From Halomonas sp. 54_146 (lineage in GTDB: Bacteria > Pseudomonadota > Gammaproteobacteria > Pseudomonadales > Halomonadaceae): a stretch of 64,000 nucleotides of DNA. The DNA lies in contig NZ_LGEN01000006.1 of assembly GCF_001507855.1 (NCBI RefSeq), forward strand, positions 1 through 64,000, in the 5' to 3' direction. The notes under the pieces are model-generated. The model was given only the letters and a program-made list of their open reading frames with translations. It did no database searches and had not been told where the DNA came from. How positions within the stretch are numbered: the first letter of the stretch is position 1; each line of letters starts with the position of its first letter. The translations under genes were made by a program, and so were the position numbers. Shown here piece after piece: positions 1-64,000 of this stretch.

Positions 1-250
1 CTCGTGTCATGTAAGTTCTCAAGTGCAAGTGCCAGCTAGGCACCCTGGCGGGTGCCGCGCTATCCATCCCCACCCAATGCATGGCTTGGGCGGGGTATTC
101 CGCGCTTTTCGATAAAAAAGAGCGCTATTGTCGCGGTTGGAAAGCGGGATGTCATTAATCGAGTAAGTTGGCAGAGATACCTCGCGACAGCTACCTTGAA
201 TAAGCAACGCTAACACCGCGTTTCCACGCATCAGGAAAGGAGTCACGATC

Positions 251-787
251 ATGCGTTATGTTTCATTACTCAGCGGCCTTACCGCCTCGTTACTGCTCGC
301 CACGTCAGCGGCGCACGCCAATGAAACGCTTGAAGTGGACATGCATAACGTCAGCGCTGAAGGCGTTGAAGAGTCGATTGGCACTATATCCCTAGAACAG
401 ACAGCGCATGGCTTACTGCTAACACCTTCGCTTAGCGGCCTGGAACCGGGGGTGTATGGTTTCCACGTTCACCAAAATGCCAGCTGTGAACCTGGCGAGA
501 ATGACAGCGGCGAGATGACCGCCGCGCTGTCCGCTGGCGGCCACTACGACCCAGAAGAAACCGGCACCCATCAAGGCCCCTATGGTGAGGGCCATTTAGG
601 TGATTTACCGGTACTCACTGTTAATGAAGATGGCGAAGCTAATCTGCCCGTGTTAGCACCACGCCTTAGCATGGAAGATATGCCGGGGCGCAGCCTGATG
701 ATTCACGAAGGCGGCGACACCTACACAGATGAACCTCACCTTGGCGGCGGTGGCGCTCGTATGGCTTGTGGCGTTGTTGAGTCGTAA
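251..787 (+). CDS. sodC: Periplasmic Cu/Zn superoxide dismutase
   Basis: Dismutes superoxide to peroxide and oxygen in the periplasm. The 178-residue product starts with a typical signal peptide, with likely cleavage after AHA at residue 23. Copper/zinc ligands of the family are visible: FHVH (H72, H74), GGHYDP (H98), H107, H115 and D118 in GEGHLGDLP, and H152 in MIHEGGD. C79 and C173 can form the conserved disulfide, and R170 in GGGARMACG is the substrate-guiding arginine. Length and motif order match bacterial SodC. A GGA-rich ribosome site (AGGAAAGGAG) lies about 10 nt before the ATG. It is a single-gene unit convergent with bfr and closed by the hairpin at 820-853. The family call is secure. 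Confidence 0.95.
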   Translation: MRYVSLLSGLTASLLLATSAAHANETLEVDMHNVSAEGVEESIGTISLEQTAHGLLLTPSLSGLEPGVYGFHVHQNASCEPGENDSGEMTAALSAGGHYDPEETGTHQGPYGEGHLGDLPVLTVNEDGEANLPVLAPRLSMEDMPGRSLMIHEGGDTYTDEPHLGGGGARMACGVVES

Positions 788-819
788 CACGCGGAACCCA
801 ATGAATAGCCGTAGACAAA

Positions 820-854
820 CAAAACGGGCAGCCTAATTTGGCTGCCCGTTTTGC
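820..854. terminator. Bidirectional rho-independent terminator between sodC and bfr
   Basis: A 12-bp stem AAACGGGCAGCC / GGCTGCCCGTTT encloses a 6-nt loop. It is preceded by A residues and followed by T residues, so it can work for the convergent sodC (+) and bfr (-) transcripts. Confidence 0.85.
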
Positions 855-865
855 TTTGCGCGATT

Positions 866-907
866 AGCTTTTCTTGATTGGCTTTTCTTGATTGGCTTTT
901 CTTGATT
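866..907. repeat. 14-bp tandem repeat, three copies
   Basis: Three near-identical 14-bp units (RGCTTTTCTTGATT) lie head to tail between the terminator and the bfr stop codon. The second and third copies are identical and the first differs by one base. They belong to the recurring class of short intergenic tandem duplications described in the findings. Confidence 0.9.
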
Positions 908-947
908 AGCTTAGCTAAGCGCTAACGTAAGCTCTTTGTGAAAGCGC

Positions 948-1430
948 TTACTCTTCGCCCGCCATCTGCATTTGGCGCTGCAGGTAGTTCTGAATACCGA
1001 CCTGTTCAATCAGTTTCAGCTCAGTTTCGATGTGGTCGATATGACCTTCTTCGTCGGCGAGCAGGTCACGAAGCATATCGCGGGTAACGTAATCTTTAAC
1101 GCTTTCGCAGTAGGTAATGGCTTCGATGTAGTCGTTGCGGCCATCGTGCTCGATTTTTAGATCACTTTCGAGCATCTCTTTGACGTTTTCGCCGATATAC
1201 AGCTTGCCAAGGTCTTGCAGATTGGGGATACCTTCCAAGAACAGGATGCGCTCGATGATCTTGTCAGCGTGCTGCATCTCTTCGATAGACTCATCGTATT
1301 CCCATTTGGCTAGCGCTTTCAGGCCCCAATCTTTGTACATTTTGGCATGCAAAAAATACTGGTTAATCGCGACCAGTTCGTTGCCCAGCGCTTTATTGAG
1401 ATGCTCGAGAACTTTAGTATCACCTTTCAT
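948..1430 (-). CDS. bfr: Bacterioferritin
   Basis: Iron storage protein that oxidises Fe(II) and stores it in a 24-mer shell with haem at the dimer interface. The 160-residue product matches the family length. All ferroxidase-centre ligands are in their canonical positions (E18, E51, H54, E94, E127, H130) and the haem ligand M52 is present, so this is a catalytically complete haem-binding subunit. It lies downstream of bfd on the same strand with a 203-bp gap that contains its own predicted promoter and a perfect dyad (1538-1564). Regulation by an iron or Fe-S sensor is therefore likely; the regulator's identity is inference. Confidence 0.97.
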
Positions 1431-1537
1431 AACGTCACCTTATCTACTGTCATGCGGATGTTTAAGCCAACACTTAATGGCCTTTAAATAATGCGATCAA
1501 GGAGTTACGTTGGGGAAGGAGCATAGACGCATAAAGC

Positions 1538-1564
1538 TATACTCTCAGCGTTCCTGAGAGTATA
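1538..1564 (-). promoter_or_regulatory. Perfect dyad operator over the bfr promoter, Rrf2/IscR-like
   Basis: Two 11-bp arms (TATACTCTCAG and its exact complement) flank a 5-nt spacer. The inner 25 bp begin ATACTC and end GAGTAT. This matches the outer halves of the IscR type 1 consensus (ATAsyy...rrsTAT, 25 bp), but the core is TCAG/CTGA instead of GACT/AGTC. The dyad overlaps the predicted -10 box of bfr. It has no T tract, so operator is preferred to terminator. The regulator is not identified. Confidence 0.55.
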
Positions 1565-1586
1565 GATAAGGTATTCAAAAGTTCAA
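1559..1586 (-). promoter_or_regulatory. Predicted sigma70 promoter of bfr
   Basis: On the minus strand TTGAAC (-35, 1581-1586) and TATACT (-10, 1559-1564) are separated by 16 nt, about 130 nt upstream of the bfr start codon. The -10 box is one edge of the perfect dyad. Confidence 0.6.
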
Positions 1587-1633
1587 GAAAATCATATGTT
1601 TGCTAACGACAACCCTAACAAGAGTGATTCGCG

Positions 1634-1840
1634 TCATACGGCGTAAGCAAGGCCCATATCGGCGTCGCAGCGTGCTTCTAACACGGCATCGCGGGTAATG
1701 GATTTGGCATGGCACGCGCACTTACCGCACTGCGTTGCACAGCCGGTTGCTTCGCGTACTTCTCGCCAGCTGCGCGCTCCGTCGCTAACGTGCTGGCGAA
1801 TCTGATGGTCGGTTACTCCCTTGCACACGCAAACGTACAT
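1634..1840 (-). CDS. bfd: Bacterioferritin-associated ferredoxin
   Basis: Small [2Fe-2S] protein that reduces the haem of bacterioferritin and so releases stored iron. The 68-residue product has the Bfd cysteine pattern: C4 and C6 near the N terminus, and C38 and C41 in QCGKC. C34 and C43 are additional cysteines. Its length is typical of Bfd, and its position just upstream of bfr on the same strand supports the call. Upstream (about 1872-1890) an AT-rich sequence, AAATGATTCGCAT, weakly resembles a Fur box, which would fit induction under iron limitation. Confidence 0.93.
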   Translation of the reverse strand: MYVCVCKGVTDHQIRQHVSDGARSWREVREATGCATQCGKCACHAKSITRDAVLEARCDADMGLAYAV

Positions 1841-1871
1841 GGCGACACCTCATAAAAGTCATGAGATGAAT

Positions 1872-1890
1872 GTAAATGATTCGCATACAT
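1872..1890. promoter_or_regulatory. Weak candidate Fur box upstream of bfd
   Basis: The 19-mer beginning GTAAATGATTCGCAT agrees with the Fur consensus at roughly half to two thirds of positions, mainly AATGAT and CAT. It lies about 30-50 nt before the bfd start. The context (iron release gene) raises plausibility; the match alone is weak. Confidence 0.3.
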
Positions 1891-1977
1891 CTTATCAAGT
1901 GGAAATGACTGCTTTTTGATAGACATTCGTCTTAATGAAAACAGGCTATAAGATAACGTCTTGTCATAGCGCTGTTT

Positions 1978-2021
1978 TTACCAAACACATACTCACCAAA
2001 AACATGTTCACCAAAACAAGC
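1978..2021. repeat. 15-bp degenerate tandem repeat, three copies
   Basis: ACCAAA-containing units recur at exact 15-bp spacing (ACCAAA at 1980, 1995 and 2010), immediately downstream of the stop codon of the minus-strand RDD gene. The copies have diverged at a few positions. Confidence 0.8.
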
Positions 2022-2028
2022 GGCGGTA

Positions 2029-2502
2029 TTATTTTTTTGGTAGCACCACGGTTTGTGTATGAGAGGCGATATCTGGCCAGCTGCGGCGCTGTTTATCGAA
2101 CAGCACCCACCAATAGCCTAAGCCAAACGCCGCGAGCGATAGCCACGCTACCGCGCAGCGTATCAGGCACTGCCTCAAATTCAGCGAATAGCCGTCTAGC
2201 GTTTGCACCCGTAACCGCCAGGCCTGCATGCCCAAGGTCATCCCCCCGCGCGACCAGGAGAAAACAAAAAATAGCGTCACAAAAAACAGCAGTATTACTC
2301 TCAAACTCCAAATATCAAAAGCGGTTGTACCAATTTCTTCAGCCTGCTGCCCGAGCACAAAACGAAAAAAAGCCAGATGGGCAACGGTTACCGCGATCCA
2401 AATCGCCGCGACTAAAAAGCCGTCATACAGCATAGCGCCCAAGCGGCGGCCAAGGCCTGCTGGCCATACGCTGTCTAACTGAGTAAAGCGTCGTGTTTGC
2501 AT
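2029..2502 (-). CDS. RDD family membrane protein
   Basis: A 157-residue integral membrane protein with the RDD-domain signature: an N-terminal GRRLGAMLYDGFLV segment with the conserved arginine and aspartate, hydrophobic helices near residues 27-50, 68-82 and 115-132, and the GMTLGMQAWRLRV motif after the second helix. RDD proteins are poorly characterised; some are implicated in ion exchange. It follows lptG on the same strand with a 59-bp gap, so it may be co-transcribed with lptF-lptG, but I see no sequence evidence for a role in LPS export. The start is supported by AGGAATAA about 10 nt upstream. Confidence 0.85.
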   Translation of the reverse strand: MQTRRFTQLDSVWPAGLGRRLGAMLYDGFLVAAIWIAVTVAHLAFFRFVLGQQAEEIGTTAFDIWSLRVILLFFVTLFFVFSWSRGGMTLGMQAWRLRVQTLDGYSLNLRQCLIRCAVAWLSLAAFGLGYWWVLFDKQRRSWPDIASHTQTVVLPKK

Positions 2503-2520
2503 CGTTTAATTATTCCTTTT

Positions 2521-2549
2521 ATTTCCCTGCTTTTCATTTCCCTGCTTTG
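2521..2549. repeat. 15-bp tandem duplication between lptG and the RDD gene
   Basis: ATTTCCCTGCTTT occurs twice at 15-bp spacing (2521 and 2536), between the lptG stop codon and the ribosome site of the RDD gene. Confidence 0.8.
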
Positions 2550-2561
2550 TTTGGCGCACGG

Positions 2562-3641
2562 CTAACCATTACGGCGCAGGAAGTAGATCCCGACCCCAGC
2601 ACACGCCAGGGTGGGCACTAATACTGCCCACACAGGTGAAAAGCCGAAAATAGTTGACGCCGGTGCCAGCAAATCCTGCACATACTTAAACGTCAGCCCG
2701 GTAATCACGCCATAGAATACCCGGGTGCCCGCCGCTACCGTGCGCAATGGGCCAAACACAAACGAGGCGGCAATCAACACCAAAGAGCCCATGGTGAGCG
2801 GCATCAGCATCTTCTGCCAGAAGTAGAGCAGCGCCTGATCGTTCTGAAGCCCCTGTTGTTCAAGGAAATTGGCATAGGCCAACAGTTCACTGGGTGCCTG
2901 GCTCTCAATATCGCGCAGCAATCGCTCTAACTGGGTGGGCGTAAAAGACGTTTCCCAGCCCATGTTCGCCACCAGGTCAGACTCGGTGTGGTCGGCGAAA
3001 ATGCGCGTAGTAGCGACATTTTCCAAACGCCATGCGCCCTCTTCCCAAAATGCGCGCTGGGCGTAGGTGGCTTCGACCAGCTGTCGTTCTTCAAAGCGGT
3101 AGCGGGTTAAATCAAGCACCACATTGTCAGCGCGAATCGCCCCGAAACGGTAAACGCTGTCGCCTTCGATCTGCCAGCCGCTGCGGCTGGTTAGCACCGC
3201 GCCTTCGCCCTGGAGTTTTTCCAACCGCCACGCCTCGGCGTACTGCTCGGTGCGCGGGCTGACATACTCAGCCACCAACAGCACGGCCACCACCACGACC
3301 AGCACCGGCTTCATCACGCCCCACACAATGCGCGCCAGAGAGCGCCCAGAGGCGCGCATCACGGTAAGCTCATTACTGGAGGCCATGCTGCCCAAACCAA
3401 TCAGCGCCCCAATCAACACCGCCACCGGGGCATACTGATAAAAGCGCCAGGGCGTTCGCATTAGCAGGTAAAGCAACGCATCAAAGGCGGTATAGCCAGC
3501 CTGTACATCGCCTAAGTCATCGATATAGGCAATGGTAATATCCAACCCCAGCAGCACAAACTGAACGACGACAATGGCCGCCAGCACGTTGCGGGCGATA
3601 TAGCGGTCAAGACGGTCAGCGATGGTGAGCACATGCAACAT
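2562..3641 (-). CDS. lptG: LPS export ABC transporter permease LptG
   Basis: One of the two inner-membrane permeases of the LptB2FG machine that extracts lipopolysaccharide from the inner membrane and drives it along the Lpt bridge. The 359-residue product has the YjgP/YjgQ architecture: about three helices in the first 120 residues, a periplasmic beta-jellyroll region (about 130-270) and three C-terminal helices ending in PLRTVAAGTRVFYGVITGL. The N-terminal LDRYIARNVL segment is typical of LptG. Its ATG overlaps the lptF TAA by one base, so the two are translationally coupled. Confidence 0.95.
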   Translation of the reverse strand: MLHVLTIADRLDRYIARNVLAAIVVVQFVLLGLDITIAYIDDLGDVQAGYTAFDALLYLLMRTPWRFYQYAPVAVLIGALIGLGSMASSNELTVMRASGRSLARIVWGVMKPVLVVVVAVLLVAEYVSPRTEQYAEAWRLEKLQGEGAVLTSRSGWQIEGDSVYRFGAIRADNVVLDLTRYRFEERQLVEATYAQRAFWEEGAWRLENVATTRIFADHTESDLVANMGWETSFTPTQLERLLRDIESQAPSELLAYANFLEQQGLQNDQALLYFWQKMLMPLTMGSLVLIAASFVFGPLRTVAAGTRVFYGVITGLTFKYVQDLLAPASTIFGFSPVWAVLVPTLACAGVGIYFLRRNG

Positions 3642-4720
3642 TAGCGCATCCCCTTACGTTGCGAGCGCCACAGCATTAGCAGCCCCAGTGCCAGAAACAG
3701 CCCATGCACCGGCCAAACACCCAGCGTAGAAGGCCAAGTACCGCTGCCAATCGCATCGACCACTGCCAGCAGCAAGCTGAGATACGCGACGTATAAAAAC
3801 ACTGCCGGTAGCAGTTTGCCAAAGCGCCCCTGGCGGGGGTTAACCCTGGAAAGCGGCTGCGCCATTAACGCCAGTACAAACACCATCAGCGGCAGCCCTG
3901 CGCGCCACTGCCATTGAGCCTGAGCGCGGGGGCTGGGGTCACGCCATAGCGCGGGCGTGGTGGCATATTCCAGCGAATCAAGCTCTTGGCGGTCGCGGCT
4001 TAAACCAAGCCGCAGCGTATAGCGCTCGAAAGTGAGCCGTTCAGCGCTTTGCTCGCCTGGGGTTACGCCATAGCGTTCGCCTTCATTTAAGATTAGAAAA
4101 CGGCTACCCGTGTCGAGCCGGGTTTCCTGATAGCCCGATACGGCGCGGGTAACGTAGTCGTGGGTGCCTTCGTCGCCGGGCTGATTCTGCTCGTGTACCA
4201 GCACCTCCTGCATTTCAGTGCCATCACTAGAAAAGCCGCCGATATAAGCGGTGCGGCCACCGCCAAACTCCTGAAAACGCCCCGGTGCCAGCACAGAAAC
4301 ATCCAAGCGGCTGCGCTGCTCCTCCAGCGCGGTTTCGGTTTGCAGCGCCCCCAAAGGCGTCAGCCACAGGCTGCAGATACCGACCAGCACCGCGACGACG
4401 CTTGCCGGTAGCAAGGTCACTTTCAACAGCCGCGTGGGGCTCATCCCGCAGGCCACCATCACGGTGATTTCGCTGTTCATATAGAGCTGCCCGTAGGCGA
4501 GCAGGATGCCTAAAAAAAACGCCAGCGGTAGAATGAGTTCCATAAAGCCAGGCAGGTGAAACATCATCAGGCTGCCCAGCATGGTGACCGGGATATCGCC
4601 TTCCGCCGCGTCCGAAAAATAGCGAATAAAACGGCTGCCCATGATCACCAGCAGCAAAATGCCAGCGACCGCCGACATGGTGAGTAACACTTCGCGAGTT
4701 AGATATCGAAATAAAATCAA
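3641..4720 (-). CDS. lptF: LPS export ABC transporter permease LptF
   Basis: Partner permease of LptG in the LptB2FGC lipopolysaccharide exporter. The 359-residue product opens with ILFRYLTREVLLTMSAV, typical of LptF, and has N-terminal helices, a periplasmic domain and a C-terminal helical block containing LPLMVFVLALMAQPLSRVNPRQGRFGKLLPA, a conserved cytoplasmic loop of the family. It is the first gene of an lptF-lptG(-RDD) unit and is transcribed divergently from pepA across a 134-bp gap, the usual gammaproteobacterial arrangement. A longer overlapping frame upstream on this strand is a shadow. Confidence 0.95.
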   Translation of the reverse strand: MILFRYLTREVLLTMSAVAGILLLVIMGSRFIRYFSDAAEGDIPVTMLGSLMMFHLPGFMELILPLAFFLGILLAYGQLYMNSEITVMVACGMSPTRLLKVTLLPASVVAVLVGICSLWLTPLGALQTETALEEQRSRLDVSVLAPGRFQEFGGGRTAYIGGFSSDGTEMQEVLVHEQNQPGDEGTHDYVTRAVSGYQETRLDTGSRFLILNEGERYGVTPGEQSAERLTFERYTLRLGLSRDRQELDSLEYATTPALWRDPSPRAQAQWQWRAGLPLMVFVLALMAQPLSRVNPRQGRFGKLLPAVFLYVAYLSLLLAVVDAIGSGTWPSTLGVWPVHGLFLALGLLMLWRSQRKGMR

Positions 4721-4854
4721 CGCGCTCTCCGGCTAGTCGTGCAGGATGCCATGCAATCAGCGCATGGCTTGGGTACACTAATCAAATGCTTACCAAACCC
4801 TAAATAACGGGGCATTATCCCGAATCCCTCGATGCTTGTCTTGTTGGAGACGTC
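4721..4854. promoter_or_regulatory. Divergent intergenic region lptF/pepA with a 7-bp dyad
   Basis: This gap must hold the outward promoters of lptF and pepA. It contains a dyad GCCATGC / GCATGGC (4748-4754 and 4762-4768). No convincing -35/-10 pair could be fixed by eye. TTGGAGAC a few bases before the pepA ATG is its ribosome site. Confidence 0.45.
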
Positions 4855-6375
4855 ATGGAATTTTCCGTTCAGACCGCGAACCCGGCCAAAACCGAAACCG
4901 CCTGCCTCTTGGTGCCGGTTTTTAAAGGGTGCGCCCTACTGCCCAACGTTGCCAAACTAGACGACGCCAGCGAGCGCCTCATTGGACAGTTGCTGGAACG
5001 TGGCGACTTTGACGCCGCGCTGGGCAACGTACAGCTGGTACCTTTTGCACCGGGTCTGGGTGCTGAACGCATCTTACTGGTTGGCTTAGGTGAACGCGAA
5101 AAGTGCCAGGAAACCGCCTACATCAAGGCGCTGGATGCGGCCATGACGGCGCTTACCAAGCTGCCCATTGATGAAGCCAGCGTGGTCTTTAGCGATGTGC
5201 CGCTGACCGACCGCGATGCAGCCTGGAAGGCGCGTAAAGTGCTGGAAGCCGCTGAGCGGGCGATTTATCGCTTTGACCAGTTCAAATCCTCCCCTGCGCC
5301 CGCCCCCAGCCTTGCCAAGCTGACATTAATTATCAACGACGCCGATGCGCTGCCCAGCGTTAAGCAGGGCGCGTTAGTGGGCAACGCCATTGGCCAGGGC
5401 GTTAACTACACCCGCACCCTGGGCAACCTGCCCGCTAATATCTGCACGCCCAGCTACTTAGCCGAGCAGGCAGAGCAGCTGGGGCGCGAATCGAAAGGGG
5501 CGCTCAAGGTCGAAATTCTTGATGAAGAAGCGCTGGAAGCGTTGGGCGCAGGCTCGCTGCTTTCCGTGGGGCGCGGCAGCAAAGAACCCACTCGCTTGAT
5601 CGTCATGAAGTACCAAGGCGCTGAAAACAGCGACGAAGCGCCCCATGTGTTGATCGGCAAGGGTATCACCTTTGATACCGGCGGTATTTCGCTGAAGCCC
5701 GGCGAAGGCATGGACGAGATGAAATTCGACATGTGCGGTGCCGCCAGCGTGTTCGGCACCGTCAAAGCCGTGCTCGCCATCAAGCCCAAGCTCAACTTGG
5801 TGTTTATTGTCGCCGCGGCGGAAAATATGCCCGATGGCCACGCCACCAAGCCCGGCGATATCATCAAAACCCTCAAAGGGCTCACGGTAGAAGTGCTCAA
5901 CACCGACGCCGAAGGCCGCCTGGTGCTGTGCGATGCGCTGACCTACGCCGAGCGTTTTACCCCAGCAAGCGTTGTGGATATCGCCACGCTGACCGGCGCG
6001 GTGATTATTGGCCTGGGCCACCACGCCACCGGCCTGCTTTCCAACGATGATGACCTAGCGCTTGACCTGCTGGATGCCGGCGAAGCAGCCTGGGACCGCG
6101 CCTGGCACCTGCCGTTGTGGGATGAATACCAAGAGCAGCTGGACTCCAACTTTGCCGATCTCGCCAATATTGGTGGCAAACCAGCGGGCACCATCACCGC
6201 CGCATGTTTCCTATCGCGCTTTGCCAACCACTTCCCCTGGGCACACCTGGATATCGCCGGTACGGCGTGGCACTCCGGCAAGCAAAAAGGTGCCACCGGC
6301 CGCCCAGTCGGGCTGCTAACTCAATATTTGCTTGACCGTGAAACCGATGCCCAAGTAGAAAATAGCGACGCCTAA
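4855..6375 (+). CDS. pepA: Leucyl aminopeptidase
   Basis: Cytosolic di-metal M17 aminopeptidase that removes N-terminal residues from peptides; family members also bind DNA in site-specific recombination and carAB regulation. The 506-residue product has the two metal-site segments: GKGITFDTGGISLKPG (K269, D274) and NTDAEGRL at 349-356 with D351 and E353. The N-terminal M17 domain and the C-terminal LDIAGTAW segment are intact. It is the first gene of the run pepA-ilvE-holC-MFS-valS; the canonical neighbours of pepA are holC and valS. Confidence 0.96.
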   Translation: MEFSVQTANPAKTETACLLVPVFKGCALLPNVAKLDDASERLIGQLLERGDFDAALGNVQLVPFAPGLGAERILLVGLGEREKCQETAYIKALDAAMTALTKLPIDEASVVFSDVPLTDRDAAWKARKVLEAAERAIYRFDQFKSSPAPAPSLAKLTLIINDADALPSVKQGALVGNAIGQGVNYTRTLGNLPANICTPSYLAEQAEQLGRESKGALKVEILDEEALEALGAGSLLSVGRGSKEPTRLIVMKYQGAENSDEAPHVLIGKGITFDTGGISLKPGEGMDEMKFDMCGAASVFGTVKAVLAIKPKLNLVFIVAAAENMPDGHATKPGDIIKTLKGLTVEVLNTDAEGRLVLCDALTYAERFTPASVVDIATLTGAVIIGLGHHATGLLSNDDDLALDLLDAGEAAWDRAWHLPLWDEYQEQLDSNFADLANIGGKPAGTITAACFLSRFANHFPWAHLDIAGTAWHSGKQKGATGRPVGLLTQYLLDRETDAQVENSDA

Positions 6376-6446
6376 CATCCCTCACAACTTGTCACCAATA
6401 TCCAACCGCCTCTTAGTAGACGCGGTTTTAACGGAGAACAACCGCC

Positions 6447-7583
6447 GTGCCCACTGCCCATTCCGATACTACTGTTGAATCTCGTTTTGAAGTGCTGCCA
6501 TCCAATCAACCGATGGCCGATGACATGCGTGACAACATTCTTAAAAACCCCGGTTTCGGTAAGTACTTTACCGACCATATGGCGCATATTCGCTGGACCG
6601 CCGACGCCGACTGGCACGGCCACCAAGTGCGCCCTTACGGCCCGCTAACGCTGGACCCCGCCGCCTCTGTGCTGCATTACGGCCAAGAGATTTTTGAAGG
6701 CATCAAAGCCTACCGCCACGCCGACGGCTCCATCTGGACGTTCCGCCCCGAGAAAAACGCCGAGCGTTTCCGGCGCAGCGCTCGCCGCTTAGCGCTGCCG
6801 GAACTTTCCGATGAAGACTTTATCGGCTCGCTGAAAGCGTTATTGGCGCAAGACCAGGCTTGGGTGCCCACGCCCGCCAGTGCGTCTGACGAGTGCAGCC
6901 TCTACCTGCGCCCGTTTATGATTGCCTCTGAAGCGTTCCTGGGTGTGCGCCCGTCTCAAGAAGTCGATTACTACGTGATCGCCTCCCCCGCAGCAGCGTA
7001 CTTTAAAGGCGGCATTGCCCCGGTTTCGATCTGGCTTTCCTCGAACTACAAGCGTGCAGCCCCTGGTGGCACCGGCTTTGCCAAGTGTGGCGGTAACTAC
7101 GCGGCCTCGCTGGCCGCGCAAAAAGAAGCCGAAGTGCACCAGTGTGGCCAGGTCGCGTTCCTTGATGCGGCTGAAAACAAGTGGGTGGAAGAGCTGGGCG
7201 GCATGAACCTGTTCTTCGTCTTCAAAGACGGCCGTTTGGTGACCCCACGCCTAACCGACACCATTTTGGAAGGCGTCACCCGCAACTCAGTGCTCACCCT
7301 GGCCAAAGATGAAGGCCTAACGCCGGAAGAGCGCCCGATTAGCCTTGATGAGTGGCGCGAAGGCGCGGCGTCTGGCGACATCACCGAAATTTTCGCCTGT
7401 GGCACCGCCGCGGTGATTACTCCGGTGGGCGAGCTGGTCACCGAAAACGAGCGCATCCGCCTGAAAGCCGATGGAAACAATAACAACAACAATGAAGTTG
7501 CCATGCGCATTCGTGCCAAGCTGCTCGACCTGCAATACGGCCGCAGCGAAGACAAATACGGCTGGCTAACCCGGTTGGTATAA
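6447..7583 (+). CDS. ilvE: Branched-chain amino acid aminotransferase, type II
   Basis: PLP enzyme for the last step of leucine, isoleucine and valine synthesis and the first step of their breakdown. The 378-residue product has the class IV fold signatures: LHYGQEIFEGIKAYR, YLRPFMIA, the PLP lysine K213 in FAKCGGNYAA, and EELGGMNLFFV. Start is GTG with ACGGAGAA upstream. Near the C terminus, where family members have a short Gly-Glu turn, it carries six consecutive asparagines (344-349) encoded by an AAC/AAT run at 7476-7493, an apparent trinucleotide expansion. The last codons and stop are duplicated just downstream (7571-7597). It is inserted in the usual pepA-holC-valS order. Confidence 0.93.
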   Translation: MPTAHSDTTVESRFEVLPSNQPMADDMRDNILKNPGFGKYFTDHMAHIRWTADADWHGHQVRPYGPLTLDPAASVLHYGQEIFEGIKAYRHADGSIWTFRPEKNAERFRRSARRLALPELSDEDFIGSLKALLAQDQAWVPTPASASDECSLYLRPFMIASEAFLGVRPSQEVDYYVIASPAAAYFKGGIAPVSIWLSSNYKRAAPGGTGFAKCGGNYAASLAAQKEAEVHQCGQVAFLDAAENKWVEELGGMNLFFVFKDGRLVTPRLTDTILEGVTRNSVLTLAKDEGLTPEERPISLDEWREGAASGDITEIFACGTAAVITPVGELVTENERIRLKADGNNNNNNEVAMRIRAKLLDLQYGRSEDKYGWLTRLV

Positions 7584-7597
7584 ACCGGCTGGTATAA
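7571..7597. repeat. 14-bp tandem duplication of the ilvE 3' end with stop codon
   Basis: CCGGTTGGTATAA (the last ilvE codons plus TAA) is followed 14 bp later by CCGGCTGGTATAA, identical at 12 of 13 positions. The second copy lies outside the reading frame's end. Confidence 0.85.
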
Positions 7598-7608
7598 CCC
7601 AGCGCCCT

Positions 7609-7637
7609 ACCGCCGCTTGCAGCGGCGGTGGTTTTTT
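7609..7637 (+). terminator. Rho-independent terminator after ilvE
   Basis: A 9-bp GC-rich stem (ACCGCCGCT / AGCGGCGGT) with a 3-nt loop is followed by GGTTTTTT. It ends just before the ribosome site of holC, so holC expression probably depends on read-through or a separate start. Confidence 0.85.
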
Positions 7638-7665
7638 GGAACAGCCGAAACCGCTGGAGCCACCG

Positions 7666-8097
7666 ATGGCACGTATCGATTTTTATATCCTTCCTGACAC
7701 CACCCTGGAAGCGCGCCTGCAGTTTGCCTGCAAGCTCGCCGAAACCATCTGGCGCAAAGGGTATCGGCTGCACCTTCACTGCGAAGATAAAGCCCTCGCC
7801 GAACAGGCCGATGAAGCGCTGTGGAATTTCCGCCCCGACGCCTACCTGCCCCACGCGCTCGAAGATAGCGAAATGGCCGCCAGCGTGCCGATTACGCTAG
7901 GTTGGCAGCAGCTCCCGATGCCCACGGAAGAAACCGCCCTGCTCAACCTGCACCCCGATATTCCCGAAGGCGTTGAACGCTACGCCCGCATTGCCGAAAT
8001 CATCAATCAGCACCAACACGTGCTGGTCGCCAAACGCGCCTGCTGGCAGCGCTATAAAGCAATGGGCCATGAGGTCGTGCCGCATAAGTTGGGGTAG
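7666..8097 (+). CDS. holC: DNA polymerase III chi subunit
   Basis: Chi links the clamp loader (with psi) to single-strand binding protein on the lagging strand. The 143-residue product begins MARIDFYILPD, the normal chi N terminus, followed by ARLQFACKLAETIWRKGYRLHLHCED, a well-conserved chi segment. I chose the ATG at 7666, which has GGAG about 7 nt upstream, rather than a TTG at 7636 that lies inside the ilvE terminator. A pepA-holC-valS neighbourhood is standard in gammaproteobacteria and supports the call. Confidence 0.92.
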   Translation: MARIDFYILPDTTLEARLQFACKLAETIWRKGYRLHLHCEDKALAEQADEALWNFRPDAYLPHALEDSEMAASVPITLGWQQLPMPTEETALLNLHPDIPEGVERYARIAEIINQHQHVLVAKRACWQRYKAMGHEVVPHKLG

Positions 8098-8164
8098 AAA
8101 GTTTTATCAGTAAAGTCTGGTTTTAAAGCGCATCTATAACAACAACCTATCACTGAGGGCTTCT

Positions 8165-9364
8165 ATGCCTACTTCGCTGCTTGCGCGTTACCCTCTCGCT
8201 GTTATCGTCATCGCCCAACTGTTTGGCACCTCGCTGTGGTTTAGCGTTAACGGAGTGGGGTTGGCGCTGCAGGAAGCCGTGGGCCTGAGTGAAAGCGATC
8301 TAGGCCTGCTCACCATCGCCGTGCAGGCGGGGTTTATTACCGGCACGCTGCTGATTGCCACCACCGGGCTTGCCGACCGCGTGCGCGCCAGCCACCTGTT
8401 TGCCGTATCGGCGGTGCTAGGCGCGCTGATTAACGCGGCCTTTATTGGCGTGGCAGAAAGCGTAAGCCTCGCGGCGGTGGCACGCTTTTTTGTCGGGCTT
8501 TGCCTTGCCGGTATTTATCCGCTGGGAATGAAGCTGGTGGTGAGCTGGACACCCAGCCACGCCGGTGCAGCCCTTGGCTGGCTGGTCGGCATGCTGACCC
8601 TTGGCATTGCCTCGCCGCACTTGCTGCGGGGAGTTACCCTGCACTTGCCCTGGCAATGGCCATTGCTGCTGGCCTCTGCTCTTGCGCTGGCCGCCGCGCT
8701 GATGATTTTTCGCTTGGGCGTAGGCCCTCATCTTCCCGCTACCGCTAAAAGTGGCCGCCCCTGGGCGGGGTTAGCGGCGTTCAGGCAGCCCCGTTTTCGT
8801 GCCGCCGCGCTAGGCTATTTTGGCCACTGCTGGGAGCTGTATGCGCTGTGGGCGCTGGTGCCGTTTTTGGTGGCTAGGGAGCTTGAACGGCTAGGCGCCG
8901 CCGACAGCGCCCAGCCATGGGTAAGCTTTGCCGTTATTGCGCTGGGCCTGCCCGGCTGTGTGTTAGCTGGCTGGTGGAGCCGCCGAGTGGGCAGCGCGCG
9001 GGTAGCCTGTGTGGCACTCGCCACCTCCGGTGTGCTGTGTTTCGTTTATCCCCTGTTGGGCAGCGCATCGCCGTGGCTACTGCTCACCCTGCTAGGGATT
9101 TGGGGCATCAGCGTGATAGCCGACTCAGCGCAGTTTTCCGCCCTGGCCTCGGCCTCCGCCCCACCTGAGCGCCTCGGCGCGGCGCTGGCGATGATGAACG
9201 CTATCGGCTTTGGGCTGACCATTCCTTCCATCGCGTTAGTCACCTCCCTGTGGGCAAGCCAAGGCCCTTGGGTGATCTGGTGGCTGCTGCCTGGGCCAGT
9301 GCTGGGATTAATCGCTATGCGCGGTTTCCACCGTCGTCGTCATCTTCGTACACGCCACCCCTGA
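8165..9364 (+). CDS. Major facilitator superfamily transporter
   Basis: A 399-residue membrane protein with about 12 hydrophobic helices and a basic loop in the middle, the MFS plan. The first helix pair carries [16 protein letters not shown], followed by [24 protein letters not shown], which includes the conserved loop 2-3 D-R-x-R-like motif. The substrate is not evident; there are no drug-pump signatures I can recognise with confidence. It sits between holC and valS, where family gene orders usually have nothing, with a separate ribosome site (TGAGGG), so it is probably an insertion into an otherwise conserved block. Confidence 0.85.
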
Positions 9365-9426
9365 CGACCCCACCCGAGTCGCGCTATACTTGTGCACATT
9401 TTTTGCCAGCCGTGAGCCGACTCCCC

Positions 9427-12336
9427 ATGGAAAAGACCTACCAACCCGAACAGATCGAAACCCGCTGGTACGAGCGCTGGGAAGCCGATAACCGTTTTGC
9501 CCCTTCCGGCAAGGGCGCGCCGTTTTCGATCATGATCCCCCCGCCCAACGTGACCGGCAGCCTGCACATGGGCCACGCGTTCCAGGACACCATCATGGAT
9601 ACCCTGACGCGCTGGAAGCGGATGCAGGGCAACAACACCCTGTGGCAGGTAGGCACCGACCACGCGGGCATCGCCACGCAGATGCTGGTAGAGCGTAAAA
9701 TTGCTGCCGAAGAAGGCAAAACCCGCCACGATCTCGGCCGCGAGGCGTTTATCGACAAAGTGTGGGAGTGGAAAGAGGAGTCCGGCGGCCATATCACCCG
9801 CCAGCTGCGCCGTATGGGCGCCAGCGTAGATTGGAGCCGCGAGCGCTTCACTATGGACGACGGCTTCTACAAAGCCGTGCAAGAAGTGTTTGTGCGCCTA
9901 CACGAAGAGAAACTGATCTACCGTGGCAAGCGCTTGGTGAACTGGGACCCCACCCTGCACACCGCCATTTCCGACCTGGAAGTGGAAAACAAAGAGCAGC
10001 AGGGCAGCTTCTGGCACTTCCGCTACCCGCTGGCCGACGGCGTTAAAACCGCCGATGGCAAAGAGTACGTGGTGGTGGCAACCACCCGCCCGGAAACCCT
10101 GCTCGGCGATACCGGCGTGGCGGTTAACCCAGAAGACCCGCGCTATGCATCCTTGGTCGGCAAATTTATCGAACTGCCGCTGGTCGGCCGCCGCATTCCC
10201 ATTGTGGCGGACGAGCACGCCGATATGGAAAAAGGCTCCGGCTGCGTGAAGATCACCCCCGCCCACGACTTTAACGACTACGAAGTCGGCAAGCGCCAGA
10301 ACCATCTGCTGATCAACGTCTTTACCAAGGATGCGACGATTCTTGAGCAGGCGGAAATTTTCGACCTGAAAGGCACTCCCCAGCCGGATGAAGACGCCAC
10401 CCTGCCGGCCAAGTACGCAGGGCTTGACCGCTTTGAAGCGCGTAAGCAAATCGTTGCCGACATGGACGCCCTCGGCCTGTTGGAGAAAGTCGAAGCCGTT
10501 AACAACACCCTGCCCTATGGCGATCGCTCTGGTGACGTGATTGAGCCGCTGCTCACCGACCAGTGGTTCGTCGCGGTAGAAACCCTGGCCAAGCCCGCCA
10601 TTGAAGCCGTAGAAAACGGCGATATTCAGTTTGTGCCGAAGAACTACGAAAACATGTACTTCGCCTGGATGCGTGACCTGCAAGACTGGTGTATTTCCCG
10701 CCAGCTGTGGTGGGGCCACCGCATTCCCGCCTGGTATGACGTTGAAGGCAATGTCTACGTTGCCCGCACCGAAAAAGAAGCCCGCGAGAAGCACGGCTTA
10801 GGTGCAGAGGTGGCGCTGACCCAAGATGAAGACGTCCTCGACACCTGGTTCAGCTCGGGCCTGTGGACGTTTGGCACCCTAGGCTGGCCGGAAAAAACCC
10901 CGGAGCTGGAGACCTTCCACCCTTCCAGCGTGCTGGTGACGGGTTTTGACATCATCTTCTTCTGGGTTGCCCGGATGATCATGATGACGCTGAAATTCAC
11001 CGGCGAAGTACCGTTCAAAACCGTTTATGTGCACGGTTTGGTACGCGATGGTCAGGGTCAGAAAATGTCCAAATCCAAGGGCAACGTGCTGGACCCTATC
11101 GACCTGATCGACGGCATCACGCTGGATGAACTGCTGGAAAAGCGCACCGGCAATATGATGCAGCCGAAACAGGCCAAGGCGATTGCCAAAGCGACCAAGG
11201 ACGAATTTAAAGACGGCATTGAAGCCCACGGCACCGATGCGCTGCGCTTTACGTTCCTTTCCCAAGCCACCACCGGGCGCGATATCAAGTTTGATATGAA
11301 CCGCCTGGATGGCTACCGCAACTTCTGCAATAAGCTGTGGAACGCTTCACGCTACGTGCTTATGAATGCCGAAGGTGAAGATTGCGGCGTTTCTATTGAA
11401 GGACAAGGCGTCGGTGAGGTTGAGCTTTCGCTGGCCGACCGCTGGATTATTTCCCAGCTGCAGAAAACCGAAGCCCAGGTTACCAAGGCGATGGACGAGT
11501 ACCGCTTCGACCACGCTTCCCAAGCGCTGTACGAGTTTGTTTGGAACGAGTACTGCGACTGGTACCTGGAGCTTTCTAAGCCGGTGCTGTGGGAGGATGA
11601 CGTACAGGGAAGTACTAATGCCGCGGGAGACAGGACGTCGGGAGCGGCCTCGCTAGCGAAACGCAAACGGGGAACGCGCCGCACGTTAGTACGCGTACTG
11701 GAAACCATTTTGCGCCTGGCCCACCCGATGATGCCTTATATTTCTGAGGAGATCTGGCAGCGTGTTGCACCACTGGCAGGCACCTATGTGGGTGAAGGCG
11801 CATCCATCATGGAGCAACCCTGGCCTGAAGCCGATGAGAGCAAAATTGATGAACAGGCCACCCGAGATATTGAATGGCTGAAAGGCGTAATTATCGCGGT
11901 GCGTAACATCCGCGCCGAGATGAACATCGCCCCCGGCAAGCCGCTGGACGTGCTACTCACCAAAGGCAAGCCGGAAGACGCCGAGCGCCTGGAAAGCAAC
12001 CGCCACTTCTTAGCTAAGCTTGCCAAGTTGGAAAGCGCCACCTGGCTGGCCAACCCAGACGATGCCCCGCTCTCGGCCACGCAGCTAGTGGGCGATATGG
12101 AAGTGCTGGTGCCCATGGCGGATCTGATCGACAAAGACGCCGAACTCAAACGCCTGGCTAAAGAAATCGAAAAGCAGGACAAGCTGATCGGCGGCATCGA
12201 GAAAAAACTCGGCAACGAAGGCTTTATCGCCAAAGCGCCAGACGCCGTCATCGAGAAAGAGCGCGGCAAACTGGCTGAATTCCAAGCCGCTAAAAAGCTA
12301 TTGGAAGAGCAACAGGCGAAGATTGCGGCGCTGTAA
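9427..12336 (+). CDS. valS: Valyl-tRNA synthetase
   Basis: Charges tRNA-Val with valine and edits mischarged threonine. The 969-residue product starts [11 protein letters not shown], the family's normal N terminus; an in-frame upstream extension is not used. The class I signature HMGH is at 47-50 after [13 protein letters not shown] at 546-550, the editing domain lies between, and a C-terminal coiled coil (about 890-969) ends [10 protein letters not shown]. Unusually, about 24 residues (725-748, encoded at about 11599-11670) rich in Ser, Ala, Gly, Lys and Arg interrupt the anticodon-binding domain just before the conserved [11 protein letters not shown]. That segment reads like an in-frame insertion. 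A strong terminator follows. Confidence 0.96.
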
Positions 12337-12362
12337 AGCTGCTTAGTTTAGTTAAAGCCATC

Positions 12363-12392
12363 AAAACGGCACCCAACAGGGTGCCGTTTTTG
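12363..12392 (+). terminator. Rho-independent terminator after valS
   Basis: A perfect 12-bp stem AAAACGGCACCC / GGGTGCCGTTTT with loop AACA, ending in a T run. Confidence 0.92.
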
Positions 12393-12571
12393 GTTTGGTC
12401 ACCTTCTAACGGCTTGTTCAGGCCACTTCACACTCCCGACTGAGTTAACGTAACGCTTTTCTACCCCCCTTGCGCTCCACCATAACCACTTTTTCTTATA
12501 AAACGTGTAAGGTTGGTACAAGAATGGCCACTAAGTGGCATCGCTGATTCAGCAACGACACGGACTGCTCT

Positions 12572-13616
12572 ATGCCGACACCAACCGAAGCGCGCTTACA
12601 GGCGCTGGCAACCGAACTAAAGCGGGCCGGGATTGTGTACCGTGAGCTTACGCCCATGGCAGACACCGGGCTTGCTCACGACCACGTGTGGGTTCATCGC
12701 AGCGGTGGCGATGATTGGGTGGCGCGGCTGCCCAAGCAGAGCCAGATGAACCTTCCGCCTGAAGAAAATCTTGCTTATCAAACCGCCTGTTATCAGCGCG
12801 CCAGCCAAGGTGGGCACACGCCGAAAATTTATGACGCCCTGCCCGCCCAGCGACGCATTGCCCCGGGGTGGATTGCTGGTTGAGGCTATTCGTGGCCGCT
12901 TGGCTAAACTGCCAGAAGACCTGCCCGCCATTGCAAAAGCCCTGGCCAGCCTACACCGCCAGCCGCTGCCCAGCGAAGCCGAACGTGCGCCGCTGCTGGC
13001 CCCTGAAAACTCATGGCAGGCGATGGTGGAGGAAGTACGCCAGCAGGCGAACTGGCTGGGCGATGCGCAACTTTCCCGTAAAGTTACCCAGCGCATTAAG
13101 CAGGAGCTGGATTTACTGCCACCCCGCTTAAACGATGACACGCCTGCACTGATTAGCTTTGATACCCACCCTGGCAATTTTTTAATCGCTGACGATGGCC
13201 GCGCAGTGCTGGTGGATTTAGAGAAATGTCGCTATGGCCTGCCCGGGGTCGACCTTGCTCATACCTCGCTTTACACCTCGACCACCTGGGATATCAATAG
13301 CCAAGCCGTCTTGAGCTTAGCGGACGTTGTGGCCTTTTACCGCTGCTGGCAATCTGCCCTGGAAACGTCGCCCGATACCGACACCCTGGTCGCCTGCCGC
13401 CGCGCCACCTGGCTGTGGTCGTTGACCTGGTGTGCCAAGTGGCGCGCACAGCACTTAAACGCCAAAGATGCCCAACAGCGCGGGGAAGATTGGTCGGCAG
13501 AACTCACCGACCCCGCCGTGATTGACCACGTGCGCGACCGCGTTGAGCACTATCTATCGTTGAACGTTATTGATCACGTTCATAGCGAGCTTCAGCGCTT
13601 GCAGGTTTCCCTATAA
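12572..13616 (+). pseudogene. APH/choline-kinase-fold phosphotransferase, frameshifted
   Basis: Two overlapping reading frames together make one protein of about 347 residues with the aminoglycoside/choline kinase fold. The first frame (12572-12883) holds the N-lobe (AHDHVWVHRSGGDDWVARLP, then ENLAYQTACYQRAS). The second, ending at 13616, holds the C-lobe with catalytic-loop-like DTHPGNFL and the metal-binding VLVDLEKCRYG. Removing one base from the CCCCGGGG run at 12861-12868 restores a continuous frame reading APGGLLVEAIRGRL. Either the gene is inactivated by a +1 slip in this homopolymer or the base is a sequencing error. It precedes a YnjBCD-type importer by 30 bp, so a role in phosphorylating the imported compound (as with thiamine kinase relatives) is a guess from context. 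Confidence 0.8.
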
Positions 13617-13646
13617 CAACTGCGCCTTCTAAAAAAGAGATCTTCA

Positions 13647-14864
13647 ATGCCTATTAACCGTCACCCTCATCGTCTCGCTATCGCCACCGCAATGCTCGCT
13701 CTTACGCCGCTTGCCATGGCCAACCCTGACCCCAGCGATTGGCAAGGCATTGTGGCAGAAGCCGAAGGCCAAACCGTTTACTGGAATGCCTGGGGCGGCG
13801 ATACACGCACCAATCGCTACATTGAGTGGGTGGCCCAGCAAATGCAGGCGCAGCACAACGTCGATGTGGAGCATGTAAAGCTGGACGATACCAGCAGTGC
13901 GGTGGCGCGGGTGCTGGCGGAGAGGCAGGCGGGTAACAATGACGATGGCAGTATCGATCTGATTTGGATCAACGGTGAGAACTTTGCTGCAATGCGCGCA
14001 AGCGACCTGCTGTTTGGCCCCTTCGCTGAATCGCTACCCAATTTTGCGCTCACCAATGCCGCCGATAATCCCGAAGTGGTGACCGACTTCACGTTACCTA
14101 CAGAAGGCTATGAGTCACCCTGGGGCAAAGCGCAAATCACCTTCTATTACGACAGCGCTCAAACCGAAACACCGCCCGAGGATATGCAAGCACTCCTTGA
14201 ATGGGCCGAAGCCCACCCCGGACAGTTTAGCTATCCACGTATACCGGACTTCACCGGCAGCACCTTTTTAAAGCAGGCACTGATTGAGCTGACTGAACAG
14301 GATGAGGCGCTTTATCAGCCCGTTGCAGAGAGTGATTTCGAAGCCGTAACAAAGCCGCTGTGGGCTTACTTGGATGCGCTGCACCCTCATCTTTGGCGCA
14401 GTGGTCGCAGCTTCCCAGAATCTGGCCCCAACTTGCGCACGCTGATGAGCGACGGCGAACTCAGCTTGGCCTTCTCCTTCTACCCGACAGAGGCTGCCGT
14501 GGCAGTGATGGAGTATGAGCTGCCAGAGAGCGTGCGCAGTTACGTGCTGGAAGGCGGCACGCTGGGGAACGTTCACTTTGTAGCGATCCCTTATAACTCG
14601 CCGCATAAAGCCGGTGCGATGCTGCTGGCCGACTTTTTGCTATCGCCCGAAGCCCAGGCCCAAAAGCAGTCGCTGGCGATGTGGGGCGACCGCAGCGTGC
14701 TGGATATCGAGCAGCTAGACACCGATGCCCAAGCGCTGTTTGAACAGGGTGAGCGCCACCCTTCCGAGCTACCGGCAGATGCACTCTCGAACACCCTGCC
14801 CGAACCACACCCAAGCTGGATGACCGCGCTGCAAGAGGCGTGGCAAAAGCGCTACGTAAACTAA
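13647..14864 (+). CDS. ABC transporter substrate-binding protein, YnjB family
   Basis: Periplasmic solute-binding component of a YnjBCD-type importer. The 405-residue product has a signal peptide cleaved near AMA at residue 25. The mature part opens with a YWNAWGGDTRTNRYIEWV segment, then VKLDDTSSAVARVLAERQAG and DLIWINGENFAAM, which I recognise as YnjB hallmarks. The family has been linked to thiamine or related uptake only by comparative genomics, so the substrate is unknown. It starts a tightly packed run: binding protein, fused permease (3-nt gap) and ATPase (ATGA overlap). Confidence 0.88.
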   Translation: MPINRHPHRLAIATAMLALTPLAMANPDPSDWQGIVAEAEGQTVYWNAWGGDTRTNRYIEWVAQQMQAQHNVDVEHVKLDDTSSAVARVLAERQAGNNDDGSIDLIWINGENFAAMRASDLLFGPFAESLPNFALTNAADNPEVVTDFTLPTEGYESPWGKAQITFYYDSAQTETPPEDMQALLEWAEAHPGQFSYPRIPDFTGSTFLKQALIELTEQDEALYQPVAESDFEAVTKPLWAYLDALHPHLWRSGRSFPESGPNLRTLMSDGELSLAFSFYPTEAAVAVMEYELPESVRSYVLEGGTLGNVHFVAIPYNSPHKAGAMLLADFLLSPEAQAQKQSLAMWGDRSVLDIEQLDTDAQALFEQGERHPSELPADALSNTLPEPHPSWMTALQEAWQKRYVN

Positions 14865-14867
14865 GCG

Positions 14868-16580
14868 ATGCGGCTTCGTCTGGCCCCTCTTCGCCTAGCT
14901 CCTCTTAGCTTAGCGCCGTGGGTGTTGATGAGCGTATTGGTGCTGCCGTTAGCGGCAGGCCTGCTGATGGTCATTCTCCCCGCGTTTGGTTACTTGCCAG
15001 CACTTGGCGGCGAGACGTTTAACGTTGATGCATGGCAAGCGCTTTGGCAGCGCCCAGGGCTACACCGCTCCATACTGCTGAGCTATGCGAGCGGGCTGAT
15101 CACCACGTTGGTGGCGCTCTCTATCGTGGTGCTGTTTCTGGCCGCCAGCCAGGGCACTTGGGTAGACCGCAGCATTCGCCGGCTGGTCTCACCGCTGCTA
15201 GCCATTCCTCATGCGGCGGTGGCCTTTGGCTTGGCCTTTCTTATCGCCCCTTCCGGGCTGTTGGTGCGCTGGATCTCGCCTGGGCTGACCGGCTGGGAGC
15301 GCCCGCCTGATGTGCTGATCGTCAACGACCCGTTAGGGCTTGCGCTGATGGCGGGGCTGGTGCTTAAAGAAGTGCCCTTTTTACTGTTGATGTGCCTGGC
15401 GGCGCTGCCCCAGCTGGGTGCTGAAAAGCGCGTCACGCTGGCGCGCTCGCTGGGCTACTCGGCAAGTATTGCCTGGCTGAAAAGTGTCTTGCCGGTGCTA
15501 TATCCATTAATTCGGCTGCCGGTGTATGCGGTGATTGCCTACGCCACCTCGGTGGTGGATATGGCTATGATTCTTGGCCCCACCCTGCCGCCAACGCTGA
15601 GCGTGTCGATTCTTAGCTGGTTCAATGACCCAGACCTGGAGCGCCGTTATATGGCCTCTGCCGGTGCCGTGCTGCAGCTTGGGGTCACCCTGGCAGCGCT
15701 ATTGACCTGGTGGCTTGGCGAGCAGTGCGTCAAGCGGTTCAGCCAAGGCTGGCTGGTAAATGGGGCACGAAACACTGGCGCATTGGCGGTTGCCATCAGC
15801 GGCCGGGTGTTGCTGGCCACCACCACGCTGCTGGCCATCAGCGCGATTGGGGGGCTGGTGATCTTCTCGCTGGCCGGTTTTTGGCGTTTTCCAGATGCGC
15901 TGCCGAGTACGTTTACACTGGATCATTGGCAGCGCATTTTGCCTAGTGTGGCCACGCCACTGCTGAATACGCTAAGCGTGGGGCTCGCTGCCACGCTAAT
16001 GGCTGCCGTGCTGGTGGTAGCAACGCTTGAAAACGCGGTACGCCACCATTTGCCGGTCAGCCGCTCCCAGTGGCTGCTGTACCTTCCGCTGATTGTGCCT
16101 CAGGTCGCCTTTCTGTTTGGCTTAGTGGTCGCGGCGGAAAGTATTAACGTTCGCCCCCAGCTGGCGTTAGTCATTGCGGCTCATTTGCTGTTTGTGGCGC
16201 CTTATCTTTACCTCTCGCTGTCGGAAGCGTACCGGCGCCTGGACCCACGCTGGGTGCAGGTGGCTCACTCCCTTGGGGTAGGCCCCTGGCGGGCGTTTTG
16301 GCGGGTGCGCCTGCCACTGCTGTTAGCCCCGCTGCTCACCGCCTGCGCCGTTAGCTTAGCGGTGAGTATTGGCCAATATTTGCCCACGCTGTTACTAGGC
16401 GGCGGGCGCGTTCCCACCATTACCACTGAAGCGGTGGCCATGGCCTCCGGCGGTAATCGGCGTTTAATTGCCGTGCTGGCGCTCATCCAGGCGCTGCTGC
16501 CCTTTATTGGCTTTAGCTTGGCGCTGTTAATCCCGCGGTTAGTGTGGGCAAAACGCCGCCAGATGCGAGGAGCGGCATGA
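14868..16580 (+). CDS. ABC transporter permease, double-domain YnjC type
   Basis: Inner-membrane permease of the importer. The 570-residue product contains two tandem binding-protein-dependent permease domains (about 50-290 and 330-560), each with an EAA-like cytoplasmic loop: SLGYSASIAWLKSVLPVLYPLI in the first and SLGVGPWRAFWRVRLPLLLAP in the second. A single chain therefore replaces the usual permease pair, as in YnjC and the Fe3+/thiamine-type permeases. Its TGA overlaps the ATG of the ATPase gene. No substrate signature is visible. Confidence 0.88.
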   Translation: MRLRLAPLRLAPLSLAPWVLMSVLVLPLAAGLLMVILPAFGYLPALGGETFNVDAWQALWQRPGLHRSILLSYASGLITTLVALSIVVLFLAASQGTWVDRSIRRLVSPLLAIPHAAVAFGLAFLIAPSGLLVRWISPGLTGWERPPDVLIVNDPLGLALMAGLVLKEVPFLLLMCLAALPQLGAEKRVTLARSLGYSASIAWLKSVLPVLYPLIRLPVYAVIAYATSVVDMAMILGPTLPPTLSVSILSWFNDPDLERRYMASAGAVLQLGVTLAALLTWWLGEQCVKRFSQGWLVNGARNTGALAVAISGRVLLATTTLLAISAIGGLVIFSLAGFWRFPDALPSTFTLDHWQRILPSVATPLLNTLSVGLAATLMAAVLVVATLENAVRHHLPVSRSQWLLYLPLIVPQVAFLFGLVVAAESINVRPQLALVIAAHLLFVAPYLYLSLSEAYRRLDPRWVQVAHSLGVGPWRAFWRVRLPLLLAPLLTACAVSLAVSIGQYLPTLLLGGGRVPTITTEAVAMASGGNRRLIAVLALIQALLPFIGFSLALLIPRLVWAKRRQMRGAA

Positions 16581-17212
16581 CCCCCAACCTTCACACGTTG
16601 CATATCAAACAGATCGCTATCACGCTGGCAGGCGAAACGTTGCTGGCCATGCACCGTGACATTGCGCCTGGCGAAGTGTTAACCGTAATGGGCCCTTCCG
16701 GCTCGGGAAAGTCCACGCTACTGGCCTATCTGGCAGGCTTTTTATCGCCCGCGTTTCAGTCCCAAGGTGAGGTTTATCTTGGCGATAAACGCCTGGACAC
16801 ACTGCCCGCCGAACAGCGTGGCATTGGCCTGCTGTTTCAGGACCCGATGCTATTTCCGCATTTAAGCGTTGGCGGCAATTTGCGCTTTGGCCTACCCCGG
16901 CGAACCAACGATAAAACCCAGCAGGTGGCAAAGGCGCTGGAACAGGTGGGGCTTTCAGGCTTTGAAGCCCGCGACCCGGCCACGCTTTCCGGCGGCCAGC
17001 AGGCACGCGTGGCGCTGATGCGCCTGCTGCTTTCACAGCCACGGGCAGTGCTGCTGGATGAGCCGTTTTCCAAGCTGGATACGGCGCTACGCCAGGAGAT
17101 GCGCACGCTGGTGTTTGGCCAGTTGCGGGCCGCTGGCCTGCCTGCGTTACTGGTCACCCACGATGAAGCCGATGCCAATGCCGCTGGAGGACCAATCATT
17201 GCCCTTGGTTAA
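16577..17212 (+). CDS. ABC transporter ATP-binding protein, YnjD family
   Basis: ATPase of the importer. The 211-residue product has Walker A GPSGSGKST, a Q loop in LLFQDPMLFPHL, the signature LSGGQQARVALMR, Walker B AVLLDEPFSKLD and the H-loop LLVTHDEADA. I chose the ATG at 16577, which overlaps the permease stop (ATGA) and has GAGGAG upstream; a longer GTG-initiated frame has no ribosome site. The protein is short, lacking the regulatory C-terminal extension of CysA/PotA ATPases, as is usual for YnjD. Confidence 0.9.
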   Translation: MTPNLHTLHIKQIAITLAGETLLAMHRDIAPGEVLTVMGPSGSGKSTLLAYLAGFLSPAFQSQGEVYLGDKRLDTLPAEQRGIGLLFQDPMLFPHLSVGGNLRFGLPRRTNDKTQQVAKALEQVGLSGFEARDPATLSGGQQARVALMRLLLSQPRAVLLDEPFSKLDTALRQEMRTLVFGQLRAAGLPALLVTHDEADANAAGGPIIALG

Positions 17213-17906
17213 CCCAGATGCTGAACCGCCTACGCTTAGTATTGTGATTCCGATGCTGAACGAGGCCGCGGGTATTCAGGCCATGCTGGCAGGGCTTCAA
17301 CCGCTGCGAGAGACAGGCGTGGAAATCATTGTGGTGGATGGCGGCAGTCAAGATAGCAGCATTCAAATCGCCACTCCGCTGGCGGATCGAGTGCTTAGCA
17401 GCACGCCAGGGCGAGCACGCCAAATGAACCTGGGCGCACAACATACCAGCGCACCCGCACTGTTATTTCTACATGCCGACACCTACCTGCCCAAGAACGC
17501 CGTTGAGCAGGTCGCCCAAGCGCTGAACACACACTGCTGGGGGCGCTTTGATATTCACCTTGAAGGCCACAGCCGCTGGCTGCCCATGGTGAGCTGGATG
17601 ATGAATCAGCGCTCGCGGCTTACCGGCATTGCCACCGGCGACCAGGGCATGTTTCTACGCCGTAAGACGTTTGACGCCGTGGGCGGCTTTCCCGAACAGC
17701 CGCTGATGGAAGATATCGAGCTGTCTAAACGGCTCAAGCGGCTGTCTCGGCCCGCCTGTTTGAAGGCGAAAGTGATAAGCTCGGGCAGGCGCTGGGATCA
17801 GTTCGGCGCGTGGAAAACCATCCGTTTAATGTGGCGGCTGCGCTACCGCTACTGGCGCGGCGTTAGCGCCACCCAACTGGCCAAGGAGTATCGCGATGCA
17901 CGTTAA
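17199..17906 (+). CDS. Family 2 glycosyltransferase, TIGR04283 type
   Basis: A GT-A fold transferase of the group named 'transferase 2, rSAM/selenodomain-associated', later annotated as arsenosugar biosynthesis glycosyltransferase. Visible motifs are LSIVIPMLNEA, the nucleotide-binding IIVVDGGSQDSS, FLHADTYLP with the metal-binding DxD-like aspartate, GDQGMFLRR and MEDIELSKRLKR. The start is uncertain: TTG at 17199 has GGAGG 8 nt upstream and overlaps the ATPase gene by only 14 nt; ATG codons at 17163, 17172 and 17178 are alternatives. It overlaps the next gene by 11 nt. The acceptor is unknown. Confidence 0.82.
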   Translation: MPLVNPDAEPPTLSIVIPMLNEAAGIQAMLAGLQPLRETGVEIIVVDGGSQDSSIQIATPLADRVLSSTPGRARQMNLGAQHTSAPALLFLHADTYLPKNAVEQVAQALNTHCWGRFDIHLEGHSRWLPMVSWMMNQRSRLTGIATGDQGMFLRRKTFDAVGGFPEQPLMEDIELSKRLKRLSRPACLKAKVISSGRRWDQFGAWKTIRLMWRLRYRYWRGVSATQLAKEYRDAR

Positions 17907-18516
17907 AAGCGAGGTGCTACCCCACTTGCACCTACTGGCCAAGGCACCGCTGCCCGGGCAGGCTAAAACGCGCCTGTCGCCTTTACTGGGTGCCGAGGGC
18001 GCGGCTAATGCCCACGCAGAACTGGTACGCCACTGCGTCGCCAGCGCCTGCCAAGCGTTGCCTGCCGAAAAAATCACGCTATGGACCGCGCTTGATCACG
18101 CACATCCGCTATTTATCGAGCTTCGCGAGGCATTTGGTGTGACGTTACGCGCCCAGCCAGAGGGCGATTTAGGCGCACGGGTTCGCTACGCCCTAAACAG
18201 TACCCCAGGGCCTGCCATGTTAATGGGCAGCGACTGCCCGAGCATTACCAGCGCGCTGATAACTACCTGCGCGCAGCAGTTGGCCAACTTTGAAGTGGTG
18301 ATTTTGCCCGCTGAAGATGGCGGCTACGGTTTAATCGGCACCCATCACGACTACCCCGCGTTGTTTGAAGGTATTCCATGGGGGACCCAAAGCGTGCTAA
18401 CCACCACTCAGCAGCGCATTGAATCATTGGGCCTACGCGCCGCCTACCCCGCGACCATTTGGGATGTAGACCGCCCCGACGACTGGCAACGCTGGAAGGC
18501 GCTCGAAAACCGCTGA
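17896..18516 (+). CDS. DUF2064/CofC-like nucleotidyltransferase, TIGR04282 type
   Basis: A 206-residue protein of the group 'transferase 1, rSAM/selenodomain-associated' (glycosyltransferase-like, related to CofC). The N terminus LLAKAPLPGQAKTRLSPLLG matches the phosphate-binding KxPxxGxxKTRL motif of the family; LMGSDCPSI carries the metal-binding aspartate and PAEDGGYGLIG is the second conserved block. It is preceded by AAGGAG and overlaps the TIGR04283 gene, so the two are translated as a pair, as is usual for this couple in other genomes. Confidence 0.85.
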   Translation: MHVKSEVLPHLHLLAKAPLPGQAKTRLSPLLGAEGAANAHAELVRHCVASACQALPAEKITLWTALDHAHPLFIELREAFGVTLRAQPEGDLGARVRYALNSTPGPAMLMGSDCPSITSALITTCAQQLANFEVVILPAEDGGYGLIGTHHDYPALFEGIPWGTQSVLTTTQQRIESLGLRAAYPATIWDVDRPDDWQRWKALENR

Positions 18517-18593
18517 TTAGCCGTTCCGGTGTAAGGAAACACGCCGCACGCTCACTGATTATCCCCCCTTAATGGCTTTCGCTGGAGACGACC

Positions 18594-20738
18594 TTGACCC
18601 GACAACGTTTGATTATTGCCGCGCTACTGATCACAGCCATTGGGGTATTTTTTGTTAGCGGTGCCCATCAGTGGTTCACCCTGGAAACGTTTAAAGCCTA
18701 CCAAAGTGACTTCCAGGCGGCGTTCAACCAACACCCTTGGCAAGTCGCGGGCATTTTTTTCGCCGTGTACGTGGGAATGTCGGCACTTTCGCTGCCGGGT
18801 GCCACGCTGCTAACCCTCCTTGGTGGCGCGCTGTTTGGCCTGGGCTGGGGGCTGCTGATCATCTCCTTTGCCAGCACCATCGGCGCAACGCTGGCTTTTT
18901 TGCTCTCGCGGTTTCTATTTCGCCAACCCATTGAGAAGCGTTTTCCGAACCAGTTTGAAGTGGTCAATCGGGGTGTCGAGCGAGACGGTGCGTTTTATCT
19001 GTTTATGCTGCGCCTAGTGCCGGTCTTCCCGTTTTTTATGATCAATTTGGTCATGGGCTTAACGCGGATTAAAACCGTGACGTTTTACGGGGTTAGCCAA
19101 TTAGCCATGCTGCCCGGCACGGCGGTTTTCGTGAATGCAGGCGGCCAATTGGGTGAGCTTGAAAGCCTTGGCGGCATTGTTTCGCCTACGCTTTTGGCGT
19201 CATTTGCCTTGCTGGCGGTGTTTCCGTGGATTGCCCGGCGCATTGTGCTGCTGGTGCAGCGGCGTAAGGCCTACCAAGGCTTTATCCGCCCCACGCACTT
19301 TGATTACGACATTGTAGTGATTGGCGGCGGTTCAGCGGGGCTGGTCACTAGCTACATTGGCAGCGCCGTGAAAGCCAAGGTAGCGCTGGTAGAAAAGCAC
19401 AAGATGGGCGGCGACTGTCTGAATACCGGCTGCGTGCCTTCTAAAGCGCTGATTCGCGCCGCCCGCGCAGCCCATGAGATTCGTACTGCGCCCAGGTTCG
19501 GGGTGACTGCCAGCGAGCCGCAGGTCGATTTTGCTAAGGTGATGGGCCACGTTCATCAAGCGATTACCGATATCGAACCCCACGATAGTGTCGAGCGCTA
19601 CTCAGGGCTTGGCGTGACGGTGTATCAAGATCACGCCACCCTAACGTCTCCCTGGGAAATTAAAGTGGGTGAGAAAACCCTCACCGCTCGCCATATCGTG
19701 CTGGCCACCGGCGCACGCCCCCGCGTACCTTCGCTTCCTGGCATTGAACACGCGCCGATTCTCACCTCGGAAAATTTATGGTCGCTCACCGAGCTGCCCA
19801 AACGCTTGGTGGTGTTAGGAGGCGGATCCATTGGCTGTGAGCTGAGCCAAAGTTTTGCCCGCCTAGGCAGCCACGTAACGCTAGTGGAAGGCACGGCGCA
19901 GCTGCTCGGCCGGGAAGACACGGAAGTGGGCGAGCACGTTGAGCGCGCGCTCAGCCAGGAAGGCGTTACCGTGATGAAGAGCGCCAACGCGCTGGAAGTC
20001 TGCCAACACGGCCAGGAACACCAACTGGTGGTAGAGCATAATGGCGAACGCCTCACGGTTGAGTTCGATTACCTGCTGGTAAGCGTTGGCCGCCAAGCCA
20101 ACGTGGAAGGCTTAGGGTTAGAAGCGCTGGGCATCACCACTACCCAAGCGGGCACCTTAGAACTTAACAAACGCCTGCAAACCCGCTTGCCCAACATTTG
20201 GGCCTGCGGTGATTTGGCGGGGCCTTTCCAGCTCACCCACGCCGCCGCGCATCAGGCCTGGCACGCGGCGGTTAACGCCCTGTTTGGCGAGCTGAAAAGC
20301 TTTGCGGTGGACTACCGCTTTATGCCCGCCGTTACCTACGTTCAGCCGGAAGTAGCGCGGGTCGGGCTAAACGAAAAAGAGGCCACCGCCAAAGGGGTGG
20401 CGTTTGAAGTCACCCGCTACGCCATGAGCGAAAGCGACCGCGCCATTGCCGAAGGCGCCACGGAAGGTTTTATCAAGGTGCTCACCGTGCCCGGCAAAGA
20501 TAAGATCCTCGGCGCCACCATCGTGGCGGAAAACGCCGGGGAGTGGCTGGGTGAATTTACCATCGCCATGAAGCATGGGCTGGGGCTTAACAAGCTGCTG
20601 GGCACCATTCACCCCTACCCCACCCTGGGCGAAGCCGCCAAGGCTACCGCAGGCGTGTGGAAAAACGCCCACAAACCCGAGCGTATTCTCAGGCTGCTTG
20701 CACGCTACTTCCGCTGGCGGCGGGGCAACGAAAAATGA
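18594..20738 (+). CDS. TVP38/TMEM64 membrane domain fused to a mercuric-reductase-like flavoprotein
   Basis: A 714-residue fusion. Residues 1-225 are a DedA/TVP38-type membrane domain (helices near 8-22, 52-80, 86-108, 145-180 and 200-222; the family motif region includes GGALFGLGWG and FMLRLVPVFPFFMINLVMG). Residues 237-714 are a class I pyridine nucleotide-disulfide oxidoreductase: GGGSAGL FAD motif, redox-active CLNTGC (C275, C280), NAD motif VVLGGGSIGCELSQ, and C-terminal HPYPTLGEAAK. There is no N-terminal heavy-metal-associated domain and no C-terminal vicinal cysteine pair, so mercury reduction is unlikely. Start is TTG after GGAGACG. The electron acceptor is unknown. Confidence 0.88.
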   Translation: MTRQRLIIAALLITAIGVFFVSGAHQWFTLETFKAYQSDFQAAFNQHPWQVAGIFFAVYVGMSALSLPGATLLTLLGGALFGLGWGLLIISFASTIGATLAFLLSRFLFRQPIEKRFPNQFEVVNRGVERDGAFYLFMLRLVPVFPFFMINLVMGLTRIKTVTFYGVSQLAMLPGTAVFVNAGGQLGELESLGGIVSPTLLASFALLAVFPWIARRIVLLVQRRKAYQGFIRPTHFDYDIVVIGGGSAGLVTSYIGSAVKAKVALVEKHKMGGDCLNTGCVPSKALIRAARAAHEIRTAPRFGVTASEPQVDFAKVMGHVHQAITDIEPHDSVERYSGLGVTVYQDHATLTSPWEIKVGEKTLTARHIVLATGARPRVPSLPGIEHAPILTSENLWSLTELPKRLVVLGGGSIGCELSQSFARLGSHVTLVEGTAQLLGREDTEVGEHVERALSQEGVTVMKSANALEVCQHGQEHQLVVEHNGERLTVEFDYLLVSVGRQANVEGLGLEALGITTTQAGTLELNKRLQTRLPNIWACGDLAGPFQLTHAAAHQAWHAAVNALFGELKSFAVDYRFMPAVTYVQPEVARVGLNEKEATAKGVAFEVTRYAMSESDRAIAEGATEGFIKVLTVPGKDKILGATIVAENAGEWLGEFTIAMKHGLGLNKLLGTIHPYPTLGEAAKATAGVWKNAHKPERILRLLARYFRWRRGNEK

Positions 20739-21940
20739 CGCCCCCTATGAAAAAACTTGTGCTGATTGGCGCGGGCCATGCCCACGCTTTCGTGCTGGAA
20801 GCTTTTGCCAAGCGCCCAGACCCGACAATTGCTATCACCGTGGTCAGCGACAGTGCGTTGGCCGCCTATTCCGGCAGCGTGCCTGCCTGGCTGGCGGGTG
20901 AATGTACGCTACGCGAGACACAAATAGATGTGGCCGCGCTAGCGCAACGGGCGGGTGCTCGCTTAATCACCTCGCCTGCGGTAGCGCTCGATACCTCTAC
21001 GCGCCAGGTAACGCTGGCTAACGGCGAAGTGATCCCTTTTGATGTGGCCTCGTTTAACGTGGGCTCTACGCTGATGTTGCCTGAACAAACGTTGCCAGAG
21101 CAGCCGTTTTCCGAAACGTATGACGAACAGCGCCCCTACTTGTTGGCCATGCGCCCGCTAAGTTCACTGCACCACCGCTGGCAAGCGCTAAGAGAGAACG
21201 TCGAACAGCTTCCCCAAGGCTCCCGCCAGCGGGTGGTGAGCATAGGCGGCGGCGCGGCAGGCTGTGAAACCTTGATGAGCGTGCTGGCGCAGCTTCGTCA
21301 ACAGCGCCCGGATATTAGCTGGCAGGGCGCGCTAGTCAGCGCCTCAACGACGCTGCTACCCGGCGCGGGGAGGCTGCCCCGCTGGTTAACAAAGCGGGCG
21401 CTGCACCGGGCAGGCATTACGGTGCTTCACGGCGTGCGTGGTCAGGCGCTAATAGCCGGTGGCGTGCGCACCTCTGAGGGCGAACTCATTAACGCGGATA
21501 TCGTGCTGTGGGCAACCGGGGCTGTGGGTCACCCGTGGCTTGCTGATACTCAGCTTCCGTTGGATAAACACGGCTTTATTCGGGTAGGAAAAAGCTTGGA
21601 TGTTGTCGGCCAGCCGGGGCTGTTCGCCGCTGGCGACTGTGCCGCGTTCAACCCACCACTGCACGCTTCTCCACTGCACTCTTCTTCTCTGCCTAAGGCC
21701 GGCGTTTACGCCGTGCGCATGGGGCCGCTGCTTGCCGACAATCTGCGCGCCGCCTGCCACCGTGAACCGCTGGCTACTTGGCAGCCACCTAAACGCGTGC
21801 TGGCCCTAATTGGCACTGGCGACGGCCACGCGATTGCCAGCCGTGGCCAGGTCGGCTTTTCAGGCCGCTGGGTATGGGAATGGAAAAAGCGGATTGATGC
21901 GCGCTTTATTGCCCGCTTCAATCCGCCTTTTGAACGTTAA
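20735..21940 (+). CDS. FAD-dependent pyridine nucleotide-disulfide oxidoreductase, SelD-N-terminal type
   Basis: A 401-residue flavoprotein resembling the oxidoreductase domain found fused to the N terminus of selenophosphate synthetase (TIGR03169) and type II NADH dehydrogenases. It has the FAD motif LVLIGAGHAHAFVLEAF, NAD motif VVSIGGGAAGCE, VLWATGAV and GLFAAGDCAAF. There is no attached SelD domain. ATG at 20735 overlaps the upstream stop (ATGA); an ATG at 20747 is equally possible. Closing gene of the plus-strand cluster, with selenodomain-associated relatives just upstream. Confidence 0.82.
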   Translation: MTPPMKKLVLIGAGHAHAFVLEAFAKRPDPTIAITVVSDSALAAYSGSVPAWLAGECTLRETQIDVAALAQRAGARLITSPAVALDTSTRQVTLANGEVIPFDVASFNVGSTLMLPEQTLPEQPFSETYDEQRPYLLAMRPLSSLHHRWQALRENVEQLPQGSRQRVVSIGGGAAGCETLMSVLAQLRQQRPDISWQGALVSASTTLLPGAGRLPRWLTKRALHRAGITVLHGVRGQALIAGGVRTSEGELINADIVLWATGAVGHPWLADTQLPLDKHGFIRVGKSLDVVGQPGLFAAGDCAAFNPPLHASPLHSSSLPKAGVYAVRMGPLLADNLRAACHREPLATWQPPKRVLALIGTGDGHAIASRGQVGFSGRWVWEWKKRIDARFIARFNPPFER

Positions 21941-21950
21941 ATATCGCTAA

Positions 21951-22403
21951 TTAATTTGCTTCGCGCCAGCCACCGAGTACGCGGCTGTCTGGGCCGAAAA
22001 ACACCAGCCGGTCGTGGTCGATCAAGTAGCGGTAAGCCGTATCGAGCATATCCGTTACCCGCTTGGCGTCTGCCAACTGAGGGCAGGCCATGCGTGTCGA
22101 AGCGAGCTGACTAAACTCAATCCGCTGGCTCCCCCCCAGGCTCACCTTGCCGGTAAAGCGGTTGCAGCCATCCGACCCGCTTACCTTGCCGTCACGTTCA
22201 ATGCGGAAAAAGGGCGTTTCCGGCATCGAAAGCCGTTCATCAGTGCCTACCAGCAGTAAGTTCCAGCGCTGCTCGACAATCTGGCCAGATAACGCCGTGC
22301 CTTGCGGGGCACCCTGACGCTCTTGCTGAGGCGCGCTGCTACAAGCGCTCACCAACAGTGCCACGCCTAAGCCAATCAGCGTATTGCGGGTTTGTCCTTT
22401 CAC
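21951..22403 (-). CDS. META-domain lipoprotein (HslJ-like)
   Basis: A 150-residue putative outer membrane lipoprotein: signal peptide with lipobox LVSAC (Cys21), then a META/HslJ domain with the characteristic GSDGCNRFTGKV and STRMACPQLAD segments. Related HslJ proteins are linked to heat-shock and novobiocin resistance; the precise role is unknown. It is convergent with the FAD gene (10-bp gap, no terminator visible) and lies downstream of the glyoxalase-like gene on the same strand. Confidence 0.8.
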   Translation of the reverse strand: MKGQTRNTLIGLGVALLVSACSSAPQQERQGAPQGTALSGQIVEQRWNLLLVGTDERLSMPETPFFRIERDGKVSGSDGCNRFTGKVSLGGSQRIEFSQLASTRMACPQLADAKRVTDMLDTAYRYLIDHDRLVFFGPDSRVLGGWREAN

Positions 22404-22423
22404 CTTGCCCGTACTCCCGTTTA

Positions 22424-22472
22424 TTTACCAACGATCTTTTACCAACGATCTTTGCCAGCTGGCTTTACCAAC
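22424..22472. repeat. 14-bp tandem repeat after the glyoxalase gene
   Basis: TTTACCAACGATCT occurs twice in direct succession (22424-22437 and 22438-22451). A third partial copy, TTTACCAAC at 22464-22472, overlaps the stop codon of the glyoxalase-like gene. Confidence 0.85.
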
Positions 22473-22905
22473 TGCCGCTGTTTTCCATAGAGGCCCAAGG
22501 TTCTTGCGGTGCTAGGGCATCGCCCTTCTGCAATAGTTCTACGGAAATACCGTCGGGGGATTTTACAAACGCCATATGACCATCGCGGGGTGGGCGATTA
22601 ATGGTGACGCCGTTATCTTGAAGCTTTTTGCACAGCGCGTAGATGTCGTCTACGCGATAGGCCAAGTGGCCGAAATTGCGTCCACCGGAATACGTTTCGG
22701 GGTCCCAATTATAGGTTAACTCAAGTTCAGGGGCGGTAAGTGTTGCGGAACGTTCCTCATCGTCAGGGGCGGCAAGAAACACAAGCGTAAAGCGCCCTTT
22801 TTCGTTCTCTTTACGCCGCACTTCTTTGAGCCCCAGAAGGTCGCAATAAAACCTCAGCGAGGCGTCTAAGTCACTTACCCGCACCATGGTGTGAAGATAT
22901 TGCAT
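22465..22905 (-). CDS. gloA: Lactoylglutathione lyase (glyoxalase I)-like protein
   Basis: VOC-fold metalloenzyme that isomerises the methylglyoxal-glutathione hemithioacetal. The 146-residue product has the metal ligands of GloA: H5 in YLHTMVRV, a glutamate in LELTYNWD, a histidine in [10 protein letters not shown] and a glutamate in [24 protein letters not shown] and the GGRNFGHLA block are typical GloA. The length is slightly over the 135 residues of E. coli GloA because of a C-terminal tail. Ribosome site AAGGAACC. The stop region is duplicated downstream. Confidence 0.92.
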
Positions 22906-22939
22906 AACGGTTCCTTCTCAGTGTGCTAGCGGTGGCCGC

Positions 22940-23389
22940 TTAGTGTGTATATTCGCGGAATATGGCGGGCGGTTGCTGGTCGCTGCGCCAACTCAATACG
23001 GCATAGTCATCCACACGGCCAGTTTCCATGCCGGGTGAGCCATGGGGCATACCCGGTACCGTTAACCCAACCACCTCTGGGCGCCCTTCCAGCAGGCGCT
23101 GTATATCAGACGCGGGCACGTGGCCTTCAATTACATAGCCCTCGACGATGGCCGTGTGGCATGACGCGAGTTCTGGTGTCACACCGTTGGCTATTTTAAT
23201 CTCACGCAAGTCACCGTCACGGTGGTGATTAACCTCAAAACCATGCGCTTCTAAATGAGCGACCCAGTTTCCACAGCAACCGCAATTAGGGTCACTGTGT
23301 ACCTCAATGACCGGAGCGGCAAACGTATGGGCACTGGCGATAAGAAAGACGCCACCGAACAGGTAGTTTCTTAGACAAAAATGTGACAT
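22940..23389 (-). CDS. DUF411 periplasmic metal-binding protein
   Basis: A 149-residue exported protein: signal peptide ending near AFA at residue 24, then the DUF411 signature SDPNCGCCGNWVAHL, with cysteines arranged C-G-C-C, followed by CHTAIV and the GLTVPGMPHGSPGME motif with histidine and methionines. DUF411 proteins often sit in copper-handling neighbourhoods, so copper binding is likely but is family knowledge rather than shown here. It is transcribed divergently from the membrane hydrolase at 23468. Confidence 0.85.
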   Translation of the reverse strand: MSHFCLRNYLFGGVFLIASAHTFAAPVIEVHSDPNCGCCGNWVAHLEAHGFEVNHHRDGDLREIKIANGVTPELASCHTAIVEGYVIEGHVPASDIQRLLEGRPEVVGLTVPGMPHGSPGMETGRVDDYAVLSWRSDQQPPAIFREYTH

Positions 23390-23467
23390 AAAGCCAGCTC
23401 CTTTTTAAAACTGTATAGTAACGTATGTTCTTTCTATCTTAGCGGGGTTTGCCCGCCGGAGAAACCT

Positions 23468-24538
23468 GTGGATTCAGTAACTCAAGCCGCATTGGGTGCA
23501 GCCATTGGCGGCGCTGTACTAGGCCGGCGCTTGGGCCGTAAGGCCGTACTCATTGGTGCCTTGGTGGGCACCCTTCCAGATTTGGACGTGGTGCTGGATT
23601 ATGGCGACGCGGTGGCCAACGTTACCGAGCATCGCGGTTTTAGCCACTCACTCTTTGTGCTGTCCGGTTTGGCGACCCTGCTGGCGCTGCTAACGGCGCG
23701 CTTTGCTACTGCGAAGGATATTACGCTGCTTCGCTGGTGGTGTTTTTTCGCGCTGATACTGATCACTCACCCTTTATTAGATGCCCTTACCACTTACGGC
23801 ACCCAACTATTTTGGCCGCTTGATGTGTCCCCTGCCGCGTGGCCGATTATTTTTATTATCGACCCGTTTTATACGCTGCCATTATTGCTCGCCTTGGGTA
23901 TCGCCTTGGTATCTCAGCGGGTACGCAAAGCCTGCACGTGGGGGTTAGCCATTTCGAGCGTTTACTTAATGATGGCAGCGGGTGCGAAGATAATGGTAGA
24001 GCAGCGTTTGGCACCTGTTCTGGCGGAGCAGGGGCTGCAGGACGCGCCGCGACTGGTTCAGCCTACGCCGTTCAATATCGTGCTCTGGCGCGCCACGGTC
24101 ATTGACGGCGACCGCTATTATGAAAGCTTGGTTGGCCTATTGGATGGCGACCACGCGCCGCAGCTGGAGCCGCTCATTCGTAACACTGAGCTTGAGAGTG
24201 CCGCACTGGCCGGCCATCAAGGTCAGCGCTTAACATGGTTTACCGGGCCTTTCTTACGCTATGAAAACCGCCTGTTAGACGGTCAGGAAACCTTAATCGC
24301 CACGGATATCCGCCTCGGCTTTCCAGGGTTTCATCCGTTCAGTTTTACGCTGGCAACGCGGGATGGCGAGATGTGGCAACCGGTGGAAACGAGCGAGCAA
24401 CTCGAAACCTCTCGGAATCTTCGTTTAGAAACACTTTCTCGGCTTGCTTCCAGGGCTGCTGGCGATACATCAGCCCTTTGCGCCAGCGACTTTGTGGCAC
24501 CGAAGTGGCGAGCCGAGCGGGTTGTTTATCGCTGCTGA
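23468..24538 (+). CDS. Membrane-bound metal-dependent hydrolase, YdjM/DUF457 family
   Basis: A 356-residue inner-membrane protein. The N terminus MDSVTQAALGAAIGGAVLGR, then GTLPDLDVVLDYG, HRGFSHSLFV and ITHPLLDALTTYG, carry the conserved Asp/His metal ligands of the LexA-regulated YdjM/YfhO-like hydrolase family. Several hydrophobic helices lie between residues 60 and 180, and the C-terminal third is soluble. The start is GTG with GGAGAAACC upstream. The substrate is unknown. Confidence 0.85.
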   Translation: MDSVTQAALGAAIGGAVLGRRLGRKAVLIGALVGTLPDLDVVLDYGDAVANVTEHRGFSHSLFVLSGLATLLALLTARFATAKDITLLRWWCFFALILITHPLLDALTTYGTQLFWPLDVSPAAWPIIFIIDPFYTLPLLLALGIALVSQRVRKACTWGLAISSVYLMMAAGAKIMVEQRLAPVLAEQGLQDAPRLVQPTPFNIVLWRATVIDGDRYYESLVGLLDGDHAPQLEPLIRNTELESAALAGHQGQRLTWFTGPFLRYENRLLDGQETLIATDIRLGFPGFHPFSFTLATRDGEMWQPVETSEQLETSRNLRLETLSRLASRAAGDTSALCASDFVAPKWRAERVVYRC

Positions 24539-24587
24539 GAATTTCTTTTTCTCGCTATTTCTTTCTCTATTATTAGGCTCGCCTCGG

Positions 24588-25337
24588 CTATGGCGCGATA
24601 CCCTGGCCACAGCCGCTGTACTGCTCGCCGTCTATCGTCAATGTGACGCGGGCAGGATACGGCTGACCTTTCATATCATCAAAACACGCCCCCGCTTCGA
24701 TACGCACACGAAAAAAGTGCTTGCTGTTGGCGTTTTCGATCACCACACGGCCTGCATCGTTGTCCATCACGCTCACCATATAGGGCAAGGTTTGCGTTTC
24801 GGTGCCGTAGGCGGTTGTCCAGGTCATCACGGGTACGTCGTGGGCGAGCTCAATCGACCAGCCCGGCTCGTTACCCCGCCCCAGAAACATCACGCCGGGG
24901 TGGTTGGCGCGGGTTGCTGCTGCTCGGCGCTGCCCCAACTGACACTGCAACTGACCGCGCGGCGTTTCCACCTGGGCTTGGTCTCCCCGGTTCCAGAAGC
25001 TGATTTCACCGTCTTGATAACGGGCACCGCTGGCCACTACAGCTTGGGGCAGCTGCCATGCGCCATGCAGCGACCATAAGCGCAAATCGTTGGCATTGGT
25101 GGCGGTGACTAAATGCTGCTGTGCAGGCTCACAGTGCCACGCATCAAAGCGCTGCGCAGAACCAGGAAACAGCGATGAGGGCAAAAAAGGCGCGCGGTTA
25201 TCTAGCGTGGCCTGGTTAGCGGCTAGCGTTTGTGTGGAGGTGACAGCCTGTGAAGAAGGTGTGGCTGCGCAGCCTGCTAACACAGCCGCTATGCCCATCG
25301 CGGCTGTTGCCCATACGAGTGTTGTTTGTGTGTTCAT
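24588..25337 (-). CDS. Lipoprotein with COG3650 and MliC-like regions
   Basis: A 249-residue lipoprotein with lipobox VLAGC (Cys23). The middle (about 65-125) resembles the MliC lysozyme-inhibitor fold (FDAWHCEPAQQHLV ... ARYQDGEISFWNRGDQAQVETPRGQLQCQL), and the C-terminal half (about 145-246) carries RGNEPGWSIEL and a paired C-terminal cysteine typical of COG3650 membrane lipoproteins. Lysozyme inhibition is inferred from the MliC-like part. It is convergent with the 23468 gene. Confidence 0.75.
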   Translation of the reverse strand: MNTQTTLVWATAAMGIAAVLAGCAATPSSQAVTSTQTLAANQATLDNRAPFLPSSLFPGSAQRFDAWHCEPAQQHLVTATNANDLRLWSLHGAWQLPQAVVASGARYQDGEISFWNRGDQAQVETPRGQLQCQLGQRRAAATRANHPGVMFLGRGNEPGWSIELAHDVPVMTWTTAYGTETQTLPYMVSVMDNDAGRVVIENANSKHFFRVRIEAGACFDDMKGQPYPARVTLTIDGEQYSGCGQGIAP

Positions 25338-25379
25338 CGCCCCGCGCTCTCTGTATGACTGAGTTTATGACTTACCGCT

Positions 25380-25892
25380 TTACCGACGTTTAAACGCTTG
25401 CAGGTCGTTAGTATCGATACTTTGCACCTTCGGGGGCAGCCCCTGCTCTTCACGCTTGAGCTTAACCTGCATTTTTTCGGCTAGCCGCTCAGCGTCATCG
25501 TCGGTAGTGCGCCCATTAAGCTCGGCCAGCTGCGCCATGCCCTGGTGATAGAAGGTAAGCAAATCCAGCGCCGTGCGGTTATCTTCTTCCACCGCTTTGC
25601 GCAGTGTGGATAAGTAGCCGCTTACTTGGGAAAGGTGATGCTTAAGTTGCCAGACATAGCGCACTTCCGTCATCCATGGGCGCTCACGCAGCACCGCAAA
25701 TAGCGCGCTGGTGGCCAGTAGCCCAAGCAGCACGCCCAGGGCGTTGAGCCATAGGCTGCTGCCAAAGGTGGTGGTTAGCAGCATGGAGAATAGAAGGCCA
25801 AAAATAATCAGTTGCCCCGCCATGGCAAAGCTGATCATGCGGGCTTTGCGGCGGTAGGACTCGGGGTCGTGATGCTCTAGGGTAAATACCAT
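25380..25892 (-). CDS. DUF3087 family protein
   Basis: A 170-residue protein beginning MVFTLEHHDPESYRRKAR, the typical DUF3087 N terminus, with two adjacent hydrophobic helices (about 26-70) and a charged helical C terminus ending KRR. The start at 25892 has GAGG upstream; a longer frame to 25946 would add a basic extension not typical of the family. The function is unknown. Downstream of aroG on the same strand. Confidence 0.8.
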   Translation of the reverse strand: MVFTLEHHDPESYRRKARMISFAMAGQLIIFGLLFSMLLTTTFGSSLWLNALGVLLGLLATSALFAVLRERPWMTEVRYVWQLKHHLSQVSGYLSTLRKAVEEDNRTALDLLTFYHQGMAQLAELNGRTTDDDAERLAEKMQVKLKREEQGLPPKVQSIDTNDLQAFKRR

Positions 25893-25970
25893 GGCCAGCC
25901 TCATCATTTTTGCAAAGGCTCTATGATACGGGGCTGGCCGGGGCAAACAAGTAATAGCGTTAGCGAGCGC

Positions 25971-27020
25971 TTAACTCCAACGCTCTGCGGCGGTTTTCAG
26001 CAGGTGTTCGGTGGTTTCCCAACCCATACAGGCATCGGTGACCGAGACGCCATAACGCATGGCACCCGGTTTGAGCGGCTGCTTGCCTTCAAATAGATGG
26101 CTTTCCAGCATTAGCGCAACTAAGTTCGCCTCGCCCGCCTGGCGCTGCGCCAATACATCTAGCATCACTTCACTCTGGCGGCGATGATCTTTGCGGGCAT
26201 TAGCATGGCTGCAATCCACCATCAGCCTTGGGTTTTGCCCGGCATTACGCAGTGCATTAGTAGCCGCCCGCACATGCTGGGTCTGGTAGTTGGGCTCACC
26301 GTGACCACCGCGTAGCACTACGTGGGTGTGCGGGTTACCAGCGGTTTGCTGAACCACTGGGTGGCCTTGAGCGTCTATCGCGAAGCGCTGATGGGGGTGG
26401 GCTGCGGCACTCATGGCATCAATGGCCACCTGTACATCGCCACTGGTGGCATTTTTGAAACCTACCGCTGCCGATAAATCACTGGCCAGCTCCCGATGCA
26501 GCTGCGACTCAGTAGTGCGTGCGCCGATGGCCACCCAGCTGAGCAAATCGTCGACGTAGGGGGCAAGCATCGGTTGTAAAAGCTCAGTGGCCACCGGCAG
26601 GCCGCGCGCGGCAACCGCGTGCATCAGCTGACGAGAAAGCGCCAAGCCGCGGGGCATATCACCGCTGCCATCCAAGCCTGGGTCGTAGGCCAGCCCTTTC
26701 CAGCCCACGGTGGTGCGCGGCTTTTCAACGTAAACGCGCATTACCGGCAAAATCCGCTCGCTGATCTCTTCACTGAGCACGGCCAGGCGGTCGGCGTATT
26801 CAAGCGCGGCGTCGGGGTCATCAATGGAGCAAGGGCCAACCACGACCAGCAGACGATCATCGTGGCCGCTTAGGATTTGCTGAACAGCGCTGCGTTGGCG
26901 GGCAATTTGCTCGCTTAACGGGGTATTTAGCGAGACGCGCTGACGAAGTTCAGCGGGGGTAGGCAGCCGGTTGGCCGTGGATGTAGGGCGATTAATAACT
27001 GAGCTGATAGGCGCATTCAT
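25971..27020 (-). CDS. 3-deoxy-7-phosphoheptulonate (DAHP) synthase, class I
   Basis: First enzyme of the shikimate pathway, condensing phosphoenolpyruvate with erythrose 4-phosphate. The 349-residue product has the AroF/G/H signatures: LLVVVGPCSIDDP, MRVYVEKPRTTVGWKGL, AIGARTTESQLHRELAS, VGFKNATSGD, and VDCSHANARKDHRRQ with metal-site Cys/His. The ATG at 27020 is preferred (GGAG 8 nt upstream, family-like MNAPISS); another ATG lies at 27047. Which feedback type (Phe, Tyr or Trp) cannot be fixed by eye. It is preceded by a transcription attenuator with an aromatic leader peptide (27287-27444) and a coupled small ORF (27023-27190). Confidence 0.93.
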   Translation of the reverse strand: MNAPISSVINRPTSTANRLPTPAELRQRVSLNTPLSEQIARQRSAVQQILSGHDDRLLVVVGPCSIDDPDAALEYADRLAVLSEEISERILPVMRVYVEKPRTTVGWKGLAYDPGLDGSGDMPRGLALSRQLMHAVAARGLPVATELLQPMLAPYVDDLLSWVAIGARTTESQLHRELASDLSAAVGFKNATSGDVQVAIDAMSAAAHPHQRFAIDAQGHPVVQQTAGNPHTHVVLRGGHGEPNYQTQHVRAATNALRNAGQNPRLMVDCSHANARKDHRRQSEVMLDVLAQRQAGEANLVALMLESHLFEGKQPLKPGAMRYGVSVTDACMGWETTEHLLKTAAERWS

Positions 27021-27022
27021 GA

Positions 27023-27190
27023 TTAGTTCTCCGCAGTCGTGTGACATCGTATGGCTGTGTGACCACCCAGGTGTACACGGTCGGAGGTGGCAGCTAGCAC
27101 CGACCGTGTGTCGCTAAATCGCCAGCCATAGCAATAGCCTGCAAAGCCGATGGTCGTAGCGATAGCGTTGGTCAGTGCGCGATAAATCAT
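27023..27190 (-). CDS. Small ORF (55 aa) coupled to the DAHP synthase gene
   Basis: A 55-codon ORF with a strong ribosome site (AAGGAG, 7 nt before ATG) whose TAA ends 2 nt before the DAHP synthase ATG; the synthase ribosome site GGAG lies inside its last codons. The peptide has a hydrophobic start and a cluster GFAGYCYGWRF rich in Tyr, Trp and Phe codons, followed by a polar tail. It is located after the attenuator terminator. It could be a second regulatory leader or a coupling ORF; a functional small protein is also possible. I do not recognise homologues. The sequence 27075-27109 within it forms a strong hairpin. Confidence 0.6.
   Translation of the reverse strand: MIYRALTNAIATTIGFAGYCYGWRFSDTRSVLAATSDRVHLGGHTAIRCHTTAEN
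27075..27109. promoter_or_regulatory. 10-bp inverted repeat hairpin before the DAHP synthase start
   Basis: ACACGGTCGG (27075-27084) is perfectly complementary to CCGACCGTGT (27100-27109) across a 15-nt loop. It lies 55-90 nt upstream of the synthase ATG, inside the small ORF. There is no following T run, so it is more likely an RNA control hairpin or a protein-binding dyad than a terminator. Confidence 0.6.
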
Positions 27191-27286
27191 GATGCTGCTC
27201 CTTGATGAATGAATGATGAAAAGTAGCTAATTACACAAAACCCTGTTTCAAAATAGCCAGATCCAAAATAGCCAGGCTCAAAACGC

Positions 27287-27318
27287 CAAAAGCCCCGGCG
27301 GGGTTACCGACCGGGGCT
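27287..27318 (-). terminator. Attenuator terminator of the DAHP synthase leader
   Basis: On the minus strand an 8-bp GC-rich stem AGCCCCGG / CCGGGGCT (arms 27311-27318 and 27291-27298) is followed by TTTTGG and further T stretches. It lies about 50 nt after the leader-peptide stop codon and before the structural gene, as in trp- or phe-type attenuators. Confidence 0.8.
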
Positions 27319-27329
27319 TCTGTGCTTGC

Positions 27330-27390
27330 GGCAGGCAACCTTTGAGGTGTGCCTGGTGGCGCGACGCTAACCGTCTGCCAAGGGCACACC
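27330..27390 (-). promoter_or_regulatory. Alternative leader RNA stems of the aromatic attenuator
   Basis: Minus-strand GGTGTGCC (27390-27383) pairs exactly with GGCACACC (27353-27346), starting about 7 nt after the Trp-Tyr-Trp-Phe codons; inner pairs GGCAG/CTGCC (27379-27375 with 27334-27330) and AGGCA/TGCCT (27354-27350 with 27337-27333) compete. This gives the pause and antiterminator segments expected of a ribosome-controlled attenuator. Folding was judged by eye only. Confidence 0.6.
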
Positions 27391-27444
27391 GTGGCTAAAC
27401 CAATACCAATAGGATGCAGCGCGCGCACCACTGTACTCAGCCAT
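27367..27444 (-). CDS. Aromatic leader peptide (25 aa) of the DAHP synthase attenuator
   Basis: A 25-residue ORF with Tyr-Trp-Tyr-Trp-Phe as residues 12-16, plus an earlier Tyr at residue 4. Five consecutive aromatic codons in so short a peptide, placed directly before a stem-forming region and a rho-independent terminator in front of the shikimate pathway entry gene, identify a regulatory leader. Stalling at Tyr/Trp/Phe codons when charged tRNAs are scarce would favour read-through. The ribosome site is weak. The mix of all three aromatic residues suggests response to more than one amino acid. Confidence 0.85.
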   Translation of the reverse strand: MAEYSGARAASYWYWFSHGVPLADG

Positions 27445-27490
27445 TACAGGCAGAGTCTTTGCAGTAGGTGGGCACGCTTGAGTTTGCATC

Positions 27491-27519
27491 GCTATATCCG
27501 CTTAGTGAAATCTGGTTAA
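27491..27519 (-). promoter_or_regulatory. Candidate promoter of the DAHP synthase leader transcript
   Basis: Minus-strand TTAACC (27519-27514) and TATAGC (27496-27491) are 17 nt apart, each 4 of 6 to consensus, about 50 nt upstream of the leader peptide start. Confidence 0.4.
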
Positions 27520-27656
27520 TGGTGGCATCAGGTGGGTAACATCAGACCTGTTGGAACCCCTGTTGGAGCCGGTGCCGCCGTGGCGCTATGGTTTTATCCT
27601 GCCTGCAAGTGCTGCAAATGGCAAGGCCTCAGTCACCAAAAGCTTGTCGCCAATAC

Positions 27657-27785
27657 CTAGCCGCCAAACGCTTGAATCCAGCCAATGGTGGCAGGCAGTG
27701 CTGACATGCTTACCAACACCACTACGCCTAAAAAAATGGACAAAAAGCCCGATTCGTCTTTATGGTCTGCATCATGATGGGCCAT
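27657..27785 (-). CDS. Small membrane protein (42 aa), His/Asp-rich N terminus
   Basis: A 42-codon ORF with an excellent ribosome site (AAGGAGG, 6 nt before ATG). Residues 1-11 are hydrophilic and rich in His and Asp (MAHHDADHKDE); residues 14-38 form a single hydrophobic helix (FLSIFLGVVVLVSMSALPA...), and the tail ends WIQAFGG. The layout suggests a single-pass inner membrane peptide with a possible metal-binding tip. I do not recognise the family. It lies between the DAHP synthase leader and the flavin reductase gene, on the same strand, and would be missed by gene callers with a length cut-off. Confidence 0.7.
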   Translation of the reverse strand: MAHHDADHKDESGFLSIFLGVVVLVSMSALPATIGWIQAFGG

Positions 27786-27797
27786 GGTAGCCTCCTT

Positions 27798-27856
27798 TTT
27801 ATCAGCGCTATGTCTGTTTATCAGTGCCGTGTCTGGTTTATCAGAGCGGTGTCTAA
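27798..27856. repeat. 19-20 bp degenerate tandem repeat, three copies
   Basis: Units beginning TTTATCAG and ending GTGTCT recur at 27798, 27817 and 27837, between the flavin reductase stop codon and the small membrane ORF's ribosome site. Each copy differs by three or four bases. Confidence 0.8.
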
Positions 27857-27881
27857 GATGTTATAAGTTCAGGCAAATATA

Positions 27882-28622
27882 TTAGAGAGCACGCGGCGCA
27901 TAAGCAAACACATCCGAAAACACCCGCTCCAGTGTTATCCCTTTAGTGTCGAGCACATCAAGGCAGGCGTACACCATGCCCGGAGAGCCTGACAGATAAA
28001 CATCGTGCGTCTCTGGGGTAATGTCGGCAGCTTTCAACACCTGATCAATCCGCCCCAGGTGATGGGTAATCCGCTCGCCGGCGGTTAGTGGCTCTTCTAA
28101 CGGCAATTCAGTCACCGCATGAAAGGCAACATTGGCGTGGGTTTGCGCCCAGTGGCAGGCCAGCTGTTCCAAGTAGAGGTCGCGGTGCTCGCGCGCTGCC
28201 CACCACAGGTCAATGGGTCGCGTCGGCTGGTTTGCCAGCACGGCTTCAATGATCGCTTTCATCTGCGAAAACCCCGTTCCCGCGGCAATCAACAGCAGCG
28301 GCCTTTCGCTCTCGCTATCAAGCACGCACTCACCACCGGGCAAGCGCAGCGTGAGCTGGTTGGCTACCTGCAGCATTTCACGCAGCCGTGCGGAGTTATC
28401 CCGCTCGGGCCAGTGCTGAATATGCAGCTCAATAACGCCCTCGCTGCGGTCTGCACTGGCGATTGAAAACGGCACCCAGGTGGTGTCGTCCAGCTTAAGC
28501 TCTAAATATTGCCCCGGCGCATGCTGCATGGCTTCGGCTCGCCCCGCTAGCGTTACACCAAACACATCGGGGTTTAAGTTCTCAACCTCGGTGACTTGGC
28601 AAGTCAACGTCCTTGCACTCAT
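27882..28622 (-). CDS. NAD(P)H-flavin reductase family protein
   Basis: A 246-residue ferredoxin-reductase-fold protein of the Fre/LuxG group that reduces free flavins with NAD(P)H. It has the FAD/flavin-binding WVPFSIASADR segment, ELHIQ, the nucleotide-binding LLIAAGTGFSQMKAIIEAV, DLWWAAREHRDLYLEQL, and the C-terminal VYLSGSPGMVYACLDVL. No ferredoxin domain is attached. It lies 63 bp downstream of ubiD on the same strand, as fre does in several proteobacteria; Fre can supply reduced flavin for UbiX/UbiD chemistry, which makes the pairing sensible. Confidence 0.88.
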   Translation of the reverse strand: MSARTLTCQVTEVENLNPDVFGVTLAGRAEAMQHAPGQYLELKLDDTTWVPFSIASADRSEGVIELHIQHWPERDNSARLREMLQVANQLTLRLPGGECVLDSESERPLLLIAAGTGFSQMKAIIEAVLANQPTRPIDLWWAAREHRDLYLEQLACHWAQTHANVAFHAVTELPLEEPLTAGERITHHLGRIDQVLKAADITPETHDVYLSGSPGMVYACLDVLDTKGITLERVFSDVFAYAPRAL

Positions 28623-28685
28623 GAAAGCCTCTTTTTACAAATTTGGTCAGCGATACGCGTAATATAAGCGGCTGTATGAATGACA

Positions 28686-30176
28686 TCAGCGGCGTGGCGG
28701 CGGCAGCTCTAGGCCAATCCCCAGCGATTCCCAGCGTTCATCCACGCGCGCTTTAACGTCATCGTCCATCACAATGGGGGTGCCCCATTCACGGTCGGTT
28801 TCGCCCGGCCATTTATTGGTGGCATCTAAGCCCATTTTCGAGCCAAGGCCTGAGACCGGCGAAGCGAAATCAAGATAATCAATGGGCGTATTCTCGACCA
28901 TCACGGTATCCCGCGCGGGGTCCATCCGGGTGGTGATTGCCCAAATGACATCTTCCCAATTGCGCGCGTCCACGTCGTCGTCCAATACAATCACAAACTT
29001 GGTGTACATAAACTGACGCAGAAAGCTCCATACCCCCATCATCACGCGCTTGGCGTGGCCGGGGTACTGCTTCTTCATGGTGACTACCGCCATGCGGTAA
29101 GAACAGCCTTCCGGCGGCAGGTAGAAGTCGACGATTTCAGGAAACTGCTTGCACAGAATGGGCACAAACACTTCATTGAGTGCCACGCCCAGAATTGCCG
29201 GCTCATCCGGCGGACGCCCCGTGTAGGTCGAGTGATAGATCGCATCACGGCGCATGGTCATGCGCGTAACGGTAAATACCGGGAAGTGGTCGACCTCATT
29301 GTAGTAACCGGTATGGTCACCAAACGGGCCTTCTGGGGCCATGTCATCCGGGTAGATAAAGCCTTCGAGAATAATCTCAGCGGAGGCGGGCACATCAAGG
29401 TCAGCGTGGCCGCACTTAACAAGCTCGGTACGCGAACCGCGCAGCAGCCCCGCAAAAGCATATTCTGAAAGCGAATCCGGCACTGGGGTGACGGCACCCA
29501 AAATCGTCGCTGGGTCAGCACCAAGCGCCACGGCTACCGGAAAAGGCTCGCCTGGGTGGGCCTTTTGAAACTCCAAGAAATCCAGCGCGCCGCCACGATG
29601 AGAAAGCCAGCGCATTATTAGCCGGTTTTTGCCGATTTTCTGCTGGCGGTAAATACCTAAATTCTGGCGTTTCTTGTGCGGCCCTTTGGTAATCACCAAT
29701 GGCCAAGTCACCAGAGGCGCTGCATCACCTGGCCAGCAGTGCTGAATCGGCAGCAGGCCAAGGTCGACCTCGTCGTCTTCATACACCACTTCTTGAACCG
29801 GCGCATGCTTGACGTTTTTCGGCCCCATGCTGAGCACTTGCTTGAAAATCGGCAGCTTGTCCCAGGCATCTTTCAAGCCTTTAGGCGGGTCAGGCTCTTT
29901 AAGAAACGCCAGCAGCTTACCTACTTCCCGTAGCGCTTCTACCGAGTCTTGGCCCATGCCCAGCGCGACCCGTTTGGGAGTACCAAACAGGTTACCGAGC
30001 AGCGGCATGCTATGGCCTTTGACGTTTTCAAACAGCAACGCCGGGCCACCGGCACGCAGCGTGCGGTCGCAAATTTCGGTGATTTCCAGGTAAGGATCGA
30101 CTTCGGCATGGATACGCTTGAGTTCACCCTGGGCTTCAAGCGCCGTGATGAACTCGCGCAAGTCTTTATACTTCAA
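28686..30176 (-). CDS. ubiD: 3-octaprenyl-4-hydroxybenzoate carboxy-lyase
   Basis: Decarboxylates the polyprenyl-hydroxybenzoate intermediate of ubiquinone synthesis using prenylated FMN made by UbiX. The 496-residue product starts [22 protein letters not shown]; the TTG at 30176 has GGGGAG about 7 nt upstream and gives the usual N terminus, whereas a TTG 21 nt further up adds MPAGERA. Conserved blocks include [19 protein letters not shown] prFMN contacts, [10 protein letters not shown], and a C-terminal [27 protein letters not shown]. It lies downstream of rho, with a run of rho-end repeats in between. Confidence 0.94.
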
Positions 30177-30199
30177 GGCACGCTCCCCGGCTGGCAAAT

Positions 30200-30296
30200 G
30201 CGCCGCTCTAGCGGCGCTCTTTTTTACGACAAGCTAGCGGCGCTTATTCCTTCTACAAGCTAGCGGCGCTCTTTCTAAGACCAGCTAGCGGCGCTT
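30200..30296. repeat. Tandem repeats of the rho 3' end, four copies, with hairpin
   Basis: CTAGCGGCGCT occurs at 30208, 30234, 30260 and 30285 (spacing 26, 26, 25). The last copy is the rho stop codon and its Lys-Arg-Arg codons (minus strand AAGCGCCGCTAG). The distal copy is fused to an inverted half, making a perfect 8-bp hairpin GCGCCGCT/AGCGGCGC (30200-30217), followed on the plus strand by a T run. Confidence 0.9.
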
Positions 30297-31544
30297 CATC
30301 GCTTCAAAGAATTCAAGATTGGTCTTGGTATCTTTCAGACGGTCAATCAAAAATTCAGTGGCGGCGGTGTCTTCCATCGGATTAAGCAGCTTGCGCAGAA
30401 TCCACATGCGCTGCATTTCATCTTCAGAGGCCAGCAGGTCTTCACGACGGGTGCCACTGCGGCGGATATTGATCGCCGGGAATACGCGGCGCTCGGCCAG
30501 CTTGCGGTCCAGGTGGGCTTCCATGTTGCCGGTACCCTTGAACTCTTCGAAGATGACTTCGTCCATCTTCGAGCCGGTATCGACCAGCGCCGTGGCGATA
30601 ATCGTCAGGCTGCCGCCCTCTTCGATGTTACGCGCGGCACCAAAAAAGCGTTTCGGCTTCTCAAGGGCGTGGGCATCGACACCACCGGTGAGTACTTTGC
30701 CAGAGCTAGGCACCACGGTGTTGTAAGCACGCGCTAAGCGAGTAATCGAGTCGAGCAGGATGACCACGTCTTTTTTGTGTTCAACCAAGCGCTTGGCTTT
30801 CTCGATCACCATTTCAGCCACTTGCACGTGACGCGCCGGCGGCTCATCGAAGGTTGACGCCACGACTTCGCCACGCACGGTACGCGACATTTCGGTCACT
30901 TCCTCAGGGCGCTCATCGATCAGCAGGACGATCAGATGGCACTCTGGGTTATTGCGCGTGATGGAGGTTGCGATGTTCTGCAACATCAGTGTCTTACCCG
31001 CTTTAGGCGGCGACACCAACAGACCACGCTGACCTTTACCAATCGGCGCGGTTAGATCGATGATCCGCGCGGTAAGGTCTTCCGTGGAGCCGTTGCCGAT
31101 TTCCATACGCATACGATCGTCTGGGAACAGCGGCGTTAAGTTCTCAAACAGAATCTTGTGCTTGGCATTTTCCGGACGGTCAAAATTGATTTGACTGACC
31201 TTCAGCAGGGCGAAATAACGCTCACCCTCTTTCGGCGGGCGGATTTTGCCGGAAATGGAGTCACCCTTGCGCAGATTGAAACGGCGGATCTGCGAAGGCG
31301 ATATGTAGATATCGTCTGGGCCGGCGAGATAGGAGCTGTCAGCGCTACGCAGGAAGCCAAAGCCATCCTGAAGAATTTCCAGCACACCGTCGCCATAGAT
31401 ATCCTCGCCACTTTTGGCGTGTTTCTTGAGGATAGCGAAAATGATGTCCTGCTTGCGCGAACGGGCCAAGTTATCGATTCCCATTTCACGGGCGATATCG
31501 AGGAGCTCGGGAACGGTTTTTTGCTTGAGTTCAGTGAGATTCAT
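30285..31544 (-). CDS. rho: Transcription termination factor Rho
   Basis: Hexameric RNA-dependent ATPase that ends transcription at rho-dependent sites. The 419-residue product matches the E. coli length exactly. It starts [18 protein letters not shown], has the RNA-binding cold-shock-like domain ([16 protein letters not shown], 51-66), Walker A SPPKAGKT with K181 and K184, Walker B-type [16 protein letters not shown], and the Q/R-loop region [33 protein letters not shown]. There is no trxA neighbour. A long upstream leader (see 31545-32123) is consistent with the known autoregulation of rho. Confidence 0.98.
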
Positions 31545-31728
31545 CGGTGTGTTAGAAAGTTGCTCATGGAAGCTAGGCGCCAGGCGCCGGGAGTAAGACA
31601 GGAGGCGTGAAAAAGACGCCGTGTGATGCGTTCAGACCCCGGTAAAGGCACGCGCTCGAAGATGAAAGGAACTGGGCTGGCCTTTAGTAACGACGCAACT
31701 ACCTGCCATTATTAAGACTCAACTCGAG

Positions 31729-31776
31729 GGTGCTAACAGTGTTTGGTGCTAACGGTGTTTGGTACCAACAGTGTTT
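31729..31776. repeat. 16-bp tandem repeat, three copies
   Basis: Units of the form GGTGCTAACRGTGTTT at 31729, 31745 and 31761; the first two differ by one base and the third by two or three. Confidence 0.9.
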
Positions 31777-31973
31777 TAAGCTGGCTTGCACAGGAACATG
31801 GCAAAACCAGTGGGTTATCTGACGACTTGGAAATCTGGCTGACGCTAACGAAATAAACGAAGAGTTACGTCTGGGGCGACCAAGATAGCGTATTTGAACG
31901 ACGTAAGCGAGATGATTTGTCTAGGTTATTGATCTAAACAGCAAGCAGCTCAATTTAAACAACGCCGTGCTTT

Positions 31974-32003
31974 TTTGACACACTAACTTTTGACACACTA
32001 ACT
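31974..32003. repeat. Exact 15-bp tandem duplication
   Basis: TTTGACACACTAACT occurs twice in direct succession, about 120-150 nt upstream of the ppx start codon. Each copy contains TTGACA. Confidence 0.9.
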
Positions 32004-32123
32004 AGATCAGGTCAGGCCAGTTACTCGATGGTAGTCAAGCCCTACGACAAACGCAAGCCTTTGGTAATTGACAATAGATAAAGGGCACCGCAACCTTGGC
32101 ACAGCCAACAAGAAGGATAGCTC

Positions 32124-33689
32124 ATGCCCACGGACACTTTGCGCCCCATGGATGCCACCGCCGCTGAGACCACCACTGAGACAGCCACCGAGGCCGTCAG
32201 CAGTGCACCGCAGCGCTTAGCTGCTATCGACCTGGGCTCCAACAGCTTTCATTTATTAGTCGCCAACTACCAGCATGAACGCCTGCAGGTAGTGGCTCGC
32301 TTGGGTGAAAAGGTGCAGCTCGCTGCGGGTTTAGATGATGATGGCCTGCTCAGTGAAGAGGCCATGCAGCGTGCGCTGGACTGCCTGGGCCGCTTCGCGC
32401 CGTTCTTAAGCGACATCACCAACGCCAACTTGCGCATTGTCGGCACTAACGCCTTGCGTGACGCCCATAATAGCCAAGCATTTATCGAGCGCGCCGAGGC
32501 CCAGTTGGGTCACGCCATCGAAATTATTGCTGGCCGCGAAGAAGCGCGCCTTATTTATCTAGGTGCCGCCCACGCGCTGGCCGAAACGGGCCGCCGATTG
32601 ATTGTCGATATTGGCGGTGGCTCTACTGAATTTATTATCGGTGAAGCCTTTGAGCCCAAAGCATTAGAAAGCCTACGCATGGGCTGCGTGACCTTTTCTC
32701 GGCGCTTTTTCCCCGATGGCGAGTTAAACGAAAAGCGTATGCGCCGCGCCGAGCTAGCCGCGCTCTCAGAACTTGCCAACATCCAGCGCCCTTACCAGCG
32801 CTTGGGCTGGGACGACCCGGTGGGTTCAAGCGGTACGATTAAAGCGGCCGCCAGCGTGCTGCATGCCTACGGCGATACGCCCCAAGAAGGCGTTATCACC
32901 CGCGACGGCTTAAAGAAACTGCGCGAGCGGCTGCTGAAATGCAAGCAGCTGGATAAAGTCGAACTGGATGGCCTGAAAGCCGACCGCGCTAAAGTCTTTC
33001 CCGCCGGCATTGCTATTCTCGGGGCGGTTTTCGAAGCCTTCGATTTACCCCAGATGCGCTTCGCCGATGGTGCCCTGCGCGAAGGCGTGCTCTACGACAT
33101 GGCGGGTCGTAATAGCGCCGAAGACTCGCGCTCAAAGAGCCTGGAATCGCTGAAGCGCAGCTACGATGTGGATACCCGCCAAGGCTCGAATGTCGCCGAC
33201 ACCGCCAAGCGTTTATTTGATCAAGTACACCCAGCCTGGTCACTAAACCCCAGCCAAGCACGCTATTTGCAGTGGGCAAGCCACGTGCATGAAATCGGCC
33301 TGGCGATCTCTCACAGCCAGTTTCATCGCCACGGTGCCTACCTGCTGGAACACTCTGATCTTGCTGGCTTTTCACGCCCGGAACAGCGCCTGCTGGCGTT
33401 TTTAGTGCGTGCCCACCGGCGCAAGTTTCCACTCAAAGAATGGCAAGCCCTGCCCGAGGCACAGCAAGAAAACGCCCTAAAGCTGGCACGGCTGTTGCGT
33501 TTAGCAGTGCTGTTTAATCACTCGCGCCCTGAATCCGCCCCTGCGCTACCGGAAATAAGCGCCGACAGCGATAGCCTGACAATCACGCTACCTGAAAGCG
33601 ATGAACCCACCCTGCTGAGTACTGACTTAGAGCAAGAGCAGGCGTTTATGGAAGCAGCAGGCTGTAAATTAACGCTTAAGCAAACGTAG
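32124..33689 (+). CDS. ppx: Exopolyphosphatase, Ppx/GppA family
   Basis: Hydrolyses inorganic polyphosphate from chain ends (or pppGpp, in GppA-type enzymes). The 521-residue product opens, after an N-terminal Thr/Glu-rich extension of about 30 residues, with the ASKHA phosphate-binding IDLGSNSFHLLVA, then GTNALRDA, IIAGREEARLIYLG and LIVDIGGGSTEFIIGE. The C-terminal HD-like part includes HVHEIGLAISHSQFHRHGAYLLEHSDLAGFS, typical of full-length Ppx. AAGGATAGCTC precedes the ATG. Convergent with tilS; their ends are separated by the 14-bp tandem repeat. Confidence 0.93.
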   Translation: MPTDTLRPMDATAAETTTETATEAVSSAPQRLAAIDLGSNSFHLLVANYQHERLQVVARLGEKVQLAAGLDDDGLLSEEAMQRALDCLGRFAPFLSDITNANLRIVGTNALRDAHNSQAFIERAEAQLGHAIEIIAGREEARLIYLGAAHALAETGRRLIVDIGGGSTEFIIGEAFEPKALESLRMGCVTFSRRFFPDGELNEKRMRRAELAALSELANIQRPYQRLGWDDPVGSSGTIKAAASVLHAYGDTPQEGVITRDGLKKLRERLLKCKQLDKVELDGLKADRAKVFPAGIAILGAVFEAFDLPQMRFADGALREGVLYDMAGRNSAEDSRSKSLESLKRSYDVDTRQGSNVADTAKRLFDQVHPAWSLNPSQARYLQWASHVHEIGLAISHSQFHRHGAYLLEHSDLAGFSRPEQRLLAFLVRAHRRKFPLKEWQALPEAQQENALKLARLLRLAVLFNHSRPESAPALPEISADSDSLTITLPESDEPTLLSTDLEQEQAFMEAAGCKLTLKQT

Positions 33690-33731
33690 CCAAGCCAACA
33701 CAGCCAAACCAATACAGCTAAACCAATACAG
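33688..33731. repeat. 14-bp tandem repeat made from the tilS 3' end, three copies
   Basis: Units at 33688, 33702 and 33716. The third (AGCTAAACCAATAC) is the tilS end on the minus strand (GTA TTG GTT TAG CT); the other two differ by one and three bases. The far copy reaches the ppx stop codon, so the repeat fills the whole gap between the convergent genes. Confidence 0.9.
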
Positions 33732-35028
33732 CTTCCGGCCTAAACCACACCCCAGCCGCCTGCCATAACAGCTTATCAGGCGGCTGAAAGACACCTACAC
33801 AAGCCTCTGCTTGCATAACAACCACCAGCCGCCCGCGCTCCCAGGGCGGCACATTGCTTTCTTGCAGCAGCCGCTTGAGGTCGCGCCGCCCCCGCGTAGG
33901 CAGTTCAATGACCTCCCCACCCTGTCGCCAGGTCACTTTCAGCGGTTGAGATGACCGTTGAGACAGCGGTGAAGATAGCGCTACCTGCCAGCCTAGCGGC
34001 CCCAGCGGCGTTTCAAGCGGCGTTTGGCCATCCCAACTCACTTCCCAAGCCGGCAGCGGTTCAAGCGGTGCCATCAGGTAAAGCCGCTGACGCCAAAGGC
34101 GCGCCTGAACGCCCTGCCACTCAACGCACACTTGCGCGTCTGCGCTGGCTAATAGCTGATCAAGCAGGCTTTCCAGGCGCTTTTGCGGCGGTGTCGGCAA
34201 GCCCTGCTGTTGGCATAACGCGCGTATTAGTAAACGCTGGCGCGGGCGTGAACGCTTGCTTAGTTCACTGGCATCCACCTGCCCTTCACCGGCCATGAGG
34301 CCTGATAACTCGGCTTGCACGTATTCACTAAGCACGGCGTGCGCTTCGCTGGCGTGCGCGGCGCTGTTCGCCAACGCCGCATCCACTGCCGGCCAGCGCT
34401 CGCGCAGCGCGGGCAGCACCCGGTGGCGCAGGCGGTTGCGATCCAGGCTGATATCGCTATTGGTGGGGTCTTCGCACCACGTTAGGCCAAGTGAACGCGC
34501 AGCTTGCTCAAGCGCTGCCCGTTGTGCCGTTAGCCACGGGCGCACTAGCGTAATGCCTTGGGCATCGCGCCGATAAGGCATTCCCGCCAAGCCGCGCACG
34601 CCGCTGCCGCGCAGGGCGGCGAGCAGAAAGGTTTCTGCCTGATCATCCTGGTGCTGGGCCAGCCACAGGGTATCGCCAGTGGGAATGGTCGCGAAGAAGG
34701 CCTCGTAGCGGGCGTTGCGGGCGGCACCTTCGATGCCCTCACCTTGTGCATCCACCGCCACATTGGCCACCGCCAGCGGAATGCCCAAACGTTCGCACAG
34801 CAATCGGGCGTGCGCTTCAAACGTCGACGCTGCCGCCTGCAGGCCATGATTAATGTGGATAGCCCGCAGATCGCGGCCTGCTTGCTCGCTGACCGCTGCG
34901 GCTAACGTGAGCAACAGGCAGGAGTCTAAACCGCCCGAGAGCGCCACCCAAATAGAGCGCCCCGGCGGGGTTTCCGCCAGGGCGTCATTGAGTAAGCCGT
35001 GCAGTCGATTAAGCGGCTGGGGCGCCAT
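33718..35028 (-). CDS. tilS: tRNA(Ile)-lysidine synthetase
   Basis: Adds lysine to C34 of the AUA-decoding tRNA-Ile. The 436-residue product has the ATP pyrophosphatase loop SGGLDS at 31-36, [28 protein letters not shown], and the catalytic block [24 protein letters not shown]. The C-terminal TilS domain ([30 protein letters not shown]) is present. Its start overlaps the accA 3' end by 20 nt, giving the usual accA-tilS pair. The 3' end including the stop is duplicated downstream. Confidence 0.96.
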
Positions 35029-35965
35029 AGCTCATTAAGCGCTTGTAGCGGCGCTCTAACAGCGTGTCTGTGTCCATCCCCTGCAAACGTTCCAGGCTGG
35101 CGGCAAGCGCTTCTTTGACCCGCTCAGCGGTGGTTAGCGGGTGGCGATGGGACCCGCCGAGCGGTTCTTTGATCAGCGAATCGACAAAACCCAGCTCTTT
35201 TAAGCGTTCGGCGGTAATACCCATGGCTTGGGCGGCATCTGAGGCTTTTTCAGCGCTTTTCCATAAAATCGAGGCGCAGCCTTCCGGCGAGATCACCGAG
35301 TAGGTCGAGTACTGCAGCATTTGCAGCTCATCGCACACGCCTATCGCCAGCGCGCCGCCGGAGCCACCTTCGCCCACTACCGTCGAGATAATCGGCGTTT
35401 TCAGCCGCGACATCACCGCTAGGTTGTAGGCGATGGCTTCTGATTGGCCGCGCTCTTCGGCGTCGATACCCGGGTACGCGCCAGGGGTGTCGATAAAGGT
35501 CAAAATCGGCATTTTGAAGCGCTCGGCCATCTCCATCAGGCGGCACGCTTTGCGATAGCCTTCTGGGCGTGGCATACCGAAGTTGCGGCGCACTTTCTCT
35601 TTTACATCGCGGCCTTTTTGATGACCAATCACCATCACCGGCGCGTCGTTCAAGCGGGCGATACCCCCCACCAACGCGGCGTCATCGGCGAAGTTACGGT
35701 CGCCGTGCAGCTCATCAAAATCGGTAAAGATCAGCTCAAGATAGTCCAGCGTGTAGGGGCGCTGCGGGTGCCTAGATATCTGCGAAACCTGCCAGGGAGT
35801 TAAATCCTTGAAGATCGATTCCGTCAGCTTACGGCTTTTTTCTTCAAGCCGAGCAATCTCATCGGAGAGGTTCACTTGGCTATCGGAGCTGACTAAACGC
35901 AGCTCTTCAATTTTTGCCTGAAGTTCGGCAATGGGCTGTTCAAAATCGAGATAGTTAGGATTCAT
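35009..35965 (-). CDS. accA: Acetyl-CoA carboxylase carboxyltransferase subunit alpha
   Basis: With AccD transfers the carboxyl group from biotin to acetyl-CoA, making malonyl-CoA for fatty acid synthesis. The 318-residue product begins [23 protein letters not shown] and has the carboxyltransferase core: [56 protein letters not shown], and [13 protein letters not shown] with the oxyanion-hole glycines. Length matches E. coli AccA. It follows dnaE in the standard dnaE-accA-tilS order. Confidence 0.97.
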
Positions 35966-36094
35966 CGGCTCTGCCTGTCAGCTGCTTGTAAATAACGAGC
36001 TTGGTTGGAACGGACACTAGTAGTTGTTTGGTACGGTCAATCGTATATAGAGCGCATTATCGCACCCTGACCCCGCCACGCAAGGAGGGTGCCT

Positions 36095-39000
36095 TTATCG
36101 ATAACGTAGCTGCACGCCTGCCTGACCTTGAACATCTCGCAGCGCCAGCAGTAAATCGTCGCTCGGCGCGACTTTCCACTCATCGGCGAGCTCAAGCCAC
36201 GCCACCGCCGCCGGGTGGCGGTACTGCAGGCGCACGGGCAGGCCTTCGCTATCGCGATACGGCGTCAGGCTGTCGCGCAAACTTTCCACCAAACGGCCAT
36301 TGATCTGCCCCGCGTCTAGCGCTAACTCTACTGCCTGGCCGTAGCGAATGCGTGCTGTGACCATCGGCGTGACGTCTTTGCCACGCAGGCGTAGGCCGCC
36401 GGAAAATTCGTCGCTGGAGACCTCGCCTTCCACAATCAACACCTGATCGGACTCAATCTGACCGCGCAGTTGTTCAAAAAGCTCCCCAAATAGCGAAGCC
36501 TCAATGCGGCCAGTGCGGTCATCCAGGGTGATAAACGCCATGGTGTCGCCACGTTTTGACTTCATGGTGCGCACGCCCACCACCAGCCCAGCCACGCGCT
36601 GAGGATCGCGGGAAGGCTTTAAATCACTGATCCGCATGGAAACAAAGCGCTTTAATTCCTGCTCGTATTCATCAATCGGGTGGCCCGTCAGGTAAAGCCC
36701 CAGGGTATCTTTCTCACCTGATAGCCGTTCGCGATCGGTCCACTCGCGGGCGTTGAGATACGCATCATAAACGTTATTTTCGCTGTCATCGGCTTCGGCA
36801 AACGCCTCACCGAACATATCCAGCATACCCAGATTTTGATTGGCATGGTTTTGCGCGGCGGCTTTGAGCGCGTCTTCCATCGCGGCAAACAGCACCGCAC
36901 GATTGGGGCCTAGGGTATCCAGCGCACCGGAGCGAATCAGCGCTTCCAGGGTACGTTTATTCATCCGTTTAGGGTCAATACGGCGGCAGAAATCGAAGAT
37001 GTCCTTAAACGGACCGCCTGCCTCGCGGGCTTCAACAATGGCACCAATCGGGCCTTCGCCCACGCCACGAATGGCACCCAGGCCGTAAACCACTCGGGCA
37101 TCGGTATCGACGGTGAACTTGTAGCCACCGACGTTGACGTTCGGCGGGGTCACGGTGAGTTTGAGGTTGCGACACTCCTCAATCAGCGGCACCACTTTAT
37201 CCAGGTTGTCCATCTCGGTGGACATGACCGCGGCCATAAACGGCCCTGGGTAGTGGGCTTTCAGCCACGCGGTTTGGTAAGAAACTAGCGCATAGGCGGC
37301 CGAGTGCGATTTGTTAAAGCCGTAACCGGCGAATTTTTCCACCAGGTCAAAGATGTTACCAGCGAGGTCTTTATCGATACCGTTGGCCGCACAGCCTTCC
37401 ATAAAGCCGTCGCGCTGTTTGGCCATCTCTTCGGGCTTTTTCTTACCCATGGCGCGGCGCAGCATATCGGCCTGGCCGAGGCTGTAGCCCGCCATTACCT
37501 GCGCGATCTGCATGACCTGCTCTTGGTAAAGAATGATGCCGTAGGTAGGCGACAGCACCGGTTTAAGCAGCTCATGCTGGTAATCCGGGTGTGGATAAGA
37601 CACTTCGGCGCGGCCGTGCTTACGGTTGATAAAGTCATCCACCATGCCCGACTGCAGCGGGCCGGGGCGGAACAGCGCCACCAGGGCGATCATGTCATCG
37701 AGTGAATCCGGCAGCAGGCGCTTGATCAGCTCCTTCATGCCGCGGGATTCAAGCTGGAACACCGCGGTGGTTTCGGCGCGCTTGAGCATTTCAAAGGTGG
37801 GCGCGTCATCCAGCGGGATGCTCTCGATATTGAGCGGCCCCTGGCCGTTAACGCTGCGCACCTTGTCGACCATCTCCAGCGCCCAGTCGATAATCGTCAG
37901 CGTGCGCAGACCCAGGAAGTCGAACTTAACCAGCCCCGCTTCTTCGATATCGTTTTTATCGAACTGAACCACCAAGCCGGAGCCATCTTCATCGCACAGC
38001 AGCGGCGAGAAATCGGTTAGTTTAGTGGGCGCGATGACCACGCCGCCCGCGTGTTTACCGGTGCCGCGAGTGGTGCCCTCTAGCTTGAGCGCCATCTCCC
38101 AGATTTCTTCGGCCTCTTCGTCGTTGCCAATAAACTCTTTGAGCGCAGGCTCTTGCTCAATCGCTTTGGCCAGGGTCATGCCTACTTCAAAGGGAATCAG
38201 CTTGGAGAGCTTATCCCCCAGAGAGTAAGGGCGGCCCTGGGCACGGGCCACGTCACGCACCACGGCTTTGGCCGCCATGGTGCCAAAGGTGACGATCTGC
38301 GAGACCGCATTGCGCCCGTAGCGCTCGGCCACGTACTCAATGACTTTGTCGCGTTTTTCCATGCAGAAATCGACGTCAAAGTCGGGCATCGAGACACGCT
38401 CAGGGTTCAAAAAGCGCTCGAACAGCAGGTCGTAGCCAATCGGGTCTAGATCGGTAATTTTTTGCGCGTAGGCCACCAATGAACCAGCACCGGAACCGCG
38501 CCCTGGGCCCACCGGCACGCTGTTGTCTTTGGCCCACTGGATAAAGTCCATAACGATCAGGAAATAGCCGGGGAAGCCCATTTGGATAATAACGTTGAGC
38601 TCAAACTCCAGCCGGTCGCGGTAGCGCTGATCAATCGCTTTGAACTCTTCGCTGTCGCGGGGGTAGCGCTCAGCGGGGAACAGAAAATCCAAGCGATCCG
38701 TCAGGCCATCGTGAGAGACCTTTCGGAAGAATTCATCCTGGGTCATGCCTTTAGGGATTTCGAACTCGGGCAGGAAAATCTCGCCCAGGCGCACGTTGAC
38801 ACTGCAGCGCTCGGCGATCATCACGCTGTTTTCCAGCGCTTCAGGAATATCGGCGAACAGCGCGGCCATCTCGTCGGGGCTTTTTAAGTACTGCTCTTCG
38901 GTGTAGCGGCGCTCGCGCCGTGGGTCATCCAGCGCTTTGCCTTCGCCGATGGCGACGCGGGTTTCGTGGGCCCAATAATCGTCGCGCTCAAGAAAGCGCA

Positions 39001-39601
39001 CGTCGTTGGTGGCTACCACCGGGGTGCCTGTTTCAATCGCCAGTTTGACGCTGGCGTGCACACAGGCTTCTTCCAACGGGCGTCCGGTGCGCACCAGTTC
39101 TAAATAAAAGCGTTCGGGAAACGCCGCCTGCCACTGTTCAAGCAGTTGTCGTGCTTCGCGCTCGTGGTCTGAGAGCAGATGACGGCCAATCTCGCCCTCA
39201 CGCGCGCCTGAGAGCGCAATCAAGCCTTCGCTCTGCTCCAGCACCCACTGTTTATCGAGAATGGCGCGCCCTTGGCGCTGGCCGTGGGTCCAGCCTTTCG
39301 AAATCAGCTCGGTCAGGTTGCGATAGCCAACGTCGTTCATCGCCAGCAGCGTTAGCCGATAAGGGTGAGACTCGTCGTGAGGGTTTTGCAGCCATAAATC
39401 GCTGCCAATAATCGGCTTTAACCCCGCCCCTTGTGCGGCTTTATAAAATTTGACCAAGCCGAACAGATTGGTTTCATCGGTCAACGCCAGCGCCGGCATC
39501 GCCCGCTCAGCGGTGGTGCTGACCAGCGATTTGAGCTTAACCAGGCCATCGACCAGGGAGTACTCACTGTGCAAACGTAAATGAACGAACGGAACCGTCA
39601 T
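36095..39601 (-). CDS. dnaE: DNA polymerase III alpha subunit
   Basis: Replicative polymerase catalytic subunit. The 1168-residue product has the N-terminal PHP domain (FVHLRLHSEYSLVDGLVKLKSL), the palm with GPGRGSGAGSLVAYA and the catalytic aspartates in PDFDVDFCMEKR, the fingers/thumb with GFNKSHSAAYALVSYQTAWLKAHYP, and the C-terminal OB fold (RVAGLVVGVRTMKSKRGDTMAFITLDD). Length is close to E. coli DnaE (1160). It is the replication member of the block lpxB-rnhB-dnaE-accA. No oddities seen. Confidence 0.98.
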   Translation of the reverse strand: MTVPFVHLRLHSEYSLVDGLVKLKSLVSTTAERAMPALALTDETNLFGLVKFYKAAQGAGLKPIIGSDLWLQNPHDESHPYRLTLLAMNDVGYRNLTELISKGWTHGQRQGRAILDKQWVLEQSEGLIALSGAREGEIGRHLLSDHEREARQLLEQWQAAFPERFYLELVRTGRPLEEACVHASVKLAIETGTPVVATNDVRFLERDDYWAHETRVAIGEGKALDDPRRERRYTEEQYLKSPDEMAALFADIPEALENSVMIAERCSVNVRLGEIFLPEFEIPKGMTQDEFFRKVSHDGLTDRLDFLFPAERYPRDSEEFKAIDQRYRDRLEFELNVIIQMGFPGYFLIVMDFIQWAKDNSVPVGPGRGSGAGSLVAYAQKITDLDPIGYDLLFERFLNPERVSMPDFDVDFCMEKRDKVIEYVAERYGRNAVSQIVTFGTMAAKAVVRDVARAQGRPYSLGDKLSKLIPFEVGMTLAKAIEQEPALKEFIGNDEEAEEIWEMALKLEGTTRGTGKHAGGVVIAPTKLTDFSPLLCDEDGSGLVVQFDKNDIEEAGLVKFDFLGLRTLTIIDWALEMVDKVRSVNGQGPLNIESIPLDDAPTFEMLKRAETTAVFQLESRGMKELIKRLLPDSLDDMIALVALFRPGPLQSGMVDDFINRKHGRAEVSYPHPDYQHELLKPVLSPTYGIILYQEQVMQIAQVMAGYSLGQADMLRRAMGKKKPEEMAKQRDGFMEGCAANGIDKDLAGNIFDLVEKFAGYGFNKSHSAAYALVSYQTAWLKAHYPGPFMAAVMSTEMDNLDKVVPLIEECRNLKLTVTPPNVNVGGYKFTVDTDARVVYGLGAIRGVGEGPIGAIVEAREAGGPFKDIFDFCRRIDPKRMNKRTLEALIRSGALDTLGPNRAVLFAAMEDALKAAAQNHANQNLGMLDMFGEAFAEADDSENNVYDAYLNAREWTDRERLSGEKDTLGLYLTGHPIDEYEQELKRFVSMRISDLKPSRDPQRVAGLVVGVRTMKSKRGDTMAFITLDDRTGRIEASLFGELFEQLRGQIESDQVLIVEGEVSSDEFSGGLRLRGKDVTPMVTARIRYGQAVELALDAGQINGRLVESLRDSLTPYRDSEGLPVRLQYRHPAAVAWLELADEWKVAPSDDLLLALRDVQGQAGVQLRYR

Positions 39602-39639
39602 GGGACTCTCAGCAAAACGCTAGGTGAAGAAAAAATACG

Positions 39640-40287
39640 TTAAAGCAGCGCTAACTGACGCTGCACCGGCGCGAAGCTGCGACGATGTTCTTCAAGTGGC
39701 CCGTGAGCGGCAAGCGCCGCCAGATGCTCTTTGGTGGGATAGCCCTTGTGGCGTGCAAAGCCATACTCAGGATAGCGCATATCCAGCGCTACCATTTGGG
39801 CATCGCGAGCGACTTTAGCCAAAATTGACGCAGCGGCAATCGCAGCATGGCGTGCATCGCCCTTCACCACGGCCTGGCCGGGCAGCAGATGGCCGGGCAT
39901 TTTATTGCCATCCACGAGTAGATATTCCGCCGCCGGTGCCAGCGCATCAATGGCGCGACGCATGGCTAAATGGGTGGCGTGGTAAATATTCAGCGCATCC
40001 ACTTCGGCAGCGCTGGCTTCTGCCACGGCAAAGGCTAACGCCCGCTCGCGAATGTGACTGTCCAGCGCTTCACGCCTACGCGCGGTTAACTTTTTAGAGT
40101 CAGTAAGGCCGTCAATCGGCTGAGCGGGGTCGAGAATTACGGCAGCGGCTACCACGCTGCCTATCAGCGGCCCGCGACCCACTTCATCAACCCCTGCCAG
40201 CCGTTCGCCACCGTAGGCAATCTCAAGCGGCGGAAAGTCCGCATGTTCAATCAGCCAGTGCTCTATCGGCCCACTTTTAATCGCCAT
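39640..40287 (-). CDS. rnhB: Ribonuclease HII
   Basis: Removes ribonucleotides from DNA and RNA-DNA hybrids. The 215-residue product has the catalytic D34-E35 in [14 protein letters not shown], the [15 protein letters not shown] block and D126 in [12 protein letters not shown] start it at ATG 40287, which has AGAGG 6 nt upstream; an ATG two codons earlier sits directly on that ribosome site. The start lies inside the lpxB 3' end (11-nt overlap), the normal coupled lpxB-rnhB arrangement. Confidence 0.95.
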
Positions 40288-41449
40288 ACACATCCTCTAG
40301 CGGCTGACCTGCGGCCAGCAGGCTTATCGCCTCAGCAGCGCGATGGCTGGCGTTGCGCTGTAGGGTGGCGTGCATTTCGGCAAAGCGTGCTTCTAACGCA
40401 TGGCGGCTGGTGTCGTCTGCCAGCATAGCGCTGAGCCGGTCGGCAATCGCCTCCGGCGAGGCGGCGTCTTGAAGTAATTCAGGCACAAGGGTTTCTTGAG
40501 CAATCAAATTGGGCAGCGACACCCACTGGGTTTTCACTAGCCGTTTAGCCAGCCAGTGGGTGGCCGGTGCCATCTTGTAGGCTACCAGCATGGTGCGATG
40601 ACACAGCATGGCTTCCAGCGCAGCGGTGCCCGAGGCCAGCAGTACCACATCGCTTGCCACCATCGCCTCCCGTGCCTGGCCATCTAACAATGTGGCGCGT
40701 TCGGCCAGCAAAGGGTAGCGCGGCAGCAGTGCGCTGATTTCACGGCGGCGGTCAGAGGTAGCCGCCGGAATCACCACCTGTAGCGTGGGGTGGCGCTGGC
40801 AGAGCTGTTCGGCGGCACCAAGAAAGGTGTCGCCCAAAAAGCGAATTTCGTTGGCGCGGGAGCCGGGCAGCAAAGCCAACACCGGGCTCTCTATGGCCAA
40901 CGCGAGCGCTTGGCGCGTGGCAACACGGTCATTTTCCAGCGGCATTTCGTCTGCCAGAGGGTGCCCCACAAACGCCACGGGCACACGGTGTTCGCGATAG
41001 AAGGCGGCTTCAAAAGGCAGCAGTGTCAGCATGCCGTCGACCGATTTAGCGATGCCTTTTACCCGCCCTTGGCGCCACGCCCATACGGAAGGGCTCACGT
41101 AGTGGGCGGTGGTAATGCCCGCTTCGCGAAGCTGACGCTCTAAGCCTAGATTGAAATCGGGCGCGTCGATGCCGAGCATAATATCCGGCTGCCAGGCCAA
41201 CGCTTCGGCTTTCAGGGTACGCCGCACGCGAATCAGTTCGGGGAGGTGCTTGAGCACTTCCACCAGCCCCATCACCGCGAGGGTCTCTAAAGGAAAGCGG
41301 CTCTCCATGCCTTCCGCCTGCATACGCGGCCCGCCAATGCCTCGAAACTCAACGCCTGGGTGGCGCACCTTGAGTTCACGCATTAAGCCCGCGCCAAGAA
41401 TATCGCCGGAGAGCTCCCCAGCCACGAGGTAAACGCGTTGCAGGGTCAT
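40277..41449 (-). CDS. lpxB: Lipid-A-disaccharide synthase
   Basis: Glycosyltransferase that joins UDP-diacylglucosamine and lipid X to form the lipid A disaccharide. The 390-residue product shows [74 protein letters not shown] and [10 protein letters not shown], all standard LpxB blocks. Between lpxA and lpxB lies a 17-bp tandem duplication (41448-41480) that also duplicates the lpxB start-codon region. Confidence 0.97.
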
Positions 41450-41480
41450 AAAATACTTAGCATGATAAAGTACTTAGCAT
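41448..41480. repeat. 17-bp tandem duplication between lpxA and lpxB
   Basis: ATAAAATACTTAGCAT (41448) and ATAAAGTACTTAGCAT (41465) differ at one base. On the minus strand the downstream copy includes the lpxB start codon, and the upstream copy supplies a second ATG-like CAT position. Confidence 0.85.
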
Positions 41481-41483
41481 CGG

Positions 41484-42251
41484 TTAACGGGTGATGCCGC
41501 GAGTCGAGCGCTCAATAGAGGCAGCAAAGTGCTCGACTTCGGGCAGATCAAAGCGGCTACGCATCTCGGCAATCGCCTGTTCGGTGGTTAGCCCTTGGCG
41601 GTAAACCATCTTGTAGGCCGCCGTAAGGGCGCTGATCGCTTCGCGACTAAAGCCACGCCGCTTCAAACCCACCAGATTGAGGCCCCGCGCTTGTGCTGGG
41701 TTGCCATTAATCATGATATAGGCGGGCGTGTCCTTGGTAATGATCGACCCACCACCGGCCATGGCATGGTCGCCAAAGTGGCAGAACTGATGAACCGCCG
41801 CCAAGCCACCTAGGATGACATAGTCACCAACGGTGACATGGCCAGCCAAGGTGACCTGATTGGCCAAAATGCAGTCGTTACCAATCACGCAATCATGCCC
41901 AACATGCACGTAGGCCATGAACAGGTTGCGCGAACCAATCGTGGTTTCGCTGCGATCCTGAACCGTACCACGGTGAATCGTGGCACCTTCACGAATGACG
42001 TTATCGTCACCCATGACTAGCCGTGTAGGTTCACCTGCGTACTTTTTGTCCTGGCAGTCTTCACCCACCGAGGCAAACTGAAAGATACGCGTGCGCTCAC
42101 CCAGCGTAGTAGGACCTTTAACCACCACATGCGGGCCAATCACCGAGCCTGCACCGATCGCGACATCAGGGCCGATGATGCTAAATGGGCCGACCTCAAC
42201 GTCGTCGGCAAGACGTGCCGTTGAGTCGACCAGAGCAGTAGGATGTATCAA
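41484..42251 (-). CDS. lpxA: UDP-N-acetylglucosamine acyltransferase
   Basis: First lipid A step: transfers a 3-hydroxyacyl chain from ACP to UDP-GlcNAc. The 255-residue product is a left-handed beta-helix of hexapeptide repeats beginning [27 protein letters not shown], with the catalytic-histidine motif [15 protein letters not shown] and a C-terminal helical bundle. I assign a TTG start at 42251: it overlaps the fabZ TGA (TTGA), has AGGAAGG upstream and gives the family N terminus. A longer ATG-started frame (42272) would lie deep in fabZ. Confidence 0.93.
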
Positions 42252-42691
42252 GCCACCTTCCTCTCGGCACAAATAATTTCAGCTTCGCAAGCCAGCTCGC
42301 CATCAACCGTGGCGCGGCAGGCAAACTTCCAAATACCGCGTTTACCTTTAATCACATCGGCTTCTAGGGTGAGCTGGTCGCCGGGCATTACTGGGCGTTT
42401 GAAGCGCACTTTGTCACTGCCCACTAAATAATAGACGTAGCCATCCGCCGGCAGTTTATTGACCGTTTTAAAACCCAGAATGCCGCACACTTGAGCCAGC
42501 GCCTCTATCACTAATACACCGGGCATAATCGGGTGATGGGGAAAGTGGCCGTTGAAGAACGGCTCATTGATGCTGACATTCTTATACGCAACGATAGACT
42601 CACCGATGGCTAGCTGCGTTACTCGATCCACCAACAAAAAAGGGTACCGGTGGGGCAAGTATTCGCGAATTTCATTGATATCCATAACCAT
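42248..42691 (-). CDS. fabZ: 3-hydroxyacyl-ACP dehydratase FabZ
   Basis: Dehydrates 3-hydroxyacyl-ACP in fatty acid elongation, competing with LpxA/LpxD for the same substrate pool. The 147-residue hotdog-fold product has [13 protein letters not shown] with the catalytic histidine, [26 protein letters not shown] with the catalytic glutamate, and [10 protein letters not shown]. The ATG at 42691 has AGAGG 8 nt upstream; a longer frame lacks a ribosome site. Ends by overlapping the lpxA start. Confidence 0.96.
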
Positions 42692-42829
42692 CGTAGCGAC
42701 CTCTAAAATGTCAAAACGCCTGACAACGCCAGGCAAACACCAGCTCTCCCGCTGGTTAAAGGGCTGTGGATTATACCCCGCCACCCTCTAGCCTCAAACC
42801 GGCTGCAGGCAATATTCATTCAGCCAACA

Positions 42830-43864
42830 CTAATCGAGCTGCTTTTTTTCCAGTCTTAACAAACGCTTAGCAATGTCATCAAGCTGTTTAAAACGCACCG
42901 CGTTTTTACGCCACTGAGTGTTAGCCATGGCGCCAGTGCCCGAGGAGTAGACTCCTGGCTCGTGGATTGAGTTAGTAACCAAGCTCATCCCTGTCACTTG
43001 AACGCCATCGCAAATCGTTAAATGGCCCGACAAGCCAACGCCACCACCCAGCATGCAGTGCTTACCGACCTTGGTTGAGCCGGCAATCCCCACACAGCCC
43101 GCTAAGGCGCTGTGGTCACCGATAATCACGTTGTGGGCAATCTGTACCTGACTATCAATTTTGACGTCATTACCTATCACCGTATCGCCCAGCGCGCCAC
43201 GGTCAATGCTGGAGCAGCTGCCCACTTCAACATCGTCGCCCAGCACAACGCCACCCAGCTGGGCAATCTTATGCCAACCAGCGCCATCGTGGGCGAAACC
43301 AAAACCGTCGCCGCCGATCACACAGCCGCTTTGCAGGATCACCCGCTTACCGATTACAACGCCATGACACACCGTGACGTTGGCGTGCAAGCGTGTGCCC
43401 TCGCCGAGTTGGCTGTCTGCCCCAACGACACTACCGGCACCAATAGCGACGCGATCACCGAGCACCACACCCGATTCAACTACCGCGTGAGCCTGGATAG
43501 ACACACCGGCACCCAGCTGAACATCTTCAGCGACCACCGCAGTGGGATGAATACCGACAACATCGCGCGCGGGCAGTGGGTCAAACAGCTGGGATAATTT
43601 GGCATAGCCTAGGTAGGGATTTTCAATTTCCAGACGCGGCACAGGACAGTGCTTGGCGTGCTCAGGGTGCAGTAACACCGCTGCCGCCTGGGTGGTCGCT
43701 AAATCTTTCAAGTAGGCACGATTAGCTAAAAAAGCCACTTGGTCTGGCTGCGCATCTTTTAGCGTCGCCAGGCCACGTATCGGCTGCTGCCCATTGCCGC
43801 TAAAGGCAATGCCTAAATGATGCGCAATATCTGCGAGGGTAAGGTGATAAGAAGCGTGCGTCAT
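42830..43864 (-). CDS. lpxD: UDP-3-O-acylglucosamine N-acyltransferase
   Basis: Third lipid A step: N-acylates UDP-3-O-acyl-glucosamine. The 344-residue product has an N-terminal uridine-binding domain (LTLADIAHHLGI ... FLANRAYLKDL), a long hexapeptide beta-helix (about 100-300), the catalytic-histidine region QIAHNVIIGDHSALAGCVGIAGS, and a C-terminal helix. It sits between skp and fabZ in the canonical bamA-skp-lpxD-fabZ-lpxA-lpxB order. Confidence 0.97.
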   Translation of the reverse strand: MTHASYHLTLADIAHHLGIAFSGNGQQPIRGLATLKDAQPDQVAFLANRAYLKDLATTQAAAVLLHPEHAKHCPVPRLEIENPYLGYAKLSQLFDPLPARDVVGIHPTAVVAEDVQLGAGVSIQAHAVVESGVVLGDRVAIGAGSVVGADSQLGEGTRLHANVTVCHGVVIGKRVILQSGCVIGGDGFGFAHDGAGWHKIAQLGGVVLGDDVEVGSCSSIDRGALGDTVIGNDVKIDSQVQIAHNVIIGDHSALAGCVGIAGSTKVGKHCMLGGGVGLSGHLTICDGVQVTGMSLVTNSIHEPGVYSSGTGAMANTQWRKNAVRFKQLDDIAKRLLRLEKKQLD

Positions 43865-43881
43865 GGGAACCCAGGGAAGCT

Positions 43882-43904
43882 TTGGTGTGGCTAGGCCACA
43901 CCAA
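43882..43904. terminator. Perfect hairpin between skp and lpxD
   Basis: TTGGTGTGGC and GCCACACCAA form a 10-bp stem with a 3-nt loop, 14 nt downstream of the skp stop codon. Only short A/T tracts flank it, so it may be a partial terminator or an RNA-stabilising stem inside the operon. Confidence 0.5.
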
Positions 43905-43917
43905 TCATCGTTTAAAG

Positions 43918-44421
43918 TTAGTTCAAGGTATCAAATATCTGGGTGACTTCATCTGTCACATTGGGCAGGTCTACCCCTGAGTGCAGCACGCCCTGAGGCT
44001 CTACCAACACATCAATACCGTGACGCTCCAGCACTTGGGCAACCGCTTGCTCCAATTTCGCCTCAGCACTTTCTAAAAATTGTTGCTCAGAGCGCTGCTG
44101 GGTTTGCATGACTTCTTGGCGAAGCTGCTCAAAGCGACTGCCCTTTTGCTGCAGCTCGCCAATCAGCGACTCACGCTGGGACTGCGCCATGGTGTCGCCT
44201 TCGTTCTGCAGGCGCTGCTGAATCTGCTGCAGCTCATTGCCCAGGCTCTGCGCTTCACGCTGCTGATTGCCGATTTGCCCTTCCAAGCGGCTAAGCGAGG
44301 CCTGAGCAGACTGGGTGTTCATTAACGCTGCACGCCAGTCCAGCACCGCGACTTCCGCCGCATGAGCAGCAGGCAACATCATCGCACTTAACAGGCATAC
44401 CACCGCGGCCAGTTTACGCAT
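43918..44421 (-). CDS. skp: Periplasmic chaperone Skp (OmpH family)
   Basis: Trimeric periplasmic holdase that keeps outer membrane proteins unfolded for delivery to BamA. The 167-residue product has a signal peptide (cleavage after AHA, about residue 21), a short beta core (EVAVLDWRAALMNTQSAQ) and a long Gln/Glu-rich coiled coil (about 40-125), then the returning beta strand GIDVLVEPQGVLHSG. Directly downstream of bamA with an 88-bp gap containing the bamA-end repeats. Confidence 0.94.
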   Translation of the reverse strand: MRKLAAVVCLLSAMMLPAAHAAEVAVLDWRAALMNTQSAQASLSRLEGQIGNQQREAQSLGNELQQIQQRLQNEGDTMAQSQRESLIGELQQKGSRFEQLRQEVMQTQQRSEQQFLESAEAKLEQAVAQVLERHGIDVLVEPQGVLHSGVDLPNVTDEVTQIFDTLN

Positions 44422-44477
44422 CGTGTAACTCCTTAGATCACGCTAGTGCGCGCCTTAATGGAGCGCGCGCCTCTAGC

Positions 44478-44519
44478 AAAATTAGAACGTTAAAATTAGA
44501 ACTTTAAAACTAGAACGTT
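44478..44519. repeat. 14-bp tandem repeat of the bamA 3' end, three copies
   Basis: Units AAAATTAGAACGTT (44478), AAAATTAGAACTTT (44492) and AAAACTAGAACGTT (44506). The last is the bamA end on the minus strand (ACG TTC TAG); the duplicates differ by one or two bases and carry TAA in place of TAG. Confidence 0.9.
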
Positions 44520-46861
44520 TGACCGAGTGAGAATTGGAAGAACTGTGTATCGTCACCACTCTCATCGTTCAATGGCTCGGCAACGCTGAAGGTCAACGGG
44601 CCAACCGGCGTTAGCCAAGAAAGGCCAATACCGACGCTGTAGCGCAAATCGCCTAAATCAACACCCGAGCTGCACTGCTGGCGAGCGGCGTCTTCTGCCA
44701 GAACATCGTAGCAAGAGCTTAAGAAGGTATTACCACCATCCAGAAATAGCGATGTTTGCAGCGCCCGCTGATCTTCAATAAAGGGCAGCGGGAAGATAAT
44801 TTCGGCGCTGCCTTCGATGGAAACGTTGCCGCCTAAGGTGCGATCACGGCCACCTTCATTAGCAGGCGTAGTGCGCTGCCCAAGTGTATTAGAGGTGTAA
44901 CCACGAACCGAGCCTAACCCGCCCGCGTAGAAGTTTTCATAGAACGGGAACGGATCGTTACCACCCAACGTATCGGCATAGCCAACGTTACCGGTAAATT
45001 TGAATGCGAAGGACTCGTCATTATTGATCGGGAAAAACTGCTGAGCACGGGCACGCAGCTTGTAGTACTCCGCATCGCTACCCGGCACACCCGTTTCCAC
45101 TGACAAACGCTGGTAATTGCCCGCTGTCGGCATAACCCCACGGTTAAGGTTATTACGCGTCCAGCTTGCCGTTAGCTTGAGACTTTGGGCATCTTCACCT
45201 TGATCTTCTACATAGCGGCGAATTTCTGAAGCAGTATCGAAATAAGTCTTAACCGTCAGGTCTTCAACGCTGGCACCAAAGTTAAGCCTTGATAGCTCGC
45301 TGATAGGATAACCAAAGTTAATCCCCGCACCGTAAGCATCGGTTGAGAACGTTGAGATATCGGAATCGGCGTAATCGGTTTCGCGGTAAAAAACATTATA
45401 ACCACGAGAAATGCCGTCCAGCGTCCAGTAGGGGTCGGTAAAGCCGAAGTTTACGCTGGTAAAGGTGTCGCTGCGCTGAGCACCGATATTGACGCGATTA
45501 CCCGTGCCCAGGAAGTTATTCTGCGATAGGCCTACGCCGTAAATAACGCCGGCACTTTGCGAGAAACCCACACTCGCAGAAATAGAGCCGGAAGGCTGTT
45601 CTTCAACGTTGTAGGTGACATCCAATAAATCTGGCTCGCCAGGAACAGGCTGGGTATCTACTTCTACCTGGCTGAAGAAGCCAAGGCGTTCTAGACGTTG
45701 ACGCGATTGCGTGATGGCTTCGGTGGAGGCCGGCGCGCCTTCTAGTTGAATCATCTCACGACGTAATACTTCATCTTGCGTGGTGGTATTGCCAAAGAAC
45801 TCAATACGCCGCACATAGGCGCGTTCGCCAGCATTCACCGCCATGACAAGATCGACGGTTTCACCGTCATCTAACATTTCAGGCACACCCTGAATATTAG
45901 CAAACGCAAAACCCTCAGCCCCTAAGCGCTGGCGCAGTGCTTCCGTTGAAGTATTCACATCGCTACGGGAGAAAATCTCACCCTCTTTCACCGTAAGCAG
46001 CTGGCGCGCTTCATTTTCGCTGATCTGCAGATCACCCGCGAAACGAATGTCACCTACGCGATATTGATTCCCCTCATCAACATTGAGGGTAATGAAAATC
46101 TCGGATTTCTCAGGGCCAATGGATACCTGGGTAGAGGTAACATCAAAGTTGACATAGCCACGATCCAGGTAGAAAGAGCGCAAACGCTCAATGTCACCGG
46201 AGAGTGCTTCACGGGAGTATTCATCTTTTGAAAACCAGCCAAAAAAGCGTCCTGGCTGGTCATTGAGTTCAAACACGCCACGCAGCGTTTCATCGTCAAA
46301 CGCTTCGTTGCCGACAATATTGATTTGCCGAATCTTGGCCACTTCACCTTCGTTGATCGTGATATTGACCTGAACCCGGCCTTCATCAACTTCTTCAACG
46401 TCGGTATCGATGCTAGCGCTGTAGCGGCCCTGGGACTGGTAAACGCCTTCTAACTCGCGCTGAATCTCTTCCAGCGTGGAAAGCTCTAATACCTGGCCTT
46501 CAGAAAGGCCCGATTGGCGAAGCCCGTTGCGCAAATCGTCTTCAGATATTTGGTCGTTACCACTGATCTGTAGCCGCGCAATGGTCGGCCGCTCAACCAC
46601 TTGAATGACGAGAATATCCCCCTCGCGCACTAGCGAGACATCGTCAAACAGCCCTGTGGCAAATAAGTCACGCGCGGCGGCGGCCAACTGCGCTTCGCTC
46701 ACACGCTCATTGGCGCTCACCGGAAATGCATTAAAGACCGAGGCGGCAGATACCCGCTGTAGTCCTTCCACTCGAATGTCTGAAACATCAAAGGATTGTG
46801 CCTGGGCACCGCTGGTGCCTGCCAGCAAAAGTGCCGCCATTCCAAGGGTCTTGATTTTCAT
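44510..46861 (-). CDS. bamA: Outer membrane protein assembly factor BamA
   Basis: Omp85 insertase that folds beta-barrel proteins into the outer membrane. The 783-residue product has a signal peptide (cleavage after AQA, about residue 21), five POTRA domains (about 24-420), and a 16-stranded barrel with VRGY in SVRGYTSNTL (the L6 lock) and a C-terminal aromatic (SLGQTF). Follows rseP on the minus strand, before skp. The 3' end including the stop is tandemly duplicated downstream. Confidence 0.97.
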   Translation of the reverse strand: MKIKTLGMAALLLAGTSGAQAQSFDVSDIRVEGLQRVSAASVFNAFPVSANERVSEAQLAAAARDLFATGLFDDVSLVREGDILVIQVVERPTIARLQISGNDQISEDDLRNGLRQSGLSEGQVLELSTLEEIQRELEGVYQSQGRYSASIDTDVEEVDEGRVQVNITINEGEVAKIRQINIVGNEAFDDETLRGVFELNDQPGRFFGWFSKDEYSREALSGDIERLRSFYLDRGYVNFDVTSTQVSIGPEKSEIFITLNVDEGNQYRVGDIRFAGDLQISENEARQLLTVKEGEIFSRSDVNTSTEALRQRLGAEGFAFANIQGVPEMLDDGETVDLVMAVNAGERAYVRRIEFFGNTTTQDEVLRREMIQLEGAPASTEAITQSRQRLERLGFFSQVEVDTQPVPGEPDLLDVTYNVEEQPSGSISASVGFSQSAGVIYGVGLSQNNFLGTGNRVNIGAQRSDTFTSVNFGFTDPYWTLDGISRGYNVFYRETDYADSDISTFSTDAYGAGINFGYPISELSRLNFGASVEDLTVKTYFDTASEIRRYVEDQGEDAQSLKLTASWTRNNLNRGVMPTAGNYQRLSVETGVPGSDAEYYKLRARAQQFFPINNDESFAFKFTGNVGYADTLGGNDPFPFYENFYAGGLGSVRGYTSNTLGQRTTPANEGGRDRTLGGNVSIEGSAEIIFPLPFIEDQRALQTSLFLDGGNTFLSSCYDVLAEDAARQQCSSGVDLGDLRYSVGIGLSWLTPVGPLTFSVAEPLNDESGDDTQFFQFSLGQTF

Positions 46862-46961
46862 GCAGTCAATTCGCTCGCGTTGGTCTGCCCATCATTCCAG
46901 AAAGGCACCATATACATTTGTGCAGGCAGATGACAAGGCATCCTGCGCGCTACACGCGTCA

Positions 46962-48320
46962 TTACCACAGGCGCATCAGATCAAAATAGAGGGCCATCAA
47001 CATTAGGGTACCGACCATGGCAAGCCCAATGCGTAATCCTACCGCTTGCGTTTTTTCAGATACTGGCCGCCCACGCACAACCTCCATAAAATAATAGAGC
47101 AAGTGGCCACCATCGAGCACCGGGATCGGCAGTAAGTTAAGCACCCCAAGGCTGATAGAAAGATACGCTAGAAAGCCGACAAACGCTTCCATCCCCGCAC
47201 GTGCCGAGTCACCAGAAATCTGTGCAATGGTAATCGGCCCCGATAAATTGGACGGCGAAATAAGCCCTACCAACATTTTTCGGATGGCATCGACGGTTAG
47301 CAGCGTCATCTCGCCGGTGCGTGAAAGCGCCTGCCCCACCGCCTCGATGGGGCCATAACGAATTTCACGCTGAAACTCTGCCGGCCATTCGACTTGCTGG
47401 GCACCTGCGCCGATATAACCAATTTCAACCCCGGTTTCTAGGCTGTTTCGCCCTGGGGTCAAGTCGGCGGAGAACTGCTCACCCCCACGCTCGTAAGTCA
47501 GCTGCAGCGTTTGATCAGGGTTGCCCCGCACGATATTAACGAAGTGCATCCAATCATCCACGGGCTCGCCATTGACCGCCACCATGGCATCGCCAGGCAT
47601 AAGGCCGGCTCGCTCTGCGGCTTCTCCGCTAACCACCTGACCTAAGATAGCAGGAAAATCAGGCTGCCAAGGAGTGATACCCAGTGTTTGCAACGGCTGC
47701 GGAGGGTCTTGGCGCACCAGATAATCGGTGACTGGCAACGTATAACGCTGCGCTTCCGTCGCCCCTTCAGGGCGTGCCTCGACACTTAGTTCGCCGCTAA
47801 AACCAATAATCGATACAAGCTTCAGATTGACATCTTCCCAAGAGCGCATTTCATCGCCTTGGATAGCAACAATCTCAGCGCCCTGTGCAAGCCCCGCTTG
47901 TTGGGCAGGCGAGTTAGGCGCAACGTTGCCCACCATCGGTGAGACCACCGTAGTGCCCGCTACAAATAACGCCCAATAGGCCACAATCGCCAGCAAAAAG
48001 TTAGCGATAGGGCCGGCCGCTACAATCGCAATGCGCTGCCAAACGGTCTTGCGGTTAAACGCCTGGTCGAGCTGATCGTCAGGTACCGGCGCCTCACGCT
48101 CGTCGAGCATTTTGACGTAGCCGCCCAGCGGAATTGCAGCAATCGCGTACTCGGTGCCCTGGCGATCAACCCGCGACCAAAGCGGTTTGCCAAAGCCCAC
48201 CGAAAAACGCAGCACCTTGACACCACAGCGCCGCGCTACCCAAAAGTGACCGAACTCGTGAAACGTCACCAGCAGGCCGAGCACCACAATCACCGCTAAA
48301 ATATTTTGTATCAGGCCCAC
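46962..48320 (-). CDS. rseP: Site-2 intramembrane zinc protease RseP
   Basis: Cleaves the anti-sigma factor RseA within the membrane to release sigma E. The 452-residue product has the zinc motif HEFGH at 21-25 in the first helix, two periplasmic PDZ domains (about 110-210 and 215-300), and the third zinc-ligand motif LPIPVLDGGHLLYY near residue 400. Between dxr and bamA, as in most gammaproteobacteria. Confidence 0.97.
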   Translation of the reverse strand: MGLIQNILAVIVVLGLLVTFHEFGHFWVARRCGVKVLRFSVGFGKPLWSRVDRQGTEYAIAAIPLGGYVKMLDEREAPVPDDQLDQAFNRKTVWQRIAIVAAGPIANFLLAIVAYWALFVAGTTVVSPMVGNVAPNSPAQQAGLAQGAEIVAIQGDEMRSWEDVNLKLVSIIGFSGELSVEARPEGATEAQRYTLPVTDYLVRQDPPQPLQTLGITPWQPDFPAILGQVVSGEAAERAGLMPGDAMVAVNGEPVDDWMHFVNIVRGNPDQTLQLTYERGGEQFSADLTPGRNSLETGVEIGYIGAGAQQVEWPAEFQREIRYGPIEAVGQALSRTGEMTLLTVDAIRKMLVGLISPSNLSGPITIAQISGDSARAGMEAFVGFLAYLSISLGVLNLLPIPVLDGGHLLYYFMEVVRGRPVSEKTQAVGLRIGLAMVGTLMLMALYFDLMRLW

Positions 48321-48367
48321 ACTACACTCCTTAACGCCCCGCTTTTAACGACCAGCCCAGCGAATGC

Positions 48368-49570
48368 TTAAGCAGACCACTTTGCCACCAGTTCTAGCGC
48401 CTGATCTCGCGCCCATTGATCGGTGGCTAATACGCTTTCAAGGCTATCAACGTGCCCTTGATGGGGCCGTGACAGCACCTCTGCCACCAGCTGCCCGATC
48501 GCTGGAAAACTAATCCGGCGCTGCAGAAAGGCGTCAACCGCTACTTCATTGGTTGCGTTCAATACCACCGGTGCCATGCCGCCCTGCTGCATCGCGCCAC
48601 GGGCGAGGCCTAAGCACGGAAAGCGGGCTTCATCGGGCGCTTCAAAATCAAGCCGTGCGACCTGAAAAAGATCCAGCGTTTCAACACCGGCGTCAATACG
48701 TTCAGGCCAAGCGAGCCCATAGGCAATGGGCGTGCGCATGTCTGGGTTGCCTAGTTGGGCAATCACTGACCCATCGTGGTAGGCCGCCATGGAGTGAATC
48801 ACGCTTTGCGGGTGCACCACCACCTGGATTTGTTCTGGGGTGGCATCAAACAGCCAGCAGGCCTCAATCAACTCCAGGCCTTTGTTCATCAGCGTGGCGC
48901 TATCGACCGAAATTTTGCGCCCCATTGACCAGTTCGGGTGAGCGCAGGCTTGCTCGGGAGTGACATTGGCAATATCAGCCTGGCTCCAGGTACGAAATGG
49001 CCCGCCAGAGGCAGTTAGCAGAAGCTGGCGAACGCCATGTTGGGCAAGGCCGCCACGATGCTCTGCTGGTAGACACTGGTAAATGGCATTATGTTCGGAA
49101 TCAATCGGCAATAGCGTTGCGCCTGCGCGGGAAACGGCGTCCATAAACAGCGCGCCGCTCATTACCAGCGCTTCTTTATTGGCCAGCAGCACACGCTTTC
49201 CCGCCTCAGCAGCGGCCAGCGCAGGCAGCAAGCCAGCTGCCCCCACAATCGCCGCCATCACGCAATCAACGCTCTCGTCCCGGGCAACCTCACACAGTGC
49301 CTCTGGCCCAGCATTCACCTCGGTAGGCTGCCCAGCTTGTTTGAGCTGTAGACGTAGCCAGGCAGCGTCAGCTTCATCATCCAGCACGGCAACGGATGGC
49401 CGATGCACCAGGCATTGCGCAAGCAGCGATTCTTTCGAGGTGTGTGCAGTAAGCGCGTGGACGCTATAGCGCTCAGGGTGGCGGCCAATCACATCCAGCG
49501 TGCTGGTGCCAATGGAGCCTGTCGACCCAAGCACCGTCACCCGCTGCCGCCTGTAAGGTTGAGGGCTCAT
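48368..49570 (-). CDS. dxr: 1-deoxy-D-xylulose 5-phosphate reductoisomerase
   Basis: Second step of the MEP isoprenoid pathway, NADPH-dependent. The 400-residue product has the NADPH motif [28 protein letters not shown], the catalytic [15 protein letters not shown], and [11 protein letters not shown] with the substrate loop, plus [18 protein letters not shown]. Overlaps cdsA by 4 nt (ATGA). It supplies precursors for UppS two genes upstream. Confidence 0.97.
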
Positions 49571-50397
49571 ACAGGCGACCCCTGAGCCAGCACATCAACC
49601 AACACCTGAATATAGAACAACGCAAACAGCGGAATGGCCGCCGTAAGGCTATCAATGCGGTCTAACACGCCACCGTGGCCAGGCAGTAATTGGCTTGAAT
49701 CTTTAATATTGCGATAGCGCTTCAGCATACTTTCCAACAGATCACCGAGCACCGAGATCAGGGTGACCAGCGCGGTAATAACAACAAGAGCTGCCCCGCC
49801 CACCACGCCTAGGGACTGCCAAAACGCAAACGCCAGTGCCAATAGCGACGTGGCGAAAAGCCCACCAAAAACACCTTCCCAGGACTTACCGGGGCTAACC
49901 CGGGGGGCGAGTTTGCGCTTACCCCAGCGGCGGCCTGCGAAATAGGCACCGATGTCAGCCGTCCAGACCAGTAACAGCACAAATAGCAGCCAAATAGCCC
50001 CGCTGTCGCGCAGCACATTAAAGCCTACCCAGCAGGGCAGCAGCACCCATAACCCCATTAACAGCCGCCGCGACGTTGCCTGCCACTGCTGGCTTGCCTG
50101 TGGATATTGGGTGACCCAATACAGATTAACCAGCCACCCTGCAGCCGCCAACCACAGCGGCCAAACGGCCAACGCCGCACCGCTTAACCACATGACCACC
50201 ATCACAAGCGCCATGCCCGCGACTATTTGCAGGCGGGGACCTTGACGAGTCACACCCGCTAAATTGGCCCACTCCCATGTGCCTAGCAGGACAATGAGTG
50301 CCGTAAACAGCGCAAAAGCGCCGCCGTCTAACCCAAACAGGCCAGCCAGCACCAGCGGTGCTAGCCAGGCTGCGGTGATAATTCGCTGTTTAAGCAC
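49567..50397 (-). CDS. cdsA: Phosphatidate cytidylyltransferase
   Basis: Makes CDP-diacylglycerol, the branch point of phospholipid synthesis. The 276-residue integral membrane protein has about eight helices and the C-terminal CdsA signature in [37 protein letters not shown], with the metal-binding aspartates. It overlaps uppS by 8 nt upstream and dxr by 4 nt downstream, so the three are translationally coupled. Confidence 0.96.
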
Positions 50398-51178
50398 CTT
50401 GCGCCTCTATTTGTTCGTCCGTCATACCGAAACGACGACGACGCTGACAGAAGTCGTTTAACGCCGCATCAAACGCTTCTGCGCCGAAATCGGGCCATAG
50501 CAGCGGGGAAAAGTGCAGTTCAGCATAGGCCAATTGCCAAAGCATAAAGTTAGATAACCGCTGCTCACCGCTGGTACGAATACATAAATCGACCGGCGGG
50601 ACGTCATCAATCCCTATTGCGTTATCGAAGCAAGCCTCATCAATCGCTGAAGGCGCCAATTCACCCGCCGCCACTTGTTCGGCTAACGTGCGTGCAGCAC
50701 GCACGATATCCCACTGCCCGCCGTAGTTGGCAGCAATGATTAAATGCATCCCTGTGTTTTGCGCGGTTAGCGCTTCGGCACGCTGGATATGTTTTTGTAT
50801 CGCATGAGAAAAGCCACGCTGCTCACCTATGATTGATAGGCGGACATTGCGCTCATTGAGCTTTTTGACTTCACGCTTGAGCGCCATCAAAAATAGCTCC
50901 ATCAACGCGTTAACTTCTGCAGCTGGGCGCTTCCAATTTTCACTGGAGAACGCAAACAGGCTGAGTGTTTGCACTTCACGCTCAGCGGCTCGCTGAATCA
51001 CCGCACGAACGGTTTCGACACCGGCCCGATGCCCGCGAACACCTGACAGCCCACGCGCGCGCGCCCAGCGATTATTGCCATCCATAATAATAGCAACGTG
51101 AGACGGCGGGGCTTCGCCGGCCAGAGAAAAAGCGCTGGCGTCATCCGGCGGTTGTTCAGGAAGCTGCGGTGACGTCAT
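50390..51178 (-). CDS. uppS: Undecaprenyl diphosphate synthase
   Basis: cis-prenyltransferase making the C55 lipid carrier for peptidoglycan and O-antigen. The 262-residue product has the catalytic D33 in HVAIIMDGNNRWARARG, GHRAGVETVRAV, LFAFSSENWKRP, and the C-terminal RTSGEQRLSNFMLWQLAYAELHF. ATG at 51178 with GAGA upstream is preferred; a TTG five codons earlier has no ribosome site. It has a longer than usual Pro/Asp-rich N-terminal tail of about 25 residues. Confidence 0.96.
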   Translation of the reverse strand: MTSPQLPEQPPDDASAFSLAGEAPPSHVAIIMDGNNRWARARGLSGVRGHRAGVETVRAVIQRAAEREVQTLSLFAFSSENWKRPAAEVNALMELFLMALKREVKKLNERNVRLSIIGEQRGFSHAIQKHIQRAEALTAQNTGMHLIIAANYGGQWDIVRAARTLAEQVAAGELAPSAIDEACFDNAIGIDDVPPVDLCIRTSGEQRLSNFMLWQLAYAELHFSPLLWPDFGAEAFDAALNDFCQRRRRFGMTDEQIEAQGA

Positions 51179-51271
51179 AGATTCTCGCACCAAAAGTCAG
51201 TCATAAAAAAACCGGCCAGTGTGTGGCAAAACGGGCAGCATAAGCTGCCCGCGGCTGCATAAAGCACAGGT

Positions 51272-51829
51272 TTACACCTGCATAAGGTCCTGCTCTTTTG
51301 CGGCCAGCGCTTTATCGATCTCAGCGATATATTTGTCGGTCAGCTTTTGAATTTCATCTTCACCTTGGCGCTGATCGTCTTCGGTGATGTCTTTATCTTT
51401 TAACAACGACTTGAAGTCACCGTTGGCATCACGGCGCACGTTGCGCACGGCAACGCGAGCGTTCTCAGCTTCGCTACGCGCTTGCTTGATATACCCTTTG
51501 CGGGTTTCTTCAGTGAGCATCGGCATCGGCACACGAATCACGTTGCCAGCACTGGCCGGGTTCAGGCCCAAATCAGAGGTCATAATGGCTTTTTCGATCT
51601 TTTGCACCATGCCCTGCTCCCAGGGGGCAATGCTCAGCGTGCGGCCATCTTCTACGTTAACCGAAGCCACCTGGCTTAGCGGCACGGGGCTGCCGTAATA
51701 GTCCACGGTCACCGCATCTAAAATACTCGGGTGAGCACGCCCGGTACGAATTTTATTAAAGTTAGTATTCAGCGCCTCAACGCTTTTTTTCATGCGCGAT
51801 TCGGCATCTTTCTTAATATCGTTGATCAC
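51272..51829 (-). CDS. frr: Ribosome recycling factor
   Basis: With EF-G splits post-termination ribosomes. The 185-residue product matches the family length and shows [61 protein letters not shown], and the long three-helix bundle through the C terminus. Between pyrH and uppS; 4 nt from the pyrH stop. Confidence 0.98.
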
Positions 51830-51833
51830 GTCA

Positions 51834-52613
51834 TTACCCTCTGTATATCAGCGTGCCTTCCTTGCCCCCTACTACCATATTCAGTAGGGCACCAGGCTTA
51901 TTCATATCAAATACCCGCACCGGCATATTATGGTCACGTACCAGGCAGATAGCGGTCAAATCCATAACGCCCAGTTTTTGATCCAAGGCGTCGTCGTAAG
52001 AGAGCTGGTCGTACTTCACAGCGTCCGGATGTTTTACCGGGTCTTTATTATAAACGCCATCCACTTTAGTCGCTTTAATAACCACATCGGCGTCTACTTC
52101 AATACCGCGCAAACAGGCGGCTGAATCGGTAGTAAAGAAAGGATTACCGGTACCTGCAGAGAACAGCACCACATCCCCTGAGGTTAAGTAGCGAATGGCA
52201 GTACGGCGATCGTAGTGCTCGACCACACCGCTCATTGGAATGGCGGACATCACCCGTGAGCGGATATTAGAGCGCTCTAGCGCGTCGCGCATGGCCAGCG
52301 CATTCATGACGGTCGCCAGCATGCCCATGTGGTCACCGGTGACGCGATCCATACCTGCTTCATTGAGCGCTGCGCCACGGAACAAGTTGCCACCGCCAAT
52401 CACAATACCCACTTGCACCCCAATACCGACCAACTGGCCAATTTCCAGCGCCATCCGATCAAGTACTTTAGGGTCAATACCAAAATCGTGCTCACCCATC
52501 AGCGCTTCGCCAGAAAGCTTGAGCAAAATACGTTTATATTTTGACTTCGAGCTCTCTACATTGCCTTTGCTGGGTGCTACGTGGGGGGTAGGCTCTTGAA
52601 CATCACGTGACAT
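51834..52613 (-). CDS. pyrH: UMP kinase
   Basis: Phosphorylates UMP to UDP; hexameric and GTP-activated. The 259-residue product has [55 protein letters not shown], and [18 protein letters not shown], all typical. I start it at ATG 52613 (GGAGAGATACC upstream), which gives a somewhat long N-terminal tail of about 25 residues; an even longer frame has no support. Confidence 0.96.
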
Positions 52614-52664
52614 GGTATCTCTCCTGAGGCAGACCTGAACACAGGCAGGCGGGGCAGGCTCTTG

Positions 52665-52703
52665 GTATAAAACCAATGTATAAAATCAATGTATAAAACC
52701 AGC
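52665..52703. repeat. 13-bp tandem repeat upstream of pyrH, three copies
   Basis: GTATAAAACCAAT at 52665, GTATAAAATCAAT at 52678 and GTATAAAACCAGC at 52691, spacing exactly 13. AT-rich, in the tsf-pyrH gap, where a pyrH promoter would lie. Confidence 0.9.
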
Positions 52704-52765
52704 TATATAAGCGCCGATTACCAGCATTTTGCTAGCGTTGATTATACAAGAGCCGGATACGCGAA

Positions 52766-52796
52766 GGCGTGCGCTCGCGCGCACGCCATCTTTTTT
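52766..52796 (+). terminator. Strong GC hairpin in the tsf-pyrH gap
   Basis: A 9-bp stem GGCGTGCGC / GCGCACGCC with loop TCGC. The T run (ATCTTTTTT) follows on the plus strand; on the minus strand, the direction of tsf, the stem is preceded by A residues and followed only by TTCG. It may terminate antisense transcription, or weakly terminate tsf. Confidence 0.5.
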
Positions 52797-52811
52797 CTGA
52801 AACCTCTGACC

Positions 52812-53681
52812 TTAGCGACGGCCAGCCTGTTCCATAACTTCTTTAGCAAAGTCGACTTCTTCTTTCTCGATACCTTCGCCCACTTCAAAGCGAGTGAAGC
52901 CAACGACTTCACCGCCCGCTGCTTTAACGAACTCAGCTACAGACTGGTTGGGGTCTTTCACAAACGGCTGCTCGGTCAGGCTGTTTTCTGCCAGGTACTT
53001 TTTCAAGCGACCCTGAACCATCTTCTCAGCGATTTGCTCTGGCTTACCGGCCATATCCGGCTGGGCGAGAATAATCGCTTTTTCCTGATCCAACTGCTCT
53101 TGGGGCATATCGGCAGGATGGGCAACTGCAGGGTTGATTGCCGCTACGTGCATGGCAACGTCTTTTGCAGCTTCTGACGTGCCGCCTGTCAGCACAGTCA
53201 AAACACCAATGCGGCCACCGTGGACGTATTCGCCCACCAGGCCACCGTCAGTGGCGTTGACAACAACGGCACGACGCACGCCGATGTTCTCACCGATTTT
53301 CTGTACCAGCTGCTCACGAGCCGTTTCCAGTTCGCCCGCCATTACAGCGGCGACATCTTCACTTTTCGCCGCAAAGAAAGCACCGGCGATTTTGTCAGCA
53401 AACGCAATGAAGTTGTCATCACGAGCAACAAAGTCAGTTTCGGAGTTAATTTCAACCATCACGCCGTAGCTGCCGTCTTCCGCTACGCGCGTTACCACCA
53501 CACCTTCTGCGGCGATACGGTCGGCTTTCTTCGCCGCTTTAAGGCCTGAATTTTTGCGCAGGTTTTCAATGGCTACTTCGATATCACCGTCGGTTTCGGT
53601 GAGTGCTTTTTTACACTCCATCATGCCGAGACCGGTACGTTCGCGAAGTTCCTTGACCTGAGAGGCGCTAATAGCTGCCAT
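52812..53681 (-). CDS. tsf: Elongation factor Ts
   Basis: Nucleotide exchange factor for EF-Tu. The 289-residue product starts [27 protein letters not shown], the conserved N-terminal domain, with [10 protein letters not shown] and the dimerisation region following; the C-terminal [13 protein letters not shown] segment is typical. The rpsB-tsf-pyrH-frr order is near universal in bacteria. Confidence 0.98.
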
Positions 53682-53708
53682 GAGAATTCACCTCTGAAAT
53701 GGTTCTTT

Positions 53709-53734
53709 GAGAGTTAGACGATGAGAGTTAGACG
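53709..53734. repeat. 14-bp tandem duplication upstream of tsf
   Basis: GAGAGTTAGACG occurs at 53709 and, 14 bp later, at 53723, in the tsf leader. Confidence 0.85.
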
Positions 53735-53874
53735 CAGCACAGAGTATAGGCATGATAAATGACCATCACGTATCACTCTGTGTTACGGGGCCGGCGTTCA
53801 GCAGCCGGCAAATTCGTCCCGCTAGACGCCTCACTTATGGTGGGTAACCACCAGCGAGAAGCCTGTAGCGGGAA

Positions 53875-53895
53875 AAAGGGGGCATAGCCCCCTTT
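53875..53895 (-). terminator. Rho-independent terminator in the rpsB-tsf gap
   Basis: AAAGGGGGC / GCCCCCTTT stem with a 3-nt loop; on the minus strand it is followed by a T5 run. It lies after rpsB and would reduce read-through into tsf, which fits the known partial termination between these genes in other bacteria. Confidence 0.75.
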
Positions 53896-53943
53896 ATCGT
53901 GATGCGGCACTGCCTGCTCACCGCACCCACCGCTGCCCTTAGC

Positions 53944-53994
53944 TTACTCGGCAGCAGCGTTGTCTGCCCTTACTCAGCAGCAGTGTTGTCTGCA
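53944..53994. repeat. 26-bp tandem duplication of the rpsB 3' end with stop codon
   Basis: The last eight rpsB codons plus TAA (minus strand GCAGACAACACTGCTGCTGA-GTAA) are repeated 26 bp downstream as GCAGACAACGCTGCTGCCGA-GTAA. Two transitions separate the copies, both at third codon positions. Confidence 0.92.
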
Positions 53995-54713
53995 GCGGCT
54001 TCTTCAGTCACTTCAACAAACTCTTCAGCGTTGGCTTCTTTGGCACGGCCACACGCATCCGCAATCGCTTTTACGTAGATCTGAATAGCGCGGATAGAGT
54101 CATCGTTGCCTGGGATCACGTAATCAACGCCATCGGGGTTGGAGTTAGTATCCACCACGCCGATAACCGGGATGCCCAGCTTGTTAGCTTCGTTGATCGC
54201 GATACGCTCATGGTCAACGTCGATGACAAACAGCGCGTCCGGAAGGCCGCCCATGTTCTTGATGCCGCCGATAGAACGCTCAAGCTTGTCCTGCTCGCGA
54301 GTCGCCATCAAGACTTCTTTTTTGGTCAGCTTCTCGAACGTGCCGTCTTCGCGCATGGTTTCAAGATCACGCAGACGCTTAATGGACTGACGAATGGTCT
54401 TGAAGTTAGTCAACATACCGCCCAACCAGCGATGGTTGACGAACGGCTGACCAGCACGGTTCGCTTCTTCTTTAATTACCTTGCTAGCGCTGCGCTTGGT
54501 GCCAACAAACAAAATTTTGTTGTTGGATGCCGCCATCTTCTCAACCACACCGATCGCTTCGTTCAGCGCCGGAAGCGTGTGCTCAAGGTTGATGATGTGA
54601 ATCTTGTTGCGCGCACCGAAGATAAATTTGCTCATTTTCGGGTTCCAGTACTTAGTCTGGTGACCGAAGTGAGCACCTGCTTTCAGCAGGTCACGCATAT
54701 TGACGTGAGACAT
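53970..54713 (-). CDS. rpsB: 30S ribosomal protein S2
   Basis: Small-subunit protein that assembles late and recruits S1. The 247-residue product has [47 protein letters not shown] and [48 protein letters not shown], all standard. The C-terminal tail is acidic and Ala-rich and ends within a tandem repeat that duplicates it and the stop codon. Confidence 0.98.
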
Positions 54714-54715
54714 GA

Positions 54716-54800
54716 TAAAACTCCTAAAACTCGGGTTAGGCCTCCACGCACCCCATGGATCCGACCGTTAGCCACGTTAAACGCTGCCAGCGGCACCCGG
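54716..54800 (-). ncRNA. Candidate rpsB leader (t44/S2 leader type)
   Basis: The region just upstream of rpsB on the minus strand contains GGGGTGCGTGGAGGCC followed by a short hairpin-forming segment and TAGGAG before the ATG. It resembles the S2-responsive leader found before rpsB in gammaproteobacteria, which mediates autoregulation. The match is from memory of the consensus and the fold was not computed. Confidence 0.45.
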
Positions 54801-55058
54801 GACCATGTGTCGGTGCATGTGTGTTTTTAAGGCTTGATATAGTGATTGACGCCAACAGTGCGCCCCTTCGTGGCACACTGCCTATTGACTGCCCTACCCT
54901 GCTGCGTACCTCCTAGCCAACAAAGAAGCTCGGAATCACGATTGCAGGAAAGCGCGCGGCTTTATACCATAGATCATCGCCAAGATGAAGCCGCATCCCG
55001 TTTGACGGCTTTAATTAGCACCCTTGAATTTTCCATTTTGAATCCATATCGAGCCTTC
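54801..55058. promoter_or_regulatory. Divergent region rpsB/map
   Basis: Contains the outward promoters of rpsB (-) and map (+). TTGATA and related AT-rich boxes occur near 54835-54850, but I could not settle a -35/-10 pair. An in-frame extension of map into this region has no ribosome site and is not coding. Confidence 0.4.
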
Positions 55059-55850
55059 ATGAACGTTCCTATCAAGACGCCTTCTGAAATCGAATTTATG
55101 CGCGAAGCCGGGCGCCAAGCGGCCAGCGTTATTGAAATGATCACGCCCCACGTACAGGCCGGGGTCAGCACAGGTGAAATCGACCGACTTTGCCACGACT
55201 ATATCGTTAACGAGCTGGGTTCAGTACCTGCACCCTTGAACTACCACGGCTACCCTAAAGCGACCTGCACCTCGCTCAACCATGTGGTGTGTCACGGCAT
55301 CCCCGACGACGCCAAGATTCTCAAGAAAGGCGATATCATGAACCTGGATATCACCGTTAAAACCACTGACGGCTACCACGGCGACTCCAGCGTTATGTTC
55401 GTGATTGGCGAGACGATCCAAGGCGATCGCCTTTGCCGTATCACCCAAGAGTGCCTGTACAAAAGCATAGCGCTGGTGAAGCCCGGCGTGCGCCTGTCGG
55501 AACTTGCCCGCGTCATTCAGAAACACGCCGAAGAGCACGGCTACTCGGTCGTTCGTGACTTCTGCGGCCACGGCATTGGCGCTGAATTTCACGAAGAGCC
55601 GCAGTTTTTGCACTACGACGGCTACGCACCGGATGCCGACATTAAGCTCGCGGCCGGCATGTGTTTTACCATTGAGCCGATGATCAACGTCGGTGGCTAT
55701 AAAGCCAAGGTGCTGCGCGATGGCTGGACCGCCGTCACCAAAGACCGCAGCCTTTCGGCACAGTGGGAGCATACGCTGCTGGTGACTGACACCGGCGTTG
55801 AAGTGCTAACCGCGCGCAGCGATGAAGACTTCAGCTTTTTGAATCACTGA
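55059..55850 (+). CDS. map: Methionine aminopeptidase, type I
   Basis: Removes the initiator methionine from nascent proteins. The 263-residue product starts MNVPIKTPSEIEFMREAGRQAA. Metal ligands are visible in GDIMNLDITVKTTDGYHGDSS (two aspartates), FCGHGIGAEFHEEP (histidine), FTIEPMIN (glutamate) and SAQWEHTLLV (glutamate). The ATG at 55059 fits the family N terminus. Its TGA overlaps the glnD ATG (TGATG). Confidence 0.97.
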   Translation: MNVPIKTPSEIEFMREAGRQAASVIEMITPHVQAGVSTGEIDRLCHDYIVNELGSVPAPLNYHGYPKATCTSLNHVVCHGIPDDAKILKKGDIMNLDITVKTTDGYHGDSSVMFVIGETIQGDRLCRITQECLYKSIALVKPGVRLSELARVIQKHAEEHGYSVVRDFCGHGIGAEFHEEPQFLHYDGYAPDADIKLAAGMCFTIEPMINVGGYKAKVLRDGWTAVTKDRSLSAQWEHTLLVTDTGVEVLTARSDEDFSFLNH

Positions 55851-58525
55851 TGCTCCTTCACCACTACCGGTTTGAACCGGACACCGCGCTTTTTGACCTG
55901 GCAGCTTTTCGCACTGAGCTTGCGGGCTCGCGTTCGCCCATTGCCCCGTTTAAGGCGGCCCTGCGTGAACTCCAGGCGTGCCTAGACGAGCAGTTTCGCG
56001 CCGGTGCGGATATTCGTGATTTGGTACGCGGACGCGCCTGGTATCTCGATCAGCTGTTGGCCATTGCCTGGGCTCAGCATGAATGGCCCGATGACGGCAT
56101 CGCACTGGTGGCGGTGGGCGGCTATGGCCGTGGCGAATTACACCCCCACTCGGATATCGACCTGCTGCTGCTACTCGCCCAGGACGACGACACCGCTTAC
56201 CGCGAACCGCTCACCGCCTTTATCACCTTCTTATGGGATATTGGTTTAGAGATTGGCCATAGCGTGCGCTCGCTCAACGACTGCGAGCGGGAAGCGAGCG
56301 CCGATGTTACGGTGATCACCAACCTGCTCGAATCACGCCTGATTGCCGGCCCAGAAAGCCTGCGCGAAGCGATGCAAGAACGCCTCAGCGCTGAACACAT
56401 TTGGCCCGCTGACCGCTTTTTTGAGGCCAAGTGGCAGGAGCAAATTGCCCGCCACTACCGCTACAACAATTCCGAATACCACTTAGAGCCGAACCTCAAA
56501 AGCTCCCCCGGCGGGCTGCGCGATATCCAAATGATCGGCTGGGTCGCCAAGCGCCATTTTGGTACCGAGCAGTACACCGATATCGTCGCCAACGGCTTTA
56601 TGAACGACGCCGAACTGCGCATTTTAAGCCAGGGGCAGGCGTTTTTATGGCAGGTGCGCTATGCCCTGCACATGCTCACCGACCGCGCCGAAGACCGCCT
56701 GCTGTTTGACCACCAGCGCACCATCGCCGAGATGTTTGGTTTCCGCGACACCCCGGAGCGCTTGGCGGTCGAGCAGTTTATGAAGCGCTACTATCGTCAT
56801 GTCACCGCGCTGGCGGGGCTTAACGACATGCTGCTGCAGCACTTTGACGAAGTGATCCTGCGCGGCAAAGAGGCGCTGGAAACCGTCAAACTGAACGAAC
56901 GCTTTGAAATCAAAGGCGGCTACATTCAAGTACGTTCGCGCAGCCTGTTCCGCGAACGGCCTGCCGCCATGCTGGAACTATTCTTGCTGATGGCCAAGCA
57001 CCCTGAAATCGAAGGAGTGCGCGCTGACACCATTCGGCTGATTCGCGATCATCGCCACCAGATTGACGACCACTACCGGGAAGACCCGCGCCACCAGCGG
57101 CTATTCATGGCCATTATGCGTGCCCCCGGCAACGTACCGCGCCAGCTTAGGCGCATGAATCGCTACGGTATTTTAGGCAAGTACCTGCCTGAGTTTGGCC
57201 GCGCCGTGGGGCTTATGCAGCACGACCTGTTCCATATTTATACCGTCGATGCCCACACCCTGCTGTTGCTCAAGTTTCTGCACGGCTTTCGCAAACCAGA
57301 AGCCAAAGGCGACTTCCCGGTAGCGGCGGCACTGATGCAGCAGCTGCCCAAATTAGACCTGCTGTGGATCGCTGGGCTGTTTCACGATGTCGGCAAGGGC
57401 CGCGGCGGCGACCACTCGGAAATTGGTGCCCGGGACGTTGAACACTTCTGCCAACGGCATCATGTTTCGACACATGACACTAACCTGGTGAGTTGGCTGG
57501 TTCAGCACCACCTGCTGATGTCGATGACTGCGCAAAAACGCGACATTAGCGACCCGGACGTGATTCGTGATTTTGCTTTGGTGGTGCGTGATGAAACGCG
57601 CCTGGATTACCTTTACGTACTTACCGTGGCGGACATCAACGCCACCAACCCCACGCTGTGGAACGGCTGGCGGGCATCGCTACTGCGCCAGCTTCACGCC
57701 GAAACGAAGCGCGCGCTGCGCCGCGGCCTGAATAACCCACCCGACCGCGACGACTGGGTGCGCGAAACCCGCACCGAAGCGCGTTCGCTGCTGCAAACCA
57801 TCGGCGTTAATCGAGAGCAAATTGATCATCTTTGGGAATCGCTAGGGGAAGACTACTTTCTGCAGTACGCGCCCAGCGAAATCGTCTGGCAAACCCAAGG
57901 CATACTCAATCACAACCAGTCGCCGCTACCGCTGGTGCTGATCAGCGCGCCGACCGCCGATATGGCCGAGGGCGGCACCAAGGTCTTTATCCACACCCGC
58001 TCGGTAGATGACCTGTTCGCCGCCACGGCGGCCGCCATGGAGCAGCTGGGTCTCTCAATTCACGATGCGCGTATCGCCACTTCCCATAACGACTGGACAC
58101 TGAATACCTTTATTGTCCTCGATAGCCACGGTCAGCCCATTCGTGACCCCGCGCATATTGAAGAGATGCGTCAGCATCTGGTGGAAGAGCTTGATGACCC
58201 GGATGACTACCCCAACATCGTCACCCGCCACACGCCGCGCCAGCTCAAGCATTTCAAAGTACCCACAGAAGTGATTATCGAGCAGGACCCTGCCAACGAG
58301 CGCACGCTTTTAGAGTTAACCGCGCCCGACCGCCCTGGCCTGCTGGCTCGCGTGGGGCGTATCTTTATGGAGCAGGATATTGCCCTTTCAGCGGCCAAAA
58401 TTGCCACGCTCGGCGAGCGGGTAGAAGACGTGTTTTTTATCACCACCAAGGCAGGCGAACCGCTTACCGACCCCAAACGCCAGCAGCAGCTGCGCGAACG
58501 CTTGATTGAGGTATTGGGGGTTTAA
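55850..58525 (+). CDS. glnD: Bifunctional uridylyltransferase/uridylyl-removing enzyme GlnD
   Basis: Senses glutamine and uridylylates or deuridylylates the PII proteins, setting nitrogen assimilation. The 891-residue product has the nucleotidyltransferase motif GGYGRGELHPHSDIDLLLL (G90-L108; metal ligands D102, D104), the HD domain with LFHDVGKGRGGDHSEIGA (about 502-519), and two C-terminal ACT domains (about 705-790 and 815-890) that bind glutamine. Coupled to map, as in other gammaproteobacteria, and followed by DAP synthesis genes. Confidence 0.97.
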   Translation: MLLHHYRFEPDTALFDLAAFRTELAGSRSPIAPFKAALRELQACLDEQFRAGADIRDLVRGRAWYLDQLLAIAWAQHEWPDDGIALVAVGGYGRGELHPHSDIDLLLLLAQDDDTAYREPLTAFITFLWDIGLEIGHSVRSLNDCEREASADVTVITNLLESRLIAGPESLREAMQERLSAEHIWPADRFFEAKWQEQIARHYRYNNSEYHLEPNLKSSPGGLRDIQMIGWVAKRHFGTEQYTDIVANGFMNDAELRILSQGQAFLWQVRYALHMLTDRAEDRLLFDHQRTIAEMFGFRDTPERLAVEQFMKRYYRHVTALAGLNDMLLQHFDEVILRGKEALETVKLNERFEIKGGYIQVRSRSLFRERPAAMLELFLLMAKHPEIEGVRADTIRLIRDHRHQIDDHYREDPRHQRLFMAIMRAPGNVPRQLRRMNRYGILGKYLPEFGRAVGLMQHDLFHIYTVDAHTLLLLKFLHGFRKPEAKGDFPVAAALMQQLPKLDLLWIAGLFHDVGKGRGGDHSEIGARDVEHFCQRHHVSTHDTNLVSWLVQHHLLMSMTAQKRDISDPDVIRDFALVVRDETRLDYLYVLTVADINATNPTLWNGWRASLLRQLHAETKRALRRGLNNPPDRDDWVRETRTEARSLLQTIGVNREQIDHLWESLGEDYFLQYAPSEIVWQTQGILNHNQSPLPLVLISAPTADMAEGGTKVFIHTRSVDDLFAATAAAMEQLGLSIHDARIATSHNDWTLNTFIVLDSHGQPIRDPAHIEEMRQHLVEELDDPDDYPNIVTRHTPRQLKHFKVPTEVIIEQDPANERTLLELTAPDRPGLLARVGRIFMEQDIALSAAKIATLGERVEDVFFITTKAGEPLTDPKRQQQLRERLIEVLGV

Positions 58526-58615
58526 GCCTCTCCACAGACCCGGTTAGGTTTGAGCCTACACCGGTGCTTGCCTATAATCGGCGGTTTACGCCAGCCAGCT
58601 ACTAACGGACACATC

Positions 58616-59812
58616 ATGAACGCCGACCTCGACGCCCTGCATCCCTACCCGTTTGAAAAGCTGGCCGCGCTTAAAGCGGCACTCACCCCGCCAGCCGGCA
58701 TCAGCCATATCCCGCTGACCATTGGCGAACCTCAACACCCGCCCTACCCAGCGGCGCTTGAAGCGCTAGTGGCGCATCAGCTAGAAATGGCCCGCTACCC
58801 CGCGACCAACGGCCTGCCCGCGCTGCGTGACGCCATTACCCACTGGGCAACCCAGCGATTTCAGCTACGCGAACTCGACAGCGAGCAGCATGTCGTTCCG
58901 GTCAACGGCACTCGCGAAGCGATTTTTGCCTTTGTGCAAGCCGCACTGGACCGCACTCGCCCAGCGAAAGTCGCGGTACCCAATCCGTTTTATCAGATTT
59001 ACGAAGGTGCGACGCTGCTGGCAGGCGGCGAGCCGCTCTATTTAGACTGCACCGCCGAAAACGATTTCCGGCCTGATATCACCGCGGTTCCCGCCGCTAC
59101 CTGGCGCGATGTGCAAATCGTGTTTATCTGCTCACCCGGCAACCCCACCGGCGCGGTCACCCCGCTCAGTGAGTTTAAGCAGCTGATTGCGCTGGCAGAT
59201 GAGCACGACTTTATCATCGCCTCAGACGAGTGTTACTCGGAGCTTTACCTAGATGAAAGCGCACCGCCGCCGGGGCTTCTGCAAGCCTGCGCTGAGCTTG
59301 GCCGTGATGACTACCGCCGCTGCGTGGTCTTTCACTCGCTCTCTAAACGCTCCAACTTACCAGGGCTGCGTTCGGGTTTTGTAGCCGGCGATGCAGCGCT
59401 GCTCACGCCGTTTAAGCGCTACCGCACTTACCACGGCTGCGCCATGTCGCTGCCGTTGCAGCACGCCTCGATCGCCGCCTGGCAGGATGAGCAGCACGTG
59501 CGCGCCAACCGTGACGCCTACCGCGAAAAGTTTAGCGCCGTCACCGAAGTACTTGCCCCTGTTATGGAATTCCCCGCGCCCCAGGCGAGCTTTTATCTAT
59601 GGCCCGCCGTGCCTGGCGGCGACGATATCGCCTTCACTCAGCGCTTGTTTGCCGAACAGCATGTCAGCGTTTTGCCCGGCAGCCTGATGGGGCGCACGGG
59701 GCAACATGGCCATAACCCCGGCGCAGGACGTTTGCGCTTAGCGCTGGTGGCTGAACTCGCCCCCACGCTGGAAGCGGCTCAACGTATCCGCCAACTGATC
59801 GAGCGCGGCTAG
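58616..59812 (+). CDS. dapC: Succinyldiaminopimelate transaminase
   Basis: PLP aminotransferase converting N-succinyl-2-amino-6-oxopimelate to succinyl-DAP in lysine/peptidoglycan precursor synthesis. The 398-residue product begins MNADLDALHPYPFEKLAALKAAL, typical of DapC, with the class I blocks VNGTREAIFAF, CSPGNPTGAVTPLSEF, ASDECYSELYLDE and the PLP lysine in HSLSKRSNLPGLRSGFVAGD. The start follows ACGGACAC; an upstream frame extension lacks support. Directly downstream of glnD. Confidence 0.94.
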   Translation: MNADLDALHPYPFEKLAALKAALTPPAGISHIPLTIGEPQHPPYPAALEALVAHQLEMARYPATNGLPALRDAITHWATQRFQLRELDSEQHVVPVNGTREAIFAFVQAALDRTRPAKVAVPNPFYQIYEGATLLAGGEPLYLDCTAENDFRPDITAVPAATWRDVQIVFICSPGNPTGAVTPLSEFKQLIALADEHDFIIASDECYSELYLDESAPPPGLLQACAELGRDDYRRCVVFHSLSKRSNLPGLRSGFVAGDAALLTPFKRYRTYHGCAMSLPLQHASIAAWQDEQHVRANRDAYREKFSAVTEVLAPVMEFPAPQASFYLWPAVPGGDDIAFTQRLFAEQHVSVLPGSLMGRTGQHGHNPGAGRLRLALVAELAPTLEAAQRIRQLIERG

Positions 59813-59820
59813 GAGGCTAT

Positions 59821-60168
59821 ATGCTAACGCTCTATACCATCAACACCTGCGACACCTGCCGCAAGGCACGCAAAGCACTGGAAGAAAAAGGCATGGCGTT
59901 CCAAATCCATGACCTTCGCAAAGACGGCCTTTCGGCAAGCCTGCTTGAGCATATCCTTGAGCGGGTGCCGCTGTTAGAAGCGGTCAACAAACGCAGCACA
60001 ACCTGGCGCGGACTCTCCCAAGAGGAGAAAGACGGCCTGGATGCCACCTCAGCGCGCAGGCTGCTGCTAGCGCACCCCACGCTGCTCAAGCGCCCGCTGC
60101 TGGAAATCGACGATGAAACCATTTTAGTCGGCTACCGAGACGGCGATTACGACAAGCTAAGCGGCTAG
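59821..60168 (+). CDS. yffB: ArsC/Spx-family protein (YffB)
   Basis: A 115-residue thioredoxin-fold protein of the ArsC-like YffB group, with C10-x2-C13 in NTCDTCRKARKAL and RPLLEIDDETILVGY near the C terminus. YffB/Spx-like proteins are often found next to dap genes; the substrate is unknown. It is not an arsenate reductase by context. 8 nt after dapC. Confidence 0.88.
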   Translation: MLTLYTINTCDTCRKARKALEEKGMAFQIHDLRKDGLSASLLEHILERVPLLEAVNKRSTTWRGLSQEEKDGLDATSARRLLLAHPTLLKRPLLEIDDETILVGYRDGDYDKLSG

Positions 60169-60217
60169 TCACTGACACGCACTTTTTCTTTTTCCCAACA
60201 CCACAGGACGACTTACT

Positions 60218-61243
60218 ATGCTGAGCTTTGCGCTTGGAATCGGCACTCAAAACACCCAGGGCGACTGGCTGGAAATCTACTACCCGGCACCGCTGCTTAA
60301 CCCCGACGCAAGCCTGGTCGCCGCCGCCAAAGAAGCGCTGGGCGCACCTGCCGGTAACACTGCCATTAGCTTTTTGCCGGAAGACTGCACGCGCCTGGCA
60401 AAAGCGCTAGAAGCCGCCGGGCACTCTGACCAAGCGGAGCTTGCTGAAACGCTTGCGGCCAGCCAGCGCCCGCTGGTGGCCATGTTCCTAGCAACCGACG
60501 AAGCGCCACAAACCGTGCCAGAGGTGTATTTAAAGCTGCAACTGCTGTCGCACCGTTTAGTCAAACCCCACGGCCTTGATCTCACCGGCATGTTTGGCCT
60601 GCTGCGCAATATTGCCTGGACCAACGAAGGCGCTATCGATATTGAAGAGCTGCCCGCGCGGCGCTTGAAAGCACGTATGGCCGGGCGCGCGCTCTCGGTA
60701 GACTGCGTGGATAAATTCCCCAAAATGACCGACTACGTGGTGCCCACCGGCATTCGCATTGGCGATACCGCTCGCGTGCGCCTGGGCGCATACCTGGGCG
60801 AAGGCACTACCGTCATGCACGAAGGCTTCGTTAACTTCAATGCGGGCACCGAAGGCCCCGGCATGATTGAAGGGCGCATTTCAGCGGGCGTGATGGTCGG
60901 TAAAGGCTCAGACTTAGGCGGCGGCTGTTCCACCATGGGCACCCTTTCTGGCGGTGGCAATATCGTCATTAAAGTCGGTGAAGGCTGCTTAATCGGCGCC
61001 AATGCGGGCATCGGTATTCCGCTGGGCGACCGCTGCACGGTGGAAGCAGGCCTCTACATCACCGCAGGTTCCAAGGTGACGCTGCTCGATGACCAAGGGC
61101 AGGTCGTTAACACCGTGGCTGCCCGCGAACTGGCCGGTCAAGACGACCAGCTATGGCGCCGTAACTCGCAAAATGGCCGTATTGAGTGCTTGACCAACAA
61201 GAGTGCTATCGCCCTAAACGAGGCGCTGCATGCCCATAACTGA
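60218..61243 (+). CDS. dapD: Tetrahydrodipicolinate N-succinyltransferase, long form
   Basis: Succinylates tetrahydrodipicolinate in the DAP pathway. The 341-residue product is the longer DapD form seen in pseudomonads, with an N-terminal domain (1-150) and a hexapeptide beta-helix (about 175-300) including [36 protein letters not shown] and [14 protein letters not shown]. Overlaps dapE by 14 nt. Confidence 0.93.
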
Positions 61244-62402
61244 GCCTGAAGCACTGTCGCCGACGCTTAAGCTTGCCTTTGAACTGCTGCGCCGCCCTTC
61301 GGTTACGCCAGACGACGAAGGCTGCCAGGAACTAATGATCGAGCGCTTGAGGGCGCTCGGTTTTCATATCGAGCAACTGCCGTTTGGCGATGTGAAGAAT
61401 TTCTGGGCGGTGCGCGGCCATCACGGCCCGGTGGTGGCGTTTGCTGGTCACACCGACGTGGTGCCCAGCGGCCCCCATACCAATTGGCAGCACCCGCCGT
61501 TTGAGCCCTGCATCGACGACGATGGCATGTTGTGCGGGCGCGGCGCGGCGGACATGAAAGGCAGCCTGGCTTCGATGCTGACCGCCGTTGAACGCTTCGT
61601 GGCCCATCACCCGGATCACGATGGCCGTATCGCCTTTCTCATCACCTCCGATGAAGAAGGCCCGGCGGTTGATGGCACCCGGGCGGTGGTTGAGCACCTG
61701 CGCGAGCGCAACGAGCGCCTCGATTACTGCATTGTCGGCGAGCCATCTTCGACCACGCGCCTGGGTGATGTGATCAAAAATGGCCGCCGCGGCTCGCTGG
61801 GGGCCACTCTGCACATTAAGGGCGTACAAGGCCACGTGGCCTATCCGCATTTAGCACGCAATCCGATCCATCAAGCCATGCCAGCGCTGGATGCATTAGT
61901 TAACGAGCACTGGGATGCGGGCAATGACTTCTTCCCCGCCACTAGCTTTCAGATTTCCAACCTGCGCGCAGGCACCGGCGCCACCAACGTGATTCCTGGC
62001 GATGTGGAAGTGGTGTTTAACTTTCGCTTCTCCACCGAGGTGACCTTTGAAGAGCTTAAAACGCGCACGGCGGCCATTCTCGACCAGCATGGGTTGGAGT
62101 ACCACATCGACTGGACGCTCAACGGCGAGCCGTTTTTAACCGCTGAAGGCGCGCTTGTGGACGCCGCCATTAAAGGCGTTGAAGCGGTAACCGGCCAGCG
62201 CCCGGCGCTTTCCACCAGCGGTGGCACCTCGGATGGCCGCTTTATCGCCACCCTTGGCGCTCAAGTGGTTGAGCTAGGCCCGCTCAACGACACCATCCAC
62301 AAGGTTAATGAGCGTGTTCGCGCCAGCGACCTGGACGACTTAAGCCGGATTTACGAAGCAACGCTAGAAGCCCTGCTCACCTCCGGCGAGGCAAAGCTAT
62401 GA
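61230..62402 (+). CDS. dapE: Succinyl-diaminopimelate desuccinylase
   Basis: Di-zinc hydrolase releasing succinate from succinyl-DAP. The 390-residue product has the M20 ligands: H74 and D76 in [13 protein letters not shown]108 in [12 protein letters not shown], the catalytic glutamate in [22 protein letters not shown], and the C-terminal [13 protein letters not shown]...[13 protein letters not shown] lies upstream of the ATG within the dapD end. Closes dapC-yffB-dapD-dapE. Confidence 0.97.
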
Positions 62403-62788
62403 TGGAGCGTTTCCCCGACATTGAAATTTACCTGGCCAGCGTCTCGCTTGAGGCGCTCAATAAGTGGCTGGGCAGCGCCTTAACAGCGCCGCCGCTGAGC
62501 CCGGCTGGCAAAGGCCAATGGAAAACTCGCGGCCAGTACCAGGGCGACAGCGTGCCGGTACTGCTGGTCGATAAAGCCGCCGATGGCTTTGCCAGCCTTT
62601 GGTTTGATAGCAGCCACACCCCGTGGCTGACCGACCAAGACTGCGCCCAGCAGGCAGCCGAAGCCCTTCAAACAGAAGTGCGTTGCTCACTTGGCGGCTG
62701 GCACCCAGGCGATGACCCCGACCGCTTTTGGCAAGTGCTACCTGGCGGCAAAGAAGGCGCTATTGAGTGGCCTGATTCAGGCCGCTAA
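62399..62788 (+). CDS. Conserved hypothetical protein downstream of dapE
   Basis: A 129-residue soluble protein overlapping the dapE stop (ATGA, with a second ATG immediately after). It starts [24 protein letters not shown] and contains [27 protein letters not shown], reading like a small alpha/beta domain. Coupled translation suggests a role related to dapE or a general housekeeping function; I do not recognise the family. Followed by a terminator. Confidence 0.7.
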
Positions 62789-62814
62789 GCGCTTTGCAAG
62801 CCCCCAAAAAAACA

Positions 62815-62838
62815 ACCCCGCCGAAGCGGGGTCGTTTA
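62815..62838 (+). terminator. Rho-independent terminator after the dap operon
   Basis: A 7-bp stem ACCCCGC / GCGGGGT with tetraloop CGAA, followed by CGTTT. The stem is strong; the T tract is short. Confidence 0.7.
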
Positions 62839-62839
62839 C

Positions 62840-62930
62840 TATCTACATGTACTGTCTAAATGTACTGTCTACGTTTGCTGTCTAAGCTTACTACTGCTTA
62901 TGTTTACTCTCTACGTTTACTACCTATCAT
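62840..62930. repeat. Degenerate 13-bp tandem repeats
   Basis: ATGTACTGTCTA repeats at 13-bp spacing (62847, 62860), then diverges into CGTTTGCTGTCTA and further TTTACTCTCTA-like units up to about 62930. It fills the gap between the dap terminator and the convergent cold-shock-domain gene. Confidence 0.75.
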
Positions 62931-62972
62931 CGTTATATCAAAAGCTAGCCACTGCATTGACTCAATCATGGC

Positions 62973-63518
62973 TTACTCAATAATACTGACATCATCGGCC
63001 TGCAAACCACGTTCATTTTTAATCACGTGGTAACGCACAATTTGACCTTCTGCCAACATACGCGGGCCACGGCCACGGATAGCGCGAAAGTGTACAAAGA
63101 CATCTTCGCCGTTATCGCGGGTAATAAAACCGTAACCTTTGTTGGTATTAAACCACTTCACTTCACCCTCTTCACGGCCATCATTGGGATCGATGATATC
63201 TTCTTCCTCATCGTCTTCCATAACGGCAGCGGCTTGGGGCTGACGTGGCGCAGGCTTAGGGCGTGCCGCACCATCAGGCGCTGCTACCGTAGAGGATGCC
63301 AGCGCGGCAGATACCAACGTGCCAATACACAAAACAATAAAACACCCTATGGCAGCAGCTATATAAACACCGCTAACGCCACTGGTGGTTAACTCGTCCA
63401 TCAACTGCCCGGCGAGCGCACTATCGGTTAAATGAACAATCCCTGCCAACAAAAGTGGCGTGGGGGCGGCAAGTAATACACTGATTAAGAAGCAGCGAAA
63501 CACAACTTTTGGGTTCAT
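62973..63518 (-). CDS. Membrane-anchored cold-shock-domain protein
   Basis: A 181-residue protein with two predicted helices (about 7-28 and 50-74), a Pro/Ala then highly acidic linker (80-115; a run of Glu/Asp at 101-110), and a C-terminal cold-shock domain (117-180) with RNP1 KGYGFI (127-132) and RNP2 VFVHF (140-144). The domain would bind single-stranded RNA or DNA close to the membrane. Such two-helix cold-shock proteins occur in halophilic and marine gammaproteobacteria, but their function is not established. A T-rich region lies just upstream. Confidence 0.88.
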   Translation of the reverse strand: MNPKVVFRCFLISVLLAAPTPLLLAGIVHLTDSALAGQLMDELTTSGVSGVYIAAAIGCFIVLCIGTLVSAALASSTVAAPDGAARPKPAPRQPQAAAVMEDDEEEDIIDPNDGREEGEVKWFNTNKGYGFITRDNGEDVFVHFRAIRGRGPRMLAEGQIVRYHVIKNERGLQADDVSIIE

Positions 63519-63630
63519 AGAAAAAAAAAGCTCTCTTGTTGTATGGGTAACAGACGAAGGACAATACCCGCACTATCAGGCCCATTCCCAATAGCACTGG
63601 CATACTACTACATAAGGTTGCAATGTTATC

Positions 63631-63879
63631 ATGACCTACGAATTATCGCCTGTTGAGCTAGCTCAACGTCTTGAATCGTTAGAAAGCCGCCTAGCCCACC
63701 AAGAGCACTGGCTGGATACGCTGGATCAAACAATCGTTCAACAGGAACGACGCCTGGAAAAACTTGAGCAGTTAAGCGGCCTGATGCGCGAGCGCCTGCG
63801 TGAACAGCATCAAGCGCTGCAGTCAAATGAACCCCAGGGCGGCCAGCGCCTTGAAGATGAACGCCCGCCCCACTATTGA
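63631..63879 (+). CDS. slyX: SlyX family protein
   Basis: An 82-residue, mostly helical protein with a long heptad pattern (ELAQRLESLESRLAHQEHWLDTLDQTIVQQERRLEKLEQLSGLM) and a Pro-rich C-terminal tail ending PPHY, typical of SlyX. The role is unknown; the family is widespread in proteobacteria. Divergent from the cold-shock-domain gene and convergent with the gene at the right edge. Confidence 0.92.
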   Translation: MTYELSPVELAQRLESLESRLAHQEHWLDTLDQTIVQQERRLEKLEQLSGLMRERLREQHQALQSNEPQGGQRLEDERPPHY

Positions 63880-63888
63880 GCTGGCTCG

Positions 63889-64000
63889 TTACCCTAGCTC
63901 ATCTTCAACAACCGCACCGCCGTAGATACGCTGATACTCCTCAGGCAAACGTTTAGGGCGACCCGAGGAGAGCGCCACACAGGCAAAGCGGGTACGTGCA
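63889..64000 (-). CDS. Partial thioesterase-like protein (3' end only)
   Basis: Open on the minus strand from the window edge to a TAA at 63889-63891. The visible C-terminal 36 residues read RTRFACVALSSGRPKRLPEEYQRIYGG and a short acidic tail, which resembles the C terminus of 4-hydroxybenzoyl-CoA thioesterase-fold (YbgC-like acyl-CoA thioesterase) proteins. The rest lies outside the window. Confidence 0.5.
   Translation of the reverse strand, partial: ARTRFACVALSSGRPKRLPEEYQRIYGGAVVEDELG

Follow-up and report, generated by a model that had tools for sequence, protein, structure and literature searches.

Two leaders precede the DAHP synthase gene of Halomonas and other Pseudomonadales: a probable transcription attenuator and a candidate translational element

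Results

Organization of the DAHP synthase locus

The window, the whole 64,000-nucleotide stretch of Halomonas sp. 54_146 DNA analysed here, encodes a class I DAHP synthase on its minus strand. Two leader ORFs precede the gene, and overlapping RNA segments that end in an intrinsic terminator extend from the first of them. Along the minus strand, the features are as follows.

27367..27489, minus strand: leader ORF 1, 40 codons from ATG 27489, a start common to close relatives
27397..27411, minus strand: aromatic codons TAT TGG TAT TGG TTT (Y W Y W F)
27383..27390, minus strand: segment 1 (GGUGUGCC), within leader ORF 1, partner of segment 2
27358..27379, minus strand: inner hairpin of 1:2, containing the leader ORF 1 stop codon (27369-27367)
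27346..27355, minus strand: segment 2 (CAGGCACACC), partner of segment 1 or 3
27330..27340, minus strand: segment 3 (GGUUGCCUGCC), partner of segment 2 or 4
27302..27312, minus strand: segment 4 (GGUCGGUAACC), comprising the inner end of the terminator 5' arm and the terminator loop
27287..27320, minus strand: intrinsic terminator hairpin and short U run, -23.5 kcal/mol
27023..27190, minus strand: leader ORF 2, 55 aa (MIYRAL..GYCYGWRFSDTRS..), with Shine-Dalgarno sequence AAGGAG
27113..27124, minus strand: leader ORF 2 core TGG CGA TTT AGC (WRFS)
27062..27106, minus strand: predicted H-type pseudoknot (27106-27100 with 27084-27078; 27091-27086 with 27067-27062)
25971..27020, minus strand: DAHP synthase, class I (PF00793, E 6.6e-78)

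The DAHP synthase probably starts at ATG 27020 (MNAPI..), with a gap of 2 nt between the stop of leader ORF 2 and this ATG. The predicted fold of the 191-nt leader region is better than that of every one of 200 shuffles (z -3.1). An earlier note on this DNA had described a terminator hairpin followed by a T run; the hairpin is present (27320-27289, -23.5 kcal/mol) and equally stable in 0 of 200 shuffles, but the run is short (UUUU) and weak, and the hairpin is absent from the output of a simple terminator scan. No sigma-70-like promoter came up when the minus strand was scanned over 26900-27900, and the two other PF00793 matches in the Halomonas genome lack a comparable leader. A 42-aa hydrophobic ORF (MAHHDADHKDESGFLSIFLG..; 27785-27657, minus strand) with no Pfam match lies just 5' of the leader, and a DUF3087 protein (PF11286; 25946-25380, minus strand) is encoded immediately 3' of the DAHP synthase. 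Some 2.8 kb 5' of the leader, 31544-30285 (minus strand) is what we take from its sequence to be a Rho-like gene, encoding a transcription terminator.

Distribution of the first leader and its relation to Rfam P15

The window's DAHP synthase, used as a query, yielded 80 named Halomonadaceae loci. Leader and terminator were delimited by script at 77 of the 80 and in the window, and by eye at L040, while the contigs of L076 and L078 stop 33 and 197 bases short of the matched part of DAHP synthase; the attenuator leader is present in every named relative of testable length. Absence of the leader ORF and stems from close relatives had been named in advance as grounds for rejecting attenuation, and the alignment of regions upstream of the Halomonadaceae orthologues gives the contrary result, with leader ORF, stems, terminator and gene kept together.

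Thirty further loci were drawn from matches to the Rfam family P15 (RF00627, 'Pseudomonas sRNA P15') and are not an unbiased sample; in 30 of these 30 a leader is followed by a same-strand DAHP synthase. Of 34 P15 matches, 33 lie ahead of DAHP synthase (G020 and G047 by coordinates; G015 read). The match in G014, which adjoins tRNA-like sequence and not DAHP synthase, was rejected by eye as false. At E <=0.001, 33 of the order's 292 genomes have a P15 match, and in 15 the match exceeds the Rfam cut-off. The window itself scores 25.9 bits (E 0.0013), below the curators' cut-off of 70 bits, and is not listed by a stricter genome-wide P15 search. Because of this low score, its homology to P15 rests on synteny, the shared leader and the ladder of helices described below. 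Together, these sequence comparisons suggest that P15 is the same DAHP synthase leader and a cis-acting attenuator.

The Rfam listing itself favors another reading, namely that the leader is a free small RNA whose terminated transcript acts in trans, with its position ahead of DAHP synthase being secondary. Terminated leaders that act in trans are known, as with rnTrpL of Sinorhizobium, and a role as small RNA and attenuation in cis are not mutually exclusive. A small RNA would nevertheless have no need of a conserved ORF, start, aromatic codons, switch and terminator, nor does it account for the constant association with one gene in 33 of 34 P15 matches, and we consider this explanation improbable.

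Our covariance model R1 extends the distribution. At E <=0.001 it has matches in 65 of the 292 genomes searched in the order and in 7 of 232 in the class, a set that includes false matches. The R1 matches that were fetched are mostly weak, and ten weak matches of family f18 were left out of the fetched set; DAHP synthase follows in 12 of 20 and is not nearby in 8. Among new class-level loci, two of four (L207 and L209) precede DAHP synthase and two have none nearby. Several loci found in this way have leaders with ends such as FFWWFGYGFYFSQSRGRP, AYWQFGFGYFYFSQEPGCH and GWWFTYFKS before the stop codon. One R1 match without a nearby DAHP synthase, at L216 (G392) near position 965, has an E value of 2.6e-6.

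Aromatic codons of leader ORF 1

Leader ORF 1 had been presented as a 25-codon ORF from ATG 27444 (MAEYSGARAASYWYWFSHGVPLADG, then stop). Its frame is correct, as is the aromatic run at Y12 W13 Y14 W15 F16 of that frame, but ATG 27444 appears to be internal; the 40-codon ORF from 27489 is likelier, because close relatives have the upstream start (MQT.., MQR..). An in-frame ATG is found in 108 of 108 delimited leaders, which span 32-73 codons with script-chosen starts, and 76 of the 108 have a Shine-Dalgarno match of at least 4 bases; that of the window is a 3-base match only.

Trp occurs in all 108 leaders, together with Tyr in 107. In the last ten residues before the switch, 73 of 108 leaders have Trp and Tyr plus a Phe that precedes the final Phe, 34 have Trp and Tyr but no such additional Phe, and one has Trp and Phe. 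This mixed content makes it likely that leader ORF 1 reads several aromatic amino acids, as the earlier note had supposed from the window's codons. The leader codons also prefer U-ending forms, with TTT at 172 of 226 and TAT at 197 of 229, compared with 53 of 196 and 145 of 460, respectively, in 76 DAHP synthase genes.

The residues around the aromatic run raise the question of nascent-peptide sensing, in which the leader 1 peptide would arrest the ribosome on a free aromatic amino acid, as TnaC does. Most leaders do carry YWFS or FYFS, and most Halomonadaceae leaders end in GVPxA. A TnaC-like peptide, however, would be conserved up to its stop independently of codons and RNA, which is not the pattern found. 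The C-terminal end differs by family (HWRA, RRA, RSSA, QSRGRP, TYFKS), YGYFMTG replaces YWFS in one Halomonas clade, and the GVPxA coding sequence overlaps segment 1 and the inner hairpin. The U-ending codon bias, moreover, would suit reading of charged tRNA. An arrest peptide is thus a very improbable account of leader 1.

A ladder of competing helices

The alternative stems claimed for 27390-27330 are borne out and form part of three competing helices, 1:2, 2:3 and 3:4. Pair counts were made on alignment A1, which holds 52 of 84 Halomonadaceae leaders after removal of near-duplicates; alignment A2 (19 of 24 non-Halomonadaceae leaders) was used for inspection only, with no pair counts, and alignment A4 contains 55 rows picked from A1 and A2. 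In the 52 leaders, helix 1:2 with its inner hairpin has 83.5% of cells paired and doubly changed pairs at 9 of 15, a value reached in 0 of 500 shuffles, and its pair-type count is matched by 47 of 500. Helix 2:3 is 90.9% paired with a covariation score of 0.185 versus 0.121 (0 of 500 shuffles); its doubly changed pairs and pair types are not above shuffles in the same leaders (432 and 370 of 500, respectively). Helix 3:4 is 85.9% paired, with doubly changed pairs at 5 of 11 (4 of 500 shuffles), and one of its pairs, with the 3' side in the terminator loop, is U-A in 39 leaders and C-G in 10. Sliding one partner by 1-3 columns lowers pairing to 13-55% in helices 1:2, 2:3 and 3:4. All three helices therefore show compensatory changes within the Halomonadaceae, and segments 1 and 2 covary across families, one pair being U-A in 35 and C-G in 16 of the 55 rows of A4. 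In another clade of Halomonas, the sequence at the site of the inner hairpin is different and, judged by eye, also able to pair.

A similar ladder of predicted helices is present in other families, in different sequence. Ten loci from families f18, f33 and f34 were read individually, and unbroken helices of at least 6 pairs occur in 10 of 10 for 3:4, 9 of 10 for 2:3 and 8 of 10 for 1:2; examples from distant families are GCCGGG:CCCGGC, GGCAGCC:GGCUGCC and GGCUGCCA:UGGUAGCC. Overlapping helices form a two-step relay at 9 of the ten loci and a three-step relay at 5; of 300 mononucleotide shuffles for each locus, 15-59 show the former and 0-7 the latter. Under the mechanical rule used, L218 has neither relay, and at L212 and L213 (f18) helices 1:2 and 2:3 have just two bases in common, a weak mutual exclusion; the relay test is clear in just part of the distant loci.

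Ribosome-constrained folding and the attenuation model

The predicted energies in the window are -27.9 kcal/mol for 1:2, -12.5 for 2:3, -17.3 for 3:4 and -23.5 for the terminator. Constrained folding was performed on 54 leaders (L055 was lost from 55) with the RNA grown to segment 3, assuming a ribosome footprint of 12 nt ahead of the A site and one base of slack per pair. Across the 54 leaders, the mean probabilities of 1:2 and 2:3 are 0.70 and 0.17 without a ribosome, 0.79 and 0.10 with the ribosome at the Tyr codon, and 0.63 and 0.21 with the ribosome at the Trp codon; P(2:3) exceeds P(1:2) in 11, 5 and 11 of 54 leaders, respectively. With the ribosome at the Phe codon the means are 0.10 and 0.76, and at the stop codon they are 0.00 (zero by construction) and 0.81, the formation of 2:3 being the informative result there. 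Only 6 nt separate the end of the window's Phe codon from segment 1, and in constrained folding a ribosome at this sole Phe codon near segment 1 is predicted to behave like one past it. Because a ribosome on Phe would thus act as a run-on ribosome, the window's leader should be best at reading Tyr and Trp.

The behavior of the Phe codon could also be taken to mean the opposite sign of control, in which a stall at the aromatic codons covers segment 1, 2:3 and the terminator form, and starvation turns the gene off. The Phe-codon ribosome does yield 2:3 (mean P 0.76), which is favored in 48 of 54 leaders. Ribosomes held at Tyr or Trp, in contrast, mostly keep 1:2, with 2:3 favored in only the 5 and 11 of 54 leaders noted above, and a biosynthetic gene that is off during starvation makes little physiological sense. 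We regard this sign as very improbable. Since Tyr- and Trp-held ribosomes mostly keep 1:2 in constrained folding, starvation for Tyr or Trp is predicted to preserve 1:2 and block the terminator.

A leader ORF, competing helices with compensatory changes, a terminator and DAHP synthase that are conserved together uphold the attenuator reading of the earlier note, and a ribosome-mediated transcription attenuator very likely controls the DAHP synthase gene. Sequence comparison shows the ORF with its codons, the overlapping helices, the terminator and the conservation of all of these; from them we infer a promoter, a response in the cell, the sign of that response and a kinetic choice between 3:4 and the terminator. 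Transcription would start upstream of 27489, and the ribosome would translate leader ORF 1. When Tyr- or Trp-tRNA is short, the ribosome would pause at the aromatic codons just 5' of segment 1, 1:2 would remain folded, and segment 3 would be unpaired when segment 4 emerges. Helix 3:4 could then act as an antiterminator across the upper part of the terminator, allowing RNA polymerase to read through into the DAHP synthase gene. When aromatic tRNAs are charged, the ribosome would reach the stop codon inside hairpin 1:2 and melt this helix. With segment 2 then paired to 3, segment 4 would stay unpaired, allowing the terminator to form and end transcription.

Helix choice in attenuators is in general kinetic. 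At equilibrium the terminator is stronger than 3:4, and once segment 4 is transcribed, 3:4 beats 2:3 even with the ribosome at the stop codon. For this reason the choices between 3:4 and the terminator and between 2:3 and 3:4 must be kinetic in the model, and 2:3 would have to hold kinetically against 3:4.

A second leader with a CGA core and a predicted pseudoknot

Between the terminator and the gene, a CGATTT core is found in 102 of 111 upstream regions; nine have no core (L076 is too short to tell). The 12-base core is TGGCGATTTAGC in 86 of the 102. Counted again from amino acids alone, in regions not preselected by CGATTT, Trp-Arg-Phe of ORF 2 occurs in 97 of 111 regions and is spelled TGG CGA TTT in 97 of 97, while CGA is rare in the DAHP synthase genes (106 of 2182 Arg codons). 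Seven more Trp-Arg-Phe matches, spelled TGGCGTTTT, are apparently in the terminator tail, as in the window. Distant second leaders terminate in WRFISGWRY, ARWRYRRF and CWRFYRY. In-frame starts of ORF 2 were not found for L038, L069 and L078, and that of L131 is doubtful.

The motif TTTAGC is common to both leaders of the window, where it lies just upstream of a structured stretch each time (27399-27394 and 27118-27113, minus strand). It is found in 87 of 108 first leaders and in 89 of 102 second-leader cores as listed, and has no obvious pairing partner in either leader.

An H-type pseudoknot is predicted in leader 2 of Halomonadaceae and some others. Its alignment (A3) started from the 102 core regions minus four f38 loci, and a fifth f38 name was excluded as lacking the core; removal of near-duplicates gave 63 regions. 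A filter on the 3' pseudoknot motif removed seven more, six without the pseudoknot and one (L063) able to form it, leaving 56 regions, cut to 78 bases and aligned without gaps. Because the filter required the 3' motif, that motif is partly selected for in A3, and some loci do have the core and no pseudoknot. In the 56 regions, the two crossing helices have 97.8% of cells paired and doubly changed pairs at 4 of 13 (1 of 500 shuffles). A +3 slide control also gives 4 doubly changed pairs, with 9 such cells versus 7 and 12 pair types, but pairs only 46.7% of cells. Mean conservation at third codon positions is 0.92 inside the pseudoknot helices and 0.56 outside, which points to an RNA rather than a protein constraint.

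A model of the leader 2 element (R2) matches 35 of 61 Halomonadaceae genomes and 11 of 244 of the order, with one match per genome; the match lies just upstream of DAHP synthase in 30 of the 35 Halomonadaceae genomes, the 30 that were compared by coordinates. An Rfam search of the window does not list the element. As a genome-wide motif, TGGCGATTTAGC was rejected: it is present in 54 of 145 genomes, but a backward control pattern is common too. Among 30 of its loci that were read, 3 (L141, L161 and L164) precede DAHP synthase and 27 have none nearby. In one locus without it, L157, the motif lies in a frame ending YGWRFSPLG before the stop.

Proximity of ORF 2 to the gene suggests a simpler role, in which ORF 2 merely boosts DAHP synthase translation by termination-reinitiation and senses nothing. 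In many Halomonadaceae, ORF 2 terminates -4 to +7 nt from the estimated start of the gene (L011 -17, L136 +26); in the other families of the set it does so 20-48 nt upstream. Reinitiation at leader genes has been proposed (PMC4833913). This role leaves the fixed TGG-CGA-TTT core, the rare CGA and the pseudoknot unexplained, and does not fit the f19 loci, where the stop is 41-48 nt upstream of the gene; we judge it rather unlikely. A -1 frameshift from ORF 2 into DAHP synthase was considered and rejected, as all three frame relations occur; inspection of the core by eye also gave no X XXY YYZ heptamer. In 85 regions, the mean predicted openness of the gene's Shine-Dalgarno sequence is 0.31 in free RNA, 0.35 with the pseudoknot, 0.20 with a ribosome on its first strand and 0.35 with the ribosome past it. 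Predicted occlusion by a ribosome over the first strand is strong in the window's clade and absent in many others.

The second leader ORF and its predicted structure probably add control or coupling at translation. We tentatively propose that the DAHP synthase of Pseudomonadales is under two stacked leaders, a reversed attenuator followed by a CGA-core/pseudoknot element that acts as a translational attenuator or a ribosome-pause sensor, and hold this full arrangement to be possible rather than probable. In the second leader, the Trp-Arg(CGA)-Phe(UUU) core would meet the H-type pseudoknot just ahead of the ribosome.

Discussion

The first leader offers a concrete, testable regulator for entry into the shikimate pathway in Halomonadaceae, Pseudomonas-like bacteria and other Pseudomonadales families. 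Through its switch, the cell can probably end transcription or let it proceed depending on aromatic amino acid supply, as judged from sequence and folding models. The second leader is an element of RNA and peptide that adjoins the DAHP synthase gene wherever checked.

Among catalogued RNAs, the closest relative is P15 (RF00627), a homologous DAHP synthase leader that codes for ..FGYWFS.. and differs in being listed as an sRNA gene; the type of this Rfam entry may need to change from sRNA to cis-acting attenuator. A passage of PMC2527527 guessed from synteny that P15 is a riboswitch. The main text of a P. aeruginosa 3'-end study contains none of P15, aroF, DAHP, leader peptide, PA1750 or phospho-2-dehydro (PMC8297930). 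TyrR/PhhR of Pseudomonas is described as regulating the catabolism of phenylalanine and tyrosine (PMC5343134). The open-licence literature searched yielded no Pseudomonadales leader family, link between P15 and DAHP synthase, or reversed geometry of this kind.

Leader-peptide attenuation at DAHP synthase is already proposed in other bacteria. The aroF gene of Corynebacterium glutamicum, in another phylum, has a putative attenuator leader peptide with Phe-Tyr-Phe, and the passage on it mentions no helix ladder or second leader (PMC4046766). In Acholeplasma, uORFC-13-1 is a uORF with Phe codon(s) by a terminator before the DAHP synthase gene aroF; its description covers 24 representatives from Acholeplasma and environmental sequences only, and names Phe alone (PMC8632094). 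Attenuators have also been predicted at aroA-tyrA of Vibrio, according to the Merino database as cited in PMC1173090, where the passage gives no leader detail; this is likewise a gammaproteobacterial DAHP synthase operon, but one that includes tyrA.

The sequence features of the attenuator class are found at the first leader: a leader ORF with start and ribosome-binding site, codons for the pathway's products, mutually exclusive helices and a pathway gene downstream. In having a leader ORF with product codons, exclusive helices, a terminator and a biosynthetic gene, it resembles E. coli trp and pheA. The ilv and thr attenuators, too, read several amino acids with one leader, although they belong to other pathways and have the canonical geometry. 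In E. coli trp, the regulatory codons lie within segment 1, and the stalled ribosome covers this segment and frees segment 2. That geometry is not found here, as Tyr and Trp stalls are predicted to keep 1:2 in most leaders. Unlike in trp and pheA, the aromatic codons are 5' of segment 1 and not inside it, and there is an extra helix, the ladder being 1:2, 2:3, 3:4 and terminator. Because the ladder has one more helix than trp, an untranslated leader is predicted to give read-through and not termination, so that loss of leader translation would turn the DAHP synthase gene on, the opposite of trp.
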